DNA of 64,000 nucleotides from Segatella oris (lineage in GTDB: Bacteria; Bacteroidota; Bacteroidia; Bacteroidales; Bacteroidaceae). This document shows, piece after piece, positions 1 through 64,000 of the stretch. Where the stretch lies: contig NZ_LR134384.1 in assembly GCF_900637655.1 (NCBI RefSeq), positions 1,426,001 through 1,490,000 on the forward strand. The letters are read 5' to 3'. Both the position numbers and the translations under genes were made by a program. Within the stretch, counting starts at the first letter, position 1, and each line of letters opens with the position of its first letter. The notes beneath the pieces are model-generated. The model ran no database searches and was not told the origin of the DNA. It worked only from the letters and a program-made list of their open reading frames with translations.

Positions 1-817
1 GTGTTACGATATTGTCTGGTGTGAGATTGGAAACATCAATATATGCCAGACCTGTGAAACATGAAAAGATGAAAACGTCCCTTACTAGTTCTAAGCGGTG
101 GATATACAGTTCTTTGTTGGCAATCTTCATGATTTCCTCGTCCGTAAGGAAGCCACGGTTTACCGGCTCCAAGTGGAAACGATGATTGAGGAATGGGTCG
201 TGAAGAAGATAGCCACGCTTTTGCGCATAGATGGTCACGGTTTTCAGTGCCTTCAATTTCTTGACTGATGTGTTATAGGCACACCCAGCCGCCGTACTCA
301 GATATAACTCAAAATCCTGTACTACGGATGGCGTGAACTCTGCCAGTCCAATATCTTTCTTCCCATACTTATAGATAAGGAATTCTGCGAAATGCCTTCT
401 TAAAACGCTGTATTTCTGCAGGCTGTCCTTGCTGATGGTATGTCCGACACGCTGTCTTACATCTTCGTTGAACTTGTCGAATATAGGGAGAAAGGTCGTG
501 TACTCCCTGTCTTTCCCGACAAAGAATGAGCGGATTTTATCCAATGACAAGGATTCATCATCCTCGAATTTGTGGTAAATGTTATTCAGCATTGTGGAAA
601 TGGAGTCCAATGCGGCATTAGCGGATAAGGCTTCTGCCGTCCGACCTTTGAGCCTGCTGGTAGTGTTATTCCACAGCGACTTGTCCACGAATATTTTCGT
701 AGATCCGAAATTAGCCATCTCTCCGTTAAGGAATACACGGAGCATTACAGGCGACTTTCCTTCTTTGTTCTCATAGTTTGAACGTAGGTAGAAGGACACC
801 TTGAAATTTGTTCTCAT
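1..817 (-). CDS. Tyrosine recombinase (integrase), C-terminus off the left edge
   Basis: The reading frame opens with an ATG at 817 (MRTNFKVSFYLRS) and stays open to base 1, giving about 272 residues. The N-terminal part has the look of the arm-binding and SAM-like core-binding domains of Bacteroidota integrases (phage_int_SAM type). The start of the catalytic domain is visible at about residues 250-262 (FSCFTGLAYIDV), where the Arg found in most tyrosine recombinases is Ala, as in several Bacteroides element integrases. The remaining catalytic His-Arg-Tyr residues lie outside the window. The gene points away from the 3' end of the tRNA-Ser at 1129-1213, which suggests an element integrated beside that tRNA and extending to the left. 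It is probably unrelated to the conjugative element further right. Confidence 0.88.
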   Translation of the reverse strand, partial: MRTNFKVSFYLRSNYENKEGKSPVMLRVFLNGEMANFGSTKIFVDKSLWNNTTSRLKGRTAEALSANAALDSISTMLNNIYHKFEDDESLSLDKIRSFFVGKDREYTTFLPIFDKFNEDVRQRVGHTISKDSLQKYSVLRRHFAEFLIYKYGKKDIGLAEFTPSVVQDFELYLSTAAGCAYNTSVKKLKALKTVTIYAQKRGYLLHDPFLNHRFHLEPVNRGFLTDEEIMKIANKELYIHRLELVRDVFIFSCFTGLAYIDVSNLTPDNIVT

Positions 818-849
818 AATGCATCATTCTTTTGTGTAGCACTCGGCTG

Positions 850-881
850 CAAAGTTAATACTTAATACATTGAAAAAGAAA
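850..881 (-). promoter_or_regulatory. Promoter of the integrase gene
   Basis: On the minus strand a -7 box TAACTTTG (850-857) is preceded, after 20 bp, by TTTC (878-881) at the -33 position. This matches the Bacteroidota pattern TTTG-N19-21-TAnnTTTG except for one base in the -33 box. It lies 33 bp upstream of the integrase ATG. Confidence 0.5.
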
Positions 882-918
882 GAGTTGATGCCGTCAATAT
901 GGTATTCAAAATCCCGTC

Positions 919-969
919 ACTGCTACATTTTTTGCTACTGCAATTTTTGTGTAGCAGTAAGTGTAGCAG
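919..969. repeat. Cluster of TGTAGCA repeats between integrase and tRNA-Ser
   Basis: ACTGCTACA (919-927) and TGTAGCAGT (950-958) form a perfect 9-bp inverted repeat. A further GTGTAGCAG lies at 961-969, GCTACTG at 934-940, and another GTGTAGCA at 834-841. Short repeated sites placed between an integrase start and its attachment site are typical arm-type integrase or excisionase binding sites; that role is inferred. Confidence 0.45.
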
Positions 970-1039
970 AAATTGACCGAAAGATGACTGTCAAAATATA
1001 GGGTTATGCCGTCAGGCAATGGAGGTATATACAAAGAAA

Positions 1040-1071
1040 AATCGTTGTAAAACCTTGATTTTACAACGATT
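1040..1071 (-). terminator. Rho-independent terminator after tRNA-Ser
   Basis: Perfect 13-bp inverted repeat, AATCGTTGTAAAA with its complement, around a 6-nt loop. On the minus strand it is followed by a run of five T, as expected for termination downstream of the minus-strand tRNA-Ser. Confidence 0.7.
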
Positions 1072-1128
1072 AGCTAATTTTGAAGGCTAAATTGACAACC
1101 CTTGTGAAGTCCTTTTGAAGCCTATTAG

Positions 1129-1213
1129 CGGAGAGAGAGGGATTCGAACCCCCGGTGCCTCTCAGCACGACGGTTTTCAAGACCGTTGTAATCGACCACT
1201 CTACCATCTCTCC
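1129..1213 (-). tRNA. tRNA-Ser (anticodon TGA)
   Basis: The minus strand folds into a class II tRNA. The acceptor stem is GGAGAGA paired with TCTCTCC, with G as discriminator base. The anticodon loop is CTTGAAA (anticodon TGA), followed by a long variable arm and a T-loop GGTTCGAATCC. The 85-nt length and discriminator G fit tRNA-Ser reading UCA/UCN codons. The 3' end faces the integrase at 817, so this tRNA is the probable attachment site of the left-hand element. Confidence 0.95.
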
Positions 1214-1251
1214 AATGGTTAGTAACCAAATGCTTTGTTAAAAGAGCAGTG

Positions 1252-1283
1252 CAAAGGTAGGAACTATTTTTGAAATAACCAAA
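1252..1283 (-). promoter_or_regulatory. Promoter of tRNA-Ser
   Basis: Minus strand: -33 TTTG (1280-1283), 20-bp spacer, -7 TACCTTTG (1252-1259). This is an exact match to the Bacteroidota consensus, about 40 bp upstream of the tRNA. Confidence 0.75.
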
Positions 1284-1379
1284 TGTTTTGCAAACTTTTT
1301 TGCAGTTTCAATAGTTTCTTTCGGCAGACAGATGGTGTTATATTTTATGTCATCATTTATGAATGTTGCTGTGACATAT

Positions 1380-3767
1380 TTATAATCTGTCTAATTCCTC
1401 AATGTTTTTCTCCACCTTATTGAACTTCTGTTTACCAAAGCTATAGCTGAAGCGCAGGATGACTTTACGGCTTTCTCCATATCCCCACGACGAGAGGTTC
1501 AGGGCATCTTTTACTCCATAACTATCCCAACGTTCTGTATGTAAAATGTCGGTCATCAGTAATGAAAGTCGAATGCGATTCTCAAGCCAACTCTTATTGA
1601 AGCCCAAATCAATGCTTCCTGTAGGTTTGCTAATCTCATAACTTCCTCCTTGGCGTTTTGAGTAATATCGTCCGGAGAGTTCAAAGTTTATGCCCCAAGG
1701 CAGAAGAATGTTATTGCTTGCCGAGAGGGAACAGGATGGACGCTTGTATTCTTGTTTGTATCTTTCGTAATCCAACTTATTCACAAAGTAGTAAAGTCCT
1801 ACGTTTGTACTGAAATCCCACCATGAAGTAAGGCGTTTAGAGAAAATCGCTTCCAATCCAACTTGCTGTTGTGTTCCGATGTTTTTCGTTGTCATTATCG
1901 TCTTGTTGTTCTCAAAAACATCTGTGAGGGAAGTGAAATAGTCATCAAGTTTGTTGTAATATAAGTTCAAAGACAAACTCTTCCGTGTATAGTTCAATGT
2001 TATTTTATTGCTAATCTGAGGTTTAAGGAAGGGATTTCCTTTCCAATAGGAGAGTTCATCAAGCAGATATTCAAAGGGATTAAGATCTTCATATCGCGGT
2101 TTATCTTGCCGTCTGCTGTATAACAGGGCCAATTTATTCTTCTCATTGAACGTATATGATACAGACATATTGGGGAATAAACGCAATTTTTTCCTATTGT
2201 TTTCTTCTGTTTTGTGATTGGTATAAGCGTTTAACTTGTTGTGGGTGTACATATATTCCATACGTAGGCCTGCACTTAACTCCAATTTATTCCAAGTGTG
2301 CGTATATTGTGTGTAGCCTTCAATATTATGTTCATTGTAATCAAATTTGTTTGAGCGTTGCAGGTCAATAGTCCCATTTCTCTTGAAGAGGAAGGTGTTG
2401 TTGCTTTTAATAAGCGAAGTCTTGATACCTGCAAGCCACTCGTTCTGCGCATTAGGATTATACTTATAGTCTGCTAACAAGGCATAAATGTCAATGTCTT
2501 TATCGGGCTGGGAATAAAACAAATCAGAACGAACAAGCTTGTTTGTCGGTGAAAAATAATCATTAGGTTGCTCGCATCGGGCTTTACCATCAAAGTGGGT
2601 CCAGTCTGCCGAGAGCGACAGCTGCTGTTTTTCGGAGGGTTGGTACAGGTAGTTCATGCTGTTACTGTATCGAACTGTTTTCTGCTTCAGGTAATTGTTG
2701 CGTGCTTTCAAAATGCCATCTAATGTGGAAGTCCCTTTATACACTCTTGTCGTTGTCTCTGTCAAGCCAGGCCCAACAAGCAAGTTCACCGTGCTGTTCA
2801 AGAACAATTTGCTCTTCTGATTGGGCTGCCAGGAAAAGTCAATGCCTGCCGAATGCGTGTTTCGTTTATCTGTATCTATGGTTTCAGATAAACTTTTATC
2901 TCCGTTCTGAATTTTCTCATAGCCATAATCCATGGCATGATGTCCTATACTGTGGTTGTAATTCAATCCCAATTGCCATTTATTCGTGTTATAGGATAAT
3001 GCGATGTCAGAGTTCTGTCTCACGTTTTCCCAATAGGCAACACTGTGTGAAGTGGTCAGAAAAAAGCCTGATTTCTCCGTGGTTTTCAAGATGATATTGA
3101 TAATTCCTCCGGCTCCGTCGGCCCCAAAACTCGCATTAGGATTGGGCGAAGTTTCTATCTTGGAGATTTTCGATGAAGGCAGAGAGCGCAGATAAGCCGA
3201 CAGCTCTTCACCTTGCAACATCAGTTTCTTTCCATTGACATATAAGGCAGTTCCTCCGAGTGATGCCAAGGAAATGTCGCCTTTGCTGTTTACAGAAATA
3301 CCGGGAGAATGCTTCAAAACATCCAGTGCGTCTCCGATGTCCGTAAGATAAGATTGCGCCACGTTAATCTGTATTTTCCCGTTAGACGAACTTGTCATCG
3401 GCCGAGATTTCCGCGCTGTTATGACTACGTTTTTCAATACGATTTCATCCGGTTCTAATTGCATGTCGGGTATTTTCGTGTCTTCACGGATTGTGATTTC
3501 CCTTTTAATCTCTCTGTAGCCCAACATTCTTACGCATAAAATGAATTTTCCTTTCCGCAATGGGAACGAGAACATTCCGTTGCCGTCGGTGAGTGTTGTC
3601 TCTGCAAGAATGCTGTCAGGTTGGGTAAACAGCATGACGATTGCAGCATCGGCACCCTGGTGGTGCTCGTCTAAAACTCTTCCATTTACAGTGTTTTGTG
3701 CACTTACAGACAGCGCATAGCCCATCATAATGCAAGACAGGATAATTTTTCTGAGCCAGATTTTCAT
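1380..3767 (-). CDS. Outer membrane beta-barrel receptor with carboxypeptidase-like and plug domains
   Basis: 795 residues. A signal peptide (about 1-23, ending SVSAQ) precedes a CarboxypepD_reg-like beta-sandwich (about 25-110, VNGRVLDEHHQGADAA). A plug-like domain follows (about 125-230) with the motif GGAGGIINIILK seen in TonB-dependent receptors, then a long C-terminal barrel of the OMP_b-brl_3 type. The last strand-like segment (VILRFSYSFG) is followed by a short polar tail. No obvious SusD partner, ligand-specific enzyme or regulator sits next to it, so the substrate is unknown. The gene appears to be a single transcription unit. Family assignment is from recognisable sequence features; function as a TonB-coupled importer is family knowledge. 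Confidence 0.85.
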   Translation of the reverse strand: MKIWLRKIILSCIMMGYALSVSAQNTVNGRVLDEHHQGADAAIVMLFTQPDSILAETTLTDGNGMFSFPLRKGKFILCVRMLGYREIKREITIREDTKIPDMQLEPDEIVLKNVVITARKSRPMTSSSNGKIQINVAQSYLTDIGDALDVLKHSPGISVNSKGDISLASLGGTALYVNGKKLMLQGEELSAYLRSLPSSKISKIETSPNPNASFGADGAGGIINIILKTTEKSGFFLTTSHSVAYWENVRQNSDIALSYNTNKWQLGLNYNHSIGHHAMDYGYEKIQNGDKSLSETIDTDKRNTHSAGIDFSWQPNQKSKLFLNSTVNLLVGPGLTETTTRVYKGTSTLDGILKARNNYLKQKTVRYSNSMNYLYQPSEKQQLSLSADWTHFDGKARCEQPNDYFSPTNKLVRSDLFYSQPDKDIDIYALLADYKYNPNAQNEWLAGIKTSLIKSNNTFLFKRNGTIDLQRSNKFDYNEHNIEGYTQYTHTWNKLELSAGLRMEYMYTHNKLNAYTNHKTEENNRKKLRLFPNMSVSYTFNEKNKLALLYSRRQDKPRYEDLNPFEYLLDELSYWKGNPFLKPQISNKITLNYTRKSLSLNLYYNKLDDYFTSLTDVFENNKTIMTTKNIGTQQQVGLEAIFSKRLTSWWDFSTNVGLYYFVNKLDYERYKQEYKRPSCSLSASNNILLPWGINFELSGRYYSKRQGGSYEISKPTGSIDLGFNKSWLENRIRLSLLMTDILHTERWDSYGVKDALNLSSWGYGESRKVILRFSYSFGKQKFNKVEKNIEELDRL

Positions 3768-3881
3768 ATAAGTCGGTTTCTGATAATACTATATTTAAGG
3801 TGTCGTTTGATGATATAGACTTATTTCTTAAAGAGAAAGCCTTGTGTCCTCTTGAAAGAAATAAACTTCTGTTTTCCGCAA

Positions 3882-3912
3882 CAAAGATACGTCTTAAAAT
3901 ATGAAAAGCCAA
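3882..3912 (-). promoter_or_regulatory. Promoter of the outer membrane receptor gene
   Basis: Minus strand: -33 TTGG (3909-3912), 19-bp spacer, -7 TATCTTTG (3882-3889). It fits the Bacteroidota consensus with one mismatch in the -33 box and leaves a 5' leader of roughly 105 nt before the ATG at 3767. Confidence 0.6.
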
Positions 3913-4075
3913 GGGAAAAGGTTGTCATTTCGTATAATTTCATGTTAAAAGATAATAAATCATTCTTCTCTGTGCTGTCTTTTATGGCTTTACTGCATGT
4001 TAAGCATATTATGGAAAAATTCAAAAGATTTCATGGCTTGAATGATGTTTGGAGTCAGGGGGTAGGAGAGGGCTT

Positions 4076-4207
4076 TGTAATTTGCGTCACTTTATGCTGC
4101 GAAATGACTTGAGTTGCCTTGTGATTAGCGTCACTTTATGGTGTGAAATGACTTGAGTTGCAATGTGATTTGCGTCACTTTGCACGGTGAAATGATGCAT
4201 GTCAGAA
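4076..4207. repeat. 22-bp-period intergenic array, copy 1
   Basis: Six consecutive 22-bp units start at 4076, 4098, 4120, 4142, 4164 and 4186. Odd units resemble TGTRATTTGCGTCACTTT and even units TGTGAAATGACTTGAGTT, so the array also looks like a 44-bp tandem repeat present three times. It fills the spacer upstream of htpG, and the rest of that spacer (3913-4423) shows no gene. Similar 22-bp-period arrays occur at 9151 and 16995. Confidence 0.75.
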
Positions 4208-4423
4208 TGCAATATATCATAGGTTGATTTGCCTTTTATGTTAATGTCTGCAGGTTATATATCCTTGGGAAGAATGAAAGAAAGCTATATGCTTGTCCGG
4301 TAAACAGTTGTTTGGGTGGCAGAATGACAAGAACGGAGTGGGAGAGTCGTGGAAGTGTGCCAGCCTGTCAGTTGGCATGGAGTTTGCATAAAAGGGTGTT
4401 GGAAAATTAAAATATCAGATAAT

Positions 4424-6478
4424 ATGCAAAAAGGAAACATCGGGGTTACAACAGAGAACATCTTCCCTGTCATCAAAAAGTTTCTCTATTCAGACCATGA
4501 AATCTTCTTGCGCGAGATGGTCAGTAATGCCGTTGACGCCACTCAGAAGCTGAAAACGCTGGCCGAGAAAGGCGATTTCAAAGGCGAATTGGGTGAGCTG
4601 AAGGTCAGCATCAAGCTTGATGAGGCTGCCAAGACCATTACAATCAGCGATAATGGTATCGGTATGACCGAAGAAGAGATTGATAAATATATCAATCAGA
4701 TTGCTTTTTCGGGCGTCAGTGACTTCTTAGATAAATATAAAGATAATGCAAATGCCATTATCGGTCACTTCGGATTGGGTTTCTATTCAAGTTTCATGGT
4801 GAGCGATCGTGTCGACATTATCACGCGTTCTTATAAGGAAGGAAGCAAGGCCGTGAAGTGGACTTGTGACGGAACTCCTGCTTTCGAAATCAGCGAGGCA
4901 GAGAAAGAAGGGCGCGGAAGTGACGTGGTTCTCCACATCAGTGATGACTGCAAGGAATTCCTCAATAAGCAGAAGATTGAAGAGTTGCTTAATAAATACT
5001 GCAAGTTTATGGTCGTTCCAGTCATCTTCGGCAAGAAACAGGAGTGGAAAGACGGCAAGATGGTTGATACCGATAAAGACAATGTCATCAATCATATCGA
5101 GCCATTGTGGACCAAGGCTCCGTCAACACTGAAGGACGAAGATTATAAGAAGTTCTATCAAGAGCTTTATCCCATGCAGGATGAACCGCTCTTCTGGATA
5201 CATCTGAATGTGGACTATCCGTTCAATCTCACGGGTGTTCTCTATTTCCCACGCATCAAGAACAACATTGATTTGCAGCGCAACAAGATACAGCTCTATT
5301 GCAATCAGGTCTTCGTTACCGACCAGGTAGAAGGCATCGTGCCCGAATTCCTGACGCTGCTGCATGGTGTCATCGACTCTCCTGATATTCCTTTGAACGT
5401 GAGCCGCAGCTATTTGCAGAGCGATGCCAACGTGAAGAAGATTTCCACTTACATCACGAAGAAGGTGGCAGACCGCCTGCAAAGCATCTTCAAAGAAGAC
5501 CGCAAGGCATACGAGGAGAAATGGGACAACTTGAAACTCTTCATCAACTATGGTATGCTTTCGCATGAAGACTTCTACAACCGGGCAAAGGATTTTGCCT
5601 TGTTCAAGGATGTTGACGGGAAGTATTTCACCTTTGAGGAGTATAAAACGCTTATCCAAGGCGAACAGACCGATAAGGACGGCATGTTGGTTTACCTTTA
5701 TGCCAACAATGTGGAAGAACAGTACACCTACATTGAAGCTGCAAAGAACAAGGGCTACAATGTGCTGTTGCTCGACGGAGACTTGGATACGCCAATTGTA
5801 AGCATGCTCGAACAGAAGTTTGAGAAGTCGCGTTTCACCCGCGTTGACGCTGATATTGTGGATCGACTCATCGTGAAAGATGATCAGAAGAAGAGTGAAC
5901 TTGCGGCTGAAGACACTGAAAACTTGAGTCAGGTGTTCCGTTCACAGATGCCGAAACTTGATAAAGCAGAGTTCAATGTGGAGGTTCAGGCATTGGGTGA
6001 GAACGGTCAACCCGTGGTTATCACACAGAATGAATACATGCGTCGTATGAAGCAAATGAGTCAGTTCCAGCCTGGAATGAGCTTCTATCAGCAAATGCCC
6101 GACAGCTATACGCTCGTGCTCAACAGTGATCATGCACTTGTGAAACAGGTGCTTGCCGACTGTAACAGCAACACCGCAGAAGCCTTGAAGCCTATCTTGA
6201 GCGAACTGAAAGGACAGCAGGCACGCCTTGATGCACTGCATCAGAGCCAGGATAAGAAGAAACCTGAAGAGCTGACACAGGAGGAGAAAGACGATTTGCA
6301 GAACACTGAAAAGGCTGTCAATGAGCAGAAGAACAAAAAGACTGAAGTGCTTGACAACTATGCCAAAGGCAACAATGTCATTCATCAGCTCATCGACCTT
6401 GCCCTTCTTCAGAACGGCATGCTAAAGGGAAAAGCGCTCGATGAGTTCTTAAAGCGCTCGGTAGAGATGATAAAATAA
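4424..6478 (+). CDS. htpG: Molecular chaperone HtpG (Hsp90)
   Basis: Starting at the ATG at 4424 (MQKGNIGVTTENIF) the protein has 684 residues, the normal length for Bacteroidota HtpG. A longer in-frame start at 4349 exists but adds 25 residues with no counterpart in the family. The N-terminal GHKL ATPase carries EIFLREMVSNAVDAT, DNGIGM and GHFGLGFYSSFMVSDRV. The middle domain contains the client-handling motif NVSRSYLQ, and the C-terminal dimerisation domain holds a charged linker (DKKKPEELTQEEKDD). It acts as an ATP-driven cytosolic chaperone dimer. It is monocistronic, followed by a terminator at 6529-6576. Confidence 0.97.
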   Translation: MQKGNIGVTTENIFPVIKKFLYSDHEIFLREMVSNAVDATQKLKTLAEKGDFKGELGELKVSIKLDEAAKTITISDNGIGMTEEEIDKYINQIAFSGVSDFLDKYKDNANAIIGHFGLGFYSSFMVSDRVDIITRSYKEGSKAVKWTCDGTPAFEISEAEKEGRGSDVVLHISDDCKEFLNKQKIEELLNKYCKFMVVPVIFGKKQEWKDGKMVDTDKDNVINHIEPLWTKAPSTLKDEDYKKFYQELYPMQDEPLFWIHLNVDYPFNLTGVLYFPRIKNNIDLQRNKIQLYCNQVFVTDQVEGIVPEFLTLLHGVIDSPDIPLNVSRSYLQSDANVKKISTYITKKVADRLQSIFKEDRKAYEEKWDNLKLFINYGMLSHEDFYNRAKDFALFKDVDGKYFTFEEYKTLIQGEQTDKDGMLVYLYANNVEEQYTYIEAAKNKGYNVLLLDGDLDTPIVSMLEQKFEKSRFTRVDADIVDRLIVKDDQKKSELAAEDTENLSQVFRSQMPKLDKAEFNVEVQALGENGQPVVITQNEYMRRMKQMSQFQPGMSFYQQMPDSYTLVLNSDHALVKQVLADCNSNTAEALKPILSELKGQQARLDALHQSQDKKKPEELTQEEKDDLQNTEKAVNEQKNKKTEVLDNYAKGNNVIHQLIDLALLQNGMLKGKALDEFLKRSVEMIK

Positions 6479-6528
6479 GTTGTAAGATTAGACCTACGGA
6501 CTCTTTGTCCCATGGAAATGAATAAGTG

Positions 6529-6576
6529 AAAAGCCTGTTGGGTTTCTCTTTAATGGAGGAAGTGCAGCAGGCTTTT
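6529..6576 (+). terminator. Terminator after htpG
   Basis: Stem AAAAGCCTGTTG (6529-6540) pairs with CAGCAGGCTTTT (6565-6576) with one G-T pair, around a 24-nt loop. The downstream arm ends in four T. Confidence 0.6.
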
Positions 6577-6681
6577 GTTGTGCGCAATTCTTTTCATCTG
6601 TTGTTTGCATATTTCAAAGAAAACGCTTAATATTGCAGATGAAATCCGATAAAGGAAGACAGAAACGGTTAAAGTAATGTG

Positions 6682-7431
6682 ATGAAAAAGAGATTATGCT
6701 GCTTATGTTCCATGTTGATAGGTGTTGCTATAGCCTGTCATGCCCAACGGACAGAAACATCACGACAGACCATAAAGGGAGATTTTGACAACGACAGACG
6801 TGGAGACAGGCTCTCTATGGTCTGTAAAACACACTATGAAAAAGGTGAGGAAGACTCGGAAACATGGTATTTCTCGAGAATAACTGTCGATGGCAAGATT
6901 GTTCTTGGAAACGAAAGAACATTGCATTTTACGGACACTGAACCTTTAGATGCCGTTATGGGTGGAACATTGAACTATTTTTCTCCTCGTTCAGGAGTTT
7001 TACTCAGAGTCTTGCGTGTGTCACGTGGCAGTACGGTTGTCTTAACCTACGACTATTATCTCTATGATGTAGCGCTGCAAGATTGGTATAGATATAAAAC
7101 GGCAACGTATGACCAAGCTACTTGGAAAGAAGTTTCTGTGGGTTTTGAATATTATGATAAAGCCCGGAAACCATTGGTAGGAACGGAGCTACAGTCACTT
7201 CCCGTATCTCATAAAGACCCGATGTTGCCTAAAAATCCATTGAAATATCTTATTCGAGAGACAGAAAAGAAGCATTATCCAAAATCTTATTATGATTTCG
7301 TTTCGTGTATTGAAGTTCTTAATCATATAGATAAGAGGCGGTATCGGAAGGAAATAAAGAACTTCGCGAAACGTCTGAAGTCACATGATGCAAGATGGGG
7401 TAATTATATCGTTTCCACTTATTTAAAATAG
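6682..7431 (+). CDS. Secreted protein of unknown function
   Basis: 249 residues from the ATG at 6682; a GTG one codon upstream is possible. An N-terminal signal peptide (MKKRLCCLCSMLIGVAIACHA) suggests export. The start of the mature protein contains KGDFDNDRRGDRLSMV, which resembles the calcium-binding D-x-D-x-D loops of FG-GAP/VCBS repeats, although only one such loop is evident. The rest alternates short beta-like stretches (GVLLRVLRVSRGSTVVLTYDYYLYD) with a basic helical C-terminus. I do not recognise the family. It stands alone between htpG and the tRNA-Arg genes. Confidence 0.75.
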   Translation: MKKRLCCLCSMLIGVAIACHAQRTETSRQTIKGDFDNDRRGDRLSMVCKTHYEKGEEDSETWYFSRITVDGKIVLGNERTLHFTDTEPLDAVMGGTLNYFSPRSGVLLRVLRVSRGSTVVLTYDYYLYDVALQDWYRYKTATYDQATWKEVSVGFEYYDKARKPLVGTELQSLPVSHKDPMLPKNPLKYLIRETEKKHYPKSYYDFVSCIEVLNHIDKRRYRKEIKNFAKRLKSHDARWGNYIVSTYLK

Positions 7432-7543
7432 ATGTAGCTGGATTTCAGCGTGTTGGAGATTTGCTCCTGTGTCATCCTTAAACTTATTGTAGCGGAAATA
7501 ATGCTTAATAAAAGTTAACTAAAGAAATAATTACAGCTTGCTT

Positions 7544-7575
7544 TTCGGCTTTTCCAATAAAAAGCATTACCTTTG
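7544..7575 (+). promoter_or_regulatory. Promoter of the tRNA-Arg pair
   Basis: The -7 box TACCTTTG (7568-7575) is exact; 20 bp upstream lies TTCG (7544-7547), a weak -33 box. It sits 19 bp before the first tRNA-Arg. Confidence 0.55.
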
Positions 7576-7594
7576 CAAACGCAATTAAGGAAAT

Positions 7595-7668
7595 GGCTTC
7601 GTAGCTCAACTGAATAGAGCATCTGACTACGGATCAGAAGGTTCCGGGTTTGAATCCCAGCGAAGTCA
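7595..7668 (+). tRNA. tRNA-Arg (anticodon ACG), copy 1
   Basis: Acceptor stem GGCTTCG paired with CGAAGTC, discriminator A; anticodon stem-loop TCTGA-CTACGGA-TCAGA with anticodon ACG; T-loop GGGTTTGAATCCC. 74 nt. It is identical to the copy 99 bp downstream. Confidence 0.96.
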
Positions 7669-7693
7669 CTTTTTATTGCAAGCCTTTATGGAT

Positions 7694-7767
7694 GGCTTCG
7701 TAGCTCAACTGAATAGAGCATCTGACTACGGATCAGAAGGTTCCGGGTTTGAATCCCAGCGAAGTCA
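7694..7767 (+). tRNA. tRNA-Arg (anticodon ACG), copy 2
   Basis: Identical in all 74 positions to the first copy; the two starts are 99 bp apart, so this is a tandem duplication. A strong terminator follows at once at 7772-7803. Confidence 0.96.
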
Positions 7768-7771
7768 CAGC

Positions 7772-7803
7772 AAAAGAGAAGTTCATTTTGTAACTTCTCT
7801 TTT
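7772..7803 (+). terminator. Terminator after the tRNA-Arg pair
   Basis: Perfect 12-bp stem AAAAGAGAAGTT with its complement, 8-nt loop, followed by a T-rich run. It ends the tRNA transcript 5 nt after the second tRNA. Confidence 0.85.
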
Positions 7804-7852
7804 TTGTTTTTTATGCTTCTCGTCTATCTGTTTGCTATGTTTTGTGAATGAG

Positions 7853-9013
7853 ATGATAACAAATCATCCTCCTATTTGTATGAATGATGAGGTGAGAATT
7901 TACGACAAACATTTCAAACTTTTGAAGGTTTTTGGGATGCAAGATGACATGAACAACGTGCTCGCTATCACTTGTGACCATCAAGGGCAAGTGTGGTTGA
8001 CCACCTGTGATGCACTTTTCAATGTACGAGTAGACAGAAATAGAAACAAGGACTATCGCTTTCATTTTCGAAAATTCATTGATGCTGACGGCTTAGCGCA
8101 TATCACCTTTTGTAAAAAAGCCATTTACTGTACGGATAAAGGGGATATTCTTGCAGGCGGATGTGGAAAATATCTTCGTCTGACTCCTGCTGCTTTGGAA
8201 GATAGGATGACGAGCCGGAAGTTGTATTTCACCGAATTGCGAGTGAATGGTAAGACGGTTCCTTTCGATGGGTATAGGCTAACGACATTGAACTTTGAGC
8301 ATAATGATGATATAGAATTGTTTGTTTCCACTTTAGATTATGTTCATGCCGCTCCACTTAAGTTTGCATATAAGCTTGAAGATAAATGGATTACGGGCAA
8401 CGACAATGGCATAAACTTAGGACAATTGCCCTTTGGTCATTATACCTTGCAAGTGAAGGTGCTTGACGGAAACGAAGACATCGTGACCACTTTGCAGCTT
8501 GATGTCAAATCTCCTCTTTGGCTATCGTGGTGGGCAATCTGTTTATATGTTTTCCTTTGTGGCCTTGTGGGGTGGTTGATGTCGAAGCTTTTTATGTCCT
8601 ATCAAAAACAACTTGCAAAGCCTTCTGTACCGGATACTTCTGCTGTTACTACCCGTTTGATGCCGGATGAAATGCCACTACTGCCTGAAGACGACAATCG
8701 TTTGATAGCCCAGGCTACAGAGACTGTCGAGGCACATTTGGCTGATGCAGAGTTCAGTGTGGAGCGTTTCAGTGAGGAGATGAACCTCAGTCGTAGTGCA
8801 CTTTATAAGAAACTCATGAATGAAACGGGGCAGTCTCCGCTTGAATTCATGCGAGCCATTCGATTGCGGCATGGACTTCAGTTGCTCCGCCAAGGGAATA
8901 TGTCGGTCGCAGAGATTGCCTATAAGACGGGATTATCGCCAAAGCAGTTTTTGAAATTCTTCAAAGAGCAATATGGTTGCTTGCCATCGCAGTATAAAAA
9001 GAATCGTACTTAG
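7853..9013 (+). pseudogene. 5'-truncated membrane regulator: propeller end, Y_Y_Y, TM, AraC HTH
   Basis: The frame is open from 7676, but that stretch runs through a tRNA and its terminator, so the coding part begins no earlier than the ATG at 7853 (386 residues) or 7880. It shows the last blades of a two-component-regulator beta-propeller (about 10-115), a Y_Y_Y domain (about 165-220), one transmembrane helix (about 222-249) and a C-terminal AraC-type HTH (about 305-386). Full-length relatives are hybrid sensors of well over 900 residues with a signal peptide and many propeller blades. Here the periplasmic start is missing and no kinase or receiver domain lies between the membrane and the HTH. 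It is probably a remnant left by a rearrangement at the duplicated tRNA, though a short functional form cannot be excluded. Confidence 0.75.
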
Positions 9014-9150
9014 GCGTATGTTTGCGTGTCTTTTTCTATCAGGTGCTGTCGTGTTGCAATATGTTTGGTTGTTGGTAGAGAAATGACTGATAATGAGTTG
9101 ATTATGCAAAAGGAAAGTCTTGGTTTCTCATCTCATTTCACATGGTAAAG

Positions 9151-9260
9151 TAAAGTGACGCATTTCATCTCGTGAAGTGCGTCATTTTATCTTGTGAAGT
9201 GCGTCATTTTATCGCCTCATTTGACTTGTTTCATCGCGTGATTACATTCATTTCACAAAC
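9151..9260. repeat. 22-bp-period intergenic array, copy 2
   Basis: Units start at 9151, 9173, 9195, 9217 and 9239. The units at 9173 and 9195 are almost identical (TGAAGTGCGTCATTTTATC) and the flanking ones are more degenerate. The core GTGCGTCATTTT resembles TTGCGTCACTTT of the array at 4076. It lies in the spacer upstream of the M48 protease; the rest of 9014-9390 shows only the promoter listed next. Confidence 0.7.
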
Positions 9261-9321
9261 CGATGAGTGGGGAATGAGGTCATCAGATAATGCAAAACAT
9301 ACTGAAAAATAACGTATTTTC

Positions 9322-9352
9322 TTTGTTATTCTCACTTTTTAGACTATATTTG
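9322..9352 (+). promoter_or_regulatory. Promoter of the M48 protease gene
   Basis: -33 TTTG (9322-9325), 19-bp spacer, -7 TATATTTG (9345-9352): an exact Bacteroidota promoter, 38 bp upstream of the ATG at 9391. Confidence 0.75.
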
Positions 9353-9390
9353 CATCTGTAAAATTGCAGAATTAGAGATTAAAGAAAAGA

Positions 9391-10278
9391 ATGAAGAATG
9401 TAAAAAGTTTGATGCTGATATTGGCCACTTCGTTGCTGATAGCAGCATGCGGAACGACACAGACTGTGCCTGTGACAGGTCGCAAGCATTCGCTGTTGGT
9501 CAGTGATGCACAGGTGTTGAGCCTCAGTAAGGAAGAATATAGCAAATATATGAAAAGTGCAAAGCTGTCTGCAAACGCTGCTAACACTGCCATGGTACAG
9601 CGGGTGGGCAGGCGTTTGGCTTCTGCTGTTGAGGCATATCTGCGTAATAACGGTGCTGCAGATGAGATTAAGAATTTCTCTTGGGAGTTCAATCTTGTTG
9701 CTGACAAGAATGTCAATGCCTTCTGTATGCCGGGAGGAAAGATTGTTGTCTATGAGGGCTTGTTGCCTGTGACACAGGATGAAGCTTCTTTGGCAATAGT
9801 CCTTGGGCACGAGATTGCACATGCTGTTGCCAAGCATAGTGCTGAACAGATGTCGAAGAAAATACGCCAGAGCTATGGCACTCAGATAGGAAGTCAGATC
9901 CTTGGAGCTATTGCAGGTCAGTCGGTTGGTGATTTGGCAGGTGCTGTTGCACAGCAAGGTTTCAGCTTTGCCAACCTCCGTTACAGTCGTGACAATGAGA
10001 CAGAAGCCGACCATATCGGTCTGATTTTCGCTGCTATGGCTGGTTATAATCCGCAGGTGGCAGTGCCTTTCTGGAAGCGAATGGCAGCTTTGAGTGGAAA
10101 TAGTAATCAGAGTGACATGTTCAGTGATCACCCCAGTGATGCCAAACGCATTGCAGCTATCCAGCAGTGGATGCCTACAGCCATGAAATATTACGAGGCT
10201 TCGGGCTATGCTTCAAAGTCTGTACCGTCCGTAAAGCTTAATCCAGCAAAGAAGAAAGCTTCTCATCGAAGACGATAA
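9391..10278 (+). CDS. M48 family metallopeptidase lipoprotein
   Basis: 295 residues. A lipoprotein signal with lipobox LIAAC places the lipidated Cys at residue 20, so the enzyme is probably anchored in the outer or inner membrane facing the periplasm. The zinc site HEIAH (140-144) and the downstream ETEAD (203-207) supply the metal ligands and catalytic Glu of the M48 (Oma1/BepA/LoiP-like) family. A conserved NAFCMPGGKIVVYEGLL lies just before the active site. A basic tail (KKKASHRRR) is unusual but harmless. Family members degrade misassembled envelope proteins; the substrate here is inferred only. It has its own promoter and a terminator at 10329. Confidence 0.93.
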   Translation: MKNVKSLMLILATSLLIAACGTTQTVPVTGRKHSLLVSDAQVLSLSKEEYSKYMKSAKLSANAANTAMVQRVGRRLASAVEAYLRNNGAADEIKNFSWEFNLVADKNVNAFCMPGGKIVVYEGLLPVTQDEASLAIVLGHEIAHAVAKHSAEQMSKKIRQSYGTQIGSQILGAIAGQSVGDLAGAVAQQGFSFANLRYSRDNETEADHIGLIFAAMAGYNPQVAVPFWKRMAALSGNSNQSDMFSDHPSDAKRIAAIQQWMPTAMKYYEASGYASKSVPSVKLNPAKKKASHRRR

Positions 10279-10328
10279 AAGCAGTGTTTGCCGTCCTTAC
10301 CCACTTCAGAAGAAAGGGGTAGGGGCGT

Positions 10329-10357
10329 AGCCTGTTCCTGATAGGAACGGCTTTTTT
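10329..10357 (+). terminator. Terminator after the M48 protease gene
   Basis: Hairpin AGCCTGTTCC / GGAACGGCT with a one-base bulge and a short loop, followed by six T. Confidence 0.7.
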
Positions 10358-10388
10358 GACAGAAGATATTATTTTGTTTCATCTTTAA

Positions 10389-10847
10389 ATGATCATGACC
10401 ATGATAGATTACATTGTAGGAAACTTATGGATAATGTGGGCAGTCATCATGTTGGGTTGCCTTATTCTCGAACTGAGTTCGGGCGATTTCTTTATCACCT
10501 GCCTTGCTATCGGTGCCTTGGTAGCTACAGGTGCCTCATTCGTTTTTCCTTTCTGGGCACAGATATTGATATGGGCAGTCTGCTCGATACTGAGTATTTG
10601 GCTCATTCGTCCTAAGCTGCTCCGTCGCTTGCATGCTGCCGGTGAAGAGCGTCTCAGTAATGCTGATGCCTTGATAGGACGTATTGGGATCGTGATCGAA
10701 CCTATTCTTGCTGACGGAAGTGGTTATGTGAAAGTGGATGGCGATGAGTGGAAGGCAGTCAGCAATGTTCCTGAAACAATAGAAAAAGGTAGTAAGGTGG
10801 AAATCATTGCCCGGGATTCAATCATTGTAACAGTAAAGTTGATATAA
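10389..10847 (+). CDS. NfeD-like membrane protein
   Basis: 152 residues with three hydrophobic helices in the first 75 residues (LWIMWAVIMLGCLILEL, FFITCLAIGALVATGASF, WAQILIWAVCSILSIWLI). A C-terminal OB-fold follows (about 90-150: DALIGRIGIVIEPILADGSGYVKVDGDEWKAV). This is the short NfeD form that is regularly encoded just upstream of an SPFH/stomatin gene, exactly as here (31-bp gap). The pair is thought to organise membrane microdomains. The first ATG of MIMTMIDYIVGN is taken as start; the ATG at 10401 is equally possible. Confidence 0.9.
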   Translation: MIMTMIDYIVGNLWIMWAVIMLGCLILELSSGDFFITCLAIGALVATGASFVFPFWAQILIWAVCSILSIWLIRPKLLRRLHAAGEERLSNADALIGRIGIVIEPILADGSGYVKVDGDEWKAVSNVPETIEKGSKVEIIARDSIIVTVKLI

Positions 10848-10878
10848 TGAATAACTGATAACATAAATAAATTAGCGT

Positions 10879-11829
10879 ATGGGAATCTATTATGCAGTGG
10901 CGGCCTTCGTTGTTCTGGCCATCATTTTCATTAAGATGACTGTGGTGATTATTCCACAGAGTGAAACGAGAATTGTAGAACGTTTGGGTAAGTATTATGC
11001 GACACTCAAGCCGGGTATCAATCTGATTATTCCTTTTGTAGACCGTACAAAGACGATAGTTGCGATGCATAACGGTCGCTATGTCTACACCAATACGATT
11101 GATCTGCGTGAGCAAGTGTATGATTTTGCACGCCAGAATGTAATCACAAAAGATAACATTCAGATGCAGATTAATGCTTTACTCTATTTCCAAATCGTTG
11201 ATCCGTTTAAGGCTGTCTATGAGATTAATAATCTGCCGAATGCCATAGAGAAGCTGACACAGACCACTTTACGTAATATCATCGGTGAAATGGAACTTGA
11301 TCAAACCCTCACCAGCCGCGACATCATTAATACAAAGTTACGCGGTGTGCTTGATGATGCCACCAACAAGTGGGGAATTAAGGTCAACCGTGTGGAGCTT
11401 CAGGATATCACACCTCCTCAAAGTGTGCTTCAAGCCATGGAGAAACAGATGCAGGCAGAGCGTAACAAGCGTGCAACAATCTTGACAAGTGAGGGAGAAA
11501 AGCAGGCACAAATTCTACAGAGTGAGGGTGACAAGGCTGCCATTATCAATAAAGCTGAGGCTGCCAAGCAACAGGCTATCCTCAATGCAGAGGGTGAGGC
11601 GACTGCACGCATACGCAAAGCAGAAGCCGAGGCAATCGCTATAGGCAAGATTACTGAAGCCGTTGGCAAGAGTACGAACCCTGCCAACTATCTTCTTGCA
11701 CAGAAATATATTCAGATGATGCAGGAATTGGCACATGGAGACAAGAACAAGACCGTGTTCCTGCCTTACGAAGCTACCAATATGTTGGGAAGCATTGGTG
11801 GTATCAAGGAACTTTTCAAGGCTGAATAA
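10879..11829 (+). CDS. qmcA: SPFH/Band 7 (stomatin-like) membrane protein
   Basis: 316 residues. One N-terminal membrane anchor (YYAVAAFVVLAIIFIKMTVVII) precedes an SPFH domain (about 25-185) with VPxxE-like SETRIVERLGKYYATLKPGIN. A long Ala/Glu-rich coiled coil follows (about 190-265, SEGEKQAQILQSEGDKAA). This is the QmcA/stomatin architecture, which oligomerises in the inner membrane and partners with NfeD proteins such as the one encoded directly upstream. It is probably cotranscribed with that gene. Confidence 0.93.
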   Translation: MGIYYAVAAFVVLAIIFIKMTVVIIPQSETRIVERLGKYYATLKPGINLIIPFVDRTKTIVAMHNGRYVYTNTIDLREQVYDFARQNVITKDNIQMQINALLYFQIVDPFKAVYEINNLPNAIEKLTQTTLRNIIGEMELDQTLTSRDIINTKLRGVLDDATNKWGIKVNRVELQDITPPQSVLQAMEKQMQAERNKRATILTSEGEKQAQILQSEGDKAAIINKAEAAKQQAILNAEGEATARIRKAEAEAIAIGKITEAVGKSTNPANYLLAQKYIQMMQELAHGDKNKTVFLPYEATNMLGSIGGIKELFKAE

Positions 11830-11899
11830 AAAAAATAACACAGCATTTGTTTTATGGTCTCATAATATTTTCATACTTTTGTGATAAAATGTCAGGCGT

Positions 11900-12991
11900 A
11901 TGAATATTGCAATCGTTTGTGGGGCACGTCCTAATTTTATAAAGGTGGCTCCGATTATCCGAACCATTAGAAACAATAAGAGTTATAGTGCTGTAAACTA
12001 TCAGCTTATCTATACCGGAACCGCGGACGACCCTTCACTTGAGGCTTCACTCTTCACTGATCTTGAGATTGGTCGTCCCGATGTGTTCTTGGATGTTGAC
12101 TGTGAGAACCTCAACGAACTTACCGGTCAGGTGATGTCAAAGTTCGAACAATATCTGCAACAGCATCCGACTGATGTCGTCATCGTTGTTGACGACCTTG
12201 CAAGTACAATGGCAACGGCTATCGTTACCAAGAAACAGGGCATCAAATTAGCACATATTGCAGCTGGAACACGCAGCTTTGATATCAATATGCCGAAAGA
12301 AATCAATCGTCTTGTCATTGATGGTTTGAGCGATGTTCTCTTCACGGCAGGTATCAGTAACAACAACATTGCCAACAAAGAGGGTGCAGAGTTGAGTAAG
12401 GTCTACATGGTTGGCAACATTCTTATTGATAATCTTCGCTATAATCACGGTCGCTTGAAGCGTCCTGCCGTACTTGATAAACTTAGACTTGAGGAAGGCA
12501 AGTATATTGTATTCACGCTCAACCGTAAAGCCCTTATTGACAACAAAGCACATCTTGCCCAGCTCGTCAAGGCTGTTATCAGTGGCATGAACGATGCAAC
12601 ACTGCCTATTATTGCTCCTCTTCGTGGTTGTGCAGCTGGTGTTGTCAAGGAAATCTTGGTTGAGACCAGTTACCCTTCTGCTATCACGTTGATAGAGCCC
12701 CAAAGCTATCTTGACTTTGAATATATTACGGCTCATGCCTGTGGTATCATCACTGATAGCGGTAATGTGGCCGAAGAAGCAACATTTAATCAAATCCCTT
12801 GCATTACACTCAATAGCTATACGGAGCATATCGAAACCGTGAAAGTGGGTACGAATGTCCTTGTTGGTGAGGATCCAAAACTTCTTTCAGCTTCGGTTTC
12901 CAATATGATTTCGGGGCAGTGGAAAGCATCTGGTATTCCCGAACGTTGGGATGGACGGAGTGCTGAACGTATTTTGCAGATACTCTGTTAG
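11900..12991 (+). CDS. WecB-like UDP-GlcNAc 2-epimerase homologue lacking catalytic residues
   Basis: 363 residues, matching the length and GT-B fold pattern of non-hydrolysing UDP-GlcNAc 2-epimerases: GARPNFIKVAPI at 8-19, MPKEINR at 131-137, TDSGNVAEEA at 285-294, VKVGTN near 314-319. Key positions differ. The family motif HVEAGLRS reads HIAAGTRS (Glu117 of the E. coli enzyme is Ala121). PEEINR reads PKEINR (Glu131 is Lys133). TLHR reads TLNR (His213 is Asn208). TERP reads TEHI. Arg10 and the Asp95 equivalent (Asp99) are kept. The frame is intact and unusual substitutions are confined to the active site, so it may be a pseudoenzyme or may catalyse something else. No sugar-nucleotide or capsule genes are next to it. 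It lies 70 bp after the SPFH gene. Confidence 0.88.
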   Translation: MNIAIVCGARPNFIKVAPIIRTIRNNKSYSAVNYQLIYTGTADDPSLEASLFTDLEIGRPDVFLDVDCENLNELTGQVMSKFEQYLQQHPTDVVIVVDDLASTMATAIVTKKQGIKLAHIAAGTRSFDINMPKEINRLVIDGLSDVLFTAGISNNNIANKEGAELSKVYMVGNILIDNLRYNHGRLKRPAVLDKLRLEEGKYIVFTLNRKALIDNKAHLAQLVKAVISGMNDATLPIIAPLRGCAAGVVKEILVETSYPSAITLIEPQSYLDFEYITAHACGIITDSGNVAEEATFNQIPCITLNSYTEHIETVKVGTNVLVGEDPKLLSASVSNMISGQWKASGIPERWDGRSAERILQILC

Positions 12992-13645
12992 TTACTTCGT
13001 TTAACGGATACATGTTTATTAGAGTTGTTAAGTATAAACTTGTGTCCGTCAACAATGTTAAATAATGTATTAATCCTTGCTTTTCTTTTTTCCTTTCTCT
13101 ATTTTTGTAGCGAAAGGAAAGGATTTCCATTAATTCCAGAATATATTGAATTAGATGACATTGAAGTATTAAAGTAAGAAGCAAAACATCTCTATTTAGC
13201 GTAATAATTAATTTTCGCATTAACAAGCTTCAATTTAGATTCGATAGGTTATAGTTGTAAAGGAGATTTATTCAGGAGATGTTTTATCAGAAGCCGTCGG
13301 GCTTCAAATCCCATAGGCGCTGTGTGCTTAGGTAGCATGCAGCGTTTGATACGTTTGGGCTTTCAGCTATTTTTCCCTATAGTATATGGGATAATTGAAG
13401 GCATTGAATATGAATTCAGGTTGCTATATCTGTTATCTCATGGGCGAATGATTTGTTTTTTCAGGAAATTCAACCTGTTGTTTCTTTATTATTACTATTT
13501 TTTTTATCTTTGCAATGTATCTGCTGATTTAATGCTTTCGTTAGATCAAATGTGTGGTGCCAAGCTTGCTTGCCCATTTCCATAGTGTGGAAACGCTCTT
13601 TTGGAAAGCAGAAAAAGAACTTTGATAGTTTTAATTAATAATCAT
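12992..13645. other. Gene-poor spacer
   Basis: About 650 bp without a convincing gene. Short open frames have no start signal or family resemblance. A -7-like TATTTTTG near 13100 is followed by a short open stretch ending at 13176 (GFPLIPEYIELDDIEVLK) that could be the tail of a lost gene. A -7 box TATCTTTG at 13506-13513, lacking a clear -33 box, is the likely promoter of the barrel gene that starts at 13646. Confidence 0.5.
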
Positions 13646-14245
13646 ATGAAACGAAAAATGATAATCCTGTTGGCTGCATTATGTTTTGCATTAACAGGAA
13701 ATGCGCAGAAAAAGACCATTGAACACAACTTCTATCTGGGAGTTGGAGTTGCGAATATGATGGAGGGTGGCGTCTATTATGCTTCGTGTGTGGGCTATGG
13801 ACTGAACTGCTATCTGTCACCCCATTGGTCAGTCATGCCTGGTGTAGGCTATCGTGGCCGATTTGGGAATCCATTTGAAAGTGCTATGATAGGTAAAGAA
13901 TACTATGATTGCTCTTTCTTAGATGTGCCCGTTTTGGTGCAGTATCATCAGCATGCATCTGAAGAAAACGGGTGGGTTGCAGAACTCGGTCCGGTATTTT
14001 CAATCCTTACATCGAATGATTATCATTATGTTGATGCCGACCCTACTGACGAATTAAATGGAAAGAAAGTGTACCGAAACTTTGATTTCGGCATCCAGCC
14101 CGGCATTTATTATCAAGTGGGAAAGCATTGGCGCTTTGGTGTTTAAGCCCATGTAGGTTTTCTAAATATAGTGAAGAAGTATCCGAATATGAGCGAAACC
14201 CTGTATACACATGATGTTATGGCCACCGTAAACTTCCACCTCTGA
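13646..14245 (+). pseudogene. Outer membrane beta-barrel protein interrupted by one TAA stop
   Basis: From the ATG at 13646 there is a signal peptide (MKRKMIILLAALCFALTGNAQ) and a small outer membrane barrel (PorT/OmpA-like beta-brl; GVGVANMMEGGVYYAS, LNCYLSPHWSVMPGVGYRG). The frame meets TAA at 14144-14146 after WRFGV. In the same frame it continues for exactly 32 more codons (AHVGFLNIVKKYPN...) to TGA at 14243-14245, ending in VNFHL, a classic final barrel strand with an aromatic/hydrophobic C-terminus. A single nonsense change (for example CAA or AAA to TAA) therefore removed the last two strands or so. Full product would be 199 residues. A sequencing error is the main alternative. Confidence 0.8.
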
Positions 14246-14294
14246 TGAAATTGGAAAAGTGAAAGGCTGAAAATTGTAGAAGTACAGATGAAGA

Positions 14295-14339
14295 ACAAGC
14301 AGGTGAAAGGGTAGGCAAGTTGCTTTTTTACCTGTTTGT
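14295..14339 (+). terminator. Terminator after the interrupted barrel gene
   Basis: ACAAGCAGGT (14295-14304) pairs with ACCTGTTTGT (14330-14339), 9 of 10 bases, across a 25-nt loop, and a T-run follows. Its position between convergent genes means it may work in both directions. Confidence 0.45.
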
Positions 14340-14380
14340 TTTTAATCTTTTCTTTTTTACATTTTCACCTTTTTAGCTTA

Positions 14381-15589
14381 TCAATACTCCCTTGTTCCCC
14401 ATTTTTCGGCTATTTCTTTCATGATAGCAGGCTTGCATATTCCATAGAAATTATGGGCACGTGCAGTTTCATAAATGTTTTTGCAGTCTTTCATCAGCAC
14501 GGCTGTCCATGCAGTTTGGTCCCATGTAGCATCAGGATCATCAGGCATCATATATTCTTCAAACCTTTTGCGCATCTTGTATTCTGAACTGGCAAAATAG
14601 CAGAATATGTGCGCTTTCTGCTCAATATTGAAATGATTGACATTCATGTTGTTCTCATCTTGCAGTAATTGCGAGACATAAAGTGCAAAATGCTGGTCAT
14701 AATAATCATGGTCATTGCCAGTTGTATTCCTTTCAATGGTTTCGATTAAAGGCGTGTTCACGATGAGTTTATCATTTCCCGATTTCGTGAATATGTTCTG
14801 GAAAAAGGTTGTTGGTGACTCTTCATTGCTGGTGAAAGTCCATTGATTGAGTAGCTGGTTGCCATAATATTTGTAGGTGTAGAATAGTTCGTGTAGAATA
14901 TCTTCACCCCCATATATATCGCCAATACCACCATAGCCTTCTTCAAATTCCTTATTGGTTGTCATGGTTTTCAGTATCTTGAAAGCAGTCGCATCATCAT
15001 AAATCACAAAATTGTTGAGGGCCATAATCTGCTTGAAAAAACACGAACTCAGCACAATTTTGTCGCCTTGAATTGATATCAAATCATTGAGTAGCCAATT
15101 GAATGTTACGATTCCTTTCTCACACAATGCATAATATGTGCTGGCAAAGTCGTAGCTTCCATCACTCGATAGTGACTGATAAGGCTTGGCATTATTCGTA
15201 TCTATCTGTTTACCGAAGACTGCTTTTATCCGCTTTTGGAATAAGTCAGCTGACGGCTTTTTATATCCATGTGTCTGCAGATAGTATTCCACAAAGGGGA
15301 GAGTCAGCATAAAATCTTCCTTTGTTGGCTCATATCTGGGTTGGGATTGGTCATCACGGAAGTCACCACCACACCATGCCAACTCCTGCAATTTCAGGTG
15401 TTTTTTCAAGTTGTTCCAGTCAATGCCCATTGCTTTCAGCTGTTCTTTTGTGAGAATGCTGTCATATTTTGTAGGAAATGTCGTTGGTTGTTGGCTTGCT
15501 GTTACGGCCTTTTCTTTGGTTTTTGTGCTGCACTGGATAGGCATGACGGCCACTGCAAACAGCAATATTAAGGGCAGTGTTTTTTTCAT
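14381..15589 (-). CDS. Lipoprotein of unknown function
   Basis: 402 residues with a lipoprotein signal (MKKTLPLILLFAVAVMPIQC, lipidated Cys at about 20). The mature protein is acidic, mostly helical and rich in aromatic residues (ELAWCGGDFRDD, YYDQHFALYVSQLLQDENN, DATWDQTAWTAVLMKDCKN). I do not recognise a domain. It is a single gene with its own promoter at 15720-15751 and no functional neighbours. Confidence 0.8.
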   Translation of the reverse strand: MKKTLPLILLFAVAVMPIQCSTKTKEKAVTASQQPTTFPTKYDSILTKEQLKAMGIDWNNLKKHLKLQELAWCGGDFRDDQSQPRYEPTKEDFMLTLPFVEYYLQTHGYKKPSADLFQKRIKAVFGKQIDTNNAKPYQSLSSDGSYDFASTYYALCEKGIVTFNWLLNDLISIQGDKIVLSSCFFKQIMALNNFVIYDDATAFKILKTMTTNKEFEEGYGGIGDIYGGEDILHELFYTYKYYGNQLLNQWTFTSNEESPTTFFQNIFTKSGNDKLIVNTPLIETIERNTTGNDHDYYDQHFALYVSQLLQDENNMNVNHFNIEQKAHIFCYFASSEYKMRKRFEEYMMPDDPDATWDQTAWTAVLMKDCKNIYETARAHNFYGICKPAIMKEIAEKWGTREY

Positions 15590-15719
15590 ATTGTTCTTTT
15601 ATTGCGCTCAGTAGAATTTTCTTTATTTTGTTGATACACTCTGTTTATGCTATTGTTGTCGTAGCAAGCACTGCTGAGTAGCGGATTGTTGCTGACCAAC
15701 GAGAGTGTTCAACCTTCGC

Positions 15720-15751
15720 AAAGGTATATTATTCTGCATTAATTTCCAAAT
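15720..15751 (-). promoter_or_regulatory. Promoter of the unknown lipoprotein gene
   Basis: Minus strand: -33 TTTG (15748-15751), 20-bp spacer, -7 TACCTTTG (15720-15727), exact consensus. The leader is about 125 nt. Confidence 0.7.
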
Positions 15752-15792
15752 TTTTGAAGCGCAGTTTTGTTGAGTTTATTCTTGTTTTAGGG

Positions 15793-16863
15793 TTAAGCAG
15801 AAACAATCAAAAGCCCTGATGAGCGTCCATTAGAATGCTTGCTAAATCCACTGTCGCTTCCATTTTGCTCCTTTTGCGCTTGTCTTTTGGCCCATTCGAT
15901 GCTGTAAAGTTTGTTCTGATAGGCCATGAATTGGGCACGCGTTTTGCTCCCAGGGCGCATCAGATTGGCTAAATAGTCCTTGGCATCAGCATTGTCTTTG
16001 ATTCGTTTGGCATGCGATTGGCAGTAGAGTTGAAACCAGAAAAGCAGATTACGGCGCACAACAAAGTTTGTTCGCACGGCAAGATTAGCGATGCGTTCGA
16101 GGCTTGTCATGTAGTCGTTGTCTTGATAAAGCTGGCTTAACAGGTTGCGTGTCACGCCCATTTCTACTCTTGAGAATTGGGTTTCTGATGCATGTTCGGG
16201 CTGATGTTGCATTTCTGTTTGCTGTCTCTCCCATTGTTTTGTGACACAAGATGTAGCTGCATGTATAGCTGTTATATTTTCATTTCTCCTCAAAATCCTC
16301 CCGTCGGCGTCGAACTCCCCTCCTTGGGAGGGGTTGGGGGAGGTTCCCCTTGGTTTAATGGAGGCTCCCTTTCTCTTTTTCTCTTTCGTCGTTATTTGTT
16401 CTTGTTCTAGTTCTTTGTTCTTAGAAAAGCTAACTTCTTGATTATCAAGAGGTTCATTTGTTAATTTATCTAAACTTCTGTTTGACTTTTCATTATTTGC
16501 AGAATAATTGCCGAAAAACTACTGCAAATATGGACTGAAAAGTATTTTATTGTTGCTGTTGATTTGGAACAGCGAAGGAAAGTCATTGATGATTTGCAGA
16601 ATAGTCTTTTGACTCTTATGGCAGGCATGGGCAATTTCAGATATAACATAGAGTGGGGCGCGGCAGTCGGTGCGACGCTCTATGAGGTATTTCATCATGA
16701 ATACAGCAATTCCCCAGCCTGCAATGCCATATTTTTCTCTCAGCATAGTCATGTCATAGGAGTTGAGAAACGAGATTTCAAAACGCATATGAAGTGTAGA
16801 TTTGTTCATGGCACGGTGGTTACGGGCTGCCATGTTGCCCCTTTGCATATGATTATTTTCCAT
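15793..16863 (-). pseudogene. Lin1244/Lin1753-domain (DUF4373-like) protein interrupted by one TAG stop
   Basis: The first part starts at 16863 (MENNHMQRGNMAARNHR) and carries a domain like the Lin1244/Lin1753 N-terminal domain (MRFEISFLNSYDMTMLREKYGIAGWGIAV...). It stops at TAG 16519-16521 after FSPYLQ. The same frame then stays open for 75 codons without a stop and joins the second part (to 15793), which contains the usual polar linker and a helical C-terminal domain (NLLFWFQLYCQSHAKRIKD). The whole would be about 356 residues. Such proteins are common in Bacteroidota mobile DNA and plasmids, and their role is unclear. A nonsense mutation such as CAG to TAG explains the break; suppression or sequencing error are alternatives. 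Confidence 0.8.
16317..16333. repeat. G/C-rich palindrome inside the pseudogene linker
   Basis: CCCCTCC (16317-16323) and GGAGGGG (16327-16333) form a perfect 7-bp stem around TTG, followed by G-rich flanking sequence. Read through the gene it encodes TSPNPSQGGEF, a phrase typical of small repetitive palindromic insertions in Bacteroidota coding regions. Confidence 0.5.
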
Positions 16864-16892
16864 GAAATAGATTATTGTTTGTTATCCTTTTG

Positions 16893-16925
16893 CAAAGATA
16901 CAAAATTACGACCCCCATTTGCAAA
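16893..16925 (-). promoter_or_regulatory. Promoter of the Lin1244-domain gene
   Basis: Minus strand: -33 TTTG (16922-16925), 21-bp spacer, -7 TATCTTTG (16893-16900), 30 bp upstream of the ATG at 16863. Confidence 0.7.
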
Positions 16926-16994
16926 TTTTTAAAGGAAAAAATAATAAAAAAATGAAGTGGAGGTCCTGAATTTCTAATCTCAGGCATGTTGTCG

Positions 16995-17082
16995 TGTAAT
17001 CTGTGTTGAATTGCATTGCAATCTACGTTAAAACATGGTGTAATCTGTATCAAAATACGATATGAAATGAGCTGTAGCAAAG
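16995..17082. repeat. 22-bp-period intergenic array, copy 3
   Basis: Units start at 16995, 17017, 17039 and 17061. The first three read TGTAATCTGTGTT, TGCAATCTACGTT and TGTAATCTGTATC, each followed by a variable tail; the fourth is degenerate. Period and core match the arrays at 4076 and 9151. Confidence 0.65.
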
Positions 17083-17135
17083 GTATGGAGATGCAGTTCT
17101 GATATCAGGGGCTATTAAATATATGTAATATAGAG

Positions 17136-17162
17136 AAAGGAATGCAGTTCTTTCATTCCTTT
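17136..17162. terminator. Hairpin, probable terminator
   Basis: AAAGGAATG and CATTCCTTT form a perfect 9-bp stem around a 9-nt loop, followed on the plus strand by ATTTTTTC. No plus-strand gene ends just before it, so the transcript it serves is unknown. Confidence 0.45.
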
Positions 17163-17809
17163 ATTTTTTCTGAAAAAAATCTATCATTTAGGTCTAAGTA
17201 ATTGGCTATCAACAGCCTTGTGAGTTATGAAATGCAGTAGGTAATGATTTAGCGACCTATCTTCTACAATGATATACAACGCTTTGCATAACTCGGATAA
17301 CCTATTGCAAAGGTAATACTATCTACGGAGAAAGATGAAACTTTCTCCGTTTTTCTTTTCTAATAGTTGTCTGTTCAGACAATAGTTTTCATTCTTTTCG
17401 TCTTATTCCTCACGATTATGGCAGCCTTTCTTGTGAAGGCTGCCTTTCATTTTTTCGCTCTGTCCTCTCAGGTGTTCCACTCCACATTCTACTCCATGTA
17501 TTCGCATCGGGATCGGTTGTTCGTTGTCAGCGGCAAAGGTAGTTCCGGGCTTCCACGGACAAAAAAGGTCGGGGCGGCAAGCCGTTTAGACGACAATCTC
17601 CACACTTCCATTTCATTGCAGGTAGTATTCTCGCCGTAAAACCTTGTTCGTCCTAAGCCCTACCTTTTTACGCCCCTGAAACGAAAACGACTGACCCGAC
17701 GGAAAGACGCATAAAAAAAATGTCGGAAACGAGAGGACAGAGAAAAAGAAAAACGGAAACTCAACTCCCTCACCTCAAGAATCCGCATAAAATCAAAAAA
17801 TCAGACAAG
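17163..17809. other. Spacer holding the probable left edge of the conjugative element
   Basis: No convincing gene. Base composition changes near 17.4 kb from AT-rich chromosome to GC-richer element DNA. TTACCTTTGC (minus strand, 17307-17316) differs by one base from the GTAnnTTTGC target consensus of CTnDOT-type integration. A hairpin at 17325-17350 (ACGGAGAAAG, 6-nt loop, then TTTT), a palindrome TTGTCTG-TT-CAGACAA at 17367-17382 and the terminator at 17420-17444 follow. The exact boundary cannot be set without the other end or an empty site. Confidence 0.4.
17420..17444 (+). terminator. Strong hairpin at the element's left edge
   Basis: GGCAGCCTT (17420-17428) and AAGGCTGCC (17436-17444) form a perfect 9-bp GC-rich stem with a 7-nt loop, followed by TTTCATTTTTT. 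It may shield the element from chromosomal transcription. Confidence 0.7.
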
Positions 17810-18019
17810 ATGAAACTGAGATACAAAATATCAATTTGGGTGGCACTTGCACTCGCAGGCTCTCTCCTTTGGGGCGGAAGCGTCTGGCTTTGGCTGGTAG
17901 GGATATGTGCAGGGAAATTCCTCATTCGGCTACTCCTTACCATCACTTTGGCAATCGCAGTGTACATCTTGGCTTATGCCCTCATCATTGGGGCAATACT
18001 TTGGTTACTCATTTCTTAA
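17810..18019 (+). CDS. Small two-helix membrane protein
   Basis: 69 residues from the ATG at 17810 (MKLRYKISIWVAL). An upstream in-frame ATG at 17720 would add 30 polar, basic residues. Two transmembrane segments are clear (SIWVALALAGSLLWGGSVWLWLV and LLLTITLAIAVYILAYALIIGAILWLL). It opens the rightward accessory gene block of the conjugative element. No family is recognised. Confidence 0.6.
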   Translation: MKLRYKISIWVALALAGSLLWGGSVWLWLVGICAGKFLIRLLLTITLAIAVYILAYALIIGAILWLLIS

Positions 18020-18031
18020 ACAGACAGATAT

Positions 18032-18250
18032 ATGAAAAGAAGAAGCAAGACAATCGCACAACAATGCAGATACTACGAAGTGGACAACATCTTCGAGTAT
18101 ATGGTATCGGTTTACCTCAACGGAAACATATCCGCCTTTGGGGAACTATACAAGGAACTCAATCGGAAAGACAGAAAGGAGTTTATCACCTATCTCTTTT
18201 CAGAGGTTGCCCCTACCCATATCCAAGAAATCATTTTAGCAACAATCTAA
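18032..18250 (+). CDS. Small conserved-looking element protein
   Basis: 72 residues (MKRRSKTIAQQCRYYEVDNIFEYMVSVYLNGN...). Soluble and helical, probably a short DNA- or protein-binding accessory factor; no domain is recognised. It begins 12 bp after the small membrane protein and is followed by four more tightly spaced rightward genes, so it belongs to one operon with PcfK, ArdA and PcfJ. Confidence 0.6.
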   Translation: MKRRSKTIAQQCRYYEVDNIFEYMVSVYLNGNISAFGELYKELNRKDRKEFITYLFSEVAPTHIQEIILATI

Positions 18251-18261
18251 ATATAGGAACA

Positions 18262-18543
18262 ATGGAAGCATTCAGATTTTACCAAGACAGAAAGGTTACT
18301 TGTTGGGAACGCACCCGATTTGAAGTAACAGGCGAGAATTACGAGGAAGCCGTTGCCCTTGTCAAGTCGTGGCAAGGTGAGGACGTACTCTGTTTTGAGG
18401 ACAACGAGAAAGTCATCATTACGGACGGAGAAACATTATATGACACCTCCGAAAGCCTATCCGTAGAGGAAAACGGAGGAAAACCAACTATCGAGGTCTT
18501 TGCGGACAATGGAGAAGACATCATCAATAATGCAACCCGATAA
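18262..18543 (+). CDS. Small acidic element protein
   Basis: 93 residues from the ATG at 18262 (MEAFRFYQDRKVTCWERTRFEV). A longer open frame extends upstream to 17836 but overlaps two better-supported genes in another frame and is rejected. The product is acidic (GEDVLCFEDNEKVIITDGETLYDTSESLSVEENGG), compact and beta-rich, as many ICE-borne accessory proteins are. Function unknown. Confidence 0.65.
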   Translation: MEAFRFYQDRKVTCWERTRFEVTGENYEEAVALVKSWQGEDVLCFEDNEKVIITDGETLYDTSESLSVEENGGKPTIEVFADNGEDIINNATR

Positions 18544-18549
18544 CACCAA

Positions 18550-19146
18550 ATGAATATGAGAACAGAAACAAGAACATACGAGGTATATAACCTTCACGAA
18601 CTGACAAGAGAGGCACAAGCAAAGGCACACAGCCATTGGGCAGAACATTTCAACTATGGTTGGGACGAAGAAAACCGAAAGACATTGCAAGCCTTTGAAC
18701 AGATATTCAATATCAAGGTGGACAGATGGTCATACGATGATTATTCCTATTGGTATCGTTTCACTTCTCCTTACAGTGAGGAAGAAGATAATTTGAAAGG
18801 GGTTAGACTTCTGAAATACCTTGTCAATAACTATTGGAACGACTTGTATATACCCAAAACCATTTGGGGACACAATTACAAGACAAAGCGCAAGAGCCGT
18901 GTATTCGTCACCAATGATTGTGTTTTGACGGGCTATTATATGGACTATGAGATATTACAGCCTATATACGACTTTCTGAAAGCCCCCGACAACACCACCC
19001 TTTACGAACTTATGAACAAGTGCTTAAACGGCTTTTTCAAGGCTTGCAGGGACGATATGAAATACCAACTCAGTGAGGAAGCCTTTGCCGAGAGTTGCGA
19101 AGCCAACAACTACGAATTCCTATCCAACGGAACATTATTCAACTGA
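18550..19146 (+). CDS. Conserved ICE accessory protein, function unknown
   Basis: 198 residues (MNMRTETRTYEVYNLHELTREAQAKAHSHWAEHFNYGW). It is rich in aromatic and acidic residues (WSYDDYSYWYRFTSPYSEEEDN) and has no membrane segment. Similar proteins accompany PcfK/PcfJ/ArdA in Bacteroidota conjugative elements, and this block position is the main hint. It starts 6 bp after the preceding gene, so the genes are cotranscribed. Confidence 0.7.
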   Translation: MNMRTETRTYEVYNLHELTREAQAKAHSHWAEHFNYGWDEENRKTLQAFEQIFNIKVDRWSYDDYSYWYRFTSPYSEEEDNLKGVRLLKYLVNNYWNDLYIPKTIWGHNYKTKRKSRVFVTNDCVLTGYYMDYEILQPIYDFLKAPDNTTLYELMNKCLNGFFKACRDDMKYQLSEEAFAESCEANNYEFLSNGTLFN

Positions 19147-19163
19147 TTAAAATATCAAAGACA

Positions 19164-19580
19164 ATGAAAGGTACAGAACATTTCAAGGACGTTATCCAAA
19201 ACTATTTGGAAACGAGAGCATCATACGATGAACTCTTTGCGGAGAGTTTCCACAAAGAGAACAAGAGCATAGACGAGTGTATTACCTACATCTTGACGGA
19301 AGTCCAAAGAATGGGGTGTGCAGGTCTGTCCGATGAGGAGGTATATTCCCTTGCCGTGCATTATTACGACGAGGATAACATCGAGGTGGGCAAGTACATC
19401 AACTGCCAAGTCGTGGTAAACCATACTATCGAACTCACGGAGGAGGAAAAAGCGGAAGCAAGAAAAAAGGCTATCGAGCGATACCAAGCAGAAGAATACC
19501 GCAAACTTACCACCAAGAAACCCAAAGTGGAGAAGCAGGTGGAACAGCAGATAGCACAACCCTCACTATTCGAGTTTTAA
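19164..19580 (+). CDS. PcfK-like protein
   Basis: 138 residues from the ATG at 19164 (MKGTEHFKDVIQNYLETRASYDELFAESF). An upstream in-frame start at 19095 overlaps the previous gene and is not used. It has the PcfK-like pattern: helical, acidic N-terminal half with a KSIDECITYILTEVQRMG core, then a charged Lys/Glu tail ending in PSLFEF. PcfK was named from the pCF10 conjugative plasmid and its molecular role is unsettled. It is followed by ardA and pcfJ, the usual set in CTnDOT-type elements. Confidence 0.8.
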   Translation: MKGTEHFKDVIQNYLETRASYDELFAESFHKENKSIDECITYILTEVQRMGCAGLSDEEVYSLAVHYYDEDNIEVGKYINCQVVVNHTIELTEEEKAEARKKAIERYQAEEYRKLTTKKPKVEKQVEQQIAQPSLFEF

Positions 19581-19601
19581 CCCTCTAAACAACAAAAGAA
19601 A

Positions 19602-20132
19602 ATGGAAGCAACGGATTTGAACGAAGCACGCATCTATGTAGGCACTTATGCCAAGTACAACAACGGCTCATTGCAGGGCGAATGGGTGGAACTTTCGGAC
19701 TTCTACGACTTGGACGGCTTTATGAAGCGTTGTGCCGAGATACACGAGGACGAGGAAGAACCCGAATATATGTTCCAAGCGTGGGAAGAAATCCCCGATA
19801 GTCTGATAGACGAGAGCCATTTGGAGGAAACCTTCTTTGAACTTCGGGACGAATTGGACAGACTGAACGACAAGGAGAAAGAAGCCTTTTGGATATGGGC
19901 AGATGGCAACAACATCCAACTCACCCAAGACGCATACAGCCTTGTAAAATCTTTCCAATCCGACTACATAGGAAATTATGCAAGCAAGGAAGATTTTGCG
20001 GAGGAACTTGCGAAAATGGAGAATGAATTATCCGATTTTGCACTGAATTACTTCGACTTCTCCAAATATGCCGATGACCTTTTTTGTACGGACTTTTGGT
20101 ATAAGGATGGCTATGTATTTCGGAACAACTAA
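19602..20132 (+). CDS. ardA: Antirestriction protein ArdA
   Basis: 176 residues, very acidic, with the ArdA sequence pattern from the start (ARIYVGTYAKYNNGSLQGEWVELSDFYDLDGFMKRC, EEPEYMFQAWEEIP, FCTDFWYKDGYVFRN). ArdA proteins mimic the bend and charge of B-form DNA and block type I restriction enzymes as incoming single-stranded transfer DNA is made double-stranded. Its presence fits a conjugative element. It lies in the tight pcfK-ardA-pcfJ cluster. Confidence 0.93.
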   Translation: MEATDLNEARIYVGTYAKYNNGSLQGEWVELSDFYDLDGFMKRCAEIHEDEEEPEYMFQAWEEIPDSLIDESHLEETFFELRDELDRLNDKEKEAFWIWADGNNIQLTQDAYSLVKSFQSDYIGNYASKEDFAEELAKMENELSDFALNYFDFSKYADDLFCTDFWYKDGYVFRNN

Positions 20133-20148
20133 TTGAGGAGGACAGATT

Positions 20149-21423
20149 ATGAAACCGAGAAACAAGTTTGAAAAGGCAGTACTTGCCGAGAGCAAACACC
20201 TTCGCCCGATAACCAAGACGCAGAGCAAATGGGCATTCCGTGCGTGCATAGACCATTTCGCCTACCGACTGCCCAAAGGTCGCACAACGTGTATGGATTG
20301 TGGACATAGTTGGACAATGGTAAAATCAATGGACACTTGCACCTGCCCCCATTGTAAGGCAAGGTTGCAGGTCAAGGAAACCTTTGAACGCAAGATAAGA
20401 CAGAGGCAATACTTTACGATACTTACCACTTGTGGAGAGTACCAAGTATTAAGAATGTTTCTTCTTTCTGTGGAAATGGAGAAAGGTTGCAAGGCATCAT
20501 CATACACTATTGAAATCGGTCAGTATTGGTGGAACGCACAAGGACGAAAGAAGATTGTTGCCGTTCAGAGAGTATTGGGCAGATACATTGATACCTTTTC
20601 CTATTGCTCGCCTATGGCAGTGAGAAACGACAACGAAGCCTACCGCCATATATCGTACTCTCCGATATATCCTAAGTTCAAGGCTACGGAAGCACTCCGC
20701 AGGAATGGATTTAAGAATGATTTTCACGACATCGCACCAACTGTTCTCATTCCAGCCCTATTGTCCGACAGCCGTGCGGAAACATTGATTAAAGCAGGCA
20801 AAACCGAACACCTGAAATACTTTCTTGACAATTCGAGGGCATTTGACGCTTGTTGGCAATCCTATAAAGTCGCCACTCGCAACGGCTATGACATAGAGGA
20901 CATTTCGATATGGTGCGACTATGTGGATATGCTCCGCAGATTGGGCAAGGACATACACAACCCAAAGTATGTTTGCCCCACCGACCTGCATAGGGAACAC
21001 GACCTAAGACAACACGAACTCCGCAGACAAAGGGAAAAAGAAGAGAAGGCGAAGAAACGCAAAAAGGCAATGGAGGACGAGAGACGTTTCCACGAACTCA
21101 AATCCAAGTTCTTCGGTATCTCATTCACGGACGGCACAATCCAAGTCCACGTCTTGGAGAGCGTGCGGGAACATTTGGAAGAGGGTGTGGCAATGCATCA
21201 TTGCGTATTCGACAATGCCTACTATCTCAAAGAGAACTCACTTATCCTTTCGGCTACCATTGAGGGCAAACGGATAGAAACGATTGAGGTCAATCTGGAC
21301 ACGCTCAAAGTGGTGCAAAGTCGTGGCGTATGCAATCAAAACACAGAATACCACGACCAAATCGTGAGCCTTGTCAATGCCAATCGCAAATTGATAAGGC
21401 AGAGAATGAAAGCGACAGCATAA
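20149..21423 (+). CDS. PcfJ-like protein
   Basis: 424 residues. The N-terminal region has a likely zinc ribbon (C48-x2-C51 and C66-x2-C69: CMDCGHSW, CPHC). A mostly helical middle with a highly charged stretch (about 285-315, HELRRQREKEEKAKKRKKA) follows, then a C-terminal domain with GVAMHHCV (about 346) as in PcfJ-like proteins of conjugative plasmids. The function in transfer is not established. It starts 16 bp after ardA. Confidence 0.85.
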   Translation: MKPRNKFEKAVLAESKHLRPITKTQSKWAFRACIDHFAYRLPKGRTTCMDCGHSWTMVKSMDTCTCPHCKARLQVKETFERKIRQRQYFTILTTCGEYQVLRMFLLSVEMEKGCKASSYTIEIGQYWWNAQGRKKIVAVQRVLGRYIDTFSYCSPMAVRNDNEAYRHISYSPIYPKFKATEALRRNGFKNDFHDIAPTVLIPALLSDSRAETLIKAGKTEHLKYFLDNSRAFDACWQSYKVATRNGYDIEDISIWCDYVDMLRRLGKDIHNPKYVCPTDLHREHDLRQHELRRQREKEEKAKKRKKAMEDERRFHELKSKFFGISFTDGTIQVHVLESVREHLEEGVAMHHCVFDNAYYLKENSLILSATIEGKRIETIEVNLDTLKVVQSRGVCNQNTEYHDQIVSLVNANRKLIRQRMKATA

Positions 21424-21450
21424 GAAACAACTACCAAAACATCACAGAAT

Positions 21451-21705
21451 ATGAAAGCAGAAATAGAAAGCATCGTATGCAACTGGGCGGACGAGATACC
21501 CCATATCCTTATAAGGATAATCAATGCCATTACCCTATCCACCAACGAGAAGGAATTGAGGGCAGCCGTCAATCGGATAGCCGAAGAAACGGAACTTGAC
21601 AAGTTCTTTGCATACGGCTATGGCGCACACCATTTTTGGCTTACCCACCGCAGGTTATTCAATGGAGAGCCAAAGGAACACAGATTATTAAAGGTTGAAT
21701 TTTGA
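21451..21705 (+). CDS. Small element protein, function unknown
   Basis: 84 residues (MKAEIESIVCNWADEIPHILIRIINAITLSTNEKELRAAV...), soluble, with a His/aromatic-rich C-terminal segment (YGYGAHHFWLTHRRLFNG). It sits in the accessory block 27 bp after pcfJ and ends 4 bp before the next gene. No recognised domain. Confidence 0.65.
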   Translation: MKAEIESIVCNWADEIPHILIRIINAITLSTNEKELRAAVNRIAEETELDKFFAYGYGAHHFWLTHRRLFNGEPKEHRLLKVEF

Positions 21706-21709
21706 GAAT

Positions 21710-21940
21710 ATGAAGAAGAAAGTTTACAGAGTACGGACGCAGTACATTTTCAAGGGAGTTTTTGAGGTAGTTGCCGAGAGCAGAGAAGAAGCACGACAAA
21801 AGGTCATTCAGGATTGCGGAATGGTGATGGGTGGAAACATTCACAGCACCCTGCCCGATGAGGAAATCAATTGGGCTTTCTCCACGCACCCCGAAGTAAG
21901 GACGGGACGGATAACCATTCAAGAAAAACAGACAGAGTAA
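21710..21940 (+). CDS. Small DpnD/PcfM-like protein
   Basis: 76 residues from the ATG at 21710 (MKKKVYRVRTQYIFKGVFEVVAESREEARQKV). The pattern of a short beta strand, the AESREEA helix and a C-terminal STHPEVRTGRI recalls the DpnD-PcfM family of short mobile-element proteins; this is a resemblance rather than a firm assignment. It is the last gene of the accessory operon, followed immediately by the terminator at 21941. Confidence 0.65.
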   Translation: MKKKVYRVRTQYIFKGVFEVVAESREEARQKVIQDCGMVMGGNIHSTLPDEEINWAFSTHPEVRTGRITIQEKQTE

Positions 21941-21966
21941 AGCGGTCGGCAAATCTGCCGACCGCT
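21941..21966 (+). terminator. Terminator of the accessory operon
   Basis: AGCGGTCGGCA and TGCCGACCGCT form a perfect 11-bp stem with a 4-nt loop starting on the base after the last stop codon; the tail is ACTTTCTTT. Confidence 0.75.
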
Positions 21967-22103
21967 ACTTTCTTTCGTGAGCTTCGAGCGGACAAAGAAA
22001 GTAGCAAAGAAACCCGAAGAAAAGTACCTCGTTACTTTTGACAGTGAGTTGAGACGGCTCAAAAGTAACAAAAAGCCATTAGCCCAAAAATCTTTTATAG
22101 CGA

Positions 22104-24401
22104 TTATATAAATCTATTTATCACTGCTCTATCTTCTTCTGGGACATTATTTATAGAGGGTTTGAAGGTAATCTGCGTTTCATCTATGTCCTCAATATGT
22201 TCACCTAAGACTTCAATATCCTCATAACTCATTCCATAACGTAACATCCAAATATATCGTTCATTATCTGTTCCATATTTAATATACTTTGCTAATTTAA
22301 GAGCTCTTTCATCGCGATTTGATAAATAATATTTTTTCAGGGCTGCATAATATATATCACTCAGTTTAAACCCAATCAATTTATCCAAATAATCATATGT
22401 ATCATAGACGATAGTATCGTAATCAACATCTCGTGCAAGAGTATTTGGTTTAAACAAAGAATAACGTTTGAGCATTTTATTAGGAATATCGTTGTAAGAA
22501 ACAAAATAACTAGCGAAGATATTATTTGTATTCTTTCCTTGTCGCTCTCTTAGTTCTCTCTCTTGTGTTTTGCTTGCATAAGAATACCTATACCAGCAGA
22601 TATTCTTAAATGTTTTCCCATAAACACGCCATAACATTATTTTGATAGCTGTCGATAATACATCCCTCTCTGCATCTACCAAACTTCTGCCAAGATACAT
22701 TTCATACAATGTTATGAAATATCCATACAAATCAAGTTTGCATTTCAAATCATTGCTGATTTCATTTATATTAATAAGAGTATCATCAGGAAACACGAAA
22801 TCTAAGAGCTTCTTTACTACATCATGCACTTCATTACTTTCCAATTTCTGTAGTTCACTATTTGTTAGGTTATAGTCGTCAGAAAATGTGCCGTTTAATA
22901 TGGCATCCTTAAAAGTATTATAATCATCATCGTGTATGGTTTCTGTTTCGAGTGCAGAGACATCATCAAGGGTTTCATTCTGAAGCATTATACTTCTAAA
23001 TTTTGACATCTTATTAGATGAATTGATAATAACATACCCGAAATCAAAATCCAAATCTGTTGTAGAACGACCTGCTCTTCCTATAAGATTCTTAACCGAC
23101 AATGGCTTACTTCCTTCAAGTCTATCCAAAAACACAATATCAAAAGGCATATTGATGCCTTGTTCCAATGTTGATGTAGCAAAGCACAAACGGCAAAAAC
23201 CAGACTTTGTGAATTTCTCTATTATAATTCTTGTTTGTAAAGGAAGAGAACCATGGTGAATAACAATACCTCTTCTTAGCAAAGATAACATTTGCGAAAA
23301 ATAATTTTTATTAGCAATAGTATCTCCTCCAGTATATCTTTTCAGATTATCAAGGTAAATATCAACATCTTCTGTATTCAAATCTGCGCAAAGATTAATG
23401 TATTTCTCAAACTTATTGAGAAATGATTTGTTGAGAATGGAAGATTTTGACACATAAAACAAAATGGATTTACCATTACGGATGGCTGCCTCTATAGGAT
23501 CATCTTCACATAAAACTTTTGTTTTTCCCATTAAATCTTTTTCCACTCCGAAATGATAGAATCTCTCCTCATCCATACACATGAATAGCTGTCCAACATT
23601 TTTCTGTTCATACCGAAATGCTTTAGATGTTTCTTCATCAAAATGATTTTTCTTTATCTGGGAGTCTGGATTCGCTACAAATGGATGGGCAAAAACAAAT
23701 TTTGCCTCTGGAAAAGATTTTTGGCATCGTCTTACTATACTATCAAAATACAATCCTCGCTTACTTTCCTCATCACTTAATTGTGCCTCATCAAATAAGA
23801 AAAGTTCTACATTAAAGTCTTCGTATTTGAATAGTTCTCGGCACCTTTCTGGAGTTACAATAAAGATACTGCGATTTGCTTTTCTTGTATTTATCTTATC
23901 AATGAATGTAAGGATATTTACACTCTTGTCAGTAATAGATCTGTTAAGTTTAATATAAAACTCATTTATCAACGCCCTCGACGGAACAATAATCACAACA
24001 TCGTGTTGAGATTCTTTTATTAGATTAAAAAAAACATACGATTTACCAGTACTTGTTGGCGCAGAGAAACTAAAACACTTATTATTCGATATATTATGTA
24101 CTATATTTGCTTGAACAGGTGTGTACAAATGGGCAAATTCTTCCCAGATACAATCACGGTATAAAGAAAAGACCTTGGATTTAAGAGTATTAGATTCTAC
24201 CCCTTTGTAGAAAGCTCCTATATAGTTGAGTATTGATTTCTTGTATTTCTCAAAAACGTCTTTCTGGTAAAGGGATAGATATGAAAGGATCTCCATATCA
24301 GATATATTTGTTGGTCCGTTAGTATATATCCGATTTAGTACGAACGAGACTATCTCTTCAATGTTCTCTCCGTTTTTTATTTTATATATTAAGTTTTCCA
24401 T
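22104..24401 (-). CDS. hamB: HamB-like superfamily 2 helicase (Hachiman-type defence)
   Basis: 765 residues. Helicase motifs run in order: APTSTGKS (114-121, Walker A), DEAQ (204-207, Walker B), IHHGS (381-385), FATSTLEQGINMP (407-419) and NLIGRAGR (438-445, arginine finger). The spacing and the GRAGR motif point to a Ski2-like SF2 helicase followed by a long C-terminal helical region. It is encoded 6 bp after a small PD-(D/E)xK nuclease, the two-gene layout of Hachiman (HamA then HamB), in which the helicase surveys damaged or unusual phage DNA and restrains the nuclease. The AT-rich composition contrasts with the tra genes around it, so this is cargo. Other nuclease-helicase pairs remain possible. 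Confidence 0.68.
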   Translation of the reverse strand: MENLIYKIKNGENIEEIVSFVLNRIYTNGPTNISDMEILSYLSLYQKDVFEKYKKSILNYIGAFYKGVESNTLKSKVFSLYRDCIWEEFAHLYTPVQANIVHNISNNKCFSFSAPTSTGKSYVFFNLIKESQHDVVIIVPSRALINEFYIKLNRSITDKSVNILTFIDKINTRKANRSIFIVTPERCRELFKYEDFNVELFLFDEAQLSDEESKRGLYFDSIVRRCQKSFPEAKFVFAHPFVANPDSQIKKNHFDEETSKAFRYEQKNVGQLFMCMDEERFYHFGVEKDLMGKTKVLCEDDPIEAAIRNGKSILFYVSKSSILNKSFLNKFEKYINLCADLNTEDVDIYLDNLKRYTGGDTIANKNYFSQMLSLLRRGIVIHHGSLPLQTRIIIEKFTKSGFCRLCFATSTLEQGINMPFDIVFLDRLEGSKPLSVKNLIGRAGRSTTDLDFDFGYVIINSSNKMSKFRSIMLQNETLDDVSALETETIHDDDYNTFKDAILNGTFSDDYNLTNSELQKLESNEVHDVVKKLLDFVFPDDTLININEISNDLKCKLDLYGYFITLYEMYLGRSLVDAERDVLSTAIKIMLWRVYGKTFKNICWYRYSYASKTQERELRERQGKNTNNIFASYFVSYNDIPNKMLKRYSLFKPNTLARDVDYDTIVYDTYDYLDKLIGFKLSDIYYAALKKYYLSNRDERALKLAKYIKYGTDNERYIWMLRYGMSYEDIEVLGEHIEDIDETQITFKPSINNVPEEDRAVINRFI

Positions 24402-24407
24402 ATCATT

Positions 24408-25109
24408 CTATTGACAAATATCTACAGCGACTAAAATGAGTTCTTTATGAGAGGAAAGATTTTGGTAATTATTGTTGTTTTTGATATTACCGATAAGTCT
24501 TTCTGTAGGAGTACTCTTACTTGAAAATGCAGCAATAAATCCTTTGTTTCCATTACATACTTCATCACATGAAGTTTTTGGACATAGGTTTTGTATATCG
24601 AGTAAATCTGCGACATCTCTTTGCTCTGTGTGAAATCTATATATTTGCTCCAACGCTCTGCCATAAGCATTCTGCTTTGCAACATACTTAGCTTCTCCGA
24701 ATAAAATTATATCAGACTTATTCATTGAATAGAAATCAAAACCGGGATTCCCTGATTTTTGCTCCTTAATAAGCTCTCCTAAGGGAATGTCTAAGTAATC
24801 TAATTGCTCTACTATTGTGCTTCGAGCAATTTCAGAAATGACATATTCTGCAGAATCTGATGTTAGGGAATCATCTCCTTCATGAATAATATTAGACGAA
24901 ATATAATCTATTGTGCTTTGGAATCGGACAGAAAACGTTTGCTTCAAAAAACTGTTGTCAAATTTCATAATCCAACTATTATTTGACAATGATTCAAAAA
25001 CTGACCTCAATGTCAGTTTTATATTCGTTGGTTGTATTCTAAAGAATCTGATATGAGGTTCAACTTCAAGAGACTCTATGATTTCATAACCGCGTTCAAC
25101 TTCATCCAT
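24408..25109 (-). CDS. hamA: HamA-like PD-(D/E)xK nuclease (Hachiman-type defence)
   Basis: 233 residues from the ATG at 25109; an upstream TTG at 25130 would overlap the -7 box and is rejected. The nuclease core is visible as NPGFDFYSMNKSD (Asp125) followed by IILFGEAKY (Glu139, Lys141), a G-x-D...E-x-K pattern like that of DUF1837/HamA. A preceding helix with acidic residues (AEYVISEIARS) may add a metal ligand. In Hachiman, HamA is the effector that degrades DNA once HamB releases it. It is the first gene of a two-gene operon with the helicase, and the length is somewhat below most HamA proteins. Confidence 0.65.
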   Translation of the reverse strand: MDEVERGYEIIESLEVEPHIRFFRIQPTNIKLTLRSVFESLSNNSWIMKFDNSFLKQTFSVRFQSTIDYISSNIIHEGDDSLTSDSAEYVISEIARSTIVEQLDYLDIPLGELIKEQKSGNPGFDFYSMNKSDIILFGEAKYVAKQNAYGRALEQIYRFHTEQRDVADLLDIQNLCPKTSCDEVCNGNKGFIAAFSSKSTPTERLIGNIKNNNNYQNLSSHKELILVAVDICQ

Positions 25110-25127
25110 TTTACAAATTATTTTTCG

Positions 25128-25135
25128 CAAAGGTA
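25128..25135 (-). promoter_or_regulatory. -7 box of the nuclease-helicase operon
   Basis: TACCTTTG on the minus strand, 18 bp upstream of the ATG at 25109. No good -33 box lies at the expected distance, so the promoter may be weak or need activation. Confidence 0.4.
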
Positions 25136-25172
25136 CTCATTCATAACGAGAAAGGCGAAGGAAATGGTAGGG

Positions 25173-25215
25173 AAACGCCCCTTGCGGAGCATAAAAAATG
25201 TCGCAAGAGGCGTTT
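25173..25215. terminator. Terminator between the tra operon and the defence pair
   Basis: AAACGCCCCTTGCG and CGCAAGAGGCGTTT pair with one mismatch (13 of 14) around a 15-nt loop. The plus-strand side has five T; on the minus strand it closes the transfer operon that ends at 25223. Confidence 0.6.
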
Positions 25216-25222
25216 TTGATAA

Positions 25223-25738
25223 TTAGGGTACATAAAACAGGGTAAATTCCACCTTTCGCCGTTTGATAAGACCTCTGAGGACTTTACCCTTGTATCGGCA
25301 GAACGAGACATATTCACGGTAAATATCCCTATCTCCCAACTCCAATTTTCGGACAAGGATACTCTTCGGTCGCTTGCCATTTCCCAAGAGGCGATACTCG
25401 CCTACATTGTAGGATAGAACGGTGAGCAGGAGCGCATCTTTACCAAACCTTTGGAACGAAGCAAAACGCTTCATCAGGTCTGCTCGAAGCAGGGAATCCG
25501 CCTGCCGTTCCGTCATCGCCGCCGTGAACCGCTCTCCGGGCAGAAGCCGATGTCCGTAACCCACATAAGGATAGTCCTTCCAAGTATGTAAGCCCTCGAA
25601 GTGCTTAATGCAGACCACGGCACGCTCGAAAGGGGGTAAAGAGAGAAGTGTATTCCTTCCGTCTTGAGCAGAAAGCTGCAAGCAGGACAAGCAAACAAGG
25701 CAAAACAATAAGGAGAGAAGTTTACTTCCTATCCTCAT
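25223..25738 (-). CDS. Lysozyme-like peptidoglycan hydrolase of the transfer operon
   Basis: 171 residues from the ATG at 25738, which overlaps the end of traQ by 17 bp; an ATG at 25759 is possible. A signal peptide (LLSLLFCLVCLSCLQLSAQ) is followed by a phage-lysozyme-like fold: KHFEGLHTWKDYPYVGYGHRL holds the catalytic Glu and Asp of GH24-type enzymes, and LLTVLSYNVGEYRLLG matches the later conserved helix. It would locally open the peptidoglycan for the mating channel. It is the last gene of the leftward tra operon. Confidence 0.8.
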   Translation of the reverse strand: MRIGSKLLSLLFCLVCLSCLQLSAQDGRNTLLSLPPFERAVVCIKHFEGLHTWKDYPYVGYGHRLLPGERFTAAMTERQADSLLRADLMKRFASFQRFGKDALLLTVLSYNVGEYRLLGNGKRPKSILVRKLELGDRDIYREYVSFCRYKGKVLRGLIKRRKVEFTLFYVP

Positions 25739-26183
25739 CCTTCTTCTCCTTTTCCTCATCCTTCTGACTGTTGAACTCAAACGAGAGTTTCACAGTCTGT
25801 CCGAAATTATCCTCCACATACACGTCTATTGTCTGCTGGTCGGTGGAAGCGGAGGTGTAGTATAACCTGAACTCTTCCTTGTTGAGCGGATAGCGGTCAT
25901 TGGGCTTGAAGACCGTACCGTTATCCATCTTCAATCTCCCCCTGCCATCGGGTTGGAAATAACGGATGGTGTAGCGTGCCTCTTCAAACCGTCCCTGCCG
26001 TTTGAGCGTGCAGCGTATCTCTGCCGTCTGCCCTTTTGTGATGTGCTTCTGCACCGGCATCGTCTCTACCGTGAACGGGTATGCCTGCTGAATATCCAAC
26101 TCGTGATCACAAGCAGATAGACAAAACACGGCAATGGAGAGTACCCCCATTACCCAAATCGTATTCAATATATTCTTCTTCAT
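25722..26183 (-). CDS. traQ: Conjugal transfer protein TraQ (DUF3872)
   Basis: 153 residues with a lipoprotein signal (VMGVLSIAVFCLSAC, Cys near 25). The mature part is an all-beta DUF3872-like domain (VETMPVQKHITKGQTAEIRCTLKRQGRFEEARYTIRYFQPDGRG) with a Lys/Glu-rich tail. TraQ proteins of CTnDOT-type elements are exported accessory parts of the mating apparatus. It follows traP by 27 bp and overlaps the lysozyme gene. Confidence 0.88.
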   Translation of the reverse strand: MKKNILNTIWVMGVLSIAVFCLSACDHELDIQQAYPFTVETMPVQKHITKGQTAEIRCTLKRQGRFEEARYTIRYFQPDGRGRLKMDNGTVFKPNDRYPLNKEEFRLYYTSASTDQQTIDVYVEDNFGQTVKLSFEFNSQKDEEKEKKDEDRK

Positions 26184-26210
26184 TGTTCGTTACATTTTAA
26201 TATTATACAC

Positions 26211-27056
26211 TCACACCTGCCTTTGAGACAGCAGATAGTCATTCAAATCCTTATGGTCTGCATACAGCGAGGAACGGTCAATGACTTTCTCCCCGAAGCG
26301 GGCGTGCAATCTCTGAAAAGTCCTTCGTCCTGCATCGTCATTGTCGAGGAAGCATTCTATCCTTTCATATCCCTGCAAGGCTTTCACCGCTTTCTCCACA
26401 TTGGATACGGAATTAAGCACAAGCCAATCCGAATCGATGATACCTAACTGCATAGCGGAGAGATAATCCATAAAACCTTCAAAGACGGAACATACGTCCG
26501 AGCTGTTACACTTTAAGGAAATGTCCTTTGGCGGTATGCTGCCCTTGAAAAAGCGGTTGCGCAATTCCAATCCTCCGGCATCGTTGCGAAAGCCGATGGC
26601 ATAGTACCGTTTGCCATGCACCCGGTATCGAACCTCCTCGCAGTTTGGGATGGCAACGTGGGCATTGATGCCTCTTTCTTTCAAGTAGCCCAGCAGTCTG
26701 GCATCTTGCAACGGGCGTACCCATATATCCTCGAAGATGGGTTCTTTCTCTTCATTCCTTTGTGGACGTTCTATTATGGAAAGCGGACACGTTCCGCTCT
26801 TTGCGATGAATGCCGCCCGCAGGAGAAAATCCTCGCTTCCGATGAACGCTCCTGCCAAGTCGAAGATGTCGCCACCTTTGCCCGTCCCGAAATCGAACCA
26901 AACATTCTTGGCGATATCAACCTTGAAAGAGGGTGTCCGCTCCGTGCGGTACGGAGCGGAATACCACAAGGCATTTCCTTTCTGTTTAGTCGGATGAATC
27001 CCCATTGCGCTGAGGAAGTCCGCAATGGGAATCTCTCTCATCTGTCGTGCATCCAT
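26211..27056 (-). CDS. traP: Conjugal transfer DNA primase TraP
   Basis: 281 residues from the ATG at 27056, whose A is also the last base of the traO stop codon; the open frame reaches back to 27128 inside traO. The N-terminal region matches the CHC2 primase domain (LWYSAPYRTERTPSFKVDIAKNVWFDFGTGKGGDIFDLAGAF), but the Cys/His zinc ligands are missing. The Toprim domain has VFEGFMDYLSAM and FLDNDDAGRR, which hold the catalytic Glu and Asp-x-Asp. It probably primes the complementary strand of transferred DNA in the recipient. Confidence 0.88.
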   Translation of the reverse strand: MDARQMREIPIADFLSAMGIHPTKQKGNALWYSAPYRTERTPSFKVDIAKNVWFDFGTGKGGDIFDLAGAFIGSEDFLLRAAFIAKSGTCPLSIIERPQRNEEKEPIFEDIWVRPLQDARLLGYLKERGINAHVAIPNCEEVRYRVHGKRYYAIGFRNDAGGLELRNRFFKGSIPPKDISLKCNSSDVCSVFEGFMDYLSAMQLGIIDSDWLVLNSVSNVEKAVKALQGYERIECFLDNDDAGRRTFQRLHARFGEKVIDRSSLYADHKDLNDYLLSQRQV

Positions 27057-27640
27057 CAGTCCAGCATGATTTTCATTCCGACACCGTACTGGGCATGGAA
27101 ACGCTCCGTAGAGCCTCCCCACAGGCAACGTTCCCTGCCATAGAGCAGCAGTACAAGGTGGTCACTCAGATAGGTCTCCGCCTGTAGGGTGATTGCCCCA
27201 CCGTAGATAAAACCGTCTTTATTGCGTAGTGTCGAGCCGTCAAAGAGCCGTTTCTCTCCGCCATTGACCGTCTCATAGCCCGCCAAGGCGGAAATACCTG
27301 CTGACAGGAAAAAGGTCTTGCTTCCGTCCGAAAGCACCCCAAAGAAGAAACCTCCCTCGCCCGTGAACTGCTCCACAGGTATACGCCTTTCTCGATAGGG
27401 GTGGTATCTTCGGAGATACTCCGCCCCAAGCACCCATTGATGCCCGCCTTTGGTGTAGGTGGCAAGCGAAGCCCCGAACGTATAGCCCGTCTCATTCTTG
27501 GAAGAGGAAGAATAACAACCATCCGCCATGCCTGCGGTCAGGCGTATACCTTCCATCTTGGGCAGACAACGCTGGGCGTGCGCCTGCCCTGCAAAGAGGG
27601 CAAGTGACACGATAAACAGAAAAAATGCGAGTTTTCTCAT
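27056..27640 (-). CDS. traO: Conjugal transfer protein TraO
   Basis: 194 residues with a signal peptide (LAFFLFIVSLALFAGQAHAQ). The mature sequence is a series of amphipathic beta strands (YTFGASLATYTKGGHQWVLGAEYLRR, FFLSAGISALAGYETV, AQYGVGMKIMLD), which suggests a small outer membrane barrel, as for TraO of CTnDOT. It shares one base with traP downstream and follows traN by 1 bp. Confidence 0.9.
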   Translation of the reverse strand: MRKLAFFLFIVSLALFAGQAHAQRCLPKMEGIRLTAGMADGCYSSSSKNETGYTFGASLATYTKGGHQWVLGAEYLRRYHPYRERRIPVEQFTGEGGFFFGVLSDGSKTFFLSAGISALAGYETVNGGEKRLFDGSTLRNKDGFIYGGAITLQAETYLSDHLVLLLYGRERCLWGGSTERFHAQYGVGMKIMLD

Positions 27641-27641
27641 A

Positions 27642-28562
27642 TCACTTCACTTTGAGTTCATTGATTTCCCTCGCACGCACAAGGTCTTCGTTCTCCACGA
27701 CAAAGGATTGGTGTCTTCCGCCGTTCTTCTCGTGCATCTCCACAATGAGCTGCTTGTCATCGGGGATGGTGAACTTTTGCAGGGTGAATACCGTGCGTTC
27801 GCTCTTCTGCCCCGCCACGCAGGTGATGTAGTTGTAGGCACGCAGCGGAAGCAGCACCTGCTCCTGCATGGCAGTCTGCTTGGCGACCTTCTTGTCCACG
27901 ATTTTGAACGTGATGAAGTCGATGTCGAACGGCACGTTGGACTTGTTGCGCAGTTCCGTATGGAAGTACAGCAGTCCGTTGTGCGAATACAACCCTTTGA
28001 GCAGGTACTGAATACCGAAGGACTTGCTGCCGATGTGCTTCACCGCCCGCCTGTCCTCCTTGTGAATGGATTTCATGATGAGCCTTACCAGCATCGGGCT
28101 TTCGCTTCCGAGTTCCTTGAGATAGACCTCCATGGCGTTGTTCGGACGGTTTACGCTCTCCCCATCGTGGATGAAGTCTGCCATTTCCACATTGAGTAAC
28201 AGCGGCTCGTTGGCATACTTGACATTAAAGGTGTAAAATGCCCCGTCTTCGGTGATGACGCTCATGTTCGTCTCTTCGTGGAAGTCCTTGACCGTCGCCT
28301 TCACACGGATGACGTTTTCCGCCCCGTCCGCCTTCCCCGCAATGAGGTTGGGCGAACCCAGATCCACATAGCGCACGGCAGAGGGGAAGATGATGTGCAC
28401 CGTCTTATCGTAGGTAATTTCCAAACCGTGGGGTGGTATCATCCGCTCAAAGCCAATTTTGCGGGTCAGCCCCTCATAGAGGTCTCCCGTTGAGGTTGTT
28501 TCCTGTGCGTTCGCACAGACTGCGCCCAGCATCAGGGCGATGGCTAAAACTGTTCTTTTCAT
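27642..28562 (-). CDS. traN: Conjugal transfer protein TraN (DUF4138)
   Basis: 306 residues. A signal peptide (MKRTVLAIALMLGAVCANAQ) precedes a beta-rich VirB9-like domain typical of DUF4138: LEITYDKTVHIIFPSAVRYVDLGSPNLIAGKADGAENVIRVKA, then SFGIQYLLKGLYSHNGLLYF. By analogy with VirB9 it would form part of the outer-membrane core of the type IV secretion channel together with TraM. It carries the CCACT-type leader motif just upstream (28565-28585). Confidence 0.92.
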   Translation of the reverse strand: MKRTVLAIALMLGAVCANAQETTSTGDLYEGLTRKIGFERMIPPHGLEITYDKTVHIIFPSAVRYVDLGSPNLIAGKADGAENVIRVKATVKDFHEETNMSVITEDGAFYTFNVKYANEPLLLNVEMADFIHDGESVNRPNNAMEVYLKELGSESPMLVRLIMKSIHKEDRRAVKHIGSKSFGIQYLLKGLYSHNGLLYFHTELRNKSNVPFDIDFITFKIVDKKVAKQTAMQEQVLLPLRAYNYITCVAGQKSERTVFTLQKFTIPDDKQLIVEMHEKNGGRHQSFVVENEDLVRAREINELKVK

Positions 28563-28564
28563 TT

Positions 28565-28585
28565 TTACTTTGGATTAAAGTGGTG
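28565..28585 (-). promoter_or_regulatory. Leader motif upstream of traN
   Basis: On the minus strand CACCACTTTAATCCAAAGTA runs up to the traN ATG. It is one of five related copies of CCACCACTAAAATCC in the element (35970, 40368, 57355 and 59574 are the others). Confidence 0.45.
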
Positions 28586-28600
28586 AATAATAACTGTGAA

Positions 28601-29962
28601 TTACTTGTTGTCCGATTGGTAGAGCAATACCTTGTAACCAGCCTTCAGATGCACCTTGACGGTACGCATTTTCTTAGAGAAATACTGCGAGGTGCCTTGT
28701 ATCAGTCCCTTCCCCAAATCAGCGGCAAGCTGTGCGCCCGCATCAGTGGAGAAGTTCATACTGCTGCCTGCGGAAGTACCCATTCCTGCGACAATCTCCT
28801 TCGCGGCACTGCGCTCCATCGAGCCGGGGATGAATATCCCAGCTTGTCCGTCCGTATCGTACACCGCCAACTCCACGGGGATGATGTTCCCGTGATATTC
28901 CAGCGAAGAGATGAGTACGTTCAGGCGTTCACCCTGTATCTTCGCCACGCCGGCCACCGAGGTGTTCCGAGGGATTTCCCTACCGGATACCAGCATCGGC
29001 TCCAAGAGACGGAAACGTACCGTTTGCCCGTCCGTAACCGTCTGCCGGGTATGCACACAGGCGGAGATGGTATTCTTCTCCGTCAGCGGGGCTGTTCCGA
29101 TGGCGGTATGGAATATGTAGTTCCTCTCCTTGACATATTCGGAGCGGAAAGTCGAGTCGCTCATCGGCTGTGCCAGAGCCGACACCACTTGTTCGCTCAC
29201 GGGGGAAACGGGAAAGGCTACCGCCTTCCCGTTTCGGGTAGTTACGACCGCTTTCCCTTCGGAAGCCGTCTCCCCGTCCGATGCCAATGCCATATTGGAA
29301 GAGGACTGTCCACCGCCCGACGGCATATATTTTGCCGCCAACTGATAGGACTTTTCAAGTAGTGCCATCTGGTCGTTCACGGTTATGGCGGGCGACTGCT
29401 GTTCGCTGCTCATACGGTTTTCCAACTCTGCCAATCGGGCACGCAGTTCTTCCTTTTCAGGGTCTTCCCTCGGTGCTTCATAGAAACTGCCGAGCGTGCG
29501 GTTGATGTCTTGGTAGGCTGATGCAGAGGCGTGAAAGCCGTCTTGCGGAGCAGCAGTGCGAGAGCCAAAGCCGTTATCTCTTTCCGACAAATCCGTCTTT
29601 AATGCCAACTCTTCGGAACTCTGCTCCGGTTGTCCTCCTGTCATCTCCCCGAACATGGAACTCAGACTCTGCATCGCGCGGCTGCGCTCCTGCTCTTTCT
29701 CCTCCATCATCTCTTTCTCGTAGGCTTTCTTCTTATCACCGATCAGTTCGGCTGCTGTCGGGTCGGGTACTTCCGTGTTGAATCCCTTCGCCTGTTTCTC
29801 CTCTTCTTTCTCCGATGGAGCGAAGATGAGCCACATAGAGCCTGCAAAAAGCAGGAACATCAGGGGATAGATGACAAACTTCTTTCGCCTTTGTCTCTCT
29901 TCCTCCGTCAGCTCAGGCGAGGTGCTCGTATCGGAGGCTGTCTTTCTTTTGAATGGGAACAT
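28601..29962 (-). CDS. traM: Conjugative transposon protein TraM (VirB10-like)
   Basis: 453 residues. A short cytoplasmic start (MFPFKRKTASDTSTSPELTEEERQRRKKF) leads into one membrane helix (VIYPLMFLLFAGSMWLIFAPS, about 32-50). A long acidic, coiled-coil-prone linker (about 55-270) and a C-terminal beta-rich domain (about 290-453) with HTRQTVTDGQTVRFRLLEPMLVSGREIPRNT follow. This is the VirB10-like layout of PF12508 TraM, spanning the periplasm and linking the inner and outer membrane parts of the channel. Its first 50 bp overlap traL. Confidence 0.93.
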   Translation of the reverse strand: MFPFKRKTASDTSTSPELTEEERQRRKKFVIYPLMFLLFAGSMWLIFAPSEKEEEKQAKGFNTEVPDPTAAELIGDKKKAYEKEMMEEKEQERSRAMQSLSSMFGEMTGGQPEQSSEELALKTDLSERDNGFGSRTAAPQDGFHASASAYQDINRTLGSFYEAPREDPEKEELRARLAELENRMSSEQQSPAITVNDQMALLEKSYQLAAKYMPSGGGQSSSNMALASDGETASEGKAVVTTRNGKAVAFPVSPVSEQVVSALAQPMSDSTFRSEYVKERNYIFHTAIGTAPLTEKNTISACVHTRQTVTDGQTVRFRLLEPMLVSGREIPRNTSVAGVAKIQGERLNVLISSLEYHGNIIPVELAVYDTDGQAGIFIPGSMERSAAKEIVAGMGTSAGSSMNFSTDAGAQLAADLGKGLIQGTSQYFSKKMRTVKVHLKAGYKVLLYQSDNK

Positions 29963-30245
29963 AATCGTAATACTTTAATAGGTTGATACTGTCTTTGGGA
30001 TAGAGCCGCCTTACGTCAGGAGCTTCTATATGCTCGATTTCTGGTAACGCTTCCTCCTCGGAGTCTCCGTCGGAGAAGAGGCGGAACAAACCGCTGAAGA
30101 AAACATAATTGGCAAGGAAAGCGAAGAAAAGAAGCATCGTCAGGACGACATACAGCCTCAGATGAGCGGGGATGCGTCCGCACAGGCGGCGGAGTCTTGC
30201 CTCCGCTCCCTCCTGCATCATTCGGAACAGACTTTTCTTTTTCAT
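29913..30245 (-). CDS. traL: Conjugal transfer protein TraL (DUF3989)
   Basis: 110 residues: a basic cytoplasmic start (MKKKSLFRMMQEGAEARLRR), one membrane helix (LRLYVVLTMLLFFAFLANYVFF, about 28-49) and a short acidic periplasmic tail. It matches the DUF3989/TraL form of CTnDOT-type elements. It overlaps traK by 4 bp and traM by 50 bp, so translation is coupled. Confidence 0.9.
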   Translation of the reverse strand: MKKKSLFRMMQEGAEARLRRLCGRIPAHLRLYVVLTMLLFFAFLANYVFFSGLFRLFSDGDSEEEALPEIEHIEAPDVRRLYPKDSINLLKYYDYVPIQKKDSLRYEHLA

Positions 30246-30865
30246 CGCTTACGGGTACTGATGTCCTTGTTCTCCACAATCTCGAATCCTTCGATATTGA
30301 AGCCATTCGGATTGTCATCGCTGCGGCTCGTATTGAGCAGGCGGCATACGGTCACGAGACTGCGCTCGGTCACGTTGGTCGCACGGATAATCATCTGCCG
30401 GGCATACGTCCGTACCGCATAGGGATAGCTGTCGAAGTCACAGAGAACGCTGTCCACCTGCACGACCTGATTGATATTTCCTGCCACGATACGGTTGTAG
30501 TATCCTTTCTCGGAGAAATCCCGATAGTAATTGTAGGCACTCTTGTCCGCCAAGAGCAGCGCACGGGAGATATTCCCCTCGATGGCACTCTTATCGGGCG
30601 AAAGAGTGAAAAACAACTCGTGGAAGCGGCGCACGTGCTCCTTGGCTTCTGCGGGTCTGTTCTGCGACAGATCCTGCGACAAGGCGAGCATCAGCGACTT
30701 ACCGCCATCCAACACATAGATTTTCTGCCGTTGGGCTTCGGCAAAGGAGTAGGCACTCCATACCGAATAGCCCGCAAGGGCAGCACACAGGCAGATGACG
30801 ACCAAGGTAAAGAGGCGTATCTGCCTGAAACTCGTTTCGATATTCTTTAATGACTTAAATTCCAT
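30242..30865 (-). CDS. traK: Conjugative transposon protein TraK (VirB8-like)
   Basis: 207 residues. One membrane helix near the start (LFTLVVICLCAALAGYSVWSAYSFA, about 18-42) is followed by a periplasmic alpha/beta domain with the TraK pattern (VRRFHELFFTLSPDKSAIEGNISRALLLADKSAYNYYRDFSEKGYYNRIVAGNI). VirB8-like proteins nucleate assembly of the inner membrane complex. It starts 6 bp after traJ and overlaps traL by 4 bp. Confidence 0.93.
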   Translation of the reverse strand: MEFKSLKNIETSFRQIRLFTLVVICLCAALAGYSVWSAYSFAEAQRQKIYVLDGGKSLMLALSQDLSQNRPAEAKEHVRRFHELFFTLSPDKSAIEGNISRALLLADKSAYNYYRDFSEKGYYNRIVAGNINQVVQVDSVLCDFDSYPYAVRTYARQMIIRATNVTERSLVTVCRLLNTSRSDDNPNGFNIEGFEIVENKDISTRKR

Positions 30866-30871
30866 AGCTTT

Positions 30872-31963
30872 TTAATTTTGTTCCGATGGTTCGGATGATT
30901 GGTTTCCTCCCCGATGAAATAATTTCCCGGCTATCTCTCTTCCCTTGCTCCCTGCATAGTTCATCGCATTTCGTGCGTGTCCTCCGGCAAATCCACCCAC
31001 GGCTCCACCCACGGCACCTGCGATACCGGCTCCCTTTCCTGCTGCGTAGTTCACGTTCTTGCCGAAGTTACCTGCTCCACCTGCCTGTATCACCCAACCC
31101 GCAACGGTCGGAATGGTGAAGTAGCCGATGATGCCGATCATCATGAAGACAAGGTACACGCCGTTCGAGGCGTCTATCGTGTAGGTAGGGTCGTTCTGCA
31201 ACTGCGTGATGTCGTGCTTGAGCATCAGTTCCTGAATCTTTGCCAGCATTGAACTGAACAAGTCCGCCACGGGCAGCCACAGATAGATGGAGATATACCT
31301 CGTGAACCATTGCGTGAGGGTACTTTGGAAACCGTCCCACACGGAGATGGCAAAGGCTATCGGTCCCAAGATGGAAAGGACAATCAGGAAGAATGTCCGA
31401 AGCGTGTCGATGAGCAGGGCGGCTGCGGCGAAAAGCAGTTCCAAGAGCTCCCGCACCATATTGCGGAACCATTTCTTGAGGTTGTACATACTGCGTTCCA
31501 CGTACATTCCCGCCATTGTCGCCATATCCGAGGGAGAGATACCGAGTTCATCCAGTTTCTTGTCGAACTCCTCGTTACTCACCAGATAGGCTGTTTCGGG
31601 ATTCTTCACCATCGCCTCGTACTCCAGCTTGTCCCGCAACTTGCGGTATTCGTCCATGCTGAAAGTCTGCTTTTCGAGCATCTTGTGTGTCCCCTGCACG
31701 ACGGGACTGAGCACCCCGTTGATAGTCTCCAAGACCATCGGAAAGAAGAGGATACAGAGACCGAGCGCAAAGGGACGGAGCAACGGATAGACGTCGATGG
31801 GTTCGGCACGGGCAAGCGTCTGCCACACCCGAAGTGCCACATAGAAGAGCGCGCCCAAGCCCGCAATGCCTTTGGCGACACCTATCATGTCACCACACAT
31901 AGGCATCATCTCCGTGTAAAGCGAACGGAGGACTTGGTGCAGGTTGTCAAATTCCGCTCCCAT
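30872..31963 (-). CDS. traJ: Conjugative transposon protein TraJ (VirB6-like)
   Basis: 363 residues from the ATG at 31963; a TTG three codons upstream exists, but the ATG sits 2 bp after the traI stop. Several membrane helices are evident (VAKGIAGLGALFYVALRV, PFALGLCILFFPMVLE, LLFAAAALLIDTLRTFFLIVLSILGPIAFAISV, YLVFMMIGIIGYFTIPTVAGWVI). A Gly/Ala-rich tail (about 305-345) follows. The architecture fits the polytopic VirB6-like inner membrane channel protein of CTnDOT-type systems. Confidence 0.92.
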   Translation of the reverse strand: MGAEFDNLHQVLRSLYTEMMPMCGDMIGVAKGIAGLGALFYVALRVWQTLARAEPIDVYPLLRPFALGLCILFFPMVLETINGVLSPVVQGTHKMLEKQTFSMDEYRKLRDKLEYEAMVKNPETAYLVSNEEFDKKLDELGISPSDMATMAGMYVERSMYNLKKWFRNMVRELLELLFAAAALLIDTLRTFFLIVLSILGPIAFAISVWDGFQSTLTQWFTRYISIYLWLPVADLFSSMLAKIQELMLKHDITQLQNDPTYTIDASNGVYLVFMMIGIIGYFTIPTVAGWVIQAGGAGNFGKNVNYAAGKGAGIAGAVGGAVGGFAGGHARNAMNYAGSKGREIAGKLFHRGGNQSSEPSEQN

Positions 31964-31965
31964 GA

Positions 31966-32595
31966 TTACCAATACCTTTCGTTGTCCGTTCCATAGAGCG
32001 AGAGCACCCGGTCGGTGTCCTGCTGCTTCTTGGCTCTGAGATAGCTCACGGAGATGTTCTTGTTCGTGTAGTAACGCACAAGGTTGCGGTAATCCCTGAT
32101 TTCCTTGTAGCAGCGATCCACCACGTCCATACGCTCCTTATCGGTCATCTTCAGCGTGGTGATGTTCACTACCTGCTTGAGTTCCTTGAGCAGGTTGTTG
32201 CTCTCCCCGAGCAGTTTGGTATAGCCGTTGGCAATGGCGACCAGCTCTTCCGGACGGAAGTTCGGGTCAGAGAGCATCTTCTTGTAGTTCTTCACATAGA
32301 TATCGGAGATTTCTCCGACCATCAAAATCGTCTCCTTTACCCGTTGGGCGTCCCGCACGAGGTTGTTCACCTTTTTCAGGGCATCGTAGTATTTCTTGCT
32401 CTCATTGTAGAGCTTCTCGACCTCCTTGAAGTTGTCGAGCGTGTTCTTGACCGTCTTGGAGGTCTGCACGATTTCCTTGGTCGTGTTGATGATACTCTGT
32501 GCAAGATTGGTGGGGTCTGTGACCACCCACTGGGCGTGTGCGCTGCCTGCCAAGAGGCAACCGCACGCCATAAGCATTAAAATTTTCTTTCTCAT
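31966..32595 (-). CDS. traI: Conjugal transfer protein TraI (DUF4141)
   Basis: 209 residues with a signal peptide (MLMACGCLLAGSAHAQ). The mature protein is almost entirely helical and coiled-coil-like (LAQSIINTTKEIVQTSKTVKNTLDNFKEVEKLYNESKKYYDALKK), the form of DUF4141 and reminiscent of the VirB5-type periplasmic component. A 149-bp gene-free gap separates it from traG, where some related elements carry a traH gene; none is visible here. Confidence 0.9.
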   Translation of the reverse strand: MRKKILMLMACGCLLAGSAHAQWVVTDPTNLAQSIINTTKEIVQTSKTVKNTLDNFKEVEKLYNESKKYYDALKKVNNLVRDAQRVKETILMVGEISDIYVKNYKKMLSDPNFRPEELVAIANGYTKLLGESNNLLKELKQVVNITTLKMTDKERMDVVDRCYKEIRDYRNLVRYYTNKNISVSYLRAKKQQDTDRVLSLYGTDNERYW

Positions 32596-32644
32596 TTTTC
32601 AAATTGATTTTAGCGTAGATACAATGTCGTTCGAGCCACTCGGA

Positions 32645-32706
32645 AAAATCAGTCGAGTAAATCTGAAAATCAGTCGACTGTTTTCTTGAAATATGACGTC
32701 ATATTT
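32645..32706. promoter_or_regulatory. Direct repeat and perfect palindrome in the traG-traI gap
   Basis: AAAATCAGTCGA occurs at 32645-32656 and again at 32666-32677 (21 bp apart). An 18-bp perfect palindrome, AAATATGACGTCATATTT, lies at 32689-32706. This is the only sizeable gap in the traG-to-lysozyme half of the operon, so an operator or internal promoter is plausible. Confidence 0.45.
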
Positions 32707-32744
32707 TTCGAACTTGTTGTATTACGCGGTTAAACTTTCATTGA

Positions 32745-35231
32745 TTACTCTTCTTCGGCGAGCTGCCTGACGGCAAGCTCCATATTCCCGCCGAGTTGCT
32801 CGGCACGGGCAAGTACGCGCATCTTCTCGGTCTCCTCCGTCGTGTAGGTGAGGTATTCGGCTTTCGACACTTCGGTGGCATAGACAGCAGACTGCACACC
32901 TCCCAGTCCGATCCACACCTCCTTGTACGACCGTGTGGCATCGTTGCTCTGGTTGATGGAGAGTATCTGCCCCCGCTCCTTGTCCGTCAGTCCCAAGAGT
33001 GCCTGAATCTGGTCGAACTTGTTCATGTACTTGCGCTGGTCAAGCAGTATCTTGCAGTCGGAGTTGTTGATGATGGACTCCTTGACAATGTCTGAGGAGA
33101 TGATGTCATCCACTTCCTGCGTCACCACGACCGCCTCTCCGAAGAATTTTCGTACCGTCTTGTAGAGGTATTTTATATATCCCGCCATGTTTGCGGACGC
33201 AATCGCCTTCCAAGCCTCCTCGATAAGGATGATCTTCCGTATTCCTTTCAACCGTCGCATCTTATTAATGAAGAGTTCCATAATGATGATGGTGGTAATG
33301 GGGAAAAGGATGGGATGATCCTTTATCGCATCGATTTCGAAGACGATGAAGCGTGCGTTCAGCAGGTCGATCTGCTTGTCCGAGTTCAGCAGGTAGTCGT
33401 ATTCCCCTCCCTTGTAGTACGGCTCCAGCACGTTGAGAAAATTGGCCAAGTCAAAATCCTTTTCCCTGACCTTTTTCTCACGGAGCAATGCCGAGTAGTC
33501 GGTGGTGAGATACTCGTAAAAGCTGTTGAACGAGGGAACGATAGCGTCGTCCGCCTTGATGCGCTCGATAAAGAGCGACACGGCATTGGAGAGGGCAACC
33601 TCTTCTGAGCGTGTGGCAGGCTCGTTGTCCTTCTTCCATAGTGTCAGCAGCAGGGTCTTGATGCTCTCCCGCTTCTCCACATCGAACACCTTGTCCGTCG
33701 TGTAGAAGGGATTGAAGCTGATGGGACTCTCGTCCGAGTAGGTGAAATAGACCCCGTCCTCGCCCTGCGTCTTGTGGCGTATCATCTCGCACAAGCCCTG
33801 ATAGCTGTTTCCCGTGTCCACCAATACGATATGGGTGTTCTGTTCCCAGTACTGCCTCAAGAGGTGGTTGGTGAAGAATGACTTGCCCGAACCCGAAGGT
33901 CCCAAGATGAACTTGTTGCGGTTCGTGGTGATGCCTTGCTTCATCGGCAGGTCGGAGATATCGAGATGAATCGGCTTGCCGCTGCGGTCAGCCATCTTGA
34001 TGCCGAATGGAGACAACGAATCACGGTAGTTGGTTTCCTCATTGAAGAAGCAGACCGCCTGCTCGATGAAGGTGTAAAAACTCTCTTCTGCGGGAAAGTC
34101 GGCTTCATTGCCGGGAATGCCCGCCCAGAACAGCGTCGGCACATCCACCGTGTTGTGCCTTGGCTTGCACTCCATCAGTGCGAGCTGGCTACCCACGTCG
34201 TTACGGATACGGCGGAGTTCCTCCTCATCCTCGCTCCACGCCAAGACGTTGCAATGACAGCGGACTGAGGTAAGCCCGAAACTATGCGCCTCGTTCAGGT
34301 ACTCGTCAATCCATTGCTTGTTGATTTGGTTGCTCCGGCTGTAACGGGAGAGCGAGTGCATGTTCCTTGCATTCTTCTCAAAGCGTTGCAGGTTCTCGGC
34401 ACTGTCATCAATCAGCACATACTGGTTGTAGATATGGCTGCACGAGAGCAACAGCCCCACGGGAGCGGCAAACGAGAGGCGACAGTCGCTGCGGTCGGTG
34501 GACAGGCGTTCATAACGCATATCCGTGCCAACCAGTCCGGGCAGGTCTTCCGTATCGGAGAGCGTATGCAGGCAGAGCCGCTTGTTGCCGATACGCATAC
34601 GGTCGGCTCTCAGGTCGATGTCCTCCAATACCGTCGTGTCGGAAAGGGAGAGTGAGAAATACTTCTCTATCAGTCCCGGTTTTTCCTCCGTGCCGACAAT
34701 CTCTTCGTCGTTCAGTCGGGTAAGACGAACAAAACCGCACTCGTTCATAATCCGCTCAAACTGCTCGGTGGCTTCGAGGAACTTGCGGGCGGTATCCTTG
34801 TCCCGTACCTCCTTGGGGATGATATGCCCACGGCAGAGGGTAGAGAAGTTGCTCTGTTGCCGGCTGCGGTTCTTGGTTGTCTTGGTCAGGAACAGGTAGC
34901 AGGCGTGATTCAAGAACGGTCGCTCGTTGAAGTGTCGCTCGAAACTGCGGGAGAGGAAACTCATATCCTCCTTTTGCAAGTCCGGATGGTAACCCTCCTT
35001 GACAAACCAGTCCTGCTTGTGCACGACACTGTAGGTCGGCAATACCTTGATCGCCTTTACCCAAGCCGAATGGATGGCAGCATACTCCGCACTTGTCACC
35101 GTATAGAGTTCGGGCAAGTCCACCCGAAAGGCGACCGTGATGTCGGCGTCCTTCGAGAGGATGCACCCCTCTTCGACGGCAAGCAACGGGAAGCGGTTTT
35201 CCAGCGTGGTGGCTTTCAGTACGTTTCTCAT
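32745..35231 (-). CDS. traG: Conjugation ATPase TraG (VirB4-like)
   Basis: 828 residues. The N-terminal half carries the VirB4/CagE-type domain (RPFLNHACYLFLTKTTK, DYSALLREKK). Walker A is GPSGSGKS (444-451) and Walker B is KIILIEEAWKAI with the typical E-E-A-W. YIKYLYKTVRKFFGEAVVVTQEVDDIISS follows as in TraG-family conjugative transposon ATPases. It energises assembly and operation of the type IV secretion channel at the inner membrane. The start overlaps the traF stop by 4 bp. Confidence 0.95.
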   Translation of the reverse strand: MRNVLKATTLENRFPLLAVEEGCILSKDADITVAFRVDLPELYTVTSAEYAAIHSAWVKAIKVLPTYSVVHKQDWFVKEGYHPDLQKEDMSFLSRSFERHFNERPFLNHACYLFLTKTTKNRSRQQSNFSTLCRGHIIPKEVRDKDTARKFLEATEQFERIMNECGFVRLTRLNDEEIVGTEEKPGLIEKYFSLSLSDTTVLEDIDLRADRMRIGNKRLCLHTLSDTEDLPGLVGTDMRYERLSTDRSDCRLSFAAPVGLLLSCSHIYNQYVLIDDSAENLQRFEKNARNMHSLSRYSRSNQINKQWIDEYLNEAHSFGLTSVRCHCNVLAWSEDEEELRRIRNDVGSQLALMECKPRHNTVDVPTLFWAGIPGNEADFPAEESFYTFIEQAVCFFNEETNYRDSLSPFGIKMADRSGKPIHLDISDLPMKQGITTNRNKFILGPSGSGKSFFTNHLLRQYWEQNTHIVLVDTGNSYQGLCEMIRHKTQGEDGVYFTYSDESPISFNPFYTTDKVFDVEKRESIKTLLLTLWKKDNEPATRSEEVALSNAVSLFIERIKADDAIVPSFNSFYEYLTTDYSALLREKKVREKDFDLANFLNVLEPYYKGGEYDYLLNSDKQIDLLNARFIVFEIDAIKDHPILFPITTIIIMELFINKMRRLKGIRKIILIEEAWKAIASANMAGYIKYLYKTVRKFFGEAVVVTQEVDDIISSDIVKESIINNSDCKILLDQRKYMNKFDQIQALLGLTDKERGQILSINQSNDATRSYKEVWIGLGGVQSAVYATEVSKAEYLTYTTEETEKMRVLARAEQLGGNMELAVRQLAEEE

Positions 35232-35605
35232 TGTCTTTCCTCCTTTCCTTTGTTCGTTCTTTTATTCTCTCTTCTCTTTCGTTTTGGCAGCTCCTTGTGC
35301 CGCAACAGACGGGGAATGCGTCGTCGGTTGATGAGGTATCGAGGGTGGCTGTGCAAAGCGGAACGCTTCATCAGCCCGTGTTCCCCATACTTCTTGTTCA
35401 GGGAGAAAGTCTGCCACACCAGAATGGATGCGGAAGTCCCTCCGAAGCCGATACAGATCCATTGATTGACACCCGCCATATAGAGGATGACAAACAGCAC
35501 GAAAAGGGCAAGTAACCCTCCGGCGAAAATGAACAGATACTGGCTTTTGAGTCCCTGAAACTCCACCGAGCGACCGATCCCCTTGTTGATGGGATAGGTC
35601 TCCAT
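35228..35605 (-). CDS. traF: Conjugal transfer protein TraF (DUF4133)
   Basis: 125 residues. It opens with INKGIGRSVEFQGLKSQYLFIFAGGLLALFVLFVILYMAG, the DUF4133 signature with the first of two membrane helices. The second helix (WICIGFGGTSASILVWQTFSL) and a very basic tail (RNRRRIPRLL-like, then KRKRRENKR) follow. It resembles the short VirB3-like proteins that pair with VirB4-type ATPases. It overlaps traG by 4 bp and starts 4 bp after traE. Confidence 0.92.
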   Translation of the reverse strand: METYPINKGIGRSVEFQGLKSQYLFIFAGGLLALFVLFVILYMAGVNQWICIGFGGTSASILVWQTFSLNKKYGEHGLMKRSALHSHPRYLINRRRIPRLLRHKELPKRKRRENKRTNKGKEERQ

Positions 35606-35609
35606 AGGC

Positions 35610-35909
35610 TTAGAGGAAGAAACTTCTTAAAATGGTGGCTGCCACGATAAGGAAAATACAGGCTCCGAACCAGCTCGCGGCGGTCTTCGAGGTGTCCGGA
35701 TCTCCGGACGAGAACTTTGAATAGACCTTTACCCCTCCGATAAGTCCCACGACCGCACCGATGGCGTAGATGAGTTTCGTGGCAGGGTCGAAATAACTCG
35801 TCACCATGCTCGTGGCTTGGTTGATACCCGACAAACCGTTGCCTTGGGCAAAGGCAGAGGAAATGGAAAGCAGCAGAATGGCTGCGATAAGAAAATGTCT
35901 TTTGGTCAT
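35610..35909 (-). CDS. traE: Conjugal transfer protein TraE (DUF4134)
   Basis: 99 residues: signal peptide (LIAAILLLSISSAFAQ), then two membrane helices (LIYAIGAVVGLIGGVKVYSKF and WFGACIFLIVAATILRSFF) separated by a short polar loop with GDPDTSKTA. This is the VirB2 pilin-like layout of DUF4134. It is the first gene after a 173-bp gap containing a copy of the CCACCACTAAAATCC leader motif. Confidence 0.93.
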   Translation of the reverse strand: MTKRHFLIAAILLLSISSAFAQGNGLSGINQATSMVTSYFDPATKLIYAIGAVVGLIGGVKVYSKFSSGDPDTSKTAASWFGACIFLIVAATILRSFFL

Positions 35910-35969
35910 AAATCTTTGTTTTGTGCCGAGAGGATTGGATAGACTTCTCCCGACGGGTGAATACTGTTG

Positions 35970-35993
35970 TTACTTTCGGATTTTAGTGGTGGC
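35970..35993 (-). promoter_or_regulatory. Leader motif upstream of traE
   Basis: Minus strand GCCACCACTAAAATCCGAAA (plus extension to AGTAA) about 60 bp before the traE ATG. CCACCACTAAAATCCG is shared exactly with the copy at 59574. The 173-bp gap between traD and traE (35910-36082) holds nothing else recognisable. Confidence 0.45.
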
Positions 35994-36082
35994 TCTCTTG
36001 GGATCAGCCGTACTCTTTTTCTTTCATTGCTTGTTGCATTAAAGGGTTCATACTATTGGGACAAAACCATTCGGAAGGGGCG

Positions 36083-36676
36083 TTACGCCTTTTCGCCGCT
36101 GTAAAGCTCCTCGAAACGGGCACGGACGATTTCATCGATCGTGGCTGAGCGTTTCGCATCGCTTCGGAGCGTTTCCATCAGGCGGGTTCCTTCCAACGCT
36201 CTCAGCGTATCGCCGGTACTCTGTCGCTCTGCTTCGGTGTGGGCGTGGCGGTGAATGACCGACAAGGCTTCCAGCACCCGTTCAAAATCAATTCCCGTGG
36301 CATATTCGCTTTCTCCCGAAACGGGAAGTTCTTCATCTTCCTCTTCTTCAAAGGATGGAGCATCTGAGAACTCATACGTTAAAGGAATCTCATCTATGTC
36401 GGGTAGATCATCCGGCTCTTCCGATGGCTCTTGTCCGTTTTCGACAGCAAATGTAGAAGCCTTTTTTGCTTCCGCCTCGCCTTTTGGATAACTGCGTACT
36501 TGTGGCACCGAGTGGCTGAGCTTGAAGCGACTTTTACCGATGATTTCCACTTCACTGACCGTTTGACAAGGCTTTTTCTCAATTGCCCTGTTCTTCCTTT
36601 TTCTTCGTTCATACAAGAAAAAAAGAAGCAGCCACAAAAGGTAGAGCAAGAGAAGGACAAGGACTATTCGGTACAT
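36083..36676 (-). CDS. traD: TraD-like conjugal transfer protein
   Basis: 197 residues. One N-terminal membrane helix (IVLVLLLLYLLWLLLFFLYE) is followed by a basic stretch, a long acidic disordered linker (EPSEEPDDLPDIDEIPLTYEFSDAPSFEEEEDEE) and a C-terminal helical domain (FERVLEALSVIHRHAHTEAERQSTGDTLRALEGT). It has the size and context of proteins called TraD in CTnDOT-type elements; the assignment rests largely on position. It overlaps the upstream ParA gene by 13 bp. One copy of an 18-bp sequence repeated elsewhere in the element lies inside it (36489-36506). Confidence 0.75.
   Translation of the reverse strand: MYRIVLVLLLLYLLWLLLFFLYERRKRKNRAIEKKPCQTVSEVEIIGKSRFKLSHSVPQVRSYPKGEAEAKKASTFAVENGQEPSEEPDDLPDIDEIPLTYEFSDAPSFEEEEDEELPVSGESEYATGIDFERVLEALSVIHRHAHTEAERQSTGDTLRALEGTRLMETLRSDAKRSATIDEIVRARFEELYSGEKA
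36489..36506 (+). repeat. 18-bp element repeat, copy A (inside traD)
   Basis: TAACTGCGTACTTGTGGC on the plus strand, identical at all 18 positions to copies at 40046-40063 (plus) and 55858-55875 (minus). Here it lies within the traD coding sequence. Confidence 0.7.
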
Positions 36677-37404
36677 AGGCGTTGCAGGATTTCGTGAAGC
36701 TCATCGCCTAATTCGATACAGAGCCTGCTCAACTTCCCTCCGTGGGGTGGGAAGAGGGTGGATACCCCTCTTCTGCGTTCGGAAAGCAGCGGACGATACA
36801 AACGGGAATGGCTCAATGAGGTCTGCATCAAGAGGACTCCCGTTTCATCGGAAAGGGTGCGACAGCGTTCGTCGGCATCCTCACATTCCCAAGCCTCTAT
36901 CATATTGCGAAGCAGGTAAACCTCCCTGATATTGCCCTTACCCATCGTAAGTATCTGCTCTCCCAAGATGTCTATGAAATGGCGGACGGCTTCCATATCC
37001 ATCGGACTGCCCGTAACGGGAAAGACGGCGGCATCCATTGCTGAAAGCAACTCCACCGTCCCTTCGGTACGCATCAATGGGGGAAGGTCGAAAAGAATGC
37101 ATCGAGGATGGCTGTCCACACAGTGTTGCTCCACTCGCCTCAGGGCTTCCCGCACCGGAGTGCAGATAATCGGATAAGGGGCATAGGCTGTCCGATGTTT
37201 CAGGCGCATCAGCCTTTGATGATTCAGGTCTTCCGACTCTTGCTGTCGCAGACGAGCGATGGTATAGACGGGATGGTTGCAATCCACGACAGCGACATTG
37301 CATCCTCTGTGGTAATGCAGAATGCTTGCGGAAAGTACCGTAAGCGAGGTTTTGCCGACACCTCCCTTGGGGGAAGCGATGGCAAGATAAATGGGTTTAC
37401 TCAT
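36664..37404 (-). CDS. ParA/MinD-like ATPase, second copy in the tra operon
   Basis: 246 residues with the deviant Walker A KGGVGKTSL (14-22), VVDCNHPVY (switch I region) and LFDLPPLMRTEGTVELLSAMDAAVFPV (Walker B region), the ParA/MinD pattern. CTnDOT-type operons start with one ParA (traA); here traA is at 38809 and this is an additional, diverged paralogue. It may position the transfer machinery or the element DNA. A 29-bp gap separates it from the preceding membrane protein gene, and it overlaps traD. Confidence 0.85.
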   Translation of the reverse strand: MSKPIYLAIASPKGGVGKTSLTVLSASILHYHRGCNVAVVDCNHPVYTIARLRQQESEDLNHQRLMRLKHRTAYAPYPIICTPVREALRRVEQHCVDSHPRCILFDLPPLMRTEGTVELLSAMDAAVFPVTGSPMDMEAVRHFIDILGEQILTMGKGNIREVYLLRNMIEAWECEDADERCRTLSDETGVLLMQTSLSHSRLYRPLLSERRRGVSTLFPPHGGKLSRLCIELGDELHEILQRLCTE

Positions 37405-37433
37405 ATTTTCTCTTTTCTTTGAGTGGGTGAATA

Positions 37434-38021
37434 CTATGTCTTGATAAATCGTTTGTAATCGAAGTTGCCTGAGTGAACCTCTTTCGGAGCTTCTTCGGCA
37501 ACGCGCTCCAGCAGCTCGCGGACACGTTCCCCGGCTGCTTTCTTAATCGCTTGGAACATCGGGGAGTCGTGTATCTTATAGATGGTTTCGGCAGCTTTTG
37601 CAGCTTCCTCTATCGGGGCATTCTTGCAGGAGAGGACATTGCCCATTTGTTGTAGTTCTTCCACGGTGATACTTTCCGAAAGGGAGTGGCTTTCACCTTG
37701 GACTTCCACCAATACATAATCCTCTTCTTCGGGGATGAAAGGAGAGGTTTCTTCCGACATTCCCGTTTCAGGCGTCTGTTCCTGTTGCTCTTCTTCGATG
37801 GGCAACTCGGCTAAAAGGATATTCTCCTCTTGGGAGGATCCCTTTTTGGGGATGCGGATGGTAACGACGAATTTCCCCTTGCCCCGTTCCCGGAAAAAGA
37901 GCCGCAAGTCACGATAGAGTCTCACGGCACTCCGATAGCGTCCGTACAGGAAGCGGGTGACCTGCACGCTGCCGAGATAGGCTAAGCCGACCGACAGCAG
38001 AATGACAATCACCTGCTTCAT
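37434..38021 (-). CDS. Single-pass membrane protein of the transfer operon
   Basis: 195 residues. One N-terminal membrane segment (VIVILLSVGLAYLGSVQVTRFLYG) leads into a basic stretch (KGKFVVTIRIPKKG), an acidic linker (about 65-110) and a helical C-terminus (EEAAKAAETIYKIHDSPMFQAIKKAAGERVRELLERV). Layout resembles the TraD-like protein downstream, so the two could be functional relatives. No domain is recognised. Its ATG overlaps the preceding DUF3408 stop (ATGA), so translation is coupled. Confidence 0.75.
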   Translation of the reverse strand: MKQVIVILLSVGLAYLGSVQVTRFLYGRYRSAVRLYRDLRLFFRERGKGKFVVTIRIPKKGSSQEENILLAELPIEEEQQEQTPETGMSEETSPFIPEEEDYVLVEVQGESHSLSESITVEELQQMGNVLSCKNAPIEEAAKAAETIYKIHDSPMFQAIKKAAGERVRELLERVAEEAPKEVHSGNFDYKRFIKT

Positions 38022-38395
38022 CGCTCGAAACGTTTACGGAACTGTTGCTCAAACAAGGCGTCTATCTCATCACGGTGACTCTCTAAGTGATGCCGGAGAA
38101 TATGTTCTACGAATGCCCCAATCGTCAGTTTGCCTGCGGCTGCCACATAGACGATTTCGGAAATCTCTTCCTGTGTCTTTTTGGAAATGAACACGCCCTT
38201 TCGGTCTCCGATGTTCAGGGGTTGCAGAAAGGTGGTTTCGTAATCGCTTCTCTCTTCCTGAAGGAGACCTGTAGGGTGTCCCTCGGAATGCTCGATGAGC
38301 GTGGTGGAGTTACGGATGGTTACTTTTGAAGAGACGCTTTTTCGTTCTCTGCAGGACTTATGACCTGCCATTTGTTGATCTTTTTTCTGTTTCAT
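38018..38395 (-). CDS. DUF3408 (TraB-like) protein, second of a pair
   Basis: 125 residues from the ATG at 38395, 2 bp after the stop of the first DUF3408 gene; the frame reaches back to a TTG at 38425. A polar N-terminal tail is followed by the DUF3408 core: KGVFISKKTQEEISEIVYVAAAGKLTIGAFVEHILRHHLESHRDEIDALF, a ribbon-helix-helix-like motif. These short proteins usually follow the ParA gene in CTnDOT-type operons and may act as its DNA-binding partners. Confidence 0.85.
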   Translation of the reverse strand: MKQKKDQQMAGHKSCRERKSVSSKVTIRNSTTLIEHSEGHPTGLLQEERSDYETTFLQPLNIGDRKGVFISKKTQEEISEIVYVAAAGKLTIGAFVEHILRHHLESHRDEIDALFEQQFRKRFER

Positions 38396-38396
38396 A

Positions 38397-38825
38397 TCAC
38401 AATAATTTCTTGAAGTTCTTTTCACTTAATCGGTTGATTTCTTCCTTGTAGTCCTCTAAATGTTTAAGAAGGATGTTTTCCACGTACATACCCAATGTCA
38501 TCTCTCTCTTTCGGATGAAGAGGACGATTTCCGACAGTTTGTCCTGCAACTCTCTGGAGATGTAGATTGCCTTGCGGTCATACAGATCATTGCGGTGCAT
38601 GAAGAGTGAGATGTAATCTCCTTTGGCGGTATGCTTGCGACGTGTTCGGATGGGTAGTTGCGATTCTTCCGAAACCTCTTTCCGTGTTTCCGATACAGAC
38701 ACATCCACCTCTTCGACGGAGGCAGGCGGTATCATCTCGCTCTCTTTCTTTTTCATCGGGATACCCTGTGAAATCAGTTCCCGGATAGCGACGGGATCTA
38801 TCGCCCCTTTATTCTTCTCTGCCAT
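38397..38825 (-). CDS. traB: DUF3408 (TraB-like) protein, first of a pair
   Basis: 142 residues (MAEKNKGAIDPVAIRELISQGIPMKKKESEMIPPA). The C-terminal half carries the same core as its neighbour, KAIYISRELQDKLSEIVLFIRKREMTLGMYVENILLKHLEDYKEEI, so the two probably arose by duplication. The N-terminal half is disordered and polar. Its start overlaps the traA stop by 17 bp. Confidence 0.87.
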   Translation of the reverse strand: MAEKNKGAIDPVAIRELISQGIPMKKKESEMIPPASVEEVDVSVSETRKEVSEESQLPIRTRRKHTAKGDYISLFMHRNDLYDRKAIYISRELQDKLSEIVLFIRKREMTLGMYVENILLKHLEDYKEEINRLSEKNFKKLL

Positions 38826-39591
38826 ATGCTTCAGGTTTTACGATGGACAAGATTTCCTCCACAAGCTCTTTCAGACGACTGCCTCTAAGCAGCGTGCGAG
38901 AGGCGGGAAAGATAGTCGAACGGAAGAGGGTCGTACCCTCATCCATCACTTCCTTTTTGTAGCGGGTCGTATTGGGGACTGCCGTCTTCAAGACCGGAAG
39001 TCCCAACTCGGCAATGACCTTTTCATACATCGCATAGAGGGGTGTCTTCTCTCTGCCGTCCACCATGTTCCAAAAGAGGTAGATCCCTTTGTTGGCAGTG
39101 TCTGTATTGTCGGTTATCGCCTCCTTGATGATGGCTGAAAAGCTCAGCGTGCTTTCCAAGGATATACGGTCGGCGGAGATGGGTGTGAAAATGTAATCCA
39201 TACCGGAGAGAGTGGTCAGCACACCGTCATTGTTGATGGTTCCGGGCAGGTCAAAAAAGACGAAATCCGTATCCGATTCGTGCGTTTCCAGATATTCCCT
39301 GACCGTATCCACGGCTGCCTCTGCCGTGGCACAAAGGATGGCGTACGTGGGCTTTTGCAACTCGGAGAATTGGGTGGCTGCCAATTCTTGCAGCGCGAGG
39401 TTGCGATCCACGCCCTGTGCGTCACGCTGACGCATGGCATTGATACTGAATTGCGGATAGTCGCAATCCACCACAATAAGGTTATACCCGCAGGCATAGT
39501 GCAGGTAACTTGCCGTCAAGACCGTAAAGGTCGTTTTGCCGACACCGCCCTTCTGGGTGGAGAAGGCAATGAAAACAGGTTTCTTTTTCAT
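38809..39591 (-). CDS. traA: TraA, ParA-family ATPase
   Basis: 260 residues. The Walker A motif is QKGGVGKTTF (13-22), the switch region VVDCDYPQFSINAMRQRD, and the Walker B region FVFFDLPGTINNDGVLTTLSGMDYIFTP. This is the ParA/MinD-like TraA that opens the transfer operon of CTnDOT-type elements. It is transcribed away from mobA across an 800-bp palindrome-rich spacer, so it is the first gene of the leftward operon. Confidence 0.92.
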   Translation of the reverse strand: MKKKPVFIAFSTQKGGVGKTTFTVLTASYLHYACGYNLIVVDCDYPQFSINAMRQRDAQGVDRNLALQELAATQFSELQKPTYAILCATAEAAVDTVREYLETHESDTDFVFFDLPGTINNDGVLTTLSGMDYIFTPISADRISLESTLSFSAIIKEAITDNTDTANKGIYLFWNMVDGREKTPLYAMYEKVIAELGLPVLKTAVPNTTRYKKEVMDEGTTLFRSTIFPASRTLLRGSRLKELVEEILSIVKPEAYGREE

Positions 39592-40045
39592 TTCATTTTC
39601 TGTTTAATGGTTCTACATATATGTGTGGAAAGGCGCATGCACGCCTTGGCTTGTTTCCTTGAAAAGGCAGATATGGAAATGAGTCCGTGAGGGAATAAAT
39701 CCCCGGACAGGCATACGGCGAGGTATTCCGATAAGGGAACATAGACCTGCCTTTTGGGATATGTCCCTCCTTGCATAGGAGTGGAGCTATATGACGGGAG
39801 TCATACCTGCACACGTCCACCCATCCATACGTCCGCACTTGTACCCTTGTGCAAGGGTGTAAGGGGCGACGGGTGCAATAACTTGTACATATTCTCATTT
39901 CTATTTCCATTTCCGTAATTGTCTGTTCAAATGGCTGCGGACAGGTTTTCAGACTTGGGCAGGCAGGTATGTCCACCGACCTGCAAACACCTGTTCGACG
40001 GGGCAAATATAGAAGCCTTTACCCCCTTGTTTCTGCCCTTTTTGC

Positions 40046-40063
40046 TAACTGCGTACTTGTGGC
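40046..40063 (+). repeat. 18-bp element repeat, copy B (traA-mobA spacer)
   Basis: TAACTGCGTACTTGTGGC, identical to the copies at 36489-36506 and 55858-55875. A weaker, overlapping-type repeat of its second half follows at 40070-40087 (TGCGTATTTGTGGCTTCG). Confidence 0.7.
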
Positions 40064-40367
40064 TTCGATTTGCGTATTTGTGGCTTCGTGAGAGGTAAGT
40101 GCTTTAGGCACAACGCTTAGTAACTTTGCACCCAAGCGGTAAGCCGAAGCCTTCGAGGCATAAAGCGTTCTTTTTTGAGGGACTCGACTTCCGTCCTTCG
40201 CGGACGGATTTATTTGCGCCGGAGCAAATAGCAAGATATGTCCTGCGTTACTCGAAATAAATTCGGTAACTCAGAACTCTTGCTCTTGCAGAGGGCTGGA
40301 AAAACTCCGAAGTCGTTTTTTCTTGGAAGAGAGAATGCCTTGTCTTGAATGCCGGTGATGCCGTGAA

Positions 40368-40387
40368 ACACTAAAATCCAAAGTAAA
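40368..40387 (+). promoter_or_regulatory. Leader motif immediately upstream of mobA
   Basis: ACACTAAAATCCAAAGTAAA runs directly into the mobA ATG at 40388. It belongs to the CCACCACTAAAATCC motif family also found before traN and topB. Confidence 0.45.
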
Positions 40388-40801
40388 ATGACAAAGAGAC
40401 ATGTGGGGAGACCCCTGAAAAAAGAGAAAGCCAGCCATTGTTGCATGGTTCGGTTTACGGACACGGAGTTTGCGCGTTTCCTGACGCTTTATGAACAGTC
40501 AGGTGTCCCGAACAGGGCTGTTTTCATCAAGGCAAGGGTCTTTGATGAGACTTTCCGAGTGATAAAAGTAGATCGTTCATTGCTTGATTACTATCAAAAA
40601 CTGACGACTTTGTACGGACAATTTCGCAGTGTCGGGGTGAATTATAACCAAGCTGTGGTCGCCTTAAAGAGCAATTTCACCGAGAAAAAAGCCTTTGCGA
40701 TGCTTGCCCAACTGGAGAAACTGACACTAGAATTGGCGGCTGTCGGAGGCGAAATCGTACATCTAACCCGTGAATTTCAAGAGAAATGGTCGCAAAGATA
40801 A
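40388..40801 (+). CDS. mobA: Mobilisation protein MobA (relaxosome accessory)
   Basis: 137 residues. A basic N-terminus (MTKRHVGRPLKKEKASHCCMVRFTDTEFARFLTLYEQSG) of the ribbon-helix-helix kind is followed by a helical C-terminus (YYQKLTTLYGQFRSVGVNYNQAVVALKSNFTEKKAFAMLAQLEKL), as in BmgA/MobA-type accessory proteins. These bind near oriT and help load the relaxase. It overlaps mobB by 16 bp. Confidence 0.85.
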   Translation: MTKRHVGRPLKKEKASHCCMVRFTDTEFARFLTLYEQSGVPNRAVFIKARVFDETFRVIKVDRSLLDYYQKLTTLYGQFRSVGVNYNQAVVALKSNFTEKKAFAMLAQLEKLTLELAAVGGEIVHLTREFQEKWSQR

Positions 40802-42018
40802 ACTATGGCAGTTCCCTTTACGGCGCGTTGGCGTACAATGGAGAGAAGGTAAATGAGGGCGTTGCCAAGATTCTGGAGACCAACAAAGTGTTCTCTCCGG
40901 CTGATGGGACACACGATATATCCGCCTGTATGCAGGACTTTATGGCATATATGCCGAGTCATGTCCTCACTAAGAAACCGGTTATACATATCTCCTTGAA
41001 TCCGCATCCCGATGACAGACTTACCGATGAGCAGTTCTCAGCCATCGCACGGGAGTATATCGAAAAGATGGGCTACGCTAATCAACCCTTTATCGTTTAT
41101 AAGCATGAAGACATAGACAGGCATCACCTGCATATTGTCACCTTAGCCGTCGATGAGCGGGGAAAGAAGATTAACGATGGCAATAATTTCTATACCAGCA
41201 CCCGTATTCTCAAAGAACTGGAACAGAAGTACGGTTTGATCCCTGCGCAAATGCGGAAGGAAAAAGAAGTGTTTCGCCTGCAAAAAGTCTGCTACGGCGA
41301 CGGAGAGAATCTTAAAAAGCAACTGGTTTCGGTCATCAGACCGGCAGCGAAATTCTACCATTGTCCGAGTTTTAAGGAATACCGTGCTTTGCTCTCCACC
41401 TACAATATATGTGTGGAGGAGGTTAAGGGAGAGATACGCGGAAAAACCTATATGGGACTTCTCTACTTTGCCACGGATGACAAGGGGAATAAAGTCGGAA
41501 AAGTATTTAAATCCTCTCTCTTTGGGAAGTCTGTCGGATATGAAGCTCTGCAAAATAGATTCAAGGCGTCAAAGGAGAAACTGAAGGAAAAGCATCTTGC
41601 TCCTAAGACCAAAGCAATCGTAGCCGGAGCATTGAGGCGTTCTGCCACAAGAGAGGATTTCAGGGGGAACCTGCATCACAGGGGTATTGATGTCCTCTTT
41701 CGTGAGAACGACGAAGGGCGGCTCTATGGCATCACCTTCATAGACCACAATAACGGCTGTGTAGCCAATGGCTCGCGATTGGGAAAGGAACTTTCGGCAA
41801 ATGCCATTGCCGAATGGTTCGACCGCCCGCATCCCGAACTGTCTGCTCCTATACAGCAGAGTGAGAAAGGCAGTATTCCCCAAATTCTGACTTCGGACGA
41901 AGATTCCGTCTTGGGCGGTCTCCTCGATTTGCCTTTGGAAGCCCACGGAATGGATTGGGAGGAAGAGCAGTTTCGCAGACGAATGCAGCGCAAGAAAAGA
42001 AAACAACGTAAACTCTAA
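40786..42018 (+). CDS. mobB: Relaxase MobB
   Basis: 410 residues. The N-terminal relaxase/mobilisation-nuclease domain has the metal-binding histidine motif HEDIDRHHLHIV (H107, H113/H114, H116) preceded by the helix AREYIEKMGY and by KPVIHISLNPHPDD. It would nick oriT and stay attached to the transferred strand. The C-terminal half is charged and probably mediates interaction with the coupling protein. It overlaps mobA by 16 bp and precedes mobC by 13 bp. Confidence 0.92.
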   Translation: MVAKINYGSSLYGALAYNGEKVNEGVAKILETNKVFSPADGTHDISACMQDFMAYMPSHVLTKKPVIHISLNPHPDDRLTDEQFSAIAREYIEKMGYANQPFIVYKHEDIDRHHLHIVTLAVDERGKKINDGNNFYTSTRILKELEQKYGLIPAQMRKEKEVFRLQKVCYGDGENLKKQLVSVIRPAAKFYHCPSFKEYRALLSTYNICVEEVKGEIRGKTYMGLLYFATDDKGNKVGKVFKSSLFGKSVGYEALQNRFKASKEKLKEKHLAPKTKAIVAGALRRSATREDFRGNLHHRGIDVLFRENDEGRLYGITFIDHNNGCVANGSRLGKELSANAIAEWFDRPHPELSAPIQQSEKGSIPQILTSDEDSVLGGLLDLPLEAHGMDWEEEQFRRRMQRKKRKQRKL

Positions 42019-42031
42019 AAACAGAAAGATT

Positions 42032-44044
42032 ATGTCACAACAAGAAGACGATTTGAGAGCACTGGCGAAAATCATGGATTTTCTGCGTGCCGTAAGTATC
42101 ATACTGGTGGTTGTCCATCTCTATTGGTATTGCTATGAAGCGATACGGCTATGGGGCGTGAATATCGGAGTGGTAGATAGGATACTGATGAATTTCCATC
42201 GCACGGCGGGACTATTTGGAAATATGCTTTACACCAAGCTCTTTGCGCTGGTACTGATGGGGCTTTCCTGTTTGGGTACAAAGGGCGTGAAAGAGGAGCA
42301 TATCACTTGGTCGAAGATAGGGGCATTCATGGGTGCCGGCTTTGTCTTTTTCTTCCTCAATTGGTGGATACTTGCCTTGCCACTGCCCATAGAGGCGAAT
42401 ACGGCTCTCTATACTTTTACGATAACCGTAGGCTATGTTTGTCTGCTGATGGCGGGACTCTATATGAGCCGACTCTTGAAGAACAACCTGATGGAGGATG
42501 TCTTCAATCAGGAGAATGAATCCTTTATGCAGGAGACAAGACTTTTGGAAAACGAGTACTCGGTCAATCTGCCGACCCGATTCTATTACCACAAGAAATG
42601 GAACAGGGGCTGGATAAACGTGGTGAATCCTTTTCGTGCGGTCTCCGTCTTGGGAACGCCGGGCAGCGGTAAGTCCTATGCTATCATCAACAATTTCATC
42701 AAGCAGCAAGTCGAGAAAGGTTTTGCCATCTACTGCTACGACTTCAAGTATCCCGACCTCTCCACGATTGTTTACAACCATCTGCTGCATCACTCGGAGG
42801 GTTATAAGGTCAAACCGAAGTTTTACGTGATCAACTTCGACGACCCTCGTCGGTCGCACCGCTGCAATCCGATACACCCCGATTTCATGAGCGACATTTC
42901 GGATGCTTACGAATCGGCTTATACGATTATGCTCAACCTCAATAAGACGTGGGTGCAGAAGCAAGGGGATTTCTTCGTGGAGTCGCCCATCGTACTCTTC
43001 GCCGCCATCATTTGGTATCTCCGTATTTTCGAGGGAGGGAAATACTGCACCTTTCCGCATGCCATAGAGTTTCTCTGCCGCAAGTACGAGGATATTTTTC
43101 CGATACTCACCTCATATCCCGAATTGGAGAATTACCTTTCTCCTTTTATGGACGCTTGGCTCGGAGGGGCGGCTGACCAGTTGCAAGGGCAGATAGCCTC
43201 CGCCAAGATACCCTTGTCAAGGATGATAAGTCCGCAGCTCTATTGGATTATGACAGGAGATGATTTCACACTCGACATCAATAATCCCAAGGAGCCTAAA
43301 ATCCTATGCGTAGGAAACAATCCTGACAGACAGAATATCTACGGAGCGGCATTGGGATTGTATAATTCGCGTATCGTCAAGCTCATCAATAAGAAAGGGA
43401 TGCTGAAAAGTTCCGTGCTCATCGACGAGCTACCCACCATCTATTTCAAGGGGTTGGACAACTTGATTGCCACCGCACGAAGCAACAAGGTGGCGGTATG
43501 CTTGGGCTTTCAGGACTTTTCGCAACTGAAGCGCGATTATGGAGACAAGGAAGCTGCTGTAGTGATGAATACTGTCGGAAACATTTTCTCCGGACAGGTG
43601 GTCGGCGAAACGGCAAAGACTTTATCGGAAAGGTTTGGCAAGGTGCTTCAAAAACGGCAGAGCATGAGCATCACCCGTAGCGACAAGACCACCTCCATAT
43701 CCACGCAGATGGACAGCCTTATTCCGCAGAGCAAGATTTCCACGCTCACGCAGGGTATGTTCGTGGGAGCAGTCGCCGACAACTTCTCCGAACGTATCGA
43801 GCAGAAGATATTCCACTGTGAGATTGTGGTGGACAATGTAAAGGTGGCAAAGGAAACAGCCGCTTACCGACCGATACCCATTCTGACGGACTTCACGGAT
43901 GAAAACGGAGAGGATATGATGGAACAGGAAATCAAGGCGAATTATGAACGAGTAAAGACGGAGGTGCGGGAAATCGTGGAACGGGAGTTGCAGCGAATCT
44001 CCGACGATCCGGAACTCTCCAAACTACTCAATACCAAGAAATAA
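42032..44044 (+). CDS. mobC: Type IV coupling protein MobC (VirD4/TraG-like)
   Basis: 670 residues. Four membrane helices fill the first 150 residues (VSIILVVVHLYWYCYEA, LYTKLFALVLMGLSCLG, IGAFMGAGFVFFFLNWWILAL, FTITVGYVCLLMAGLYMS). The VirD4-type ATPase domain follows with Walker A GTPGSGKS (208-215) and Walker B SSVLIDELPTIYFKGL. It brings the relaxase-DNA complex to the secretion channel. It is the last gene of the mobABC operon and is well conserved in CTnDOT-type elements. Confidence 0.94.
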   Translation: MSQQEDDLRALAKIMDFLRAVSIILVVVHLYWYCYEAIRLWGVNIGVVDRILMNFHRTAGLFGNMLYTKLFALVLMGLSCLGTKGVKEEHITWSKIGAFMGAGFVFFFLNWWILALPLPIEANTALYTFTITVGYVCLLMAGLYMSRLLKNNLMEDVFNQENESFMQETRLLENEYSVNLPTRFYYHKKWNRGWINVVNPFRAVSVLGTPGSGKSYAIINNFIKQQVEKGFAIYCYDFKYPDLSTIVYNHLLHHSEGYKVKPKFYVINFDDPRRSHRCNPIHPDFMSDISDAYESAYTIMLNLNKTWVQKQGDFFVESPIVLFAAIIWYLRIFEGGKYCTFPHAIEFLCRKYEDIFPILTSYPELENYLSPFMDAWLGGAADQLQGQIASAKIPLSRMISPQLYWIMTGDDFTLDINNPKEPKILCVGNNPDRQNIYGAALGLYNSRIVKLINKKGMLKSSVLIDELPTIYFKGLDNLIATARSNKVAVCLGFQDFSQLKRDYGDKEAAVVMNTVGNIFSGQVVGETAKTLSERFGKVLQKRQSMSITRSDKTTSISTQMDSLIPQSKISTLTQGMFVGAVADNFSERIEQKIFHCEIVVDNVKVAKETAAYRPIPILTDFTDENGEDMMEQEIKANYERVKTEVREIVERELQRISDDPELSKLLNTKK

Positions 44045-44056
44045 CGGTTGTTTTTC

Positions 44057-44087
44057 TTGGCTCTAAGGCAGAATTTTTGTATTTTTG
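44057..44087 (+). promoter_or_regulatory. Promoter after mobC
   Basis: -33 TTGG (44057-44060), 19-bp spacer, -7 TATTTTTG (44080-44087). It lies 21 bp upstream of the ATG at 44109 and overlaps the alternative TTG at 44085, which argues for the ATG. Confidence 0.55.
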
Positions 44088-44108
44088 AAAACGCTAAATG
44101 ATTACACT

Positions 44109-44552
44109 ATGAACTGTTTTAATCATACCCAAGAACCGGCGGTAGCCCAATGTTCCGATTGTGGAAAAGGGCTGTGTCCCGAATGTGCGGAAAGGTATCA
44201 GCCGATACTCTGTACACCTTGTTTTCAGAAGAGAAAACGTAGTGAGATTTGGCGTAGCATCTTCAGCCTGTTGTTTCTCATCGCCTTGTTTGTCATGGGG
44301 TTCAGGTGGAACTTTTTGGCAACCAAAGGTTTTGAAGATATGAGAGGTATGTCCGGATATGTGCTGATGGCGATATGGTCAGGCTATCTCTTCGCTGAGA
44401 AGTTCATTCCCTATAAAATGATTGCAGGAACAAACTGGCAGTGGGTATTTTACTATATCTTCAAACTCCTCCTCTTTGTCATCATAGGAGTCTTCACCGC
44501 TCCTTTCACCTGCCTGTGGGCTGTCTATAGAGTTATCAGGGCTTTTCGATAG
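44109..44552 (+). CDS. Zinc-binding small membrane protein
   Basis: 147 residues from the ATG at 44109 (MNCFNHTQEPAVAQCSDCGKGLCPECAERYQPILCTPCFQKRK). The N-terminal 43 residues hold Cys/His pairs spaced like a B-box zinc finger (CFNH, CSDC, CPEC, CTPC). Three membrane segments follow (SIFSLLFLIALFVMGFRW, MSGYVLMAIWSGYLFAEKF, YYIFKLLLFVIIGVFTAPFTCLWAV). Proteins of this layout are widespread in Bacteroidota but not characterised. It is 29 bp upstream of the PDDEXK nuclease gene. Confidence 0.75.
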   Translation: MNCFNHTQEPAVAQCSDCGKGLCPECAERYQPILCTPCFQKRKRSEIWRSIFSLLFLIALFVMGFRWNFLATKGFEDMRGMSGYVLMAIWSGYLFAEKFIPYKMIAGTNWQWVFYYIFKLLLFVIIGVFTAPFTCLWAVYRVIRAFR

Positions 44553-44581
44553 AACTTGTGGAAACCTTATAAGAAAAGAAT

Positions 44582-45619
44582 ATGAGTATGCATAATATAT
44601 CGCTCACTTCGACAGAATACCAAAGTTTCAGAGACGAGATAACCAAGCGCATTCGCTCCGCACAATACGAGGCGTTGAAAGCCGTCAATAAGGAGATGAT
44701 AGCCCTTTACTGGGAAATTGGCATGCGTATTACAGTACAGCAGACAGCACTCGGCTGGGGAAAATCTGTTGTGGAAAACCTTTCCCAAGATATTCAAAAG
44801 GAGTTTCCGGGCATACAAGGATTCAGTGCGAGAAATATGTGGGATATGGCACGATTCTACTCTGAATATCAATCAAATGAAATTCTGCAACCATTGGTCG
44901 CAGAAATCAGTTGGACAAAACATATCGTCATTCTGACCAAGTGTAAGGAGACACAACAGAGACAGTTCTACATCTTGGCAACCAAGAAATACGGATGGAC
45001 GAAAGACGTGCTGATACACAAAATAGAATTGAAGACGTATGAGAACTTCCTGCTCGGACAAAGCAATTTTGATACCACGCTACCCGAAAACATTCGTAAT
45101 CAAGCCGCCCTTGCCGTAAAAGACGAGTACACTTTGGATTTTATCGGATTGGGCGAGGGGCATTCTGAATATGAGCTGGAACAGGCTATCATCAAGAATA
45201 TCCGCTCTTTTCTGATGGAGTTCGGAACGGACTTTTCGTTCATGGGAAATCAGTACCGACTGGAAGTGGATGGCAGGGAGTATTTTATTGACCTGTTGCT
45301 ATATAACCGTCGCTTGCAGGCAATGATAGCCGTGGAGCTGAAAATCGGTGAGTTTAAGCCTGAGTACAAAGGGAAGATGGAGTTTTATCTCAATGTCCTG
45401 AATGAGACGGTTAAGTTGCCGCATGAAAACCCTGCCATCGGCATCATCATTTGCAAATCCAAAAGCAGGACGATTGTGGAATATGCCCTCAAGACTTCGG
45501 CAATGCCCATCGGTGTGGCGACATACAGCCTTTCACCCGAACTGCCCGAAGCCTATAAGGAACTGCTTCCGGCATCCGAGGATATAGCCAAGAAATTGGA
45601 ACTGCTTATCAAAGAATAA
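44582..45619 (+). CDS. YhcG-type PDDEXK nuclease (DUF1016)
   Basis: 345 residues. The N-terminal DUF1016 domain (about 15-165) includes YWEIGMRITVQQTALGWGKSVVENLSQDIQKEFP and GFSARNMWDMARFY. The C-terminal PD-(D/E)xK domain has EVDGREYFIDLLLYNRRLQAMIAVELKIGEF, with Asp237, Glu252 and Lys254 as likely catalytic residues. Relatives are common on mobile elements and beside restriction systems and are thought to act on DNA during repair, recombination or defence. It may be a moron gene of this element. It is followed by the terminator at 45627. Confidence 0.88.
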   Translation: MSMHNISLTSTEYQSFRDEITKRIRSAQYEALKAVNKEMIALYWEIGMRITVQQTALGWGKSVVENLSQDIQKEFPGIQGFSARNMWDMARFYSEYQSNEILQPLVAEISWTKHIVILTKCKETQQRQFYILATKKYGWTKDVLIHKIELKTYENFLLGQSNFDTTLPENIRNQAALAVKDEYTLDFIGLGEGHSEYELEQAIIKNIRSFLMEFGTDFSFMGNQYRLEVDGREYFIDLLLYNRRLQAMIAVELKIGEFKPEYKGKMEFYLNVLNETVKLPHENPAIGIIICKSKSRTIVEYALKTSAMPIGVATYSLSPELPEAYKELLPASEDIAKKLELLIKE

Positions 45620-45626
45620 GACAGAA

Positions 45627-45653
45627 GGAGATACTCCGAATCAGAGTATCTCC
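45627..45653. terminator. Bidirectional terminator
   Basis: GGAGATACTC and GAGTATCTCC form a perfect 10-bp stem with a 7-nt loop, followed by CTTTT. It lies between the convergent nuclease gene and the rteC remnant. Confidence 0.75.
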
Positions 45654-45661
45654 CTTTTGAT

Positions 45662-46036
45662 TTACCGCTTCTTGAACTTTCCGCCTTTCAGGTCGCTCTC
45701 CACCATACGCTTGTTCAGCTCCTCTCGGAGTTCATCAAGAAAATAGGTGCGGCTGTCATCCTTGCGGCGTTTCATGTTCATATAGACGTTGTAGCAGTTC
45801 TTGATTTCTATACCAAAGATTTCGGAAAAGGCATCTGCCAATTCTTCTATACCGATTTCACCATCGTTGATACAGGCACAGGTATCGAGTGCGTAGAGTA
45901 GTTCCACCAAGTCGGTTGCTTTACCTGTCCAACGGAATTTCTTAGCAGATTTGATAGGCAAAGAAGGAAGAAGCCCCTGCATCCTCATCTTCAGCAATTC
46001 CAGCTCCGTATCAATAACAAAGAGCAACTCTGCCAC
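45662..46036 (-). pseudogene. C-terminal fragment of an RteC-like regulator
   Basis: 124 residues reading MAELLFVIDTELELLKMRMQG... with a core KKFRWTGKATDLVELLYALDTCACINDGEIGIEELADAFSEIFG. That core corresponds to the C-terminal half of RteC, the regulator of CTnDOT excision and transfer (about 217 residues in full). The only start is a GTG inside the expected protein, and the frame is closed by a TGA just upstream at about 46073. The missing N-terminal half should continue into 46.1-46.4 kb, but that DNA is AT-rich and encodes something else. It is probably cut by arrival of the cargo island. Confidence 0.65.
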
Positions 46037-46298
46037 ATTTTTCCCCCAGATTGTCTTGATATGGGGATTTCATCTGTATTTGGTTTAACTGAAACCTTGT
46101 ATATTGTAACGTCCTAAACAAATCCATCGAATCTGTTGCTGTCTTACAAAGTCTTACAATATCTTCGATACAATTATCAAGAATATTCCTAAGACTCGCA
46201 TTTATAATATCTCTTGAAAAGAGAGCTTTGAAAGAACGTAATTTTATAAGTCTTTGCATATTAAATAAGTTACTTTGTAGATGTAATACATCAGGCAT
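46011..46298 (-). CDS. Short frame at the cargo-island junction
   Basis: 95 residues from the ATG at 46298 (a TTG at 46343 would overlap the end of the DUF4374 gene). The first 75 residues are helical (LQSNLFNMQRLIKLRSFKALFSRDIINASLRNILDNCIEDIVRLC). The last 20 read through the rteC remnant in another frame, so the stop is probably not the original one. No family is recognised. It may be the truncated last gene of the cargo operon. Confidence 0.4.
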   Translation of the reverse strand: MPDVLHLQSNLFNMQRLIKLRSFKALFSRDIINASLRNILDNCIEDIVRLCKTATDSMDLFRTLQYTRFQLNQIQMKSPYQDNLGEKCGRVALCY

Positions 46299-46339
46299 AC
46301 ACTCTTTCCATTTGTATATGCCTAATATTTCTGATAAAA

Positions 46340-47569
46340 TCAATCAAGACTAATGATCTTATATGGTCCAGCAGGAGTTTCTATTGATGGCACTTCATGT
46401 CCTCTTCCTGTCATTGTATCATACTTATAAAATCCAATTCCATTCTTTGTATGCTCTCCAAAATAGATGTTTTTCCCTACTTTGATGATTGCATTAGCAG
46501 CCCAACTCGAAGATGCTGGCATAGGCAAAATTTTTCCTGTTTTATTCTTTATGTCAATCTCGTAAGGAACAAAACATTTATTTTCAACACTTGCCGGATT
46601 TTGAGGGTCAGAAACTAGACTTGGTTTATGAAGGAAAAGGTATATCTTATCATTGCCACCGTAAATCATATACATACCATAGGAACCGACTTCAGCCCCA
46701 TCGGTTTTTTGAAGGCTCATATAAAAATCTTTATCAAAGTCAGTTTCTCCTTTCTTTATGCGTAATAAGCCATCATTATATCCCATATTGGGCATCATAA
46801 GACACATTATTGCAGCAGCAGGACCGGTATAAAAATATAGATTACCATTGTTGTCTAAAATAGGACAAGTATGTCCAATCATACCTAAACCAGTTGCTCT
46901 TTTATCTTTTATCACTTTCTCGACTTTGTCAGAAGCAATATCTATAACAGCTATCTGTGCCGATGTTCGTACCAACTCTTTCATTGCCTTAGTCTGATTT
47001 AGAGGCAAGAATAATTTTCCATCTCGCACAATTCCGTTTCCTGCATCAGGATCGTTATCCTCCTCAGCATACGGCGAAAGATCTATTTCTCTTATTATTT
47101 TCATTGTTGATGGATTTATAACGATAAGTTGCCCTCGGCTCGCACAAGTAACGGCATATGCTTTCGTCTCACTTGCAAAAATAAGCTCTACTACGTTAGG
47201 TGATCCTGGGAAAGAGAGACTAGCCACAGGGACAGAAGAGATTCTTCCTTTGTCATCTATGGAATACTTGTACAAGGTTTGTTCTCCTCCTTGTCCGAAA
47301 AGAGAACCAGATTGAATGTACACATGTTTTCCATACTTCTCCATAAAAAGATGACCAGATGGTACAGTAATAGATTCACTGAATGAAGTCTTTGTTCCTT
47401 TTTCAAATCCTTCAAACGTAGTGATAAAGAATCCATTATCTACATGAGAGGCATAAGCAAAATGATGAATATTCTCCTTGCCTTTAGGAATATCATCCTC
47501 CTTATTGCAGGATATTACAGACAATGTCAACGCTAATGCGGGCAAAACCCATAGAAATTTTTTAATCAT
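46340..47569 (-). CDS. DUF4374 lipoprotein
   Basis: 409 residues. A lipoprotein signal (MIKKFLWVLPALALTLSVISC, Cys21) is followed by a chain of beta-propeller-like repeats (QTLYKYSIDDKGRISSVP, QLIVINPSTMKIIREIDLSPYAEE, IAVIDIASDKVEKVIKDKR, YEIDIKNKTGKILPMPASSSWAAN). This matches DUF4374 proteins, which in Bacteroidota are encoded next to TonB-dependent receptors and are presumed cell-surface ligand-handling partners. It is the last clear gene of the cargo operon, 33 bp after the receptor gene. Confidence 0.85.
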   Translation of the reverse strand: MIKKFLWVLPALALTLSVISCNKEDDIPKGKENIHHFAYASHVDNGFFITTFEGFEKGTKTSFSESITVPSGHLFMEKYGKHVYIQSGSLFGQGGEQTLYKYSIDDKGRISSVPVASLSFPGSPNVVELIFASETKAYAVTCASRGQLIVINPSTMKIIREIDLSPYAEEDNDPDAGNGIVRDGKLFLPLNQTKAMKELVRTSAQIAVIDIASDKVEKVIKDKRATGLGMIGHTCPILDNNGNLYFYTGPAAAIMCLMMPNMGYNDGLLRIKKGETDFDKDFYMSLQKTDGAEVGSYGMYMIYGGNDKIYLFLHKPSLVSDPQNPASVENKCFVPYEIDIKNKTGKILPMPASSSWAANAIIKVGKNIYFGEHTKNGIGFYKYDTMTGRGHEVPSIETPAGPYKIISLD

Positions 47570-47602
47570 ATTGTTATAATTTTAATTGGTGAATAATATT
47601 TC

Positions 47603-49996
47603 TTAGATTGTATATCTCAATTTTAGATGGAACGTTCTTCCTGGTAGTGGATAACGAAATTCTGCCCAAGCACGCTTGTTAAATAAATTATGTATCTCAA
47701 AGTTCATATGAAACCTGTTATAAAAAGAGCATTTTGTTCCAATATAGAATATCCATTTGCGAGGAACTATCATCGTGTTTTGAACGCTTGCCTCCCAATT
47801 ATAGCTGAACCTTTCTGTAAATTCGAAGCCCGTAAATAATGAAAGATGGGAATTTTTCAGTATCACATTATGTTTATGGATATTGAATTCACTGTTAGCA
47901 TAAAAATATGGTAGATTTGGAATCCGATAATTATAATGGAAGTTCTTTCCTCCCCCGATAGCAGTTCTCTCTATGTCTCTAGCATCCAAATAGGTAACAT
48001 TTCCTTTAAAGGATAGCCAAGAAGTAAGTTCTGATGTAAGTTCTCCTTCAACTCCGATATTTCGTATCTTCCCGATATTCGCATGAACCATATTCATGTT
48101 ACTATACATCAACTTTATCATATCTCTGACATTCATATAGAAAGCATTCAAATCAACACGAAAAGTAGGATAACTTGTCCCCAATAGACAACTAACTCCT
48201 ATATTTACATTTAGACTTTTTTCTGATTTGAGCTTGGAAGAAGGATATATCAACATCCCATCTCCAAATAACTCCTTTACAGTTGGCATCCGGAAATTAG
48301 AGGCAATAGATGCTTTCAATGTAAAAAAAGGATTGAGATGCCAAGCTAAGGCTTCGTTCCAACCTATTGAATGGGCACTGGTCCTAACAATTTCAGGTTT
48401 CTTTTGGACGGAATTTATTTCATTAGATGGCATAACTTCTGATACATAATAGAAAAATTTTCCACCAAGTTCATTCGTCATTTTATTGTCAAATAAACTT
48501 GATTCATAGCTAATTCCAGAAGTGATAGAATACACCTTATTGGGATAACCACTTGTTGGATAATGAGCATATTTATCAGCTAATTTATCTTCGGGTATTT
48601 TATTGTTATATTTATACGTAGTATTCCAATTTATCGAATGATAATTATTTATTCTATAGTTTATATTCAGCATTTCTTGTAGTGAAAAAAGTTTATCGTG
48701 TGAATCGTTAGGTAAAGCTCCTATTTCCCCCTGCACAGATCCACTTTTGAATTTATTTCCAATAAAATCGTAACAGTAGTGAGACGTATCCACTTGATTT
48801 ACGAGCGAGAAGTGGACATTTGAGCTTAAACTGACAGAAAGGTGATTTTCAAGAAGAGATTTTGACAAATACTGCCTGATCTGAATTGTTTTGCTTTTAA
48901 TATGGGCATGTTGAATGTTGTTTTGTACATTCATCAATCCGCCTTGTATTTCATCATAAACATTATCTACACCTATATCCACCAAAGAATTATTAAACCA
49001 AGATTTGAGAAAAGAGATACTTCCATGTAGTTGCCAATATCTATATCTATCATGATCCCGATGAATTGTTCTTCCTTGTTCAAAAGGAGACACGAAGTCA
49101 TAATTATTCAAAGAAGAATTAAATGTCCCTCCTATCTCAAAATGAAACCTGTTGTTACTTAAGTTTTTATGAAGAATAAAGTTTGCAAGATGGGTATTAT
49201 ATGAAGAGATTTCATACATAGCTTCAAAATAGTCTCTCAGAGAAGATTTAAGTATGATATTTATAGCACCACCCAGCCCTTCTCCTCCTAATTTTGCAGG
49301 AACATTTCCTTTGTAAATCTCTACAAACTGAATGGCGTCAATAGGAATGGAAGCAAAGGAAAATTCTTCTGAACTGCCCATTGATATACCATTGATAAAA
49401 ACACCAATGCGTTTACCATCAAGACCTTGAATAATAATTCGAGATATACTTCCAAGACCTCCTTGTTGTGCAACTTTTACTCCAGACGCTCTATTCAGGA
49501 TTTCATTGAGTGTTGCAACTTGCCCTTGTAACATTTTAGAATCCAGTATTGTAACAGAAGATGGGACTTCTCTCATTTTTTGAGTTTTGCTTTTTGCTAT
49601 CACCCTTACTTCTGATAGTTCTTTATTCACTGGAAACAAGGACACGTTGATTTCAGTAGAAGTCTTTTGAGGTACTTCCACGTTGCGTTTTTCTGTTTGA
49701 TATCCGATGCAAGAAAAAATAATAACATATTCCCCTTTGGGTAGTTGTAATTGGTATTTTCCTTGATTATCCGTAACGCATCCTAAAGTATTTGATACAT
49801 AGACAGAAACCTCTGATAATCCTTGCCCTGTTTCTGCATCCTTAACAACTCCATAATATGTCGTAATATGCGAACTTTCTTGTGCAAAAATAGAGCAAGG
49901 TTGTATGAGAGGTAAAGTAACAATGCCAATGCTCCATCTTATTATGTTATTGTAAGGAATCAGAAACAGAACGTTCAATCTGACATTTCGTTTCAT
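47603..49996 (-). CDS. TonB-dependent receptor of the cargo operon
   Basis: 797 residues from the ATG at 49996 (MKRNVRLNVLFLIPYNN...), with an in-frame ATG at 50050 as alternative; the first gives a better signal peptide (cleavage after FAQ). A carboxypeptidase-like domain (GVVKDAETGQGLSEVSVYVSNTLG) precedes a TonB plug (MREVPSSVTILDSKMLQGQVATLNEILNRASGVKVAQQGGLGS, GGEGLGGAINIILKSS) and a 22-strand-type barrel ending LPGRTFHLKLRYTI. The plug is of the siderophore/vitamin type and no SusD gene is present. Gene context (PchR-type regulator, DUF4374) suggests uptake of a metal chelate, an inference. Confidence 0.88.
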   Translation of the reverse strand: MKRNVRLNVLFLIPYNNIIRWSIGIVTLPLIQPCSIFAQESSHITTYYGVVKDAETGQGLSEVSVYVSNTLGCVTDNQGKYQLQLPKGEYVIIFSCIGYQTEKRNVEVPQKTSTEINVSLFPVNKELSEVRVIAKSKTQKMREVPSSVTILDSKMLQGQVATLNEILNRASGVKVAQQGGLGSISRIIIQGLDGKRIGVFINGISMGSSEEFSFASIPIDAIQFVEIYKGNVPAKLGGEGLGGAINIILKSSLRDYFEAMYEISSYNTHLANFILHKNLSNNRFHFEIGGTFNSSLNNYDFVSPFEQGRTIHRDHDRYRYWQLHGSISFLKSWFNNSLVDIGVDNVYDEIQGGLMNVQNNIQHAHIKSKTIQIRQYLSKSLLENHLSVSLSSNVHFSLVNQVDTSHYCYDFIGNKFKSGSVQGEIGALPNDSHDKLFSLQEMLNINYRINNYHSINWNTTYKYNNKIPEDKLADKYAHYPTSGYPNKVYSITSGISYESSLFDNKMTNELGGKFFYYVSEVMPSNEINSVQKKPEIVRTSAHSIGWNEALAWHLNPFFTLKASIASNFRMPTVKELFGDGMLIYPSSKLKSEKSLNVNIGVSCLLGTSYPTFRVDLNAFYMNVRDMIKLMYSNMNMVHANIGKIRNIGVEGELTSELTSWLSFKGNVTYLDARDIERTAIGGGKNFHYNYRIPNLPYFYANSEFNIHKHNVILKNSHLSLFTGFEFTERFSYNWEASVQNTMIVPRKWIFYIGTKCSFYNRFHMNFEIHNLFNKRAWAEFRYPLPGRTFHLKLRYTI

Positions 49997-50061
49997 TAAG
50001 AGAAATACCTCTACAATAACTTTGTAGAATAGATATATAGACATGGCCATTTTTTAATTAC

Positions 50062-51345
50062 TTAAAAGCTATACTTCATCTTCATCCATATTTCGGAGTT
50101 CTTTTTATACATATCAAACATTCCTCCATCCGCATGGAAATAATCGAATCCTCCTGTTATGCTTATTTGATCATTAATCGAGTATTGAGCAGCAAATCTA
50201 TTGAATATCCCCCCGTGAGTAACATTTATATAGGCAAAAGAAGATAGAGAGAGAGTATTGCGGAATAATTCCTTGGAAATCCGAGCTGTTGCCAAACCTG
50301 TATTTTTTAGAACAGCGAGTCCTGATAGATTCCCGGATATGTATTTATGTGCATATTGGATGCTTAAATTCCAATCATTTCCTAGGAACCAATCTACCCC
50401 TACAAGTCCATTAAGACTATTGCGTTCCTTTACTTTTTGTCCGAATTGGGCATTTTGTGCCTCATTCAAGAATGTTGCAGCTTCACCTCTTAAAACAAAA
50501 TTCCCTACTGGTATAGAAAGATCGCCTCCAAGCATTGTCATTCTTCGATAATTTCCAACAACAGAAAGTGTGTATTTTTCAGAGAGCGAATAACTTAATG
50601 CTGGTGTTTTATTCCAAGTGTGCAACGCACAAAAGGCAAAATCCACCCCTGATAAATTAAAAGATACACGTCCTCCAAATTCCATATTCCCTATTCTCTT
50701 ACTCGGTTTCTGACTTTCAAGGTCTATAGAGTAAGGTGATTTCGATGAAAGTTGTATTGCCCAAGGGTTATGTTTATCTGTAGAAAGCAGGAAAAATTCG
50801 GAAACAGGAACACAAATAGCTTCTATGCTAAAAATAGAATGTATATACTTCACTCGGAAAGCATTTACAGGAGTACGAATGTCATCATAATCTTGTGCCA
50901 AAAACTCAGTATAGTCCATAGGCGAAATCTGGTCTGTAACACGTAAAGCATCTGCATTTCCCCAAATAATGATTTGCCTACCTGCTCGTAAATTAAAATC
51001 GCCAGCGTTATAAGTCAAATATGCTTCTCTTAGATTAAGACCTGTACGGTCTTTTAAGATTCCATTATAGATAGCATTCATGGATAAAAATAACCCTACA
51101 TTTTCTTTTTCAAGGGAAACTTCTCCACGCAATCTCGTTCTAGAAGACATCCAATCACCTTTTCCACTCGCACGAACAGCATGATAGGTGTCAAGAAAGC
51201 CTTTTACCTGAATATTAAGATTGTTTTCTGACATATCAGAGAAATCTGTGTAAAGGCTATCGTTTTTCGTTATTTCTTCTTGAGATAATGCTCGGATCGG
51301 AAATACCGAAGTGAGCATTATTAGCAGCAATATATTTCGACACAT
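50062..51345 (-). CDS. DUF1302-like outer membrane beta-barrel
   Basis: 427 residues with a signal peptide (NILLLIMLTSVFPIRALSQ). The barrel has alternating strands and the stretch YLTYNAGDFNLRAGRQIIIWGNADALRVTDQISPMDYTEF, which resembles the GRQ-x-WG...NP-x-D motif of DUF1302 porins. The C-terminus IWMKMKYSF ends in Phe as outer membrane barrels do. In Proteobacteria DUF1302 proteins occur with an MMPL transporter and a LolA-like DUF1329 protein; the same trio appears here. The gene starts 2 bp after the LolA-like gene stop. Confidence 0.75.
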   Translation of the reverse strand: MCRNILLLIMLTSVFPIRALSQEEITKNDSLYTDFSDMSENNLNIQVKGFLDTYHAVRASGKGDWMSSRTRLRGEVSLEKENVGLFLSMNAIYNGILKDRTGLNLREAYLTYNAGDFNLRAGRQIIIWGNADALRVTDQISPMDYTEFLAQDYDDIRTPVNAFRVKYIHSIFSIEAICVPVSEFFLLSTDKHNPWAIQLSSKSPYSIDLESQKPSKRIGNMEFGGRVSFNLSGVDFAFCALHTWNKTPALSYSLSEKYTLSVVGNYRRMTMLGGDLSIPVGNFVLRGEAATFLNEAQNAQFGQKVKERNSLNGLVGVDWFLGNDWNLSIQYAHKYISGNLSGLAVLKNTGLATARISKELFRNTLSLSSFAYINVTHGGIFNRFAAQYSINDQISITGGFDYFHADGGMFDMYKKNSEIWMKMKYSF

Positions 51346-51347
51346 AG

Positions 51348-52127
51348 TTATATCCCCTTTTCTAGTTTTGATACTGTGAATAAGTTGGGTTCAATTTTTA
51401 CATTAAAACGAGGATCGCTTATGGATAAAAGCGTTCGATGCCCTGTTTGGATATTCTTCATCTCCATATGCAAGACACACCAAAATCCTTGTATTTCCGA
51501 TATTTGAGACGCATAGAAACTACGATGCAGTTTATTTAATTTATCGTAATAATCGACTTTAACGGCAATACAGCAGTCCTGTCGAATCCATGATATTTTT
51601 TTTGAGTATATCTCTTGCTTTCCTACAGGAATAGATTCTACTACCCAACATTTATGACCTTCAAAAGTTTCCTCTCTGAGAAAAGTATGCTTATCCTCAT
51701 CTACATTACGTGAGCCCATATCATCATAGGTAAAATCACTTCCCATGAAATAGTCCGTTTTAGAAGATTTTCCACTAATCCTTCTCGTTTTTTTCATTGC
51801 AGGTAGATAAAGCCATTTGTCATCTTCTTTATTTGGATTATCATAATCCCATGTAAGAAAGCCAGTCCCTTTTACATCGCCAGGATAAGTAAAAAACATG
51901 ATTTTTTTCGTGTCTTTACCGACATCCATAGCCCATGAAGAGAGTTTACGTTCTCGCTTACTGCCATTTTTCTGAACAAGAGTCATACTCAACGTGGCAT
52001 AACGAGTATCACCATCGGGACGATTTTTTACTTTAAGCATAATTTCTCTTCCGGAAGGGGTACTTGCATTTGCAACACAAAAGCACATCACAGAGAGTGC
52101 TATGATTATTAAACTTTTCGTTCTCAT
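51348..52127 (-). CDS. LolA-like outer membrane lipoprotein-sorting protein
   Basis: 259 residues with a signal peptide ([21 protein letters not shown]). The mature sequence is the open beta-barrel of the LolA-like PF17131 family: [110 protein letters not shown]. Such proteins carry a lipid or other hydrophobic ligand through the periplasm and are paired with MMPL/RND transporters. Its ATG overlaps the transporter stop (ATGA), so the two are translationally coupled. Confidence 0.9.
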
Positions 52128-54505
52128 TGTTTATTGATTTTTAATGTTGTATTGAGTGGGTCTTTTTTTTCTACGCCGAAAAGATGTAGATATTTGAATA
52201 ACACAGGTGTCAGGAATAAATCTGCGAGAAGAGCTGACACCATACCGAGGATTGCCAATAATCCCCAATTTTTCATTTGAATTGCATCAGAGGAAATAAA
52301 TCCTGCAAATGTTGCAGATATGACTACTGTGGACATTACTATTGCAATACCCTCGATTCTGAAAGTCTTATTTATGGATACATCGTAATTTCCAGTTAGA
52401 CTATATTCAAGATGCCCATGATTGATAAAATGGATAGTATCATCAACGGCTATACCTAAAATCATCGGAATGATGGAAGCTGTCATCATATCAAGAGGAT
52501 AGTCTAGCCACCCCATGATTCCCCCGACAATAATAGCAGGTGCTAAGTTCGGAATCATTCCAACAAGCCCTACTTTCCAACTCTTGAAGACAATCAGTAA
52601 GATAATGCCAATGATTAAGATGGATAAAAGCATAGACCACATTTGGCCTCTTTCCACATATTGTTGCATTACGGTGAATTGCGGAAGGTTGCCAACGGTA
52701 GACACATGGGCGTTTGGATACATTTTTTTTGCCTCAATCTGAATATTTTTCATTTCTTTTTCAGCCTCATTGGAATTATATGATTTTATTTCTATTTGAA
52801 GTCTTAGTCTTCTATAAGCATAATCCATCCAATATTCAGATTCTGTTCCACCCGCATTTTCATATAGCAGCAACAATTGAGCTATCATATCTGGGTTATC
52901 AGGGATTTTATAGAAATCAGTATTGTTCCCATTCAATGTATAATTCATATCCTTTATGATGTCCAAGATAGAATTATGGCGTTTTGTCAAAGTATAGCTA
53001 TTTGCAATTTGACTCAATCGTTCCAACTTTTCTAAATTTTCGGGCTTTTTAGCATCTCCTTCATTGGGGAGTACAATCATCAAATCGTAAGAATACATGC
53101 TGCCAAGTTCCGTATTACACAATTCCAAAAATCTATTCGCATAAGGAACTTTTTTCCCGACAGTTTTTTCCAAGTCAAAAGCTGGCTCAATAAAGCACAT
53201 GCCAATCCCACAAAAGATTGTGATAATCACCGATATAATAACAATAGAGCGATGGTTTCGACAGATAAAGCCCCCCATTTTCTCAAATCTGTCTCCCAAA
53301 AAAACTTCAATACTCTTTGAAATATTGACATGGGGAGGCTTATTTTTTCCAAATGACAAGATGATAGGGGTGATAAATAGGCAAGTTAATAACACTGAGA
53401 GCAGACACAGTGTTGTATTTATACCGATGGCTTTCATAGGTACAATTTTCATGGCGAGAAAGGACATCATTGCAGCCACAGTTGTTACACAAGCAAGTGT
53501 AACTCCCCAGCCTGTTCCCTCTAAGGATGCAATAATTGATTCCCTACGCTTTCCTGTCTGAAGAAAATGTGTCTTAAATAGACTATATAAATGAATGTTG
53601 TAGGCGACGGAACATGCAAATGTAAGAATGACGGCAATCATAGATGTTGACATGTCTATATATAGTCCACTCCATCCGATAATTCCAAAACCAAGAATAA
53701 TTCCTGAAATAGTTGTTAGTATTGGAGATATTACACCACGAATCGAACGTGTTACAAAGAACATAACAATTATAGCAGCAATAACTGCAAACAGCATAAG
53801 ACGTCCCATCTCTCCTTTCAGAAAAACGAATTTCTCATAGTTTAGATAAGGCATTCCAGCCGCGTTGGGGGACAAAGATTTGTATTTATCTTTGTTGATA
53901 ATGTGTTCCGTTTCTTTCCCAGTTAACATGTCAGGAGCCAAATCACTCGATTTCTTCCATTCTTGTTCTTCAGGAAAAGGCCTAAGTTTTACTAATATCC
54001 AAGTCATTTTTCCATCTTTGGACACAAGTTTACTAGCTATGTGAGGTTTGGAATATGCTTTCTCTTTTATCGCCTGCAATCCTTGTTTGTCAATAGGGAT
54101 ATCTTCTGGAACGATTTGCTCAATCTGCATTCCATCATCATTACCTACCATAAATTCCAAGTCTGTTAATGACGTAACTTTTTCTGCATATGAAAGGCTA
54201 TCGACCAATTCATTACTTAATTCTCGAATCAGTTTCAGACTTTCATGAGAAAAAATGTTGTCATTATTGACCAATACGGCAACATAATAGTCATTTCCAA
54301 AAATAGATTTGAACTCATTTGTTTTAATTAGCATAGGATCATCCTTGATGAAATAATCATCAAAAGAAGTCTTCATCATAATTCTTTTCATCCCTACAAA
54401 AGAAAAAGCAAGAATTCCAATGAAAGAAATAACTACGAGTAGACGATGCTTTAATATCCACATCGTCATCTTTCCAAAGATTTTATTGATACTATTAATC
54501 CTCAT
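52124..54505 (-). CDS. MMPL/RND-family transporter
   Basis: 793 residues in two similar halves. Each half has one membrane helix, a large periplasmic loop and a block of five helices; examples are [59 protein letters not shown] and, in the second half, [37 protein letters not shown] with [25 protein letters not shown]. This is the MMPL (RND-like) architecture, driven by the proton gradient. It heads the cargo operon. The partner LolA-like and DUF1302-like genes suggest a trans-envelope route for a hydrophobic or amphiphilic molecule; direction and substrate are unknown. Confidence 0.92.
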
Positions 54506-54677
54506 ATGCTTATTTTTTAATTAGTTGCAGGTATAATCCGTGATGTTATTTCACACACATAATATTCAATGAACAACCATTTATTGAGAGTGATATTATT
54601 CCTCTGAAACTCTTCATTTGAGAGAGAATTCATCATATTACTCTTGTATGTAATTATGAATTACTGTTCTTTTGATG

Positions 54678-54685
54678 CAAAGGTA
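54678..54685 (-). promoter_or_regulatory. -7 box of the cargo operon
   Basis: TACCTTTG on the minus strand, about 170 bp upstream of the transporter ATG at 54505. No -33 TTTG lies at the normal distance, as expected for a promoter that needs an activator such as the adjacent AraC protein. The 348-bp divergent spacer holds nothing else recognisable. Confidence 0.45.
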
Positions 54686-54818
54686 TATCTATGTAAACAA
54701 GAGGTTTATACGAGAAAGGAAGTTTTATCAACGAATTTGGTCGACTTCTATATTTTTAGAGGAAGCCAGTAGATAAAAATCCCCACAAATGGGTATTGCT
54801 GAAAAAGCCTAAAAGGAT

Positions 54819-54826
54819 TATCTTTG
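54819..54826 (+). promoter_or_regulatory. -7 box of the AraC regulator gene
   Basis: TATCTTTG 27 bp upstream of the ATG at 54854, with ATTG 20 bp before it as a weak -33 box. Confidence 0.45.
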
Positions 54827-54853
54827 TAAACTAATTCACGTCATATATAGGAT

Positions 54854-55765
54854 ATGGAAGTATTTCAGCTACATATAGATAAGCGTTTTCCTGCATCAAA
54901 TATTCGACTTTTAGAGGCGGAGGGGATGAGTATTGTATGGGGAACATTTCAATTGAATGAAGAATTAGATATACAGAAATACTCTTCAGATACGAATAAA
55001 TCTAGAAATAACTACTTCTTATCACATTTCTGTATTTCAGGGAATACAAAATCAACAGCAACCGAGCGTCAATTTCAGATTTGCGATGAACAGCACAGTA
55101 TTTTCTCTCTTAAGGAACGATCTGCTGTCAATCTACATATTGCTCCTTCTCGAAAAGGATACAACTCTTTCTTTGAGTATTCCCTGTCACAAAAATATTT
55201 CAAAGAACATTTCATACAAGAAAGTCGTATCTTGAATGATATGGAGGAGCGAACAGAAATGGAATCTATTTGCTGGGCAGGCAGAAATCTATGTATAACT
55301 CCCTCAATGATGTTCCTCATTTCTGAAATTACCAGACAGCCATATTCGGGAGCAATGATGAGTTTGTTTTTGGAAAGCAAAATCATGGAACTGTATCTTG
55401 CTCAGATTCATTCTTTTGATTCTTATGATTATCACATCTTAAAACTATCAAGAAACGATATAGACAGACTCTATGATGCACGGGATTACATTTCCGAGAA
55501 TTTGAACAAAAGAATATCTATTTTAGCTCTTGCACGTGAAATAGGTATAAACCAAACCAAATTGAAGACCGGGTTCAAACAGTTATTTGGAACTACGATT
55601 TTTGATTATGCCATTGATCAAAAGATGAAACTTGCTATAGCGTTGTTAGAAGAGAATCGCTTATCATTGACGGAAATCTCCTATAAAATAGGTTATAGCC
55701 ATCCCAATCATTTCTCTTTGGCATTTAAAAGAAGATTTGGTGTGTCGCCAAGCATGTTTACATAA
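54854..55765 (+). CDS. AraC-family regulator of PchR type
   Basis: 303 residues. The N-terminal ligand-binding part contains NNYFLSHFCISGNTKSTATERQFQICDEQHSIF, a layout seen in PchR-type siderophore regulators. The C-terminal double HTH (about 210-303) reads ISILALAREIGINQTKLKTGFKQLFGTTIFDYAIDQKMKLAIALLEENRLSLTEISYKIGYSHPNHFSLAFKRRFGVSPSMFT. The N-x-x-KLK-x-GFK-x-LFGTT-x-F signature is that of PchR/YbtA/AlcR, which sense a siderophore complex and activate its receptor genes. It is divergent from the cargo operon and is the likely regulator of it. Confidence 0.88.
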   Translation: MEVFQLHIDKRFPASNIRLLEAEGMSIVWGTFQLNEELDIQKYSSDTNKSRNNYFLSHFCISGNTKSTATERQFQICDEQHSIFSLKERSAVNLHIAPSRKGYNSFFEYSLSQKYFKEHFIQESRILNDMEERTEMESICWAGRNLCITPSMMFLISEITRQPYSGAMMSLFLESKIMELYLAQIHSFDSYDYHILKLSRNDIDRLYDARDYISENLNKRISILALAREIGINQTKLKTGFKQLFGTTIFDYAIDQKMKLAIALLEENRLSLTEISYKIGYSHPNHFSLAFKRRFGVSPSMFT

Positions 55766-55803
55766 GGCAAGTCTTGTGTAACACGGAGAAAATACAATTC
55801 ATT

Positions 55804-55829
55804 AGAGATATACTTTTTAGTGTATCTCT
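55804..55829 (+). terminator. Terminator after the AraC gene
   Basis: AGAGATATAC and GTATCTCT pair with one bulge around an 8-nt loop, followed by TTTTTC. Confidence 0.6.
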
Positions 55830-55857
55830 TTTTCTTGCCACTTCCATCCATATCAAC

Positions 55858-55875
55858 GCCACAAGTACGCAGTTA
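55858..55875 (-). repeat. 18-bp element repeat, copy C (right of the cargo island)
   Basis: TAACTGCGTACTTGTGGC on the minus strand, identical to copies A (36489) and B (40046) but inverted relative to them. With copy A it shares two further bases (GA before TAACTG). It marks the return to element backbone DNA. Confidence 0.7.
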
Positions 55876-55956
55876 TCTCAAACCCCTAACATACACTGTT
55901 TCTTTGGCTTACTTTTGTCCATGCACCGCTGTTGGTGCCATTAAATACATTGTAAT

Positions 55957-57351
55957 ATGGACGAAAAAATCAAAGACCAAGAAGTCCTTTTGGTCAAGGA
56001 TCAGAAGGACGAGGATCTCAAAGCCGTCACAGGTACGGACGAGAAAGGCGGACTGAAAACCGTTCCGCCTACCGCCGAGCATGAACAGAGCTTCCTGAAG
56101 TTCGACAAGCACAGCAATGCGCTGGAAAACTTCCTCTCCAACTTCATGCGGCAGTTCAAGAACCCTACGCCGCTGAATTTCTTCAAAGTTCCCTTCGAGA
56201 GTGCCGTTGCCAGCGCACGGGTTCTCTCCGAGATGCTCCAAGCTCCGGATGTTCCCTCCAATAAGGAGATGCTGGATTCCGCCCGTGTCAATCCTTCCGA
56301 CTATGCGGTAGAGCAGAAACAGTCCTTCCAAGGCATTGACCCCGACAAGGTGAAGTGGGAACAGTTCGAGCAGATGGGCGTAAGCCGTGAGAGTCTCGAA
56401 AAGGGCAAGCATCTTGATGACCTGCTTCAATACAGAAAGACTCCACTTGTTCCCATCAGCATCAAAATCGGGGAAGTCTCCCTGCATACCGATGCCCGTC
56501 TTTCCCTGAAAGCCTCCGGAGACGGAACATTCATTCCCGTTGTCCATGCCATCCGCAAGGAACCTCAATTGGAGCGCGAGTTCTTCGGGCATACCTTCAC
56601 CGATGAGGACAAGAAAGCCCTCAGAGAAACGGGCAACCTCGGTCGCACCGTGGAACTGACCTTCCCCGGCAAAGATGAGCCGACCCGCAGTTTCGTAAGC
56701 ATCGACCGCCTGACCAACGACATCATCGCCCTGAGTGCCGACCGGGTACGCATCCCCGATGAAATCAAGGGCGTGAAGCTGAGCGATGAGCAGAAAAAGG
56801 AGTTGTCGGAAGGCAAGAGTATCTACGTGGAGGGAATGACATCCAAAACGGGAAAGCACTTCAATGCCAACCTTCAATTCAATGCCGACAAGCGGTCTAT
56901 TGAATTTCGTTTCGGCTCTCCCAAACAGGAACAACGCCAAAGACAAGCCCCCGAAGGACAGGAACAGGCGGAGCAGAAAGAATTGCGTGTCCCCAAGAAG
57001 ATGCTGGGACGCGACATCTCTCCCGAAGAGCAGGCAAAGCTCAAAGCAGGTCAGACGGTCTATATGACCGGGCTTATCGACAAGAAGGGAGAGCCTTTCA
57101 ATGCCTATGTACGCCCGAACTTCGAGAAGAACAAGTTCGACTTCCTCAAATGGAATCCCGACAAGTCCCAAGCCAAAGAGGTTATTCCCGACAATGCTTC
57201 CCGCACGCAAGTCGCCGTCAATTCCGAAGGCAAGACCAACGAAGCTACCAAGCATGTGAAGGAGCCACTCAAGCAGGGACAGACAGAGCCTACCACGGGG
57301 CAGGAACAAAAGCAAGAAGAGAAAAAGCGTTCCAAGGGAATGAAAATGTAA
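55957..57351 (+). CDS. DUF3945/DUF4099 protein of the conjugative element
   Basis: 464 residues, soluble and highly charged. After an acidic start, a DUF4099-like segment (about 105-190: WEQFEQMGVSRESLEKGKHLDDLLQYRKTPLVPISIKIG) is followed by DUF3945-like repeats: VKLSDEQKKELSEGKSIYVEGMTSKTGKHFNANLQFNADKRSIEF and, again, DISPEEQAKLKAGQTVYMTGLIDKKGEPFNAYVRPNFEKNKFDF. A Gln-rich linker and a basic tail close the protein. The same type of repeat also appears at the end of the adjacent topoisomerase. These genes accompany topB in CTnDOT-type elements; the role is unknown. Confidence 0.85.
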   Translation: MDEKIKDQEVLLVKDQKDEDLKAVTGTDEKGGLKTVPPTAEHEQSFLKFDKHSNALENFLSNFMRQFKNPTPLNFFKVPFESAVASARVLSEMLQAPDVPSNKEMLDSARVNPSDYAVEQKQSFQGIDPDKVKWEQFEQMGVSRESLEKGKHLDDLLQYRKTPLVPISIKIGEVSLHTDARLSLKASGDGTFIPVVHAIRKEPQLEREFFGHTFTDEDKKALRETGNLGRTVELTFPGKDEPTRSFVSIDRLTNDIIALSADRVRIPDEIKGVKLSDEQKKELSEGKSIYVEGMTSKTGKHFNANLQFNADKRSIEFRFGSPKQEQRQRQAPEGQEQAEQKELRVPKKMLGRDISPEEQAKLKAGQTVYMTGLIDKKGEPFNAYVRPNFEKNKFDFLKWNPDKSQAKEVIPDNASRTQVAVNSEGKTNEATKHVKEPLKQGQTEPTTGQEQKQEEKKRSKGMKM

Positions 57352-57354
57352 TCC

Positions 57355-57379
57355 GCCACCACTAATATCCAAAAAGTAA
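57355..57379 (+). promoter_or_regulatory. Leader motif upstream of topB
   Basis: GCCACCACTAATATCCAAAA followed by AGTAA, 6 bp before the topB ATG at 57386. It is a variant of the CCACCACTAAAATCC family. Confidence 0.45.
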
Positions 57380-57385
57380 GAACAA

Positions 57386-59515
57386 ATGAAAGTCATCATA
57401 GCAGAAAAGCCGAGCGTAGCTCGTGAAATCGCCCGTGTCGTTCGGGCAACCAACAAGAAGAATGATTATATCGAAGGAGGCGGCTATGCCGTCACGTGGG
57501 CATTGGGGCACCTGATAACGGCAGCCATGCCCGAAGTTTACGGCATCAAAGGTTTCCATAAAGAGAACCTGCCGATTCTTCCTCCCGTCTTTACCCTTAT
57601 TCCCCGCCAAGTCAGGAGCGGTAAAGGCTACAAGGCAGACCCGAGTGCCGTTGCCCAGCTCAAAGTCATTGAAAAACTCTTCAAAGCGGCAGAGGGCATC
57701 ATCGTAGCCACCGATGCCGGAAGGGAGGGTGAGTTGATCTTCAGGTTCATCTATGAGTATCTCGGCATCGCCAAACCATTCGACCGTTTGTGGATCAGTT
57801 CGCTTACGGACAAAGCCATCAAAGAGGGGCTTGCCCATCTGCAAAGCGGTGCGGCGTATGACAATCTCTATTATGCCGCCCGGGCACGCAGCGAAGCCGA
57901 CTGGCTGGTGGGTATCAATGCCACCCAAGCCATATCCATAGCGGCAGGACGAGGTACTTACTCCTTGGGTAGGGTACAGACCCCGACTCTCTGTATGGTC
58001 TGCTCCCGTTTCTTGGAACATAAGAAGTTCGAGCCACAGCCATTCTGGCAACTCAGTCTTGCTGTAAAGGAGGGTGATGAGAGCTTCCGTTTTTCTTCTG
58101 CCGACCGCTGGTTTGATAAGACGGAAGCCACCGCCCTGTATGATAAACTCAAACAGGCTCCTTATGCCACCGTGGAAACGATTGTGCGCAAGGAGACCAG
58201 ACAGGAGCCACCGCTTCTGTACGACTTGACCACCCTACAGAAAGAAGCGAACAGTAGATTCGGCTATTCGGCGGAACAGACCCTTTCCTTGGCGCAGAAA
58301 CTCTACGAGAAGGCGTACATCACCTATCCACGCACGGGCAGCCGTCATATCCCTGAAGATGTGTTTGCCGAAATACCTGCCTTGATAGCCTTTTTGCACG
58401 ACCATTCCGTTTGGGGTGTCCATGCCCACCGACTGACCGAACTCAATGCGCACTCTGTGGATGGGACGAAAGTGACCGACCACCACGCCCTGCTCATCAC
58501 GGGCAAGAAACCGATAGACATGTTCGGAGAGGAAGTAGTCATCTACGATATGATAGCCGGACGTATGCTCGAAGCTTTCTCCGCCCGTTGCGTGAAGGAT
58601 GTCAGTACGGTTACTGCCATTTGTGAAGGCGTGAAGTTCATCCTCAAAGGTGAAATCATCAAGGAAGAGGGTTGGCGTGCCGTCCTCAAAAACAGCAGGA
58701 AGAAAGACAAGGAGCAGCAGGAAGCCGAAGAACGGGAAAGCAGGGAAAACGGAGAAGGCATCATCATTCCTCAATGGGAGGAAGGTAAGCAACTTCCGCT
58801 CTGCGCCTGTTCGTTGGCACAGGGAACGACCAAGCCCAAGCCTCTGCACACGGAAAGCTCGTTGTTGGCGGCTATGGAGACGGCAGGCAAGGAACTGGAG
58901 GATGAGGAACTGCGTACGCAGCTCAAGGATTGCGGTATCGGCACGCCTGCTACCCGTGCCGCCATCATCGAAACCCTCTTTGCCCGTGAATACATGGTGC
59001 GCCAAAAGAAGTCGCTCGTCCCCACGGAGAAAGGACTTGCCGTCTATTCCATCGTCAAGGGGATGAAAATCGGCAATGCTGAGATGACCGGACAATGGGA
59101 AGCAGACTTGGCGAAAATCGAACGAGGAGAGTTGAAAGAGCAAGAGTTTCGCAAGGGCATCGAAAACTACGCCACACAGATTACCGACGAACTGCTTTCC
59201 TCCAAAATTCTCTTTCCCAAGAAACAGAGCGACATCCATTGTCCCAAATGCGGCAAAGGCTCACTGGTCTTCTATCCTCGATGTGCCAAATGCTCTGATG
59301 CCGATTGTGGGCTGACGCTTTTCCGCAGCGTGGCAGGCAAGAGCCTCACAGACGAACAACTGACGCAGTTGGCGGTAAACGGAGAGACTGGCATCATCAA
59401 GGGCTTTACCTCCAAAACGGGCAAGAGCTTCGAGGCTTCTCTCTCCTTGGACGGAGAGTTCAAGACGGTCTTCATCTTCCCCGAGCGTAAAAAACCGGGC
59501 AAATCCCGAAGGTAA
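57386..59515 (+). CDS. topB: DNA topoisomerase III (TopB/Exc-like)
   Basis: 709 residues. Toprim domain: MKVIIAEKPSVAREIARVV at the start and IIVATDAGREGELIFR (about 109-124). Type IA core: GRVQTPTLCMVCSRFLEHK, and KAYITYPRTGSRHIPEDV with catalytic Tyr314. The C-terminus has a zinc ribbon (IHCPKCGKGSLVFYPRCAKCSDADC) and a DUF3945-like repeat (LTDEQLTQLAVNGETGIIKGFTSKTGKSFEASLSLDG). In CTnDOT the corresponding Exc protein is a topoisomerase III linked to excision. The gene sits 34 bp after the DUF3945 gene. Confidence 0.95.
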   Translation: MKVIIAEKPSVAREIARVVRATNKKNDYIEGGGYAVTWALGHLITAAMPEVYGIKGFHKENLPILPPVFTLIPRQVRSGKGYKADPSAVAQLKVIEKLFKAAEGIIVATDAGREGELIFRFIYEYLGIAKPFDRLWISSLTDKAIKEGLAHLQSGAAYDNLYYAARARSEADWLVGINATQAISIAAGRGTYSLGRVQTPTLCMVCSRFLEHKKFEPQPFWQLSLAVKEGDESFRFSSADRWFDKTEATALYDKLKQAPYATVETIVRKETRQEPPLLYDLTTLQKEANSRFGYSAEQTLSLAQKLYEKAYITYPRTGSRHIPEDVFAEIPALIAFLHDHSVWGVHAHRLTELNAHSVDGTKVTDHHALLITGKKPIDMFGEEVVIYDMIAGRMLEAFSARCVKDVSTVTAICEGVKFILKGEIIKEEGWRAVLKNSRKKDKEQQEAEERESRENGEGIIIPQWEEGKQLPLCACSLAQGTTKPKPLHTESSLLAAMETAGKELEDEELRTQLKDCGIGTPATRAAIIETLFAREYMVRQKKSLVPTEKGLAVYSIVKGMKIGNAEMTGQWEADLAKIERGELKEQEFRKGIENYATQITDELLSSKILFPKKQSDIHCPKCGKGSLVFYPRCAKCSDADCGLTLFRSVAGKSLTDEQLTQLAVNGETGIIKGFTSKTGKSFEASLSLDGEFKTVFIFPERKKPGKSRR

Positions 59516-59573
59516 ATCCCCGTAATTTGCTAATTTTGCCACTGAATGATGCGGTCATAAACAATCCTGTTGT

Positions 59574-59598
59574 TTTTACTGCGGATTTTAGTGGTGGC
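59574..59598 (-). promoter_or_regulatory. Leader motif copy between topB and DUF1896, reversed
   Basis: Minus strand GCCACCACTAAAATCCGCAG with CCACCACTAAAATCCG identical to the traE copy. Unlike the others it points against the genes around it, so a simple leader function does not explain it. Confidence 0.45.
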
Positions 59599-59652
59599 AC
59601 TCGGCGGGGACGTCGAGTGCCTTTGCATTATATACCCATTAAAATCACAGAT

Positions 59653-60084
59653 ATGACAGCCATTCGATTTTCCTATTACGAGCTATCCCTGCTCTCTTTT
59701 CTTCGGGAAAGCCATCCCGAAAAAGCCGATGATATTTCTTTTATCAAAGAGCGTGCGGCATCTGCTTCTGAAGCCTATGCCGAAGCCTTCGATGCCGGTC
59801 TTCCCATAGCCGAATGTATCGGCATTGCCAATAAGACGCTCTATGCGGGTCTGCACTTTTCCCGCCACGATACCATCTCTTCCGTTCTTTGGAATGAGTT
59901 CTCTGCCGAAGTGCCGCTTGAAGCGGTCAGGGAGACCGCCATCCGTCTGCGCCCACTCTTAGAAAGCATCTTCGCCAAGTATCCGATTTCGGACGAGTTC
60001 GCTTATATGCCCGAATACAACTCCCTCTATACGGAGATTACGGGTTTTGTTCAACTAAAACTCGAAGAAGATGGCAAGTTATAA
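59653..60084 (+). CDS. DUF1896 protein
   Basis: 143 residues from the ATG at 59653 ([27 protein letters not shown]); the frame reaches back to 59527 without a plausible start. It matches DUF1896 proteins found in Bacteroidota conjugative elements: helical, with [47 protein letters not shown]. Function unknown. Its last 14 bp overlap the start of the large methylase-helicase gene, so the two are co-translated. Confidence 0.88.
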
Positions 60085-63000
60085 CAAGAAGGAGCATCTA
60101 AGGGCGAACATAGAAGCCATCAAGACGGTCTTTGCCCTGCATCGGGAACAACGCACGGCAACGGAGGAGGAAATGGAGGTGTTGCGGGCTTATACGGGCT
60201 TCGGGGCTTTGAAGTGTATCCTCTCTCCCGTCAACACGATGGAGGACATCGCCCGATGGAACAAGTCGGAGCTGGAGCTATTCCCCTTGGTGATGGAGCT
60301 GCATCGCATCATTCGGGACAACACCGCTTCCGAGTCGCAGTACAAGAGTTATATGCAGAGCCTGAAAAATTCCGTGATGACCGCTTTCTATACTCCTGCG
60401 CCCGTAGTGCGGGAGATTGCCGCTTCCTTACGGGAGGCAGGCATCGTCCCCAAGCGTATCCTCGACCCCTCGGCGGGACTGGGCGAGTTCATCCGCTCTT
60501 TTGACGGCATTGCAGCCGAAGGGCATACGACTTTCGGTTTCGAGAAAGACATCCTTACGGGACAGATGCTCTCCGCCCTGCATCCCGAAGACAAGATACG
60601 CATCCGAGGCTTCGAGGAAATCGAATCCAAGCTCGGAGGTTATTTCGATGTGGTCAGCAGCAACATTCCTTTCGGAGATGTGGCCGTCTTCGACCCTGTT
60701 TTCAGCAAGACAGACGAACCTGCCCGAAAGATCGCCCGCATGTCCCTGCACAATTACTTTTTCGTCAAGGGGGTGGATATGCTCCGCGAAGGCGGTGTGT
60801 TGGCATTCATTACCTCGCAAGGAGTCATGAATGCCCCGACAAACGAGCCGGTACGGGAGTGGCTGATGAGCCATACCCGCCTTATTTCGGCAGTCCGCCT
60901 GCCGAACAATCTCTTTACAGAAAATGCGGGAACAGAAGTGGGCAGTGACCTTATCGTCCTGCAAAAGCAGAGTGGGAAAAAGGAACTGACCGAAGAAGAA
61001 CAGCGTTTCATCAAGAGTGAGAAACGCCCCAGTGGAGTGCTGTTCAATACCTATCTGCGAAGCATGTCGCAAATCGTGCATACCGAATGGAAGCAGGATA
61101 CCGATCCTTACGGCAAGCCCGCCATCCTGTTCCATCACGAGGGCGGAGCGGAAGGCATCGCCACCGATATGGGCAAAATCCTGCGAGCTGATTTAGTCAA
61201 ACGCTTGGACGTGGCGTTGTACCAGAAACACATCTTCATTCAGGAGCAACCCCAAGTTGCCGTTTCCGTTCCTCCCGAAGTCAAGCAGCAAGAAGCAACG
61301 CTTACGCCTGTCGCTTCGACAGAGGAGCAACCACACCAAGAGGTGGGGCAACCGAGAGAGGAACAGCCGACGGAGCAATCCCGAAGCAGTGTCGCTCCGC
61401 AGGTACAACTGCTCGACCTTTTCGGCAATGTTATCCCGGAGGAAAAGCCCAAACGTAAAGCTGCCGCAAAACTGAAATCTGTCGTATCACCCTCCATCTT
61501 TTCCGAGACTTCACAAAGCAATGATACGGCACTGGGGCTGAAAGACACGGGAGAGCTGTGGTGGCAGCAGGACAAGGAGAAAGGGATGCAGCAGCGCCTC
61601 TATGAGGGGGAATGGCACGAACACCTCAGAGAGGGGTCTTTGCTGGCTTCGGACTTTCAAGTCGGAATGCTTGTCCGTGATATGGAGGACAGCCGAATGT
61701 TCCAGCCCATAGACCTCCCGTCCCAAGAACGACAGAAAATGCTGCTCTACATAGACCTGCGTGACGCCTACCACGCACTCTATGACTATGAAGCGGAACG
61801 CAAGGTGGCGAATGAATCCTTGCGAGAGAACCTCAATGAACTGTACGACCGTTTCGTGCGACTGTACGGGCATCTGAACGACCGCAAGAACCACGAGCAG
61901 ATCCTGATGGATGCCGGTGGTAGGGAGATCCTTTTCTTGGAACGGAAGGTGGATAAAGAAACGCTCAAAGCCGATATTTTCCGTCAGCCCGTTTCTTTCA
62001 GCCTGCACGAAGTGACAGAGGTGGGCAATGCCCAAGAGGCGCTCTCGGCTTCACTCAATAAATTCGGAGCGGTGGACACCGAGTATATGCTGTCATTGCT
62101 TCCCGAAAGTTCCGAAGAGGAAATGCTCTCCGAGCTGTACGGCAGGATTTACTACAATCCCTTGGAGGGAGGGTATGAAATTGCCGAAAAGTTCATATCG
62201 GGCAATGTGGTTGCTGCATCGGAGCGTATCGGACAATATCTATTGGAGCATCCGGAGGACACAAGGGCGCAAGCCTCCTTGCAGGCACTGAAAGATGCCA
62301 TCCCCGAACCAATTCCCTTCGTGGACTTGGATTTCAACTTCGGGGAGCGATGGATTCCCGTAAATCTCTACTCCGATTATGCCTCGCACCTTTTCGACAC
62401 GGAGGTGATGATACGCTACAATTCAAGTGCGGACGAATACTCCGTGGAGGCACGGATGCACAATGCCAATATCTGGGACAGGTTCTGTGTGCGGGGACAG
62501 CATCGTCGATACGATGGCATTGCCCTGATGAAACACGCCCTGCTGAATACGACGCCCGACATCACCAAGAAAATCATGGTCGGCGACAAGGAGGTCAAGG
62601 TACGGGACACGGAAGCCATACAGATGGCAAACGCTAAAATCGATGAGATACGAAACGGCTTCACCGATTGGCTGAACGAGCAGAGCGATGAGTTCAAGCA
62701 GCGGTTGGAGAAACTCTACAATGACACTTTCAATTGTTTTGTGCGTCCCCAGTATGATGGTTCCCATCAGACATTCCCCGACCTTAATCTGAAAGGCTTG
62801 GGTATCGAAAGCCTGTACGATAGTCAGAAGGATGCCGTGTGGATGTTGAAGCTTAACGGAGGAGGTATCTGTGACCATCAAGTAGGGGCAGGGAAAACGC
62901 TCATCATGTGTACCGCTGCTTATGAGATGAAACGGCTCGGCTTGGCAAACAAGCCGATGATACTCGCTCTCAAAGCCAACGTGCAGGAGATAGCACAGAC

Positions 63001-64000
63001 TTTCCAAACGGCTTACCCGAATGCCAAGCTGCTCTATCCGGGAAAGAACGATTTCACGCCCGATAAGCGGCAGCGGATTTTCCACGACATCAAGAACAAC
63101 AACTGGGACTGCATTGTCCTCACGCACGACCAGTTCGGCATGATACCGCAGTCGGACGAGATACAGCAGAAAATCCTTCAGGATGAGTTGGACAGTGTAG
63201 AGGAAAACTTGGATGTCCTGCGTCAGCAGGGACGCAGCATCTCCCGTGCAATGGAGAAAGGGCTTGTCAAGCGGCAGATGAACTTGCAGGCGAAGCTGGA
63301 TGAAATCAAGTTCAAGATAGAGAACCGAAAGGACGACGTGGTAGATTTCAAGACCATGGGTATAGACCATCTGTTCGTGGACGAGTCGCATACGTTCAAG
63401 AATCTGATGTTCAACACCCGCCACGACCGTGTGGCAGGGCTTGGCAACAGTGAGGGGAGCCAAAGAGCCTTGAATATGCTCTTTGCCATCCGCACAATAC
63501 AGGAGCGGACGGGAAAAGACTTGGGAGCCACTTTCCTTTCGGGAACAACCATCAGTAACTCACTCACGGAGTTGTACCTGCTGTTCAAGTACCTGCGTCC
63601 CCAAGCCCTTGAAGCACAGAACATCAAGACCTTTGACGCGTGGGCAGCCATTTTTGCCAAGAAGTCGGTGGACTATGAGTTCTCCGTCACCAATGAAATC
63701 GTGCAGAAGGAGCGTTTCCGCTATTTCATCAAAGTGCCGGAGTTAGCGGCGTTCTACGCTCAAATCACCGATTATCGGACGGCAAAGGACATCGGCATAG
63801 ACCGCCCCGAAAAGAATGAGATTATGCACAACATACCGCCCACTCCCGAACAGGAGGAGTTCATCGCCAAACTGGTGGAATTTGCCAAGACGGGCAACGC
63901 GGAACTGCTGGGACGTCCCAAACTCTCCGAACGGGAGGAAAAAGCCAAGATGCTCATTGCCACAGATATGGCGAGGAAGATGAGCTTGGACCTGAGGCTC
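60071..64000 (+). CDS. Giant methyltransferase-helicase fusion, cut by the right edge
   Basis: From the ATG at 60071 ([26 protein letters not shown]) the frame is open for 1310 codons to the window end. An N-terminal N6-adenine methyltransferase-like domain has [10 protein letters not shown] (SAM-binding motif I, about 137-146) and SNIPFGDV (motif IV, with NIPF in place of NPPY, about 197-204). A variable Pro/Gln-rich linker is at about 395-475. A Snf2/SF2 helicase domain begins near residue 930, with [13 protein letters not shown] as Walker A and VDESHTFKN as Walker B. Relatives (BmhA/LPD-type proteins) exceed 1,800 residues and lie near topB in these elements. They may protect or remodel element DNA during transfer. 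Confidence 0.9.

Follow-up and report, generated by a model that had tools for sequence, protein, structure and literature searches.

A cargo cassette in an exchangeable slot of a Segatella oris conjugative element that may couple xenosiderophore uptake to an export route

The window analyzed here, a stretch of 64,000 nucleotides from the genome of Segatella oris, contains an island with six intact open reading frames at 46340–55765. Five of them form a tightly packed operon (a 4-bp overlap, or gaps of 2, 11 and 33 bp) and the sixth, coding for a regulator, is divergent. A preliminary description made from the sequence had placed six genes here within an AT-rich cargo island of an ICE, and all six were recovered as open frames at that place. 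They are listed below together with the genes that form the two edges of the slot.

45662..46343, minus strand: the element's RteC, in two frames that overlap (PF09357, 96 bits, in the downstream frame); left edge of the slot
46340..47569, minus strand: DUF4374 surface lipoprotein (PF14298), XusB-like, of the short B. fragilis type
47603..50050, minus strand: TonB-dependent receptor, XusA-like, with a true start that is possibly internal (Pfam receptor, plug and carboxypeptidase-like domains)
50062..51345, minus strand: DUF1302-like outer-membrane barrel (Pfam DUF1302, 60.6 bits)
51348..52127, minus strand: LolA-like/DUF1329 periplasmic carrier (Pfam LolA_like, 221 bits; DUF1329, 73 bits)
52124..54505, minus strand: MMPL/HAE3-type RND pump (Pfam MMPL, 124 bits)
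54854..55765, plus strand: divergent AraC-family regulator (HTH_18, 68 bits; HTH_AraC)
55957..59515, plus strand: DUF4099 protein and topoisomerase (Pfam); right edge of the slot

The island sits between RteC and DUF4099 in an exchangeable slot of a conjugative element, whose surrounding genes code for TraM, a TraG P-loop protein, DUF4138, a relaxase, a coupling protein, a topoisomerase and RteC (Pfam). The GC content of the island is 35.3%, while the two measured flanks have 46.5% and 52.9%. The homology that related elements show at the nucleotide level ends at 46042–46048 in 13 of the 16 that cover the left side; in L140, L151 and L152 it ends at 45910–45967. On the right it returns at 55803–55837 in 19 of 20 elements, and already at 54670 in L144, with which the window has the AraC gene in common. 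The limits proposed beforehand (46040–55840) are thus close to the measured ones, and both the AT-rich composition and the sharp borders of an ICE cargo were as described. RteC-like codons extend to about 46256–46343, so that the cargo proper begins at about 46257 and covers about 46257–55823; the upstream RteC frame and the overlap are alike in L134, L143 and L144. Position 46048 was dropped as an exact cargo edge, since the RteC-like codons run past it. No near copy of the island was found on the plasmids searched.

Judged by its sequence relatives, the import half of the cassette is of a known kind, that of xenosiderophore piracy, because receptor and lipoprotein match XusA and the B. fragilis type of XusB. 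The best solved relative of the receptor is 9gbc_A (E 1.3e-60, residues 78–812), recognized as a XusAB entry from its partner chain and from the accessible part of PMC13142918. Its best NCBIfam model is that of the siderophore receptor MxcH (282 bits; model cut-off 925), while the BtuB and haem models score about 99 bits each. The lipoprotein reaches 26.6 bits with PF14298, barely above the Pfam cut-off of 25. A profile of 54 of its relatives matched B. fragilis XusB (9hqe) over nearly the full length (E 2.9e-24) and B. theta XusB in pieces only. Cys21 is invariant (54 of 54 sequences) and is followed by N-K-E-D-D, so that C-N-K-E-D-D fits the published surface-export signal of lipoproteins, C-X-K-(D/E)2-X. 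The support for import of an iron chelate by the receptor side, as suggested at the outset, comes from this kinship with XusA and XusB.

Comparisons with published systems refer here and below to the accessible parts of the papers cited. XusABC of Bacteroides has, like the window, receptor and DUF4374 lipoprotein genes side by side, and the DUF4374 of the B. fragilis system is also short (PMC13142918). The cassette differs in having no PepSY gene XusC, in the addition of an exporter trio and AraC, and apparently in the lipoprotein pocket, where W235 of B. fragilis XusB, a ferrichrome-contacting residue, seems to meet a Leu/Ile position (PMC13142918; profile alignment read by eye, in which W323 was not kept either). 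Pfam identified no XusC/PepSY gene among the six cassette genes, and the only PepSY_TM gene found in the genome sits outside, at 2.17 Mb; the cassette contains no inner-membrane importer of any kind. Neither IucA/IucC nor an NRPS condensation domain, the two siderophore synthetase families searched, was found in the genome. This suits piracy and agrees with the early remark that biosynthetic genes are missing and that the molecule may be foreign.

The other three operon genes form the MMPL-LolA-DUF1302 trio. The best model for the pump is HAE3 (TIGR00921, 203.6 bits, below the NCBIfam cut-off of 351.9), and among solved structures it has only weak matches, to HpnN (E 7e-6) and to MmpL5 (E 0.03). 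A search of genome contigs gave no close relatives of the pump, and for this reason a second scan was based on a DUF4374 alignment. The closest solved relative of the carrier is LolA3 of P. gingivalis (9tp6, E 6.9e-104), and the barrel shares 42–61% identity with 13 relatives encoded in trio loci. LolA-like/DUF1329 and DUF1302 partners are thus both encoded in the operon of the pump (Pfam). Pump, periplasmic and outer-membrane partners also make up AmeABCD, a HAE3 exporter of Castellaniella for which transport out through both membranes has been proposed; the terms DUF1302 and DUF1329 occur in the paper (PMC6394551). It differs from the cassette in a fourth protein, AmeC, in its link to monoterpenes and in naming no receptor in the accessible text (PMC6394551). 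Among the six genes of the window Pfam revealed no fourth periplasmic protein of the AmeC type.

The trio is often found by itself. No DUF4374 lies within 20 kb of 31 of the 39 MMPL copies in the genus, and all 20 of these that were read had MMPL-LolA-DUF1302 in that order, 14 of them with TetR and an ABC pair; no match to the query receptors was found beside any of the 20. The second trio copy of the same genome (L113) also has TetR and an ABC pair, both missing from the window's cassette. The interpretation initially suggested is partly supported: import of an iron chelate, joint travel of the genes and ICE cargo find support, while export of “a lipid-like chelator” by the trio does not, and many trio copies have no DUF4374 within 20 kb. 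As to joint travel, DUF4374 is found within 20 kb of 8 of the 39 MMPL copies, where 0.59 would be expected, and of 80 DUF4374 loci, 17 had at least one trio gene within 10 kb and 12 had the complete trio. The five-gene order without AraC occurs in L099 and L104, with a gap of about 2.6–4 kb, and the exact six-gene order in no other locus read. Fuller cassettes with an ABC pair and TetR occur in named species. Their ABC pair may be a siderophore importer, since the best bacterial solved relatives of ABC1 are YbtPQ (6p6i) and IrtA, but TM_0288 comes first among bacterial solved entries for ABC2, and NCBIfam ranks MsbA first for both, below its cut-off. Each half of the cassette is already known by itself. 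A literature search (most subscription journals outside it) on siderophore cargo of Bacteroidales ICEs and on the trio under iron limitation showed, among the titles listed, none that describes the combination.

The contents of related slots vary around the same theme. The receptor-lipoprotein pair was present in 10 of 18, and five of these ten add a second, distant trio: DUF1302-MMPL-LolA comes after a receptor-lipoprotein-AraC set in L134, L135, L138, L141 and L150 (in L150 LolA falls off the stretch, in L135 MMPL is split in two frames, and the Pfam assignments are those of L134 only). The MMPL of this trio in L134 is 23% identical to the window's pump, and the trio was not found in the 80 named loci, where the matches fall on the type-1 trio. 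In L144 the slot holds MatE, a TonB receptor and ABC genes, facing a regulator 80% identical to the window's AraC and with an upstream block common to both. In L129 a receptor, an MFS pump, a binding protein, FecCD and an ATPase lie opposite a related AraC, and the receptor exceeds the cut-off of its siderophore-receptor model. The pairing of receptor and exporter proposed for the window therefore recurs with MATE (L144) and MFS (L129) pumps. A receptor with an ABC pair and no trio was found in L035, L142, L146–L149, L151, L152 and L114; the lipoprotein of L114, a second slot type, was assigned to no Pfam family. A Riemerella ICE resembles the window's element in its putative TonB receptors, RteC and topoisomerase, and its accessible description reports no DUF4374, exporter trio or common slot (PMC6491836).

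Close relatives of the AraC regulator are rare (3 of 399 genomes of the family at E ≤ 1e-30, its own included), and on plasmids the named relatives among the matches listed carried generic names only. Beside HTH_18 and HTH_AraC no Pfam domain was assigned to its N-terminal part. Its helix-turn-helix motif may resemble that of PchR/YbtA; its NCBIfam hits include no model of either name. Two putative elements precede the operon:

54678..54685, minus strand: TACCTTTG, putative -7 element in the promoter of the operon, conserved at the matching position of L144
54697..54735, minus strand: two putative AraC half-sites in tandem, spaced by 21 bp, read by eye

The first was called with TAnnTTTG, the -7 motif of Bacteroidota. 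The half-site at 54718–54735 has zero mismatches to a motif derived from this same site and the L144 pair, and hence is not independent of it; the other (54697–54714) is degenerate. The upstream block is colinear with that of L144; its best 24-mer agrees at 20/24 positions, whereas none of 30 shuffles exceeded 17.

An iron role of the cassette is likely. Operons annotated like the trio increase 13- to 223-fold under iron limitation (PMC10434189) and by log2 7.4 to 8.1 under haemin limitation (PMC10470040), which bears out, for trio-type operons elsewhere, the link to metal limitation foreseen in the preliminary description. Such inductions are seen in Porphyromonas and Prevotella. The P. gingivalis operon is also up in an hmuS mutant (PMC13227078). 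The operons in question, PG1175–PG1181 of P. gingivalis and PIOMA14_I_0908–0914 of P. intermedia, are likened to the cassette by annotation: each of these two operons combines MMPL, a lipoprotein-sorting (LolA-like) and a hypothetical protein and responds strongly to iron or haem limitation (PMC10434189, PMC10470040). They have TetR and two ABC proteins, with no receptor pair named in the accessible text, whereas the cassette has AraC, lacks ABC proteins and includes a receptor pair. Trio copies outside the slot lie near FeoB (L040, L063, L067) or flavodoxin (L124, L126; 3 of the 20 DUF4374-free copies read).

We consider it somewhat probable that the island is an exchangeable ICE cassette for iron piracy, with xenosiderophore uptake and built-in export of the stripped siderophore or a by-product. 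At the cell surface the DUF4374 lipoprotein would catch a ferric xenosiderophore, passing it on to the XusA-like receptor, which, by its kinship with XusAB, would carry it into the periplasm. By analogy with HAE3 and Ame systems, pump, carrier and barrel may form a second trans-envelope route, directed outward. The conserved upstream block suggests that AraC, probably sensing the imported chelate, activates the operon from the divergent promoter. The weakest step is the last, in which the outward arm would most likely remove the siderophore once it is stripped, or else a by-product of iron release, and so complete a cycle of use and return. Piracy is favored because of the XusA/XusB matches and the surface-export signal, and its coupling to export because trio and receptor pair co-locate, because distantly related parts recur in the slot in a similar arrangement, and because trio-like operons rise in iron or haemin limitation and have copies near FeoB or flavodoxin. 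We count against it that the trio is often without such a receptor and the receptor-ABC pair also without the trio, the missing inner-membrane importer, the apparent loss of W235 in the lipoprotein, the marginal DUF4374 score and the unclassified L114 lipoprotein, the few close AraC relatives, a six-gene order met in no other locus read, and that MATE/MFS pumps on ICEs may be plain drug efflux.

The receptor pair could also import siderophore-iron beside a trio that is merely co-regulated, an iron-stress pathway of envelope maintenance that moves an unrelated endogenous lipid from inner to outer membrane as HpnN does. That HpnN, which moves hopanoids (PMC6394551), is the best, if weak, solved relative of the pump, that LolA3 has a hydrophobic groove (PMC13103446), and that no query receptor lies beside the 20 trio copies read all fit such a pathway; a second, distant trio and unrelated MATE/MFS pumps beside receptors would be unexpected for it, and we hold it to be rather unlikely. 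Protective efflux of toxic chelates, sideromycin-like antibiotics or porphyrins entering through the receptor would explain why the exporter family varies while the receptor remains, and deletion of AmeABCD reduces monoterpene tolerance (PMC6394551). However, Pfam identified no toxin-modifying or resistance-like enzyme gene in the cassette and the iron-limitation response of trio-like operons needs no toxic ligand (PMC10434189), which makes this role improbable. Slightly more improbable still is a ligand such as haem, a cobalamin-like compound or another metal ligand: the haemin response (PMC10470040) and the hmuS effect (PMC13227078) in P. gingivalis and the receptor scores with BtuB and haem models point that way, but the best relatives of receptor and lipoprotein are XusA and XusB, and MxcH far outscores those models.

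Beyond piracy with export in this one cassette, we suggest only tentatively, and with more doubt, that Bacteroidota trade complete siderophore use-and-return cycles on conjugative elements, made up of Xus import, stripping and re-export by MMPL-LolA-DUF1302 (or MATE/MFS). To our knowledge siderophore return by a non-producer has not been described in Gram-negatives. If true, one stolen siderophore could be reused many times by a bacterium unable to make any. Operons of the MMPL-LolA-DUF1302 type are one of the strong and unexplained iron-stress responses of oral Bacteroidota, and their tie to siderophore receptors gives this operon type a testable function. Because cargo for iron acquisition is exchanged in this conjugative slot, iron piracy could pass between species in one step.

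The six genes that the preliminary description had placed in the AT-rich island are real, intact and where it had them. By Pfam and solved relatives their products are a DUF4374 lipoprotein, a TonB receptor with a carboxypeptidase-like domain at its N-terminus, a DUF1302 barrel, a LolA_like/DUF1329 protein, an MMPL pump and an AraC regulator. The first five genes are separated by 4-bp overlaps or gaps of at most 33 bp, and the regulator gene is divergent. The island has 35.3% GC, against 46.5% and 52.9% in two adjoining stretches of the host element, which is conjugative and carries relaxase, coupling protein, TraM, TraG-type ATPase, DUF4138, topoisomerase and RteC genes, in a genome of 3.17 Mb assembled as one contig. 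Between the coupling-protein and RteC genes lies a YhcG/DUF1016 nuclease (44582-45619), found in some of 18 related elements and missing from others. RteC itself is laid out as follows:

45662-46343, RteC, two overlapping frames

The upstream frame ends G-E/K-K-C-...-C-Y/H, an ending also present in three related elements (L134, L143 and L144), and the downstream frame starts G-K-N-V in the +1 frame; translational coupling or frameshifting could possibly account for this layout.

RteC and DUF4099 bound an exchangeable slot. Among the 90 DUF4099 copies listed, DUF4374 was found within 15 kb on the 5' side in 14 cases, all divergent, and on the other side in none. We compared 18 slots (L133-L150), chosen solely by DUF4099 identity of at least 82% over at least 352 residues; L151 and L152, added for having DUF4374, are excluded from the slot counts. 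Ten of the 18 (L134, L135, L138, L141, L142 and L146-L150, with L146-L149 apparent copies of one element) carry a receptor gene, one for a DUF4374-related lipoprotein and an AraC gene, together with a divergent ABC pair. Their lipoprotein is 31-33% identical to that of the window, and Pfam has no family of its own for this second type. Half of these ten run on into DUF1302-MMPL-LolA (L134, L135, with MMPL split over two frames, L138, L141, and L150, with LolA beyond the fetched end). This is a distant trio: its families were assigned by Pfam for the L134 set, whose MMPL is 23% identical to that of the window. The remaining slots were as follows.

Cargo of the other slots
L144: MatE-receptor-ABC ATPase plus a 1093-residue protein; AraC 80% identical to that of the window
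L143: MatE; a different AraC
L133, L140, L145: other cargo
L136, L137, L139: cut by the contig end

Despite these differences in cargo, the borders fall at near-identical positions across elements, the right one, by eye, within a terminator-like hairpin. Some 71 kb from the window's slot, its genome has another (L114, G000 1391500-1411499), in a second related element; there a receptor, DUF4374-related lipoprotein, AraC and ABC pair adjoin RteC and a coupling-protein gene. The RteC/DUF4099 slot can also carry TetR and a GTP cyclohydrolase II gene (L133, 1672-2952).

The best match of the receptor among solved structures was 9gbc_A (E 1.3e-60), which we take as Bacteroides thetaiotaomicron XusA because of its DUF4374 partner chain and the account in PMC13142918. 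Searched singly, the DUF4374 sequence matched XusB weakly (E 0.12); a profile of 54 relatives matched almost the whole of B. fragilis XusB (9hqe; E 2.9e-24), and B. thetaiotaomicron XusB in short pieces only. The short, hookless B. fragilis form is reported to bind ferrichrome and the longer, hooked form catecholates (PMC13142918). With 409 residues the window protein belongs to the short group. By eye in the profile alignment, the ferrichrome-contacting W235 of B. fragilis XusB is another residue here, so ferrichrome itself is not predicted as the ligand. The lipoprotein cysteine is invariant across the 54 sequences, and the mature N-terminus, C-N-K-E-D-D, fits the surface-export signal described as optimal, C-X-K-(D/E)2-X (PMC5080379).

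The AraC-operon intergenic region and the stretch preceding the L144 operon are colinear: their best 24-mer agrees at 20 of 24 positions, where 30 shuffles gave no more than 17. Upstream of L144 there are putative TTCGT-N8-CTTCC half-sites 21 bp apart, of which the window keeps the first and has the second in degenerate form; TACCTTTGCA is common to both. One AraC-promoter block therefore heads two operons whose shared content is limited to a TonB receptor and an exporter, the exporters being of different kinds. At L129 an AraC 33-35% identical is divergent from receptor-MFS-binding protein-FecCD-ATPase genes, and this receptor scores above the siderophore-receptor cut-off (266 vs. 223.5). Gene context alone thus supports AraC as a putative chelate sensor. 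Its relatives at E <= 1e-30 occur in three of 399 family genomes, its own included. TATCTTTG, on the + strand at 54819-54826 just 5' of the AraC gene, may, going by the Bacteroidota -7 motif, be AraC's own -7 element.

On the export side, the LolA-like protein is close to Porphyromonas gingivalis LolA3 (9tp6, E 6.9e-104), the product of PGN0947, for which a role distinct from LolA has been suggested (PMC13103446). PG1175-PG1181, described as ABC proteins, a transposase, a hypothetical, a lipoprotein-sorting protein, MMPL and TetR, rose 13- to 136-fold in iron limitation, and three P. intermedia operons of similar annotation 37- to 223-fold (PMC10434189). Under excess haemin the P. gingivalis TetR, lipoprotein-sorting, hypothetical and MMPL genes were at log2 -7.4 to -8.1 (PMC10470040), and PG1178-PG1180 were raised in an hmuS mutant (PMC13227078). 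These reports establish operons annotated like the trio as part of the iron-stress response, their likeness to the window's trio being one of annotation and order. The top-scoring model for the MMPL pump was HAE3, under its cut-off; among HAE3/MMPL pumps, HpnN moves its cargo outward, AmeABCD is proposed to do so, and MmpL4/MmpL5 are reported mycobactin exporters (PMC12803245).

The trio and the receptor pair do travel together. Within 10 kb of DUF4374, in the best 80 of 174 loci (chosen solely by DUF4374 similarity, some ending at contig ends), a related receptor was found in 77, at least one trio gene in 17 and the full trio in 12, Hoylesella enoeca, Bacteroides faecis, Fibrobacter and uncultured Bacteroidales among them; across the window's genus (398 genomes), DUF4374 lies at most 20 kb from eight of 39 MMPL copies (E <= 1e-150), where uniform placement would give 0.59, both counts ignoring shared ancestry. 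The fullest order was receptor-DUF4374-small protein-TetR-ABC-ABC-MMPL-LolA-DUF1302 (L033, L037, L122), with L034 and L036 similar but with MMPL interrupted or partial. The other 31 copies have no DUF4374 within 20 kb; in the 20 of these examined, MMPL-LolA-DUF1302 was always kept, TetR and both ABC genes were present in 14, and flavodoxin lay in the 20-kb stretch in three. FeoB is near the copies of L040, L063 and L067, and flavodoxin near those of L124 and L126. The second trio of the window's genome (L113, G000 2641000-2660999), with TetR and the ABC pair, has an MMPL 71% identical to that of the window, 51% GC and no receptor match at its locus; by eye it adjoins frames resembling tyrosine-recombinase fragments. 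The window's exact gene order, AraC included, was in no other locus examined. The longest contig listed for relatives of MMPL (72%, P0002), DUF4374 (82%, P0122) and AraC (59%, P0249) has 9907 bases in each case, a hint that a single contig carries the AraC-type unit a second time.

A ferric chelate would be captured at the surface and imported through TonB, as in Xus, and the trio would move cargo outward, as HAE3/MMPL pumps do, returning the stolen siderophore. The inner-membrane import step, missing from the cassette, could use the ABC pairs of L113 or L114, or the genome's single PepSY_TM protein. We infer that both halves act on the same molecule because the exporter family varies (type-1 trio as in the window, distant trio, MATE, MFS) while receptor and AraC stay; against this argument stand many trio copies without receptor and receptor sets without trio. 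The IucA/IucC and NRPS condensation siderophore synthetase families are absent from the window's genome, so that a home-made chelator of either type is unlikely and it is simpler to suppose that a stolen one is returned. The probabilities we assign to rival readings overlap and total more than one, since two rivals share the import half.

Gene content, kinship, co-location, slot and shared promoter block are direct observations, and an iron or siderophore role for the cassette is, in our judgement, quite probable. That it is a mobile cassette for xenosiderophore piracy, with an export arm returning the stripped siderophore or a by-product, we favour slightly. As far as our searches went, the parts are known and their joining is new, an iron-stress exporter being combined with Xus-type genes in one mobile cassette.
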